This document shows, in pieces, positions 1 to 24,927 of a stretch of 24,927 bases of DNA. A model generated the notes under the pieces. It saw only the letters and a program-made list of their open reading frames with translations. It was not told the origin of the DNA and searched no databases. Numbering within the stretch: position 1 is the stretch's first letter; each line of letters opens with the position of its first letter. The translations under genes and the position numbers were made by a program. Origin of the DNA: a virus; the IMG/VR virus record IMGVR_UViG_3300047299_000186, positions 1-24,927 of that record; one strand, given 5' to 3'.

Positions 1-680
1 AGCCCTGTTTCAGCATTTATTAGCGGAATAACGGGCGTCGGTTTCGCGGAGTCCACGCCGATCACAACAAGTTTTCCATCTTGAATAGACCAGTGCGCAT
101 TCAGATCTTGCGCCGTAGCAGTCAAGATCTCGCGTGTGCTGCCGCACACACTTTTGCCGCGCAAGCGTGTTGCGAGGGTATTTGCGACGGCGACGGCGGC
201 CCCGCCAAGCGTTGTGGGTGCACCTGTTTGAGGTACCACGTTGACCGCGCCGTAAACCGTGCGCTTGAACGTTTTCAAAGCAGCCGCGATCACCGAGTTG
301 TGGTCGCTACCGGCCGCCAACGTGGCGATCATGATCGCCTTGTGATAGTCGTAGTCACCGTCACCGGCTTCGATTTCAGCGACGGTATCACAGTCATCCC
401 ACGCACGCTTAAAGCTCGTGATGTTGCCGGTGAACATCAGCGAGTTAAGCCCACCGTAACCCGCTAAAAATGTGACTTGCGTGTTCTCGTCCTGCAAGCG
501 TTGCTCTGTGGCAGGCGCGAGGTTGTACAGTGCAAACGTCGCTTTATTCGGCGTGGAAAGCGCCGTTTTTTCGATCTTGAACTTGACCTGCAAGGGGGCG
601 ACAGTCTCGCTGGAAAAGGCGATACCTGTCACGCCGTCCCCGATAACTACCGCATAAGACCTTAACCAATTAGCTGTCAT
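1..680 (-). CDS. Baseplate hub protein, N-terminal part (runs off left edge)
   Basis: This is an open frame of 226 complete codons that continues past position 1, so the C-terminus is missing. The ATG at 680 overlaps the stop of the upstream gene (ATGA), so initiation is probably coupled. The N-terminal part has a beta-rich pattern (WLRSYAVVIGDG, then VKFKIEKT, KATFALYNLAP). The visible end reads KLVVIGVDSAKPTPVIPLIN followed by AETGL. The phrase 'LxVIG...NAETGL' is characteristic of phage baseplate hub proteins (gp27/gp44/late-control-D-like fold). Such a protein would form the ring that joins the tail tube to the baseplate and the central spike. Its position downstream of the tape measure, Dit-like and plug genes agrees. 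The family call comes from motif memory, not a search. Confidence 0.75.
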   Translation of the reverse strand, partial: MTANWLRSYAVVIGDGVTGIAFSSETVAPLQVKFKIEKTALSTPNKATFALYNLAPATEQRLQDENTQVTFLAGYGGLNSLMFTGNITSFKRAWDDCDTVAEIEAGDGDYDYHKAIMIATLAAGSDHNSVIAAALKTFKRTVYGAVNVVPQTGAPTTLGGAAVAVANTLATRLRGKSVCGSTREILTATAQDLNAHWSIQDGKLVVIGVDSAKPTPVIPLINAETG

Positions 681-982
681 AACAAGGCCACTATAACACC
701 TAAAGGTGGATCAAGCGTGCCCCCTTCGGGGTAAGGATCGTCTTCGAAAACAGTATCCCAAACGACGTAAGCACCACTTTCCGTGCGCCATGCGCGTTTT
801 CTAAAGCTCTTTTTTATCGCGGTGTTGAGAAAGACCGCTCCCGCGCTTCGGATATCAAAACGGTTGACGGAGCTGTAAGGCGTGAGCTGCGCGAAGACGG
901 TGCCCGCGCCGCGCACGTCAAACACCGTGTTTGAAGAAAACAGCGCCAACGGCGCAATCGCTACGCCGTCATACGCGGCCAT
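677..982 (-). CDS. Small tail-region protein, unassigned
   Basis: This 101-aa protein begins at an ATG two bases after the stop of the upstream 308-aa gene, and its own stop overlaps the hub start. It has no membrane segment or signal peptide. The middle contains two similar phrases, 'NTVFDVRGAGTVFAQL' and 'NRFDIRSAGAVFLNT', about 22 residues apart. These suggest a short internal repeat of about 20 residues, which is typical of beta-structured virion proteins. The C-terminal part is rich in acidic residues and Pro. I do not recognise the family. The tight packing between tail genes argues for a virion or assembly role. Confidence 0.7.
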   Translation of the reverse strand: MAAYDGVAIAPLALFSSNTVFDVRGAGTVFAQLTPYSSVNRFDIRSAGAVFLNTAIKKSFRKRAWRTESGAYVVWDTVFEDDPYPEGGTLDPPLGVIVALL

Positions 983-983
983 G

Positions 984-1910
984 TCAGTTGATCACCGGAA
1001 CAGTACCGTTCCAAGGGAAAATCATGGCGCCAAACTGTACGAAGAGCTGACCGCCGGCAAGTGGATAGGTTGAACCCGACGCGATGGCTTGTGAACCCCA
1101 CCAGATATCTACAAGGCGCCCTACGCGTCCGTAAATGGAGGGTGTTCCGGAAAAAACACCGATCGGGCAGATGTGGTAAGCGCCCGCAAACTGGTTTTGC
1201 ACACCCGCAAATAGTTGCGGAACCAAGACATTGGCAGCCATCTCCCCCGTGCAATAAGCGGTGTACGGAGTGGAGGCATGTCGACCTTTTAGATTGGTGT
1301 TTGTTGACATGCTGACACCGAGCGGTCCAGTAGTAGCGTAAAATATGCCGCTATTTGGCGACGCTAGGCAATCGGCCTGCGTGTCTATAAGCCACGTCGT
1401 TACAATAGCTCCGTCGCGCGCTAAAAAGACGCGTGTGGATGCGCCGTCACTGGACTGCGCGACATGCAGCACGTTTTGCCCTGGTGTAGCGCTACCCCAG
1501 GTCAATAAGAAACCCGTCTCGTCTGTCGCTGTAGGCCGCGCGCTCGTTGTGCCCGCACCGAACCCGGCATGCCATGACAAATAAAGGTCATAAGTGCTCG
1601 AGGCGCTACTATTTAGGTCAATACAGATTTGTAGATTGCCTTGACCACCGCACCCGGTCTGCTTCAGCACGATCCACGAACGTGTGCTGTTACCATGCAC
1701 AAGATCCGCGATAGTAGACCAGAGATCGCTAGCGGCAACGGTCACGCCGTTGGACGATCGAACTACTGTCCACGGGGTGGACGCGAACCCGATCAAGCTG
1801 TTTTTCAGCTTCAAAATCATCGTGTCTAGGTCAGTTTCAAGGACGCCCACAGTGGGCGTGACTTGATTAACATCGAATTGCCAAGTTTTTTCGAGAGTAG
1901 GTAGAGCCAT
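984..1910 (-). CDS. Putative tail/baseplate structural protein
   Basis: This 308-aa protein starts at an ATG with a good Shine-Dalgarno (AAAGGTG, which overlaps the preceding TAA stop). It is rich in Ser, Thr, Gly and aromatic residues, with many short alternating hydrophobic stretches, and resembles an all-beta virion protein. No enzymatic motif, signal peptide or membrane span is visible. The N-terminus (MALPTLEKTWQFDVNQV) followed by a 'DLDTMILKLKNSL' helix resembles a capping or adapter segment. It sits between the baseplate plug and hub genes, a place where myophage baseplates normally have few genes, so it may be a host-specific baseplate component. Function is inferred from context only. 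Confidence 0.75.
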   Translation of the reverse strand: MALPTLEKTWQFDVNQVTPTVGVLETDLDTMILKLKNSLIGFASTPWTVVRSSNGVTVAASDLWSTIADLVHGNSTRSWIVLKQTGCGGQGNLQICIDLNSSASSTYDLYLSWHAGFGAGTTSARPTATDETGFLLTWGSATPGQNVLHVAQSSDGASTRVFLARDGAIVTTWLIDTQADCLASPNSGIFYATTGPLGVSMSTNTNLKGRHASTPYTAYCTGEMAANVLVPQLFAGVQNQFAGAYHICPIGVFSGTPSIYGRVGRLVDIWWGSQAIASGSTYPLAGGQLFVQFGAMIFPWNGTVPVIN

Positions 1911-1919
1911 GACACACCT

Positions 1920-2633
1920 TTAGGAAAAGCGGGCGGTGATGCCCGCGGACACACACAAAGCCTTGCCACCGACGTCAGTCGGGGAAGCAACCCACAATTC
2001 AAGGACGATCGGCGCATCAAGTAGCGCGATACTGGGAGCACCCGTATCGATACCCAAAGAGGGACCTGCCACGATTGTGGATTCGTAGATGGTCGTGTGG
2101 TTGGTGGCGTCGTAAAGGCGCACCTGCGCGCTGGAAGCCAGCGGGATCGACATCATGACGGACAGCCCGAAGGACATTGCCCCCGTGGCGCGGTAGTTCG
2201 TCGCGGGAAGGTCCGCGATCCGCATGTAAAGGCCCCCGCCAAGCGTCGGTGTGGTGATCAACGGGTAGAACAGCGAGCCCACAGTGTAAAGCGTGGGAAC
2301 GGGCGCTACGTCGCCGTTTGATACCGAGGTGTTTTCGTCCGTCCAGTAGAAAATCACGTCGGTGCCTATGTTATCGAGCGTGGGGTTCGTCCCGCCAACG
2401 CTTGCACCCACAAGGCGCCCTAGTCCGAGCTGATACGGTCCGAGAAGATCGATGCCGCAAACCAACGGGATGCCTGCGAGAAGGAGTGTTTCCGTGTCTA
2501 AGCGCGTGAGAGTGAACGTCCAGTAACCGGCGATAGCGTTCCAGTGCATTTCGAGTTGCACGGCCACACCAGCCCATTGCGTGGTGAACACGTGGTCCGG
2601 AACACCCGCTAAAATATCAACTGTTTGGATCAT
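1920..2633 (-). CDS. Baseplate plug-like protein with C-terminal extension
   Basis: The protein is 237 aa from the ATG at 2633, which overlaps the stop of the preceding gene as ATGA. A longer reading from 2690 would run back into that gene and is less likely. The first ~70 residues (VAVQLEMHWNAIAGYWTFTL, then LLAGIPLVCGIDLL) match the pattern of the phage baseplate plug family: a beta-sandwich with 'WN...gyWtf...l..G.plv.G.dLL'. That family is usually only about 100 aa. Here about 140 further residues follow, of beta-rich Ser/Thr/Gly character, which could be a second domain exposed on the baseplate. The gene lies directly downstream of the Dit-like gene, as expected for this module. Confidence 0.7.
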   Translation of the reverse strand: MIQTVDILAGVPDHVFTTQWAGVAVQLEMHWNAIAGYWTFTLTRLDTETLLLAGIPLVCGIDLLGPYQLGLGRLVGASVGGTNPTLDNIGTDVIFYWTDENTSVSNGDVAPVPTLYTVGSLFYPLITTPTLGGGLYMRIADLPATNYRATGAMSFGLSVMMSIPLASSAQVRLYDATNHTTIYESTIVAGPSLGIDTGAPSIALLDAPIVLELWVASPTDVGGKALCVSAGITARFS

Positions 2634-3295
2634 TGTGGCACCGTCCGCGGGTCGTAGTAGCCAAGCGCTGTGGCTCCCCGTAATGTCCAACTTGCGGGGG
2701 GCGTGACAGGTGTGCCCGGCTTGTTGCCAGCGTTTACTGTGCCCGCAACACCTCCCGCACGCGCAGAGGACACACCGCCGTTGTTTGCGATAGTTTGCGG
2801 CGACACAAAGCGCACGTGTTCAAGCGTGATGTCGGCCTGGAGAACGCGCGCGGTAGCCACATCTTGCACGGCTTTCACGCTTTGGATACACATGGACGTG
2901 TAAAGTTCTAAGCCCGTTTGCACGTCCAAAAGTTCGAAGTTATCGGCCAGCAACTTGATCGCATCCCACGCGTTGCGTGATCGGGATTGCGACGTATTCA
3001 GACTGAAAATGTCGGTTGGTGTGCCTTGTAAATCTGCAACGGCCACAGTCAAAACAAGCACACGCGGCACCTGATAGGCGTGGTCATGAACGGAACCGCC
3101 CGTTTCAATAGGGTACTTCAACAGCTTGTTTTCGATGCCGTGCGCCTCTGTCACGACGGCGTCAAACGTCAACGTCCCGAAGTAGCGTTTTGCGGGCAGG
3201 ATGTTGACAATACCTGTGGCCACAACGTCAGAAGCGTTCGCGGCTTGCGCGCCCGCATCTGGGCCAATCTGCGAAGAGAAACCCGGTTGTGTCAT
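2630..3295 (-). CDS. Dit-like distal tail / baseplate protein
   Basis: This 221-aa protein starts at an ATG that overlaps the tape-measure stop (ATGA). The conserved core runs from 'FDAVVTEAHGIENKLLKYPI' through 'HAYQVPRVLVLTVAVAD' and 'LLADNFELLDVQTGLELYTS' to 'QADITLEHVRFVSPQ'. This is the pattern of the Dit-like N-terminal domain found in contractile-tail phages: it handles 'no-shift' attachment of the baseplate to the tube and often contains 'P...v.d.v..p..i.l.g.v'. The C-terminal ~50 residues are a Gly/Ala/Pro-rich low-complexity tail. The position right after the tape measure fits. Predicted to be cytoplasmic during assembly and then part of the virion. Confidence 0.7.
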   Translation of the reverse strand: MTQPGFSSQIGPDAGAQAANASDVVATGIVNILPAKRYFGTLTFDAVVTEAHGIENKLLKYPIETGGSVHDHAYQVPRVLVLTVAVADLQGTPTDIFSLNTSQSRSRNAWDAIKLLADNFELLDVQTGLELYTSMCIQSVKAVQDVATARVLQADITLEHVRFVSPQTIANNGGVSSARAGGVAGTVNAGNKPGTPVTPPASWTLRGATALGYYDPRTVPQ

Positions 3296-5049
3296 GGGTT
3301 CACCCCACTTTGCGCGTTGCGCGCGCGGCTTTTACGTTCGGCGGCCGCTCTTCGCAGTGCCTCGGGCACTTTGTCCGCATCAGGTGCGACCACTTTGTCA
3401 ATGTGAATCTGTGAGTTGTCATAGACCGCGGAGCTCTGATCCACTGTGTTAGCTGTGACAGTGGCTTTTTGTCCGGCTGTCAACGGCGTGACGGGTGAGG
3501 GCGGTATGCCTCCGTTCGTTAGGTTGGCAACCACGTTTTGCGAGATCCCGTTGTTCAGGTTTTCGAGCATCGCGCGCGCTTTATCCGTGGGCGACGTCCA
3601 AACTTTTGCCACCGCCTTGCGCTCTTCCTCGGCACTACTGATCAAGCCCAGATAACGCATGACATCCTTGAGGCCGTCGAGTGCTTTTTTGATAAAGGCA
3701 AAAACACCCTCGAAAACCGATGTAGCCACACCGCTTATCCAAAGGAACCCGTCAACCGTCCATTCAATACCCTTCGCGATACCGTTCACGGCGGCTTTCC
3801 AACCGATCACGATCGCATCCCAGATAACAGGGAGGGCGGCGCCCACGGCGTCAATTACGGGCTTAAGCGCAGCGATCACGCCTTTGAGAGCGGGAAAGCG
3901 TTCAATAAGCCGGCCGACAACAGAGTCACCTCCGTTGAAGTATGTCCACAGATCTTGCACAACAAGGGCCGCTATAGCGACGGCACCAAGGACAAGCGTA
4001 GTCAGTGTCAACGTACCACCGAGAGCCGCACTTGCTGCCATTGCCGCAGAGCGTATACCGGTCAATGATATGCGCACGCGCCCTAACATCAACAGAAAGG
4101 GGATGAACTTTTGAACAGCTAACACGGCGTAAAAACGCACGAAACCCGCTGTCACGAGAAACAAAGCCGTGCGCAACAGCACCAAAACCCACTTCATTTG
4201 TGAGATTTGCTTGGTGACCCATTGCGCGCTACTGACGACGCTTTGCACGGCGGCGCCGAAGATCTCGCCCCATAGACGCAAAATAGGCACGAAAATCGAA
4301 TTGAAAATCCCCACGATCGAATTTGTGACCACAAGAAAGGCATCGATGATCGGCATAAGCAAAGGCAAAGCCGACGCTGTCAACGATCTCAAAATCTTAT
4401 TGAAAGAGCCTTTGAGTTTAGCAAGGCCTTTGTCGACGTTGTCGGCAAGCGCGAAATCTGTATCGGTGAGATTCGATCCGGCAATTGCCGCCGCATAAAA
4501 ATCATCAAACGATTTGCTGCCGTCCTTCAACAGCGCGATGGCATGCACATCGATGCCTAGGCGTTGCGCCATGGATAAGCGCTCGCTTTGATCCATGCCC
4601 TGCATCTTGTCCGCAACGTCCTTCAAAACGTCGCGAATACCGCGGGTCGAACCATCGGCATTCTTCGCCTCGATACCGTACTTTTTGAAAAACTGCGCGC
4701 CGCGGCCGATCCCAAGGGAGGCTTGGCCGATCAAGCCTGTCAGGCTTTGGACAGTGCTTTCCCAGCCCTGCAACGTGACATCCGCAACCATTGCCGCTTT
4801 CGCGAAGGAAAAGATCTCGTTCGCGGACTGCCCCACCACTTCGGCGAACGAATTGACGTCGGCCATCTCAGTGATCGTGCCCTGCAACATCAAGCCAAGC
4901 GCGCCAAGCGCGCCCAGTGCCGCCAAAGACAGACCACCCATCCATTTTTGCAAACCGACGAGGGCATCTTGAAAAATGTTGATGCCTGTTAGATCAGGCT
5001 CGAAGCCCAGTTGAACGAAGAATGTGTCCAGAATTGTACCGTTAGCCAT
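3292..5049 (-). CDS. Tail tape measure protein
   Basis: This 585-aa protein starts at an ATG with the Shine-Dalgarno AGGTG 4-5 bases upstream, and overlaps the chaperone frameshift frame by 8 bp. It is mostly alpha-helical, with hydrophobic blocks at about 37-55 (LSLAALGALGALGLMLQG), 225-260, 290-320 and 335-365, typical of the membrane-active part of tape measures. The N-terminal 'SFAEVVGQSANEIFSFAKAA' and 'GLIGQASLGIGRG' segments are seen in related myophage tape measures. The C-terminus carries 'SQIHIDKVVAPDADKVPEAL', another common ending in this family. Using the usual ~0.15 nm per residue, the protein predicts a rather short tail of about 85-90 nm. It acts as the tail-length ruler and probably in DNA ejection. 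Confidence 0.93.
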   Translation of the reverse strand: MANGTILDTFFVQLGFEPDLTGINIFQDALVGLQKWMGGLSLAALGALGALGLMLQGTITEMADVNSFAEVVGQSANEIFSFAKAAMVADVTLQGWESTVQSLTGLIGQASLGIGRGAQFFKKYGIEAKNADGSTRGIRDVLKDVADKMQGMDQSERLSMAQRLGIDVHAIALLKDGSKSFDDFYAAAIAGSNLTDTDFALADNVDKGLAKLKGSFNKILRSLTASALPLLMPIIDAFLVVTNSIVGIFNSIFVPILRLWGEIFGAAVQSVVSSAQWVTKQISQMKWVLVLLRTALFLVTAGFVRFYAVLAVQKFIPFLLMLGRVRISLTGIRSAAMAASAALGGTLTLTTLVLGAVAIAALVVQDLWTYFNGGDSVVGRLIERFPALKGVIAALKPVIDAVGAALPVIWDAIVIGWKAAVNGIAKGIEWTVDGFLWISGVATSVFEGVFAFIKKALDGLKDVMRYLGLISSAEEERKAVAKVWTSPTDKARAMLENLNNGISQNVVANLTNGGIPPSPVTPLTAGQKATVTANTVDQSSAVYDNSQIHIDKVVAPDADKVPEALRRAAAERKSRARNAQSGVNP

Positions 5050-5299
5050 CGTTCACCTGGTTTTTCTCGCGGTATCGCTCAAGCATCTCGTTTTTCACGG
5101 CGATCGCTTCGTTGAACTGCGCGAGGTCGAAGATCGTATAGGTCCCATCCTGTAACTCGCGCAGCGTGCAAAGCGGCGGATCGTGCATTAGCGGCGTGTA
5201 GACTTCCCAGTCTATTGACGATTCTGGGATATCGACGTCGTCTTCCCTTCGCGAGAAACTTAGCTCTTTTCGCGAAGCGTATGCGAAAAACCGCTTATT
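5042..5299 (-). CDS. Tail assembly chaperone, -1 frameshift extension (T-like part)
   Basis: This is an open frame of 85 codons in the -1 frame relative to the upstream chaperone. It lies between a -1-frame TAG at 5302-5300 and a TAA at 5044-5042, and overlaps the tape-measure start by 8 bp. It encodes 'WEVYTPLMHDPPLCTLRELQ' followed by DGTYTIFDLAQFNEAIAVKN and EMLERYRE. The pattern 'L.DGT...DL...NEa.aVk.E...R' is that of the second tail assembly chaperone in myophages. The only in-frame ATG (5188) has no Shine-Dalgarno and would cut off half the conserved part. I therefore infer that the segment is made by -1 frameshifting from the upstream gene, as in the G-GT pairs of lambda-like phages, giving a fusion of about 208 aa. 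Slip candidates are the T5 run at 5290-5286 and the GAAAAG at 5271-5266. Confidence 0.75.
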   Translation of the reverse strand, partial: NKRFFAYASRKELSFSRREDDVDIPESSIDWEVYTPLMHDPPLCTLRELQDGTYTIFDLAQFNEAIAVKNEMLERYREKNQVNDG

Positions 5300-5667
5300 C
5301 TAAGCACGTGATACAGCACGGTCATAAGCCCTATGAGGTTGCCGTCGAACACAGCAAAGGCCTCTTTTCCGCGCACGTTGTTGATCACGACTTGCTTGCC
5401 TGCTTCCACAAGGAAGTCATCGAGAAGGGCGCCGTCGAGGGCGCCTATGACCTGCTCAACGAACCCGAGCATGAGGGGCACATGCTCGGGTAAAAGGGTG
5501 TCACTGGTCACAACCGAAGCAGGCATTTGTGCAACTGAGGCACCTGTGGCCACAAGCATCTTCTGTGCGGCCAACGCGGCGGCCATGCGCCTTGTGAGAC
5601 GCAACATAGGGACGGCGGGAATCGGTGTAATGGTGACGGTAAAACCGGCGATCTCTAGTTGTTCCAT
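5260..5667 (-). CDS. Tail assembly chaperone (G-like part)
   Basis: This 135-aa protein starts at the ATG of a TGATG overlap with the tube gene. It is mainly helical: a short beta N-terminus (IAGFTVTITPIPAVPMLRLT), then Ala-rich helices and 'EHVPLMLGFVEQVIGALDGA LLDDFLVEAGK'. Size, composition and the slot between tail tube and tape measure match the first tail assembly chaperone, which coats the tape measure during tube polymerisation and is absent from the virion. The stop at 5262-5260 lies inside a region where the -1 frame is open, so a fraction of ribosomes probably continue into the extension described separately. Confidence 0.75.
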   Translation of the reverse strand: MEQLEIAGFTVTITPIPAVPMLRLTRRMAAALAAQKMLVATGASVAQMPASVVTSDTLLPEHVPLMLGFVEQVIGALDGALLDDFLVEAGKQVVINNVRGKEAFAVFDGNLIGLMTVLYHVLRISGFSHTLREKS

Positions 5668-6125
5668 CAGATTGATCCTAGTTGTGTGGCGTTGGCTTCA
5701 GTGATCTCGTGTTCCGCGAACTCCATGACCCACGTCTGTTTTCCGGCCTTGCCGCCATGTTCTGGCGCGGGCAATTTGGTGATCATGCCCTTTGTGGCTA
5801 CAGTGCGGTTGCGGTTGACGATGTCGATTAGCGAGCACGACAGGGCCGTCACGAGGATGCCGGGCACCTGATAGGCGTTGGCGATCTGGCGCAAAACGTT
5901 GTTCGAGGGCGACAACTTTTGCAAGGTGATCTCGATGATACAGCCACGATCAGCCGATACGTTGAAAGTCTTCGCACCACACGAACCTGTAGTCACAGTT
6001 GCGAGATCGGCTGACGGCGTGATCTTGATCACAGCATCGCCCTCGTCAAAAGCACCTATGCGGATGCCGTTAATCGTAAGCACACTGTTTTGAAAATTGT
6101 ACGCAAAAGCAGGGTTGTTTGCCAT
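5667..6125 (-). CDS. Tail tube protein (DUF3277-like)
   Basis: This 152-aa protein starts at an ATG with Shine-Dalgarno GAGAGG, 11 bp after the sheath stop. The sequence 'NFQNSVLTINGIRIGAFDEG DAVIKI' followed by 'GCIIEITLQKLSPSNNVLRQ' and 'KLPAPEHGGKAGKQTWVMEF' matches the DUF3277 pattern of contractile-tail tube proteins, whose length is usually 140-150 aa. It would stack as hexameric rings inside the sheath and carry DNA during ejection. The sheath-then-tube order is the classical one for contractile tails. Confidence 0.85.
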   Translation of the reverse strand: MANNPAFAYNFQNSVLTINGIRIGAFDEGDAVIKITPSADLATVTTGSCGAKTFNVSADRGCIIEITLQKLSPSNNVLRQIANAYQVPGILVTALSCSLIDIVNRNRTVATKGMITKLPAPEHGGKAGKQTWVMEFAEHEITEANATQLGSI

Positions 6126-6136
6126 GTGAAAGCCTC

Positions 6137-7672
6137 TCAGCGGTCAAAAGTGACTGCGACGTTTACCTGGTGTATAGCGCCCGCGCCTTTGGCGGCGATT
6201 GCAATGGGCGGTGCCACGCGCGTTGCACGCGAAGCCGCGGACTGCGAAGCGATCGAATCAGCCATCACGCGGAAGCCCACTTTGAGAAGATCGCCGTTGT
6301 TGACGACATCGCCAGCGGTGGTTTTGATCTGGTTTCCGAGCCACACACCGGGGGCAAGCAAGCCGTTATTGACTGCTTTTTGACAGGTCTTTTCGACGAT
6401 GCCCATGAGCGACGCCATACCCTCGTCCGTTTGTGGAAGCCGTGAACGCAACGAGCGCAGATAATTGAAAATGTCCACCTGAAGCTGATTTTGCAACCAA
6501 GCCAGCCCAAGGACTTCGTCAGCCCATCGCCCGCTAGAGGCTTTGCCGTCGAAGATCATTGGATAGGACGCACCCACAGCACCATAATTTGCATAGGCTC
6601 CGCAATTCTTCGCGCGAAGATATGCGGCCGCAGTAGCGTCGATCGACTCAGGTGTCACGCCGGCGATCTGTTGACCGTTCATCGTCTGCATCGCGTCGGC
6701 TTGGGTAAAATCGATCTTCGCGAGATTGACCCACGCACCCACAGCTGCGTAATTCGATGTCGAAGAGTAAATGCACACGGCTTGACCGTTGTTTATGACG
6801 ACAGCTGACACAACGGTCAGCTGCGCGATCAGATAAGCCGTCGACGTCGTATCGCCCGCGGCGATAGCGCCCGCGGCCGTTTCGGTGTGCAGATAAGCTT
6901 TGTTGTTATTGATCGACCATTGCGCTGCCGCGAGTTTATCGGAGGCCGAAGAGTCGTGAGAGAGGGCGTTGCCGTACCACTGTGAGCTTTTACCCGCGAT
7001 GTTTGCAAGCGATACGTCGGCCGTCGCTTCGGCGGCAGCACCGGTGCTCGAGTAACCCCCCGAGGAAGCGGCCAACCCCAAGAGGGCGCTGATGTCCACC
7101 GGGGAACCTGCCCCTGTGGGGGCGACAGCAAAGCCCACAGACGATCCCGTGCCCGTGAGAGCGGTCTGGATCACGAAACGGCTACCTGTCCACACGCACG
7201 TGGTGCCCGCGAGGGCCACAGCAAGAGCTGTTTGTATGACCGAGGCTACACCGTTCAAGGTCGTTTGCAGGTGGAAGTCCAGAGCCGTGAGCTGCTTGTT
7301 TACACCGTTCAAACTGACGTCAAAGCCGCCGTTCGTTACCGCGGTAAACAGTGCGAGTGCTTGTTGTGCGGACGTCAGCAAAGCGCCGTAAAGGCCGCCT
7401 GAAACGGCCGACGTCCAACGTCGCGCGATCGCGAGTTGAGGCACGCCTTGCGCGGCAAACCACACCTGCGCGGCCTTGTACTCTTCATCGCTGGTTTGAA
7501 AATCCGCGGCCACCGCTGAAAGGCTTGAATAGAAGCGAATGCGGTCGGTTGCGGGAAGGCGTGCTGACAAACCGGTGATAAGCGTGGTTCCAAAGGCTTG
7601 CGCGGAAAGACCCGGCGTGCCCACAGAAACAGTAACATTGACTTGATCGGATATCGCAATAGTGGGCATCAT
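6137..7672 (-). CDS. Tail sheath protein (DUF3383-like)
   Basis: This 511-aa protein has two adjacent ATGs, at 7672 and 7669. The Shine-Dalgarno AAAGG is better spaced for the second. The N-terminus 'QVNVTVSVGTPGLSAQAFGT TLIT' and the region 'YKAAQVWFAAQGVPQLAIAR' are typical of DUF3383 sheath proteins. So is the C-terminal part (PMIFDGKASSGRWADEVLGL, then VDIFNYLRSLRSRLPQTDEG). Residues ~113-205 form an inserted beta domain (VSLNG...GVASVIQTAL...GSRFVIQTALTGTGSS...LLGLAASSG) of the flagellin-IN type. The protein forms the contractile outer tail tube. This is the gene that makes the window a myovirus rather than a siphovirus. Confidence 0.93.
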   Translation of the reverse strand: MMPTIAISDQVNVTVSVGTPGLSAQAFGTTLITGLSARLPATDRIRFYSSLSAVAADFQTSDEEYKAAQVWFAAQGVPQLAIARRWTSAVSGGLYGALLTSAQQALALFTAVTNGGFDVSLNGVNKQLTALDFHLQTTLNGVASVIQTALAVALAGTTCVWTGSRFVIQTALTGTGSSVGFAVAPTGAGSPVDISALLGLAASSGGYSSTGAAAEATADVSLANIAGKSSQWYGNALSHDSSASDKLAAAQWSINNNKAYLHTETAAGAIAAGDTTSTAYLIAQLTVVSAVVINNGQAVCIYSSTSNYAAVGAWVNLAKIDFTQADAMQTMNGQQIAGVTPESIDATAAAYLRAKNCGAYANYGAVGASYPMIFDGKASSGRWADEVLGLAWLQNQLQVDIFNYLRSLRSRLPQTDEGMASLMGIVEKTCQKAVNNGLLAPGVWLGNQIKTTAGDVVNNGDLLKVGFRVMADSIASQSAASRATRVAPPIAIAAKGAGAIHQVNVAVTFDR

Positions 7673-7680
7673 TTAGCCTT

Positions 7681-8373
7681 TCAAAAGAGCAGAACGCCGT
7701 CGGTGAAAGCCGTATCAGGGTAGACGGCCGTGATGTCAGTATAGAACTTTTCGCCGGCTTGCAGTGTGTAGCTTTGTTTCGTGCCCCATGGACCGTCCAT
7801 CACGAAAGTGCCCCCAGCAAGCGATCGAATACCACGCGCGATCATGACGTTTGGGGCGTCCGATGTTCCACCGTTGATCGGGTTTTGAAGGGCGTTATAG
7901 ACGAGGAAGTTTTGCGCAACGTAATTCGAATTTACGTCATTGACGTACTGTTGCACGGTCTTTTTCGAGTAGGTACCGGCTGACAGGCCAAGGAGTGTGT
8001 TCGCGGTACCTGCGCCGATCACTACGGTGCTAGACGCACCTGTTTTCGACAACTGCAAACGGTTTGCAACGGGCCCACCTGTGGCAACGGCGCCGATGCT
8101 TTGCGCGGTAAAAGCTGTGATCATGGCCGCGAGAAACGCCGCGAGATTGGCCGTGTTCGTCGCTCCATTACATGTAAAAGTGATTGAATTGACGATCACG
8201 GTTTTACCGTCCAAGCCGCCGCCCACGCCGTAAAGGCTTGCTGCTGTGACGTCCGCGGTACCTATCGCGGCCGCTATCGCGGCGCCTATAGGCACAAATA
8301 GGTCACTGCCCACACTTTGCGGATCAAGGCGTGTAGGTATTGAGTCTTGTACTGTGCGCGTCGCGAATTGCAT
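7681..8373 (-). CDS. Neck/tail-completion structural protein with flagellin-IN-like domain
   Basis: This 230-aa protein starts at an ATG with Shine-Dalgarno AAAGGTG 5 bases upstream, 13 bp after the previous stop. The N-terminus (FATRTVQDSIPTRLDPQSVG) is followed at residues 30-140 by a domain with 'GTADVTAASLYGVGG', 'TANLAAFLAAMITAF', 'RLQLSKTGASSTVVIG' and 'ANTLLGLSAGT'. This clearly resembles segments of the cement protein and the sheath in the same window. The C-terminal part (NVMIARGIRSLAGGTFVMDG, then YTLQAGEKFYTDITAVYPDT) is probably beta-rich. The position between the neck terminator and sheath genes suggests a connector or terminator ring subunit. The exact role is unknown. Confidence 0.75.
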   Translation of the reverse strand: MQFATRTVQDSIPTRLDPQSVGSDLFVPIGAAIAAAIGTADVTAASLYGVGGGLDGKTVIVNSITFTCNGATNTANLAAFLAAMITAFTAQSIGAVATGGPVANRLQLSKTGASSTVVIGAGTANTLLGLSAGTYSKKTVQQYVNDVNSNYVAQNFLVYNALQNPINGGTSDAPNVMIARGIRSLAGGTFVMDGPWGTKQSYTLQAGEKFYTDITAVYPDTAFTDGVLLF

Positions 8374-8386
8374 GGAACACCTTTAT

Positions 8387-8896
8387 TTACGAGAGAGAAA
8401 CAACAGCCGTAGCGGAGTCGATAGCGGGAAGGACTTCGGTGTTTTGCAGTAAAACAGAGAACTTCGCAACCACAAGGGCACGTTCTTCCCAAAGTGTGTC
8501 CTGAATTGCGCTCGAAAGATCCACCGCGCGCGCTTCAATGGTGCCTACCGCTATCGAGCGCAGTGCGCGCGCACCGTGGTCGTTGCGCAGCACGCGCGCG
8601 AGCAGGTTAGCTCGGTCGTAAGCGCCCGCTCTAAAAAGCTGAATGTTTGTGGTCACTGTCGTGAGGCTGCTCTCCTCGACGATCACCGTTTCTGCGTCGT
8701 TTTCCGTGCGCTCTGAGTAGGGTGGGGCTTGCTCGTCATGCACGATCAACAGCGTCGCAAAGGGGCCGTGCGTGGGCGTCGAGCCGTTGGTGTTTGCCGG
8801 AAAAACGGACCCCTCAGGAAGGCCTAGCAGGTTGCACACCACTTTACGCAAGTCGCGGGCGACCTGTGAGATCGTGCGGCGATCTGTGACGGTCAT
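8387..8896 (-). CDS. Neck/tail terminator protein (gp12-like domain)
   Basis: This 169-aa protein starts at the ATG of an ATGA overlap with the upstream gene; a start further upstream (8947) would overlap that gene by 55 bp and is not favoured. The text 'GPFATLLIVHDEQAPPYSER TEN', then 'LTTVTTNIQLFRAGAYDRAN LLARVLRN' and 'EERALVVAKFSVLLQNTEV' matches the phage neck terminator / LIC_12616-type family. This family is usually ~150-170 aa with a fold like lambda gpU. It caps the growing tail tube and provides the docking surface for the head connector. Surrounding genes are all neck components. Confidence 0.75.
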   Translation of the reverse strand: MTVTDRRTISQVARDLRKVVCNLLGLPEGSVFPANTNGSTPTHGPFATLLIVHDEQAPPYSERTENDAETVIVEESSLTTVTTNIQLFRAGAYDRANLLARVLRNDHGARALRSIAVGTIEARAVDLSSAIQDTLWEERALVVAKFSVLLQNTEVLPAIDSATAVVSLS

Positions 8897-9252
8897 AGGT
8901 TCACCTGCGTGCACGTGGCTTTGTAAAAGCCGCCTTCGTGCTTCCAAAACGTCACTTCGTTTACGCGGTAGTCTCTACCGTTGTACGTGACAACATCCGC
9001 GGCTTGGCCGTTCACACCGCACTGTAAAAGTGTCTTTGTCCACACGACACACATCGTGTCTTCGCGCTCTCCCTCAGGCGTGTAGCGTGCCCGCGTTTCC
9101 ACAGGTGCCGGCTGCACTACGCCGTAGGCTTGAATGACAGTGTTGGGCAGCTCGACGGGTGCACCCGAGGTATCGCGCACACGCAGTGCACGCGTGATCG
9201 TGAAAGGCTGTACAAGGTCTGGATCGTCAAATATCTCGTCGACGGTGATCAT
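8893..9252 (-). CDS. Head-tail connector / neck protein
   Basis: This 119-aa protein starts at an ATG overlapping the previous stop (ATGA). It is mostly beta: 'LVQPFTITRALRVRDTSGAP', 'NTVIQAYGVVQPA', 'EDTMCVVWTKTLLQCG', 'ADVVTYNGRDYRVNEVTFWK' and 'GFYKATCTQVNL'. The last segment ('Y.V..v..w..gGfy.a.c..v..') is the usual ending of phage head-closure or stopper proteins, which plug the connector after DNA packaging. Size and place (between the gp10-like protein and the neck terminator) agree. No catalytic motif is seen. Confidence 0.7.
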   Translation of the reverse strand: MITVDEIFDDPDLVQPFTITRALRVRDTSGAPVELPNTVIQAYGVVQPAPVETRARYTPEGEREDTMCVVWTKTLLQCGVNGQAADVVTYNGRDYRVNEVTFWKHEGGFYKATCTQVNL

Positions 9253-9728
9253 TTGCTATTTCCGACCAGCCACGTGATGGACTGGCGCAAAAGACCTGTG
9301 TTGATCAACGGCATCGAAGAGCCTTTGCGCTTGATCGTGTAGGGTGCGTTCGGAGCAAAACCACCATCGGCAATGCCCTGTTTTACCTGCCCAGCAACGT
9401 AGGCACCCACACGCCCCAAAATGCGATCCGCTTTCGCGCGCACTTCAGCGGGCGAGCCTAGACGATCGATCGCTTTAGTGAGCATCGTGGCCGCTTCTTT
9501 TTTCGATCGCTCCAAACCACGCTGTAAAAAGGGGCGCGCAGGGATGCGCCCGTCACTCGAGCCAAATTCATTTATCGTGGCCACTTGTGCCATGGATAAA
9601 GGCGAACCAAGCGCCTGTTCAGAGTCGGGAACACCCACACGCACGTAGCGCCCGCGCAACGCTTCAAGCGCTTTCGCAAGTCGCTGCGCGACTTCTGGAT
9701 TGATGTTGCTGTGCAGGTTCACTTTCAC
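9249..9728 (-). CDS. HK97 gp10-like / minor neck protein
   Basis: This 159-aa protein starts at the ATG of a 4-bp overlap. The conserved core reads 'RYVRVGVPDSEQALGSPLSM' then AQVATINEFG, 'GRIPARPFLQRGLERSKKEA' and 'GFAPNAPYTIKRKGSSMPLI' followed by NTGLLRQSITW. This is the signature of the phage gp10-like family ('a.ve.GT..iPaRPFLr...d' and 'PL.dTG.L..Si'). Members are ~130-170 aa and take part in head-tail joining. Both signature blocks are intact. Confidence 0.85.
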   Translation of the reverse strand: MKVNLHSNINPEVAQRLAKALEALRGRYVRVGVPDSEQALGSPLSMAQVATINEFGSSDGRIPARPFLQRGLERSKKEAATMLTKAIDRLGSPAEVRAKADRILGRVGAYVAGQVKQGIADGGFAPNAPYTIKRKGSSMPLINTGLLRQSITWLVGNSK

Positions 9729-10147
9729 GAGAACGCCCCCGTCGGCCGGATGTCGCCACCGGCCACAAGAGGACCGCGTCCAATGCCCGCGGTCACGATC
9801 ATGTAGCGCAGATATTGCCCGTAATACGTGCGTTGTAGAGGGTCGTTAGCCTCGCGGGCGATGCCTGAACTGCGCGACACAGATACTCCGCCCACGCTTT
9901 TAGAGTCGAACTCGCGGGCAAGCGCGAATGCGCCCCCGCGGCCGGCCATACCAAGCTGCAAGCAGATCTCGTGCGCCGCACGATAGAGCACGCCTTCGGC
10001 ATAATGAGCCCCCCACACATCGGGGGGCGTCCACGTTCCCGCGCGGGTGATCTGCACGCTGATCACGTCATCGGACAGCGCCACGAATGACGGCTCGCCA
10101 AGGTCGAAAAGCGCGTGAAAATCGCCCACAGTGGGAAGCGTGGCCAC
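9725..10147 (-). CDS. DUF4054-like head-tail adaptor
   Basis: This 140-aa protein begins at a GTG at 10147, two bases after the capsid stop; no ATG lies nearby. The pattern 'FHALFDLGEPSFVALSDDVI SVQI' then WGAHYAEGVLYRAAHEICLQ, 'VGGVSVSRSSGI' and 'YGQYLRYMIVTAG' matches DUF4054: an N-terminal helical 'F...FP.F...d..i...i..A' segment, a central helix over the entry channel and the 'S.G..S.S.' loop. These proteins bind the portal ring just below the capsid (gp6/gp15-like adaptors). It is the first gene after the major capsid, which is the expected place. Confidence 0.8.
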   Translation of the reverse strand: MATLPTVGDFHALFDLGEPSFVALSDDVISVQITRAGTWTPPDVWGAHYAEGVLYRAAHEICLQLGMAGRGGAFALAREFDSKSVGGVSVSRSSGIAREANDPLQRTYYGQYLRYMIVTAGIGRGPLVAGGDIRPTGAFS

Positions 10148-10149
10148 AA

Positions 10150-11361
10150 TTACACGCCGTCCATGAAGGCGTAATTTGTGGGACGCTTGAATTTGACGCC
10201 GCGTGTACAGCGACCAAAGCCGGGAATGCGCACGGTGAGTTCATCGTACTGTGGCGGCAACCACTGCAGATCCTGTGTGACCTCGAATTCGAGCGTATCA
10301 GGGCTCTTGTCGTAAGCGATCGCACGCCGATTGTTGAGGGTTGTTGCTGGATCGAACGCGTTGGTGTTCTCCAACCCAGGCCCTTGGACAATGGTCAAGG
10401 CTTGGCCCAACATGGCCGTGGTGTAGTTGTTTTGTTCGATGTAGCTCTTCAGCGATTGATTGCCTGCCGTTGTCATAGGCTGCAACCACGCGTTCATGAT
10501 GGCCGGTGCCACGATAAGCATGTTGGCGCCCGCGTTGAAGCCAGAGGCCTCGTGCACCGCAAAGAGCAGCTTGTTCACGTCGTTCAACACTTGCAGTGGT
10601 GTTGCCGTGTTCCACGTGCCTGTGATGGCTGTGACCTTGTTTCCTTGTGTCAAGGCCGGCGTCACGAAACCGTTGTACAAGGCGGGATAACGCAAAGGAT
10701 TGCCACTGACAGCCGATGCACGGCCGAAAAGCGCAAACTGATTCAGCGTGTTGTCGAACATGCGACGTGCCGCGGCGGCGCGCATAGCGTCCAACGGTTT
10801 GCGCAGGAAAGCGCTTTGCTGTAATTCAAGCACGTTCCACTGATAGCCGGCCGCAATAGGGTCAGAAACCGCCATGTCGAACACACCGGTTTTGACGTCA
10901 GCATAGGGCACCATGTCACTGGCCTGAGCAATCTCACGCGCCTCACCCGTGGTGTCACTGGTCTGCACACGGATGCTGTCCCACTGGATACCTGTTCCCC
11001 GCAACACCGGCAAAAACGCGTTGTAACGCGGTTGCACGTAGTAGCGCTCAATCATGGAGGTTTCGATACGCGCAAGCTGTGACGTGAGGTAGTTCATGCC
11101 TGTAGCATCGTCCGTCGCGTGAAGCGGGGTTTTGTGCCCGCCGGTAAGCTGTCCGCGATGCTCCACAAGCGCGAGCTGCGAAGACAGGAAGTTTGCAACC
11201 TCGCTGTCCTCTGCGATGGTTCGCCCGTTCGGTAAACGCATTTCGCGAAGCACCGGATGCTGCTTCGCCACATTCTGAAAATCGAGGTAGCGTTGTTCGT
11301 CGACAACGATCGGCGCGAGTTCACCCGACGTGTCGCGCACATGCACAAGGACTTTTTTCAT
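10150..11361 (-). CDS. Major capsid protein (DUF2184-like)
   Basis: This 403-aa protein starts at the ATG of an ATGA overlap with the cement gene. A longer reading to 11499 gives a Cys-rich nonsense N-terminus that overlaps the upstream gene and was discarded. Diagnostic segments are 'ERYYVQPRYNAFLPVLRG', 'EAREIAQASDMVPYADVKTG', 'FLRKPLDAMRAAAARRMFDN', 'FALFG' and 'LEFEVTQDLQWLPPQYDELT' then VRIPGFGRCTRGVKFKRP. The last two are strongly typical of the DUF2184 capsid family (HK97 fold). The residues before about 90 probably form the N-arm. It forms the icosahedral shell together with the cement protein encoded just upstream. Confidence 0.9.
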   Translation of the reverse strand: MKKVLVHVRDTSGELAPIVVDEQRYLDFQNVAKQHPVLREMRLPNGRTIAEDSEVANFLSSQLALVEHRGQLTGGHKTPLHATDDATGMNYLTSQLARIETSMIERYYVQPRYNAFLPVLRGTGIQWDSIRVQTSDTTGEAREIAQASDMVPYADVKTGVFDMAVSDPIAAGYQWNVLELQQSAFLRKPLDAMRAAAARRMFDNTLNQFALFGRASAVSGNPLRYPALYNGFVTPALTQGNKVTAITGTWNTATPLQVLNDVNKLLFAVHEASGFNAGANMLIVAPAIMNAWLQPMTTAGNQSLKSYIEQNNYTTAMLGQALTIVQGPGLENTNAFDPATTLNNRRAIAYDKSPDTLEFEVTQDLQWLPPQYDELTVRIPGFGRCTRGVKFKRPTNYAFMDGV

Positions 11362-12224
11362 CGCACAATCCGAACCTTTCCAAGTACACCTTTGACGGGT
11401 GTGGTATCCCAAGTAGCCCCAGTGACAGCAACACGGCCAACACCCGCAGCGCCGGCCGTCGAGGTACCTAAGGCACCTGGCACCACAGAGCCTCCCCACA
11501 AACCGCCTGTAAAAGTGTTTCCCTGCGTAAGCGAGATCACAGCATCGCCGGCAACACCGTCTTCAGCGGCCACAGCATAAACGTTGCCGAAACGCATAAA
11601 AGGCACGGCAAACGACTGAGCATAATCGATCTGACCTGTTGACGACGCCGCACGCGCGAAGGGATTGCGCACCGAGATACCGACGATCACGTCAGAATCG
11701 AGCAGTGGTTGCGAGATGCGCCCATCGAAGTTCGAGCGCACAACAGCCACACCGAAGTCGACAGCGTTGACGGCCCACGCGGTACGTGTGCCGGCTGTGA
11801 GACCAAGAACGGCGTTTGCCGTCGAAGTACCGTTGACGTCAACAACAAGACCGTTCACGGCAGAAAGAACAAGCTGGTTACCGTTGGGACCGCCGATTTG
11901 CGCGTTGATCCCCGCCCATTCTGTTTTCGCCTTGATCGCTGCGATAAACGCCGCGAGCGAAGCCACGTTGCTACCAGCGGCCAGCGTGAGACCCGAGATA
12001 GCCGCACCATTGACACCCAACGAGAGCACTTTGGTCGTCAACGTACCCGCACCGTAAAGGGCGCCAGCGGTAGCATCGGCGGAACCGATCGCCATAAAGA
12101 TTTGACGGTCATTTATACCGCTGTCAACGACGATATCGCTTGTATCCGTGACCTGACCAGGCAACCCCACAGGAAACGTTTGACCGCCCGCGGTCGTGAG
12201 ATCGGGCATTGAATTGTAAGCCAT
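11358..12224 (-). CDS. Capsid cement (decoration) protein, gp24-like, with inserted domain
   Basis: This 288-aa protein starts at the ATG of a TAATG junction, with GGAG 7 bases upstream. The N-terminus (MAYNSMPDLT, then FPVGLPGQVTDTSDIVVDSG) and the C-terminal half match the 'structural cement protein' pattern. C-terminal segments are 'NAVDFGVAVVRS', 'DSDVIVGISVRNPFAR' and 'FMRFGNVYAVAAEDGVAGDA VISL'. Between them, residues ~41-150 carry an extra domain (ADATAGALYGAG, SLAAFIAAIKAKTEW, NQLVLSAVNGLVVDVN, NAVLGLTAGT) similar to one in the 230-aa tail protein and the sheath. It would trimerise on the capsid surface and stabilise the shell. It lies directly upstream of the capsid gene. Confidence 0.8.
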   Translation of the reverse strand: MAYNSMPDLTTAGGQTFPVGLPGQVTDTSDIVVDSGINDRQIFMAIGSADATAGALYGAGTLTTKVLSLGVNGAAISGLTLAAGSNVASLAAFIAAIKAKTEWAGINAQIGGPNGNQLVLSAVNGLVVDVNGTSTANAVLGLTAGTRTAWAVNAVDFGVAVVRSNFDGRISQPLLDSDVIVGISVRNPFARAASSTGQIDYAQSFAVPFMRFGNVYAVAAEDGVAGDAVISLTQGNTFTGGLWGGSVVPGALGTSTAGAAGVGRVAVTGATWDTTPVKGVLGKVRIVR

Positions 12225-12754
12225 TACACAGCTCCGAAAGTGAAGGGTACAGCAACGCCTTCTTGCGTTGCAGAGGTGGCGCCAAGAAGGGCGCGTGAGA
12301 GAGCTTCGTCACCTGCGCGCTTTGTGGGTGCGAGGGCGGTCATTGCTGTGACCGCACGACGTGCAAGATCTTCGTCGATCGTCTTGACGTCGACGCCAGC
12401 AAGGAAAGCGTCACGCACGGTCACATGCGCAGGTTCTTTGATGGCGGCAAGTGTGGCGCGGCGAAGCGTGATTGCGTCGTCAGTGTCACCGACGGTCACG
12501 CCGAAAGCCTTGGCGCTGTCACGTGCTGCCACAAGGTCAAGTGCGCGGGCGGCGATAGCCGCGGGGGCAAGACGGGCAAGCGCTTCATCGCGGGCTTTGG
12601 TCACGTCGGAGCATTCCGCGATCTTCGCGGTCAACGTCGTGGCCGCATCACTGGCGCTTTTGCGCGCCTTTTCGAGTTCATTTTGCAGGGTACTGACGGC
12701 CGCCGCAACGTCTTCCGAGACGTCAAAGGCGTGGTCGCCGATCGTTATTTTCAT
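12224..12754 (-). CDS. Internal in-frame scaffold protein (nested in protease gene)
   Basis: Inside the protease gene an ATG at 12754 (residue 197, MKITIGDHAFDVSEDVAAAV) is preceded by GGAGA with an 8-base spacer. It lies exactly at the boundary between the protease and the coiled-coil part. The product would be 176 aa: a short beta N-terminus, a helix (LQNELEKARKSASDAATTL) and a mainly helical C-terminus. The arrangement is the same as lambda C/Nu3, where a nested start makes the scaffold separately. The motif and position are visible; use of the start is inferred. Confidence 0.55.
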   Translation of the reverse strand: MKITIGDHAFDVSEDVAAAVSTLQNELEKARKSASDAATTLTAKIAECSDVTKARDEALARLAPAAIAARALDLVAARDSAKAFGVTVGDTDDAITLRRATLAAIKEPAHVTVRDAFLAGVDVKTIDEDLARRAVTAMTALAPTKRAGDEALSRALLGATSATQEGVAVPFTFGAV

Positions 12755-13342
12755 GTGTGTTTCTCCGTCCGCGATACGACATTGCGGCCCACCGCGGGCC
12801 CTGTCGACAACGGCAATGTGGTTGACGTGTATACGACGCATAATCGCGTCGTATGCTTGCCCTTCGGGGGTGGTGCCCGGTGTGGCGTCGTATTCAAAAT
12901 CGTAGCCACAAGACAAGGCGCCTTTGCCGCTGTCTATATCGCGAATCAAAGCGGCATCGCTGATCATGACACGCGCACCAAGAAGGCCATCTTGTGGACG
13001 CGCAACGGCATCGCGCACGTGACCCTTTGCAAGGTCTTTCCAATTTTTCGGCGTGACGTCTTCTTTGGGATGTTTGTCTGTGACGGGCTTATCCTCAACC
13101 GATGCCACAGCATCGGTGGCGAAGACCTCTTCGGCCGGACGATATAAGCGGATCGGTGCGGTGCCCGTCATGCCCAATTCATGCGGCAAATACGACTGCA
13201 CACCCACACGTGCAATAACAGCGTTTGCACGCATAAAGCCCTCACGTGTTCGCTCGCGCGAACTCCCGTCAAAGGCAATAGCGTCATGCACTTTAAGCAG
13301 CATGCGCGCATTGTGCGCGCGCATATTGCGAAAGTCTAGCAT
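12224..13342 (-). CDS. Prohead protease-scaffold (DUF2213-like)
   Basis: The protein is 372 aa from the ATG at 13342 (a TTG lies just before it). No clear Shine-Dalgarno is seen. A later ATG (residue 14, 13303) sits just below a 7-bp GC hairpin at 13304-13320. The first ~190 residues match the DUF2213 family: 'KPVTDKHPKED' with candidate catalytic His91, 'GALSCGYDFEYD' with Ser144, and 'IHVNHIAVVDRARGG'. The rest is a helical scaffold domain. The protease cleaves scaffold and capsid N-arms during prohead maturation. It sits upstream of cement and capsid genes as expected. A 45-bp gap separates it from the upstream spike gene, the longest gap in the head cluster. Confidence 0.85.
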   Translation of the reverse strand: MLDFRNMRAHNARMLLKVHDAIAFDGSSRERTREGFMRANAVIARVGVQSYLPHELGMTGTAPIRLYRPAEEVFATDAVASVEDKPVTDKHPKEDVTPKNWKDLAKGHVRDAVARPQDGLLGARVMISDAALIRDIDSGKGALSCGYDFEYDATPGTTPEGQAYDAIMRRIHVNHIAVVDRARGGPQCRIADGETHMKITIGDHAFDVSEDVAAAVSTLQNELEKARKSASDAATTLTAKIAECSDVTKARDEALARLAPAAIAARALDLVAARDSAKAFGVTVGDTDDAITLRRATLAAIKEPAHVTVRDAFLAGVDVKTIDEDLARRAVTAMTALAPTKRAGDEALSRALLGATSATQEGVAVPFTFGAV

Positions 13343-13387
13343 CAAGCGATCGCGAAGCTTAATTCTTCGGTGGACAGGTCTAGGGGG

Positions 13388-15487
13388 CTAGGCCGGCAAC
13401 GTAGCCGCAATGTGCGCGAAATACGCCGCATGCCCAGCCTGATTAGGGTGTATCCCATCAGGCACACGCGTGATGTCCGTCCACAGTGACCCATCGGCAT
13501 ATGTGCACCACGGTCTAGCAGCCGCCTCGTCGGCGATTGCCGTACGATACGCGCCCAGTTGACTGCCTTTACTGTTTGCAGCTTCCGAGTTTGCAGGGAT
13601 CGGGCTCTGCGCAATGATGACAGCGTTTGGAGCGCGCGCGTGGATAGCATCCAACAGCTGCCCATATATTGGACCAAACTGCGCCGCAGATAGAGTGGAG
13701 CGGTAGTAGTCATTGAACGCCAGCTCGACCCACACAACGTTTTGTGTGATGCCGTCCATTGCTGACACGACCGAATCGGCATAGGCACCCATTTGACCTG
13801 ATGCTGGATCGGATAGGTCCCACACGGCCAAATTGCCAGCAGAGCAGTTTGTTACGTTATAGACAGCGCCCAGCACGGGATCGTCACGCAACAGCTGAAA
13901 TGCACCATTTGTTGTGATGTGGCCTGACGTTGCGCCCGTAGCGATACTGTCTCCAACGACTACCAATCGACGATCTTTTGGCGGTGCTATGTACTGTGTG
14001 GCCACGCCTCGAAACATGAGATCCTGTACAGTTGCTGCGGACGTTGTCCACCCTGTACCGTTCCACATCGCGACGTTACCACCATCTCTAATACGATATC
14101 TGTGTGCGCCTGACACTGTTGGTGTTAGCACGCCAGACAATGCTGTTAGCGTGTTATAGCTAGTATGCACACCGTCGGTTGCGAGTTGGATCTCACTAAA
14201 AACCGTATCTGATGTACGTGTGTTTTTATACACCATGATGATTGATGTACCTGATGTGGCCTCAATCTCTATTTCCGCGGACGATGCTACCTCGCCCCAT
14301 GGTAATGGGATTTTTGGCACGTGGTTTTTCTGCGATAGAGTTAATAGACCGGCTGACTGGCGTGGCACCGAGTTCTGGTTGGATGTCAGAAACGCGCAAA
14401 GGAACACGTCCATGCCGCTACATAAAACGGCATATTGTGTTGTTGGACTAGGGACCGCAACCATTGTTGCCAGGTTGATCCATGACCCATTGTTGATGCG
14501 GGCCTGTATCAGGGTAGCCATTCCGCCGCCATATTCCCAATACAGTTCGAGCGGTTGCGATTTCGAAAAATTGAACACGCCTGACGTAACAACAACGTTT
14601 GCTCCACCAAGCCGCAACGTAACAACACCGCCTGACGACATTTTTAGGTTGTTGTCCGCATCGGCATACCACAGATATGCGGTTGCGGTTGCCTGGTTAG
14701 AGTTGCTTTTGGATCTAAATCGCATATAGCCATATTGACGTGCGCCATATGCTGTTTTTACAGTCAGAACGTCAGCGGGTTGAGATGCATTTGGCGTATA
14801 TTCGCGCAATACGCCATCGGTATCTAGCTGCACAAAATCTAAACACGCATCGCGTGCGCCAGCGGCTATGCCTCCATAGGCAGTTAGGTTGTCTCCTCTA
14901 ATAGAGTACAAAAAGCCAGGCGTAGAGTAGGTCGCAGTGACCATCTCCTTGCGTTCCCAGGCTGTAGATAGCGTGCCGTTGGTCACAGCAACAACTAGCG
15001 GAGTCGCAGAATACGCGCTACTCTGATAGGACTCGCCGCCAGCAACCCCACGTACCCAGATGGAGCACGTGGCTTTGGTTATAGGTGTGCTAGCTGACGC
15101 TGACACGTTGTTACCCGACGCACAGGTGGCACGTTTAGCATTACCCGTTCCATCTGGGCCTGCTAGGCCGGAATTAGACCATACAACTGTGCCGATAGGT
15201 GCTGTGTTATTCCACGCAGACGGATCACGCCCCCAAGTGGCGCCTTGCGCAATGAGCGCATTGCCGTGAGCTTGCTCAATTGAGTAGCCTAACTCCAGAG
15301 ACGATAGCTCACGACCTATGCCGCATTCGTTTTCTGACAACATTTTGAGAGTGTTGGTGCCAGTGCGCACGCTACCTGTAGACGCACGTGTAAATGATAC
15401 CGGTGGACTACTGGCCGACAAAAACCCGTAGAAGGTGGTGTAGTCAACATCACCATCGAAACCTAAAAACAAGCCGAGTGATCGCAT
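13388..15487 (-). CDS. Head-spike-like protein with C-terminal SGNH/GDSL hydrolase
   Basis: The protein is 699 aa from the ATG at 15487 (TAATG junction, GAGG upstream). Residues ~30-170 (SPPVSFTRASTGSVRTG, GYSIEQAHGNALIAQGATWG, LAGPDGTGNAKRAT) resemble the phage head-spike fibre domain. The middle is a beta-rich, lectin-like part. Residues ~506-699 are an SGNH esterase with all blocks: GDS (Ser514), the Gly of 'NCSAGNLAVWDL', 'AFND' (Asn592) and 'DGIHPNQAGH' (Asp677, His680). It would deacetylate or de-esterify a surface polysaccharide. Sampled 60-base lines of this gene are about 47-50% GC, against 65-75% in sampled lines of neighbouring head genes, so it may be acquired. It sits in the head cluster, not with tail fibres. 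Confidence 0.8.
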   Translation of the reverse strand: MRSLGLFLGFDGDVDYTTFYGFLSASSPPVSFTRASTGSVRTGTNTLKMLSENECGIGRELSSLELGYSIEQAHGNALIAQGATWGRDPSAWNNTAPIGTVVWSNSGLAGPDGTGNAKRATCASGNNVSASASTPITKATCSIWVRGVAGGESYQSSAYSATPLVVAVTNGTLSTAWERKEMVTATYSTPGFLYSIRGDNLTAYGGIAAGARDACLDFVQLDTDGVLREYTPNASQPADVLTVKTAYGARQYGYMRFRSKSNSNQATATAYLWYADADNNLKMSSGGVVTLRLGGANVVVTSGVFNFSKSQPLELYWEYGGGMATLIQARINNGSWINLATMVAVPSPTTQYAVLCSGMDVFLCAFLTSNQNSVPRQSAGLLTLSQKNHVPKIPLPWGEVASSAEIEIEATSGTSIIMVYKNTRTSDTVFSEIQLATDGVHTSYNTLTALSGVLTPTVSGAHRYRIRDGGNVAMWNGTGWTTSAATVQDLMFRGVATQYIAPPKDRRLVVVGDSIATGATSGHITTNGAFQLLRDDPVLGAVYNVTNCSAGNLAVWDLSDPASGQMGAYADSVVSAMDGITQNVVWVELAFNDYYRSTLSAAQFGPIYGQLLDAIHARAPNAVIIAQSPIPANSEAANSKGSQLGAYRTAIADEAAARPWCTYADGSLWTDITRVPDGIHPNQAGHAAYFAHIAATLPA

Positions 15488-15948
15488 TAGTGCCTCGTAG
15501 ATACGATGTAAAAAGTCACACTCACAAGCAAGCCGCCCGCGAGAAAACAGAAACCGATAAACGCAGCCACGTTGCGCAACGTGGTCTTGATCTCGGTCAC
15601 GGCCACGCTTTGCGCGGCGATCATCACGGCGTGTGCATTGATCTTGCTTTCCGTGTCCATGAAACGAACGTCGTGGCCGTCGAGCCGCGTTTCCACAACC
15701 TTCACGGCGGCACACGCTGCTTTGTGGGCGCTCTCACGTAAAACGTCAGGCAGATCACGCAACGGCGCCAAGCCGTCGCGAATCGACGTGCTCATTTTGT
15801 GGATGCTATCCGTGGCCGTCGCAAGGCGATCTAGGACCTGCGCGTGGCGAATAGGGGGCGGCGGCTCCGACGGTTCGTCCGTGTCCTCTTCGTCAGGCAG
15901 GGTACCTCGTATTGTGCGGCGCGGGTTCATGGATGGTGTGTATGTCAT
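15487..15948 (-). CDS. C-terminal tail-anchored membrane protein, unassigned
   Basis: This 153-aa protein starts at the ATG of an ATGA overlap. It has three parts: residues 1-35 are acidic and Pro-rich (DEEDTDEPSEPPPPIR); ~36-125 are helical, with heptad-like spacing (RLATATDSIHKMSTSIRDGL and later segments); and ~127-149 form one strong membrane span (VAAFIGFCFLAGGLLVSVTF) followed by only four residues. This topology suits a tail-anchored membrane protein. It is odd between the MuF and head-spike genes. Possible roles are a holin-like or spanin-like lysis factor, or a virion membrane-interacting protein. I do not recognise the family. Confidence 0.75.
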   Translation of the reverse strand: MTYTPSMNPRRTIRGTLPDEEDTDEPSEPPPPIRHAQVLDRLATATDSIHKMSTSIRDGLAPLRDLPDVLRESAHKAACAAVKVVETRLDGHDVRFMDTESKINAHAVMIAAQSVAVTEIKTTLRNVAAFIGFCFLAGGLLVSVTFYIVSTRH

Positions 15949-16790
15949 GTTATATCGTCAAAGAGTGGAATAGCCGAACACCTACACGCCACCGGATGAC
16001 CCGGATTCAACGCTTCGCCATCCGTTCCACTATCAGGGGGGTCGTCGAACCGGAATTCAAGACCTTCAAGTTCAACGTGTTGTTTGCGCACGCGCTCGTC
16101 TTGCGACGTGCTCCAAATGTAGCGCTCAACGCCAAGATCGCGAAGCCTCTGCTCGTTCGCCGTGCTTGTGATCTTGGCCATTTGATCGCGCGCAATGAAC
16201 GCTGCGCGGCGATCGGTCACATCGCCGATGGCTTCGATGTCCGCCGCGATAGCCTCGGCGCGTTTGCCCCCCTCGAAAGCCGCTGTCACAAGTGCTTGCA
16301 CGCGTTCGAGGTGTTGCACGGGAATGCTCTTGATCAGAGCAACGTTGTCTTTGATCGCGGCTTGAAAAGGGACCTTCGTTTTGCCCTTGAAAAACTCACG
16401 CGCATCAATACCCGCCAGCGCCTGGGCGTCTTCGTCAACCCACTGTGCGCCCGTCTTCTGCGCGGCTAAAACAACGCGTTTCGCGATAGGTTGCGCGCGC
16501 TTACCGAACATCGCCGCCATGATGGCACCGGCCGCAAGAAAGCCCGCTGCGATCATCGCATAATTGGTGCGTTTGGTTGTGTCGACGAACACCGTGTCGT
16601 CTTCGAAGGTTTCATCATCATCGTCAGGTTCATCCGGCCAAGGAAGAGCCGCCACCGTCTTACGTGTCTGCTCCCTCAAAGCGTCCACAAGGGGGCGCAG
16701 CAGGGACGCGTAGGCCGCTGCAAGGGCATTACGCGCGCGTGCACGTCGCCTATGCAGCTGGTTGATGGCGGCTTTCGAGGGCTTTTTCAC
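15945..16790 (-). CDS. MuF-like minor head protein (SPP1 gp7-like)
   Basis: The protein is 281 aa, starting at the GTG (16790) of a GTGA overlap, with GAGG 7 bases upstream; a start at 16829 would overlap the preceding gene further. The C-terminus (residues ~228-281) has 'TSQDERVRKQHVELEGLEFR' and 'NPGHPVACRCSAIP', the hallmark of the MuF/SPP1-gp7 minor head domain. Residues ~77-95 (YAMIAAGFLAAGAIMAAMF) are hydrophobic enough to be a membrane span, which is unusual for this family. The first 50 residues are very basic and may contact DNA. It probably sits at the portal vertex and is ejected or helps assembly. Confidence 0.85.
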   Translation of the reverse strand: MKKPSKAAINQLHRRRARARNALAAAYASLLRPLVDALREQTRKTVAALPWPDEPDDDDETFEDDTVFVDTTKRTNYAMIAAGFLAAGAIMAAMFGKRAQPIAKRVVLAAQKTGAQWVDEDAQALAGIDAREFFKGKTKVPFQAAIKDNVALIKSIPVQHLERVQALVTAAFEGGKRAEAIAADIEAIGDVTDRRAAFIARDQMAKITSTANEQRLRDLGVERYIWSTSQDERVRKQHVELEGLEFRFDDPPDSGTDGEALNPGHPVACRCSAIPLFDDIT

Positions 16791-17116
16791 GGCACGTCCT
16801 CGTAAATGTCCATGAGTTGTTGCGACCACGCTTCCACAAGCATCTCGGCCTCATCGGCATGTGGGCCGCCCTTGAATTCGGCCGCGAAAGCAGCGATCTG
16901 CTCCGATGCGTCGGCGAGGGTTTCAGCCCCAAAAATACGGTCCTCCCACTCGGTCAAAACGTTAGCCGGTAGGTCGTTTGTGGTTGCTGCGGGTGCGGCG
17001 TCGTCTGCGGCCAGGTAAGCCTCGTATGTCGCATCGTCCATCAAGACCGCGGGAGTGTGGCGAGGGTCGTTGACAAAGCCCAGAACATCGGTGTTTTCGT
17101 CCAATATAGCCGTCAT
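16787..17116 (-). CDS. Small acidic protein between portal and MuF, unassigned
   Basis: This 109-aa protein has a start ATG preceded by GAGG that overlaps the portal stop (AAGTGAGGCAGC-ATG), and its stop overlaps the MuF-like gene. It is strongly acidic (many Asp and Glu, few basic residues), with predicted helices in the second half (ETLADASEQIAAFAAEF, DEAEMLVEAWSQQLMDIYED). There is no membrane segment or known motif. Head-assembly chaperone or portal-associated factor are possible roles by context only. Confidence 0.7.
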   Translation of the reverse strand: MTAILDENTDVLGFVNDPRHTPAVLMDDATYEAYLAADDAAPAATTNDLPANVLTEWEDRIFGAETLADASEQIAAFAAEFKGGPHADEAEMLVEAWSQQLMDIYEDVP

Positions 17117-17122
17117 GCTGCC

Positions 17123-20100
17123 TCACTTTATAGCAAGTAAACGATCGTTTAGTGCCCGTCTTTCTTTAGACGTGTGCTTGTTGGGCGCACCCAGACCCTG
17201 TTTTACCACAAAAGTGTGGGCAAGAGCGTAGCCGTCAGGATCACGCTTACGCAACTCTTCAGGGTGGACGTGATAACCTGTGACCGTTTCAGCAAGGTAT
17301 TCCTGACGATTTTCACGTGCATAAATACTTATCGACTGCCTTGTGCGCTGGGCGTTAGCATGTGCCGCTGTGAGCGCACGATCAAGCATGACAGCGCCCT
17401 TGTCGCCTGACTTCACAGCGGCGTTGAGCTGGCCGTGCGCAATATGGGCACTCTCATGGATCAACGTGGTCGCGTAGGCACCCACCTTTTTACTACCCGG
17501 TACTAAGGGAGGCGTCCCCGCGTGGTAGTCGTACTGTATAGGCTCGCGGTTAGTGCGCATAAAAATACGCGGTACGGCGCCTTTACCACCGGCCAAGGCA
17601 TGCTTTTCCGCGGCATGCATTTCAGCGTATGCCGCCGCTTGATCATCACTGTACGTGTGCGACGCACCATCCGCGCGTGGTTTATTAAACGACTCATACC
17701 AATGGGTTTCCACACCTGTGCGCGCTATTGCCGCGGCAAGATCATTGTGCGCGCCCAGTTGGCGGATAGCCTCATGCACAACAGGTGTGTGAGGTGTGTG
17801 CACCCTGCTCGCCTCGTGCAAAGGCGTTTTAGGGCGTTCGGCGTGCGGCTTGCCATAGCCGGTGTGTTTCACGAAGTCGTGCGCCAGTGCGTACGCTGTT
17901 GGGTTATTGGCGTGTAAATAGTCCGGATTGTGATGATACGCGGCCACAGCTTCGGCGATGAATTCCTTCTCGTTTTTGTGGGCGTATTTCGAAAAAGCAT
18001 CTTTACCAGCGGCTTTGTAGCGGTCTGGGATGGTCTTGCCTGTTTTCGGATCAACATGAGCCGGCTCATCCAATACGCTTTGCGCACGGTGCGCTTTCTC
18101 AATGCGATTAAGCAACGCTTGTGCCCGCTTGCTGTTGTCCATCAACAGATCATGATGCGCGGCGTGAGCACCTTCGTGTGTCAGTGTAATGGCCAGTTTC
18201 TCCGATCGTGTTTTCGCGGCTTTGGATATCGACCACAACGAGCCGGGTACCGCCGCCGATGACTGAAAGTCGTTCAAATCAGCGCCTATACGGATCTGAC
18301 CGGTAGAGGGGTTATATGTACCATAAGCGCTTGTTTTAGCGCCTTTTGCGTCGACATACGTCGAGCGATCGATAAAAGTTACGGTTTTGCCTTGGCGGGC
18401 AAGATACTCGTGCACGCCTTCAGGCATGTGCCGTTTGCTGTCAGCAATATCAGCGTGGTGTGTGGCGTCTTTCACACTGGCATCAACGTTCAGCGTTTCG
18501 ATCTTAGGCTTGACAGTCTTCGGCGCTTTCGGCGCCTTCATGGCTTCTTTTAAGCCTTTCGTGGTCGACTTCACACGGTCTTTCAGCGTGCCGTGCTCTT
18601 TGACGTGCTCGGTGTGAGCTGTGACGTGCTCGTGCAAACGTTGCGCAGCGGCCTGTATTTTCGCGGAGTGCCCACTTTCAACAGCTTTCGAGAGTGCAGC
18701 TCTTGCGCGTGAGATCTTACCTCGCAGAGAGTCCTTTTTCTTTGTGGATTCCGCGAAAGCATTGCGCGCAGCCACATGCTCGCTACGTGCGGCGCCCAAG
18801 GCGCCCCCAACAGACCATCGGCCGAACTCGTCACGTGGTTGATCCTCCCAGCCATCGTCCACGCGTAAAGTACGCGACCACACGTCAAAAGCGTCCAAAG
18901 CCTCGTCAGCGTCGGACAAGATCAAAGCGTCTTTTGGGGACGCCACAAGACTACCATCCTTCGCACTCGCGGTCGAAGTGTCTTTTTCCAGCACGGGATC
19001 CTCGCCGCCCTCGCCGTCTTCGGGGGGCTCACCCTGCAGATCGTTCGGATCTTCGGGATATTGCGGCTCTGGACCCTCTTCTTCGGCCGTTTCGAGCTCC
19101 TTGATGTCGTCGTCGGTGATCTCGTATTGCCCCAGTTGCTTCAAACGCCTTGCAACCGTCGACGGTTTGAGCGCGCCCATGTCGACGTAGGTTTTCGCGG
19201 TGCTTGCCTCGGTGGCCTCGGTGGTGGCTTTGACACTGGATGCCTCTTTCAGCAGAGGGTTAAAACAAAATGTGTAGTCATCCGGTAGATCACCGATCTC
19301 ACTACGCGCCAAGATCTCGAAAAGCACTGACAAACGTGGGCGAAGCTTGGTTTCTTGGTTGCTGGCGATCGCGTTGTAGTAGTTTTGCAGGTCGCTCTCA
19401 CCTGTCGCAGTCAGTCCCGCGGGTGACTGCCCATATAGCCGCGTAAACGGGATATCAGCGGCGCCTGACACGTTGATCTGCAGTTTCTCCATAATAGCGG
19501 ACAGCTCCGCGAAGGAGCGTTGGCGCGTCTCGTACGTTTCTTCTTTATCAAGAAGCAACACATGCATCCACGATTTCATCATGGTTGCCATGGACCACCG
19601 CTCACGAAGAGCGGAGCCCTCCCCCTGCGCGGCAAGCATGGCGAGATCTGGACTGTGTACGATGTCGAAATTCGCTTCGTGAATCATAGACACGATGGCT
19701 TGTTGCGCGGTGTTTACGGCCTTGATCGCGTCATTCGATGACTGCAGAACGGAGTCATTCCACCGGTTATTTTGTGTCCACAAATTCCACGGTAGGATGT
19801 CGCCATCGAAACGCACTATGCGCGTGTAGTGCACGCTCGTGCCGTTCGCGAGGTCATAAAACTCGGGGAAATCGAAGTTCGGGCTTTCAAGCTGTGAATC
19901 AAGCGTGCCAGTGCCTTGCGCACGCCAGCGATCCAACACACGCAAATAACGCAATTGCCCCTTTTTAGTCTTGTGGTAATCGAAAGGCTCGCGCAGTTCC
20001 ATGACGTCGGTACCGGTAGAAACACCGAGGAAAATGACAGATCCGCCATAGCAGCGCGCATTCCATTCGGCCTCGTAAACGCGTTCACGCACGTTGAACT

Positions 20101-20446
20101 TCGTTTCAGCCTGCACCATTTTCGTTGCAAAATCTTCGCTGCTCGGTGCCTTGTGCGTGACCCACTCGCGCGTTGCATCGGCCGCGGGAACGGTCACAAT
20201 CTGACGTGATAGCCAATCTGATCGAAACTGATCTTCGATGGTTTGCCGGCTCAAAGCGGAGGACGGCGCCCACTCCGAATGCATCGCCTTGTCGCCACTA
20301 CCACCAAGCCCGGAAGCCATGTTTATGAGGCCGTCACGCACGCTACGGGCGGCCATCGCGTCAACAGCCTTGTGCGCGTTGACAAGTGCATCGGCCACTT
20401 TAGGACGTGTACGGAAAAGGTCGGTGATGCGGTCAAAGACACTCAT
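17123..20446 (-). CDS. Portal protein fused to two zincin-like metallopeptidase domains
   Basis: The protein is 1107 aa from the ATG at 20446, which overlaps the TerL stop (ATGA). Residues ~1-440 are a DUF1073-type portal (RYGGSVIFLG-like 'ARCYGGSVIFLGV', 'FTRLYGQSPAGLTATGESDL'). An acidic Pro-rich linker (~450-490) and 'WEDQPRDEFGRW' (533-544) follow, then a basic helical part (~550-640). Two related domains end the protein. The first (~675-867) has HEGAH at 757-761 and 'NEKEFIAEAV' (Glu828/Glu832). The second (~905-1088) has HESAH at 997-1001 and 'NRQEYLAETV' (Glu1049/Glu1053). HExxH plus a downstream Glu is the gluzincin pattern. The usual portal is 400-550 aa, so the added half is exceptional. 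The substrate is unknown; possible targets are the virion, scaffold or a host protein. Confidence 0.88.
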   Translation of the reverse strand: MSVFDRITDLFRTRPKVADALVNAHKAVDAMAARSVRDGLINMASGLGGSGDKAMHSEWAPSSALSRQTIEDQFRSDWLSRQIVTVPAADATREWVTHKAPSSEDFATKMVQAETKFNVRERVYEAEWNARCYGGSVIFLGVSTGTDVMELREPFDYHKTKKGQLRYLRVLDRWRAQGTGTLDSQLESPNFDFPEFYDLANGTSVHYTRIVRFDGDILPWNLWTQNNRWNDSVLQSSNDAIKAVNTAQQAIVSMIHEANFDIVHSPDLAMLAAQGEGSALRERWSMATMMKSWMHVLLLDKEETYETRQRSFAELSAIMEKLQINVSGAADIPFTRLYGQSPAGLTATGESDLQNYYNAIASNQETKLRPRLSVLFEILARSEIGDLPDDYTFCFNPLLKEASSVKATTEATEASTAKTYVDMGALKPSTVARRLKQLGQYEITDDDIKELETAEEEGPEPQYPEDPNDLQGEPPEDGEGGEDPVLEKDTSTASAKDGSLVASPKDALILSDADEALDAFDVWSRTLRVDDGWEDQPRDEFGRWSVGGALGAARSEHVAARNAFAESTKKKDSLRGKISRARAALSKAVESGHSAKIQAAAQRLHEHVTAHTEHVKEHGTLKDRVKSTTKGLKEAMKAPKAPKTVKPKIETLNVDASVKDATHHADIADSKRHMPEGVHEYLARQGKTVTFIDRSTYVDAKGAKTSAYGTYNPSTGQIRIGADLNDFQSSAAVPGSLWSISKAAKTRSEKLAITLTHEGAHAAHHDLLMDNSKRAQALLNRIEKAHRAQSVLDEPAHVDPKTGKTIPDRYKAAGKDAFSKYAHKNEKEFIAEAVAAYHHNPDYLHANNPTAYALAHDFVKHTGYGKPHAERPKTPLHEASRVHTPHTPVVHEAIRQLGAHNDLAAAIARTGVETHWYESFNKPRADGASHTYSDDQAAAYAEMHAAEKHALAGGKGAVPRIFMRTNREPIQYDYHAGTPPLVPGSKKVGAYATTLIHESAHIAHGQLNAAVKSGDKGAVMLDRALTAAHANAQRTRQSISIYARENRQEYLAETVTGYHVHPEELRKRDPDGYALAHTFVVKQGLGAPNKHTSKERRALNDRLLAIK

Positions 20447-21834
20447 TTTCGGAAGTTTGCCATAAATGCGGACCCTTGAATACACAGATTGAAAGCACCG
20501 GCAAACGCGTCGACACGATCGTCGTGCACACCTTTTCGAGGAAAAGCATCGAGTTCGGTCAAGAAAGCCTCGTTCCACCCCGCACGCACCACATCGATAT
20601 TTCCCGCTTGCCATTGCGCCGCGCACATAACCGCGCGCGTTTCCTTGTCGCCACTCTCACGTGAGGCTGTCGCGCGGAACCCCGCCAACAGTTTGATCAG
20701 GCTGGCGACTTGGCTTTTTCCGGCCTGACCAGGGTCTTGCGGTAGCGAGATCTGCACACCTCGGCCATCGCTTTCAGCTGTTTTTCGTATCAGTTCCTCG
20801 ACTTTGTGGGCGCGCCAACGGCCGGCGATGACGTCCAAAACAACCCAACGCCCATCACGATACTGCCCCACCAACACGCCAGCCGTGTAATCGGGATCAG
20901 GGTTGACCTCGGAGGGCTCCGACGCTGCGAGATCCCAGTGGCGCACGCGTTTCATGATCGCGCTTTGATCGACCGCATCCACAATAGGCGCCGCGGTGCG
21001 CGGGAAGTAATCGCCTGCCGATGGCCTCACTTTCCAGTTACCGCCCAACAAACGAGCACGTTCGACACGCGGCAGGTTGTCAAGGTTCGCGATGTACTCG
21101 CGGTTAATCTTCGGGTTATCCGACAGTTTCGCGGCGATAAAGCTCACGCTTTTTGGGTAGCACCCCTGTTCGCCCTTCGCGCGCTGCTCGTCTGTCGTGG
21201 GAAACTGTGCATGCAGCTCTTCGGGCGTGTCGGCCCAGTGCACCACGTCGCCACGACGTACCATCCAACGGACAACGCCCGAGCGATCGGGAATGGCGAA
21301 ACCCTCTTCGTCGATCCACCACGCCAAGAACGTCGCGAGCCATGAATCCGCCGACGGGTTGCACGTGCAACGCACATACGGACGCACGCCGCACGAAGAG
21401 CGGTTTCGGCTCAACAGATACCAAAACTGGCTTTCCGCGAAATGTTGCACTTCGTCAAAGACCAAGCCACAGATCTCGGAACCGTCGAACTTGTGCACAT
21501 CGTCTTCGCGTTGTGCCGATCCGAGCTGGATCGCGCCACCATTCGGCCACGTGAATGTAAGGGTCGTGTGGTTTAGTCGAGCACCACGAGGCACCCACAA
21601 GGCTTTGACAGCGTCGAGAAGTCCGCCTTTTTGCTTGATGTCGACCTGCTCCCGTCGGAGGTACACCGCCACGAAACCCGGGACCGTTGGCGCATGGCGT
21701 AAGCCCTCTAAACCGATGGCAAACGTCTTACCACCCCCTGCGGCTCCGCCGTAGATCACGATGTCCGCACTGCATGACAAAAAGGCCGTTTGCGGCCCCG
21801 GATTCGGGCGCCGCACGATTGTTTGCTGGTTCAC
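20443..21834 (-). CDS. terL: Terminase large subunit (TerL)
   Basis: The protein is 463 aa from the GTG at 21834. The frame stays open upstream but through another gene, and the family usually has only ~10 residues before 'RPNPGPQ'. The ATPase part has Walker A GGAAGGGKT (29-37), Walker B 'LVFDEV' (Asp127, Glu128) and the 'CNPSADSW' coupling region. The C-terminal RNase-H-like nuclease has 'HWDLA' (Asp301), 'PQDPGQAGK' (Asp367) and 'HDDRVDAF' (Asp438/439, Asp442). It translocates DNA into the prohead through the portal and cuts concatemers. All key residues are present. The start codon lies in a perfect 11-bp hairpin. Confidence 0.95.
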   Translation of the reverse strand: MNQQTIVRRPNPGPQTAFLSCSADIVIYGGAAGGGKTFAIGLEGLRHAPTVPGFVAVYLRREQVDIKQKGGLLDAVKALWVPRGARLNHTTLTFTWPNGGAIQLGSAQREDDVHKFDGSEICGLVFDEVQHFAESQFWYLLSRNRSSCGVRPYVRCTCNPSADSWLATFLAWWIDEEGFAIPDRSGVVRWMVRRGDVVHWADTPEELHAQFPTTDEQRAKGEQGCYPKSVSFIAAKLSDNPKINREYIANLDNLPRVERARLLGGNWKVRPSAGDYFPRTAAPIVDAVDQSAIMKRVRHWDLAASEPSEVNPDPDYTAGVLVGQYRDGRWVVLDVIAGRWRAHKVEELIRKTAESDGRGVQISLPQDPGQAGKSQVASLIKLLAGFRATASRESGDKETRAVMCAAQWQAGNIDVVRAGWNEAFLTELDAFPRKGVHDDRVDAFAGAFNLCIQGSAFMANFRK

Positions 21835-21856
21835 CCGCCTAATATGGCGGGTGAAC
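21829..21856. repeat. Perfect 11-bp inverted repeat over the TerL start codon
   Basis: Left arm 21829-21839, six-base loop 21840-21845, right arm 21846-21856, with no mismatch. In the minus-strand message the GTG start of TerL and the GGCGG before it are both in the 3' arm. A tiny frame (ATG at 21860 to TGA at 21831, nine codons) runs through the hairpin and ends in a GTGA overlap with the TerL start. The structure could control terminase translation. Confidence 0.7.
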
Positions 21857-21865
21857 GCATTGTGG

Positions 21866-22039
21866 TCAACCGCGGGGTGCGCGCATTGTCTCGCGCTCCC
21901 TACGTCGCGTTGAGTACGCCAGTGCAGCATCAAGCTGCAAGCGCAACGCTGCAACACGCGCGTTTGCGGCATCCAGTGCAGCCACAAGCTCTGCGCGGCC
22001 GCGGAGCAGCTCCTTTTCCAGCTCGGTTAGATCAGGCAT
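21866..22039 (-). CDS. 57-aa coiled-coil protein
   Basis: This 57-aa protein starts at an ATG with AAAGGAG 8 bases upstream. It overlaps the previous gene's stop by 8 bp. It is almost entirely one amphipathic helix (DLTELEKELLRGRAELVAAL, then DAANARVAALRLQLDAALAY) with leucines in heptad spacing, and ends in a basic tail (STRRRERETMRAPRG). The position directly upstream of TerL is that of a small terminase subunit, but it is far too short for one and lacks a helix-turn-helix. It could be an oligomerisation partner or a terminase accessory factor. Confidence 0.65.
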   Translation of the reverse strand: MPDLTELEKELLRGRAELVAALDAANARVAALRLQLDAALAYSTRRRERETMRAPRG

Positions 22040-22481
22040 CGTTCTTCTCCTTTTTCGCGCGCGGTTTACGCGTTTTCGGGGTGGTGTTGGCCAGCGTCTC
22101 GCGTAGTAAGTCGCGTTCCGCAACCACACGCGCGAGCTCGTGTGTCAGTCGTTGCGCTTCGGCCAACGCTTTTTCCAAGGCCTCTGGCTTTTCTAAATCG
22201 TTGGCCTTTTCTAAGGCCCTTTCTTCCGCTACATCGTCCGCATGACGATCCATGCAATCCGCGCAATAGCACAACGTCGTGCGATCCATAGCAGCGTCGC
22301 ACATCTCGCACACAGGCAGCGCTGCGGGAGGGTTTGTACATATCTCATAGAGGTATCTGCGCACGGGGTCAGTATGCGCGGGAAACTGCTCCTCAGCGTG
22401 CACGCGCAAGCGCAGTGCCTCTTGCGCGCTCAAATCGAGCGCTTCGGCGAGCCAGCGGTTGCGCCACTCAATGTGGCTCAT
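22032..22481 (-). CDS. Zinc-ribbon / coiled-coil protein, unassigned
   Basis: The protein is 149 aa from the ATG at 22481 (ATGA overlap with the upstream gene); a GTG 12 bases earlier is less likely. The first 50 residues are helical (WRNRWLAEALDLSAQEALRL). A four-cysteine zinc-ribbon-like site follows: Cys58/Cys61 (CEMC) and Cys73/Cys76 (CADC). From about 83 a long charged helix is predicted, ending in a Lys/Arg-rich tail (TPKTRKPRAKKEKNDA). A DNA-binding role near terminase is plausible, and it is the best local candidate for a non-canonical small terminase subunit, but no family is recognised. Confidence 0.65.
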   Translation of the reverse strand: MSHIEWRNRWLAEALDLSAQEALRLRVHAEEQFPAHTDPVRRYLYEICTNPPAALPVCEMCDAAMDRTTLCYCADCMDRHADDVAEERALEKANDLEKPEALEKALAEAQRLTHELARVVAERDLLRETLANTTPKTRKPRAKKEKNDA

Positions 22482-22663
22482 GATGCGCACCACACATGCA
22501 CAGCGTTGCCGACGGCCATCGCCTCAAAGATCACGCGTTGCCCCGCCACAATCAGGCTGTGCTTTTGCCGCTCGCCGTCGCGCGCAAAGCGTGCGTTCTG
22601 CTCGATCCATTTCTGTGCAGCGGCCAGCGTGGCCACTGCGATACCATGTTTTTTCAATAACAT
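22478..22663 (-). CDS. 61-aa hypothetical protein
   Basis: Two ATGs are available. The one at 22663 has an ideal Shine-Dalgarno (GGAGGA, 4-base spacer), while the one at 22675 overlaps that same GGAGGA and has none of its own, so 22663 is chosen. The protein (MLLKKHGIAVATLAAAQKWI, ending AVGNAVHVWCAS) has a helical first half and a probable beta second half (LIVAGQRVIFEAMAVGNAVH). Its stop overlaps the next start. Function unknown. Confidence 0.6.
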   Translation of the reverse strand: MLLKKHGIAVATLAAAQKWIEQNARFARDGERQKHSLIVAGQRVIFEAMAVGNAVHVWCAS

Positions 22664-22724
22664 CCGTTCCTCCATTGACGCGCTCTATTGCGCGCTACAG
22701 CCACCCACCGAGGTCGAGAGCTGT

Positions 22725-22743
22725 AGCCCGCATGGGGCGGGCT
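22725..22743. repeat. 7-bp GC-rich hairpin downstream of the 152-aa gene
   Basis: Arms 22725-22731 and 22737-22743 pair perfectly around a 5-base loop, five bases after the stop of the 152-aa gene on the minus strand. No U-run follows on the minus strand and only three Ts on the plus strand, so it is a weak terminator at best. An alternative pairing (22694-22700 with 22721-22727) overlaps its arm. Confidence 0.4.
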
Positions 22744-22748
22744 TTGTG

Positions 22749-23207
22749 TCAGATCTCCTCGGCGGGGCAAACGTAATTGCCGCACTCGTCCCACACCGCG
22801 AGTTCCTGATCACGGTCGCACTCAAGATGATGCAGTGTGTTGCCCTCAAACAGGCTAACGACACGCTCAACCTCCGCGTCAAGGACCCGCACAACCTCCC
22901 CTCGTGGCTGGAAATTGCCGATCTCCCACCCGTTGTCTGTCAAGGTCTCGTTGAGTGCTGCAACCACGGCGTCGATCAAATCGTTTGCCGCGTCCACAGT
23001 GGGGCAAGCGTTCATGACGGCCATCCGCCATGTGCCCTCAAACTCGTCACGGCTGATCGCGCTGCCGATCTCGGGGTTGTACCGCATCGAGACTTCGCCG
23101 TCCTCGATGTCCACGGCAACCATAACGTCTTGCGGTGCACTCTGGCCGGGGTACCAATGGTAGAGGGCGGCCTGGTCGTCGGTTGAGATGTGTTTTGCGG
23201 TGAACAT
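22749..23207 (-). CDS. Hypothetical protein, first gene of the virion operon
   Basis: This 152-aa protein starts at an ATG with AAAGGA upstream. It is acidic (many Asp and Glu) with no membrane span. 'GEVSMRYNPEIGSAISRDEF' and 'DAANDLIDAVVAALNETLTD' NGW are the most ordered segments; the C-terminus has two Cys (DECGNYVCPAEEI). I do not recognise it. It is separated from the next gene by a hairpin-containing 85-bp gap, so it may be expressed differently from the packaging genes. Its promoter must lie in the divergent region 23208-23446. Confidence 0.7.
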   Translation of the reverse strand: MFTAKHISTDDQAALYHWYPGQSAPQDVMVAVDIEDGEVSMRYNPEIGSAISRDEFEGTWRMAVMNACPTVDAANDLIDAVVAALNETLTDNGWEIGNFQPRGEVVRVLDAEVERVVSLFEGNTLHHLECDRDQELAVWDECGNYVCPAEEI

Positions 23208-23259
23208 TTTGGCAGTCCTTTGGTTGTTAGCGGCTCCGTTGCCGCGTAATTAGGGTATA

Positions 23260-23276
23260 TGCATTCAGCGTGCCAA
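23260..23276 (-). promoter_or_regulatory. GG-N10-GC promoter-like element (sigma-54 type?) facing the virion genes
   Basis: On the minus strand the sequence TTGGCACGCTGAATGCA has the GG-N10-GC spacing and most bases of the sigma-54 -24/-12 consensus. It would start transcription near 23250, leaving a ~43-base leader with a good Shine-Dalgarno before the 152-aa gene. A sigma-70 reading (TTGGCA as -35) has no convincing -10. The same GTTGGCACGC box recurs at 23417-23426 and, inverted, at 24423-24432, so it could instead be a regulator site. Confidence 0.35.
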
Positions 23277-23321
23277 CACGAAAACGCTTATTTTCAAGAC
23301 GTCTCGGTGCGTTATGCCCTT

Positions 23322-23364
23322 GGACAAGTGTCCGCTGTCCGTACGACTGTCCGGACAACTGTCC
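23322..23364. promoter_or_regulatory. Operator-like dyads GGACA-N2-TGTCC
   Basis: Two 12-bp dyads, GGACAAGTGTCC (23322-23333) and GGACAACTGTCC (23353-23364), have starts 31 bp apart (three helical turns). Extra TGTCC half-sites lie at 23336-23340 and 23348-23352; the latter also forms TGTCCGGACA. The cluster lies in the divergent intergenic region about 80-125 bp before the ParB-like gene, as expected for a regulator that controls one or both operons. The rest of 23208-23446 holds facing GTTGGCACGC boxes and no gene. Confidence 0.6.
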
Positions 23365-23446
23365 GGGTACGTTTTGCACCTACATACGGAAAACGCGGTG
23401 TTTTTCACTTTGCGCCGTTGGCACGCGCTGTGCATAGGTGTTTGGT

Positions 23447-23812
23447 ATGCGAATCACCATCAACAATGTTTCCGACCCTGTCGCCCCTCACGCAGTGCGC
23501 GATGAGGCCAAGCTCGCCAACCTCGTGGAGGCATTTGAGGCGGGGGAGGCCGTGTCACCGGTCGTTGTGTTGCGGCTTGGCGATGACGACAGCTATCCTC
23601 GTGCGATCACAGGTAGCCATCGCATTGCGGCCGCCAATAAGGCGGGAGTGGATGTGCCCACCATCTGCATCCAAGCAACCAACGCGTGGGAGAGAGGTGT
23701 ACTCTCGTGGGTCTTGTCCACCGGAAACTTTGAGGACAAGGTCTCACTTGTCCGTCGCATGGCAACGCGTAGAGGATGGCGTAAGACCATTGCAGCGCTA
23801 GAGGATCAGTGA
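23447..23812 (+). CDS. ParB/sulfiredoxin-like domain protein
   Basis: The protein is 121 aa from the ATG at 23447, with AGGTG 6 bases upstream; a GTG at 23438 is inside that site. Residues ~10-75 show the ParB N-terminal pattern: 'LVEAFEAGEAVSPVVVLRLG', then 'AITGSHRIAAANKAGVDVPT'. The GSHR (56-59) with 'RIAAA' is the core nucleotide-binding motif of ParB-like proteins. The C-terminal third is helical and basic (DKVSLVRRMATRRGWRKTI). At 121 aa it lacks the usual ParB HTH and dimer domains. Phage proteins of this type can be CTP/ATP-using nucleases or regulators. It heads a four-gene plus-strand operon. Confidence 0.75.
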   Translation: MRITINNVSDPVAPHAVRDEAKLANLVEAFEAGEAVSPVVVLRLGDDDSYPRAITGSHRIAAANKAGVDVPTICIQATNAWERGVLSWVLSTGNFEDKVSLVRRMATRRGWRKTIAALEDQ

Positions 23813-23868
23813 TCACCGCAACCACAACGGAGCATCCCAACCTTATCAAGATCGAGGAGCTACAATGA
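23809..23868 (+). CDS. 19-aa coupled peptide
   Basis: A GTG start overlaps the ParB-like stop (GTGA), and the TGA stop overlaps the next ATG (ATGA). The peptide reads MITATTTEHPNLIKIEELQ with GTG read as Met. The frame contains, as its last codons, the GAGGAG Shine-Dalgarno of the next gene. It may only serve to bring ribosomes to the next start, or it may be a true micropeptide. Confidence 0.4.
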   Translation: MITATTTEHPNLIKIEELQ

Positions 23869-24200
23869 GTCCCTGTACGATTTGTGGTAGATACACCCCT
23901 TCGGGTTGGTGGCAGAACCTCCCTCAGGATGGAGCGTGCGGGCAAGTGACGTGTATGGCATGCGGTACCACCCAGTGTCACGGTAATGGCGGGGCAAAGG
24001 GTACTTGTAGACATTGCCTCTATGGTCGCTTACCTGGATGGGGTTTCGTTCATGAAGCACCTACGTGTGAGTACAAGGGGTGCAACGAGCCCGCCGTCTA
24101 TGCCTACTTACCAGGTGCTAAGAAGTCCTGTTGCAGGGTCCATGGGCAAGCCATTGTGAACAAGCAAGAAGAGAAGCGCAAGAAGGGAAATCGGGTATGA
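23865..24200 (+). CDS. Cys-rich putative zinc-binding protein
   Basis: This 111-aa protein starts at an ATG with a strong Shine-Dalgarno (GAGGAG, 5-6 base spacer). Twelve cysteines occur: C4xxC7, C25, C30xxC33, C38, C48xxC51, C68, C73, C89, C90, plus His93. Pairs of CxxC suggest two or three zinc sites. The C-terminus is basic (KQEEKRKKGNRV). Zinc-finger phage proteins of this size are often nucleic-acid binders or host-factor inhibitors, but no family is recognised. Sampled lines are about 48-52% GC. It is the main gene of the plus-strand operon. Confidence 0.75.
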   Translation: MSPCTICGRYTPSGWWQNLPQDGACGQVTCMACGTTQCHGNGGAKGTCRHCLYGRLPGWGFVHEAPTCEYKGCNEPAVYAYLPGAKKSCCRVHGQAIVNKQEEKRKKGNRV

Positions 24201-24310
24201 TTGCAGTGACCAACACCTGTGACGTGCGGCCCACGCTGTACGTGTGGCGCCAAGTAAGCGGTGCAACCACAACAATAGCCTTCCGCAGAGAAGTTACTGC
24301 AGCGCGCTAA
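24197..24310 (+). CDS. 37-aa hypothetical protein, last gene of the operon
   Basis: An ATG overlaps the stop of the Cys-rich gene (ATGA), and the frame ends with TAA six bases before the terminator hairpin. The protein (MIAVTNTCDVRPTLYVWRQV, then SGATTTIAFRREVTAAR) has no recognisable motif, and its second half is basic. The coupled start and the exact fit to the terminator support it as a real small gene. Confidence 0.6.
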   Translation: MIAVTNTCDVRPTLYVWRQVSGATTTIAFRREVTAAR

Positions 24311-24315
24311 ACCAA

Positions 24316-24342
24316 ACCGACCCTCGAAGGGTCGGTTTTTTT
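24316..24342 (+). terminator. Intrinsic terminator of the plus-strand operon
   Basis: A 9-bp perfect stem (24316-24324 with 24328-24336), three-base loop CGA, followed by a T run to 24342. It is strong in the plus direction only; no T run follows on the minus strand. Confidence 0.92.
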
Positions 24343-24387
24343 ATGTCCAGCATTGGCCGCTTGGCCCTGCTTTCGGGGGGTACGTGA

Positions 24388-24453
24388 GTTGTGCCAAAGT
24401 GTGCCACGCGCCACACTGCAGAGCGTGCCAACGTTGTGCTAAAGTGTGCCACG
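24388..24453. repeat. Phased GTGCCA repeat array (operator or iteron-like)
   Basis: Two 21-bp copies (24388-24408 and 24433-24453) differ at one base (C to T at the sixth-from-left pyrimidine after GTG). GTGCCA/GTGCTA boxes begin at 24391, 24401, 24425, 24436 and 24446, i.e. 10, 24, 11 and 10 bases apart, close to the helical period. A GCGTGCCAAC box (24423-24432) equals one in the divergent region at 23268-23277. The array lies 46-111 bp before the helix-turn-helix gene. Confidence 0.7.
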
Positions 24454-24493
24454 TTAAGTTTTTAGGGCTTTAAGCTTAGATATGTTAAGTTTT
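24454..24493 (+). promoter_or_regulatory. AT-rich promoter-like region before the HTH gene
   Basis: An AT-rich stretch holds two copies of GTTAAGTTTT (24453-24462 and 24484-24493) 31 bp apart. A possible -10 is TAGATA (24477-24482) with a weak -35 (TTAAGT, 24454-24459), spacing 17. The start ATG at 24499 has no Shine-Dalgarno. Confidence 0.35.
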
Positions 24494-24498
24494 CCTTT

Positions 24499-24927
24499 AT
24501 GCCAATGGTCCCACCTCGTGTTTCTAAGGCTAAAGATCGTTTCCTAAACATCACGAAAGCCGTCTACCGCAAAGATCCTGCGCACTTTTCACAAGCCGAA
24601 GCGGCTCGGGCGTGCGGTGTAAGCAGTGCCAGACTGTGCCAAATCTTTGGCGGCAAGGATGCGCTCCTTGCAGAGGTCAAAAAAGCGTGCGGTGTGCCGC
24701 TTGACCCACGCGACACACTCGCGCTAGGCGGTCTACCCGCAACACCGCCACCCGTCCCGCTCATGGCGGAACACACAACGCAGCCACAAGTGCGCGAACC
24801 GCCGCCGGTTGCGCCTCTGCCCAAAGGCAAAGTCAAGGTCAAAGCCAGCCGTAACACGCCCGATGATAGCGCAACCACACAGGACGAACAGGAAGACCCC
24901 TTCCGCGACTTTCCGCCTGTCAATGCG
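24499..24927 (+). CDS. Helix-turn-helix DNA-binding protein, N-terminal part (runs off right edge)
   Basis: This is an open frame of 143 codons without stop to the window end. The N-terminal ~65 residues are basic and helical, with a TetR/Fis-like helix-turn-helix at about 30-51 (FSQAEAARACGVSSARLCQIF) followed by 'GGKDALLAEVKKACG'. After that comes a Pro/charged, low-order linker (~70-140) with 'PKGKVKVKASRN'. A domain of unknown size must follow. The start at 24499 (or the ATG at 24505) has no Shine-Dalgarno and may be leaderless. The repeat array just upstream could be its own operator, or an origin if it is a replication initiator. The frame on the opposite strand is judged a shadow. Confidence 0.65.
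   Translation, partial: MPMVPPRVSKAKDRFLNITKAVYRKDPAHFSQAEAARACGVSSARLCQIFGGKDALLAEVKKACGVPLDPRDTLALGGLPATPPPVPLMAEHTTQPQVREPPPVAPLPKGKVKVKASRNTPDDSATTQDEQEDPFRDFPPVNA

What the first reader, a model, noticed from the sequence alone, without database searches (positions are those of the whole stretch)
17183..18424. Portal protein carries zincin-type metallopeptidase domains
The portal gene encodes 1107 aa, roughly twice the usual size. After an acidic linker it continues into domains with HExxH (757-761 and 997-1001) and a downstream Glu in 'E(F/Y)(I/L)AE'. Portal proteins are normally non-enzymatic. A portal-linked protease could process the virion or be delivered through the portal vertex into the host.
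Basis: partly seen in the sequence, partly recalled or inferred. Interest (0 to 1): 0.8.

Follow-up and report, generated by a model that had tools for sequence, protein, structure and literature searches.

The report
Phage portal carrying tandem protease domains
In this phage, the ring protein through which DNA enters and leaves the head carries two protease-like domains of the anthrax-lethal-factor kind, a rare example of a wider habit of phages to hang enzymes on head proteins, probably so that they are stored in the virion and act on the next host cell.

Summary
The portal gene (window 20446-17123, minus strand) is one open frame of 1107 aa: a Phage_portal_3 domain (about residues 39-450), an acidic linker, and two homologous domains with HEGAH (757) plus EFIAE (828) and HESAH (997) plus EYLAE (1049). 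The lethal-factor catalytic Tyr is also present (Y821, Y1042). Domain 1 is modelled confidently as a zincin (pLDDT 79) and matches anthrax lethal factor and Pro-Pro endopeptidases best. Domain 2 keeps the active-site helices, but its fold is not confirmed. No close relative of the C-terminal half was found. The same kind of zincin is a recurrent C-terminal attachment of MuF proteins and of at least two other Phage_portal_3 portals. In this portal family the same position instead carries Acb1 (anti-CBASS) in other phages. I read it as capsid-internal effector cargo anchored on the portal; delivery, cleavage and catalysis are inferred, not shown. The linker holds a peptide, QPRDEFGRW, whose pattern QPRDExGRW recurs in at least 119 stretches of viral DNA (reversed pattern: 1). 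It follows portal or MuF domains and precedes effector modules, and seems undescribed. Verdict: a new variant of a known kind (head-protein/effector fusions).

The parts
17123..20446 (-). portal gene with C-terminal zincin domains, 1107 aa (P0001)
   Evidence: single open frame
19097..20332 (-). portal domain, residues 39-450 (Phage_portal_3 / HI1409 family)
   Evidence: PF06381 E=3e-84, phrog_146, TIGR01555, Pam3 portal 8hds E=5e-51
18845..19126 (-). acidic linker, residues 441-534 (32 D/E and 6 K/R in the 95 residues 441-535)
18815..18841 (-). conserved peptide tag QPRDEFGRW, residues 536-544
   Evidence: pattern QPRDExGRW in at least 119 stretches of viral DNA against 1 for the reversed pattern
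18497..18793 (-). spacer rich in Ala, Lys and His, helical by eye, residues 552-650
   Evidence: sequence; no specific family above cut-off
17843..18496 (-). zincin domain 1, residues 651-868
   Evidence: M90/ATLF Pfam matches; profile of family hits lethal factor; AlphaFold2 pLDDT 79.2, pTM 0.78; Foldseek lethal factor and PPEP-2
18164..18178 (-). HEGAH 757-761, zinc-binding motif of domain 1
17984..17986 (-). Y821, equivalent of catalytic Tyr728 of lethal factor
17951..17965 (-). EFIAE 828-832; E828 aligns with third zinc ligand Glu735 of lethal factor
17162..17821 (-). zincin domain 2, residues 876-1095 (homologous to domain 1; fold less certain)
   Evidence: blastp d1/d2, profile hit E=3e-28 (the profile contains it); model pLDDT 66
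17444..17458 (-). HESAH 997-1001, zinc-binding motif of domain 2
17321..17323 (-). Y1042, equivalent of catalytic Tyr of lethal factor
17288..17302 (-). EYLAE 1049-1053; E1049 putative third zinc ligand
20443..21987 (-). terminase large subunit (context)
15945..16829 (-). MuF head-morphogenesis protein, 294 aa, ends with the MuF domain, no C-terminal cargo (context)
   Evidence: PF04233 at 176-287 of 294
12224..13345 (-). DUF2213 head maturation protease (context)
   Evidence: PF09979, phrog_530

Best explanation
The protein is a true portal whose C-terminus, which in portals ends in the crown inside the capsid, has acquired through an acidic linker and a conserved tag peptide a tandem pair of lethal-factor-like (M34-like) zinc metallopeptidases. 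Up to 24 such domains would sit in the capsid lumen around the DNA channel of a 12-mer. The most likely role is that of a virion-packaged effector, like the cargo of MuF proteins: the domains are stored in the head, released or co-ejected at infection, and cleave a host protein. Shown here: the fusion, the active-site residues, the zincin fold of domain 1 (predicted), and the recurrence of such cargo on portal and MuF proteins. Inferred: capsid-lumen location (from portal anatomy), catalysis, release at the linker or tag, delivery and target.
For: All catalytic positions of lethal factor (two His, general-base Glu, third-ligand Glu, catalytic Tyr) are present in both domains. The Tyr was not part of the search pattern, yet stands at -7 in 79 of 100 motif hits. 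Domain 1 model pLDDT 79, pTM 0.78; best PDB matches are lethal factor (probability 1.00) and PPEP-2 (0.99). Of 40 proteins drawn from the hits of the HExxH...E[FY]xAE DNA motif, 16 are MuF, 2 Phage_portal_3 and 1 Phage_portal. In portal-selected bacterial contigs, not chosen by the motif, two Spirochaete loci have a MuF gene after the portal with a zincin match by the family profile, weak in one of them. The same portal position carries Acb1 in L006, L339 and L341, and tag-selected portals carry a pesticin-type lysozyme (L240) or DUF6883 (L261). The phage has a separate head maturation protease.
Against: No experiment. No close homologue of the C-terminal half in phages, plasmids or viral contigs. 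Only one contig shows this fusion. Domain 2 is not convincingly folded by AlphaFold2. Foldseek E-values for domain 1 are weak (best 7e-3), with TM-scores near 0.4-0.5 and high rmsd. A portal is not known to leave the capsid, so delivery needs cleavage or partial unfolding that nothing here demonstrates. Portal oligomer state and capsid-lumen location are taken from the family.
Confidence: 0.55

Rival explanations
1. Self-processing or maturation protease: the zincins act inside the procapsid and cleave their own linker or head proteins, as proposed for metallopeptidase domains of polyvalent proteins.
For: The authors of PMC5512222 propose autoproteolysis as a role of such domains, citing processing of phage P1 DdrB. 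A long acidic linker and a tag precede the domains.
Against: A DUF2213-type head maturation protease is present. Portal relatives mostly have no such domain. The same position holds non-proteolytic enzymes in other phages.
Confidence: 0.22
2. Catalytically idle or partly idle modules: zincin folds kept for structure, for example as lumen-facing DNA-organising or plug domains, or a degenerate second copy.
For: Domain 2 has no confident N-terminal sheet in the model. Another portal of the family carries only a long coiled-coil-like tail (L002).
Against: Both copies keep every catalytic residue, including the Tyr, which idle copies tend to lose.
Confidence: 0.15
3. Assembly or sequencing artefact that joins a portal gene to a downstream metallopeptidase gene.
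For: Single contig of 24.9 kb; the nearest sibling contig L008 ends at the junction.
Against: The frame is open through the linker and tag. Two other contigs, L120 and L179, show portal-linker-zincin in one frame, and tag-bearing portal fusions are frequent.
Confidence: 0.05

Closest known systems
MuF polymorphic toxins of temperate phages (PMC5576092)
   Same: Head-located protein next to the portal with a C-terminal effector; the paper reports a metallopeptidase domain in 20% of putative MuF toxins; the closest zincins to domain 1 found here are on MuF proteins (L118, L107).
   Different: [quoted passage not shown] the window's own MuF has no cargo; the zincin is in tandem.
Polyvalent proteins with MPTase domains; MuF/portal fusions to PBECR and 2H domains (PMC5512222)
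   Same: Virion-linked multidomain proteins with lethal-factor-like metallopeptidases, sometimes in several copies; portal fusions to effector enzymes already noted.
   Different: A portal-metallopeptidase fusion was not mentioned in the passages I read; no other enzymatic domain is fused here.
Anthrax lethal factor / ATLF family (MEROPS M34) and Pro-Pro endopeptidases
   Same: HExxH, third-ligand Glu in E-x-x-A-E, catalytic Tyr seven residues before it; best fold and profile matches.
   Different: Phage structural context, below the Pfam ATLF cut-off (19.1 against 27.4 bits), low identity; no toxin-delivery domain of that kind.
Portal-Acb1 fusions (Rhizobium phage RHEph04 and prophages L339, L341)
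   Same: Same portal family (Phage_portal_3), effector at the C-terminus, and in RHEph04 the same following order MuF - small gene - SGNH/esterase gene.
   Different: Cargo is a 2H phosphodiesterase, not a peptidase.

Membership tests
Phage_portal_3 (PF06381) portal protein | Full-length match to the portal domain above the curated cut-off | tested here: met
   283 bits against 33.8, residues 69-417; Pam3 portal structure E=5e-51
Phage_portal_3 (PF06381) portal protein | Gene between terminase and MuF/head genes | tested here: met
Gluzincin, lethal-factor-like (M34/ATLF) | HExxH plus downstream Glu ligand | tested here: met
   both domains
Gluzincin, lethal-factor-like (M34/ATLF) | Catalytic Tyr seven residues before the ligand Glu | tested here: met
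   Y821 and Y1042
Gluzincin, lethal-factor-like (M34/ATLF) | Match to Pfam ATLF (PF07737) above curated cut-off | tested here: not met
   19.1 bits against 27.4
Gluzincin, lethal-factor-like (M34/ATLF) | Zincin fold | tested here: inconclusive
   domain 1: good model, lethal factor best match at probability 1.00 but E=7e-3; domain 2: poor model
Peptidase M90 (PF06167, MtfA) | Domain-wide match | tested here: not met
   33.2 bits over the whole protein, above cut-off, but best stretch only 41 residues around the third-ligand helix; single domains below cut-off
MuF toxin | MuF domain in the same protein | tested here: not met
   no PF04233 in P0001; MuF is a separate gene
Polyvalent protein | Several unrelated effector domains in one virion-associated polypeptide | tested here: not met
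   only one kind of effector domain, in two copies
Virion-packaged effector | Present in virions and delivered to the host | not testable with these tools
   needs mass spectrometry and infection assays

The most novel reading that the evidence does not exclude
The peptide consensus K-[FY]-D-P-D-QPRDExGRW-T-x-GGG is a general phage-head cargo signal (for loading into, or release from, the procapsid) shared by portals, MuF proteins, N-termini of head maturation proteases and modular effectors; the portal-zincin fusion is one client of it. Portals would then be a standard carrier for interchangeable anti-host enzymes.
Probability: 0.35. Interest if true: 0.8.

Novelty: new variant of a known kind. 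Interest (0 to 1): 0.55.

Why it matters
It extends the list of enzymes hung on phage head proteins to a tandem lethal-factor-like peptidase on the portal, the one protein through which all DNA passes. It shows the portal C-terminus of this family to be an exchange site for effectors (Acb1, P-loop-like protein, zincins; lysozyme and DUF6883 on other portal families). If the tag peptide is a real signal, it would let one predict virion-packaged effectors from sequence and make the open question of how head cargo is loaded and released testable.

Tried and rejected
Relatives of the C-terminal half by direct search: none in phages, plasmids or viral contigs. Filing as M90 was rejected: only one helix matches. 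A missed internal start in the linker as the origin of a separate protein: start codons there have at most weak Shine-Dalgarno-like sequence, so unlikely but not excluded. The tag as a DNA-level recombination site was judged less likely, as 113 non-redundant instances have 108 different 27-mers and mixed codons. E-values of profiles built from motif-selected sequences are inflated by that selection; I rely on the Tyr (not in the search pattern) and on L359/L362 (portal-selected) instead.

Full report
The window is a 24,927-base viral contig fragment with a myovirus-type head and tail module on the minus strand: terminase, portal, a 109-aa gene, MuF, a 153-aa gene, an SGNH-hydrolase gene, DUF2213 head protease, cement protein, major capsid protein and tail sheath.

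The portal frame runs without a stop from 20446 to 17123 and gives 1107 residues. Residues 39-450 are an ordinary Phage_portal_3/HI1409 portal. An acidic linker follows (32 acidic, 6 basic of 95 residues), then the peptide QPRDEFGRW, a spacer, and two homologous domains. Internal start codons in the linker have at most weak Shine-Dalgarno-like sequence, so a separate internally started product is unlikely but not excluded.

Each domain matches Pfam M90 over the third-ligand helix and domain 1 matches ATLF weakly, below cut-off. A profile of the two alone finds lethal factor first, at an insignificant E=0.72 but aligned at the ligand helix. A profile of 46 related phage domains finds lethal factor at 8e-9, with Pro-Pro endopeptidases further down; all rows but the two from the window were selected by motif, so the value is inflated. 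In that alignment E828 and E1049 stand at Glu735 and Y821 and Y1042 at Tyr728 of lethal factor, whose roles are described in PMC3496994. The Tyr was not in the search pattern but is found in 79 of 100 motif hits. AlphaFold2 gives domain 1 a good model (pLDDT 79.2, pTM 0.78) whose best solved matches are lethal factor and PPEP-2. Domain 2 is modelled well only around its active-site helices, so it may be divergent or partly degenerate.

Direct searches find no relative of the C-terminal half. Of 40 representatives that I drew from those hits, 16 are MuF proteins, two are Phage_portal_3 portals (L120, L179) and one is a Phage_portal protein. Among loci chosen by the portal alone, two Spirochaete contigs carry a MuF gene after the portal that matches the zincin profile, with Pfam ATLF support (below cut-off) in L359 and only a weak profile score in L362. 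None of the 80 viral portal relatives has an HExxH tail, so the fusion is rare in this portal family.

The same portal position carries other cargo elsewhere: Acb1, the anti-CBASS phosphodiesterase, in RHEph04, L339 and L341 (Pfam E from 1e-44 to 3e-35), and a P-loop-like protein by eye in L034 and L038. Portal and MuF fusions to 2H and PBECR enzymes, and multi-copy metallopeptidases in polyvalent proteins, are published (PMC5512222), as are metallopeptidase MuF toxins (PMC5576092). So this is a new variant of a known kind.

The linker peptide is the unexpected part. QPRDExGRW as a DNA pattern gave at least 119 stretches in viral contigs; the reversed pattern gave one. In 113 non-redundant instances, Phe or Tyr stands at -4 in 90 and Gly at +12 in 71, neither in the pattern, with 108 different DNA versions. 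The window's own copy has Gly at -4 and Trp at -3. Of 59 tagged proteins, 12 matches are to portal families, 7 to MuF, and others to Zeta toxin, ADP-ribosyltransferases, Acb1, pesticin, RNase A-like and acetyltransferase domains. In the nine tagged proteins examined one by one in which a portal or MuF domain was found, that domain precedes the tag. In mycobacterial and Nocardia phages a similar peptide begins genes annotated as head maturation protease (the tblastn E-values are about 5-8, so the peptide itself and its position are the evidence). A text search for QPRD with phage found nothing. The tag is also seen in proteins without any head or effector domain recognised here, so its role is open.

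Mechanism. Portal C-termini form the crown (described for P1 in PMC12810830), which lies inside the capsid by general knowledge of portals. The most economical reading is that the zincins are head cargo. Exchange with unrelated anti-host enzymes, and the presence of a dedicated head protease, favour an effector over a maturation enzyme, but autoproteolytic release is compatible with either. Catalysis, cleavage, delivery and target are not shown.

Noticed in passing
window 18815-18841 and loci L208-L326: Conserved peptide QPRDExGRW (consensus K-[FY]-D-P-D-QPRDExGRW-T-x-GGG) in portals, MuF proteins, modular effectors and other phage proteins; L207 carries several related tags in one protein, at least two of them ahead of zincin modules.
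   Followed up: partly
L364 gp15 (2995-3768) and L365 2992-3702: A similar peptide (FNPRQPRDRFGRW, FNPRQPRDLRGRW) begins the annotated head maturation protease of Mycobacterium phage Konstantine and Nocardia phage P3.1.
   Followed up: partly
L006, L339, L341: Acb1 anti-CBASS domain fused to the C-terminus of the portal; similar 2H-like tails by eye in other portal loci (L007, L049, L063, L087, L340, L345, L347, L354, L356).
   Followed up: partly
L034 5312-7393 and L038 5956-8097: Portal C-terminal extension of about 250 residues with a P-loop-like GGPKHGKTT motif.
   Followed up: no
L240 170-2557; L261 6252-8354: Phage_portal proteins with tag and then a pesticin-type lysozyme or DUF6883 domain.
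   Followed up: no
window 13388-15715 (-): SGNH/GDSL hydrolase gene inside the head module between MuF and DUF2213 genes; RHEph04 has an esterase gene in a similar place (L006).
   Followed up: no
L120 and L117: Portal followed by further genes that carry the zincin motif; tag-like peptide in L120 ORF 794-1708.
   Followed up: no
L238 3033-6674: Protein with zincin, tag and then a topoisomerase IB domain.
   Followed up: no
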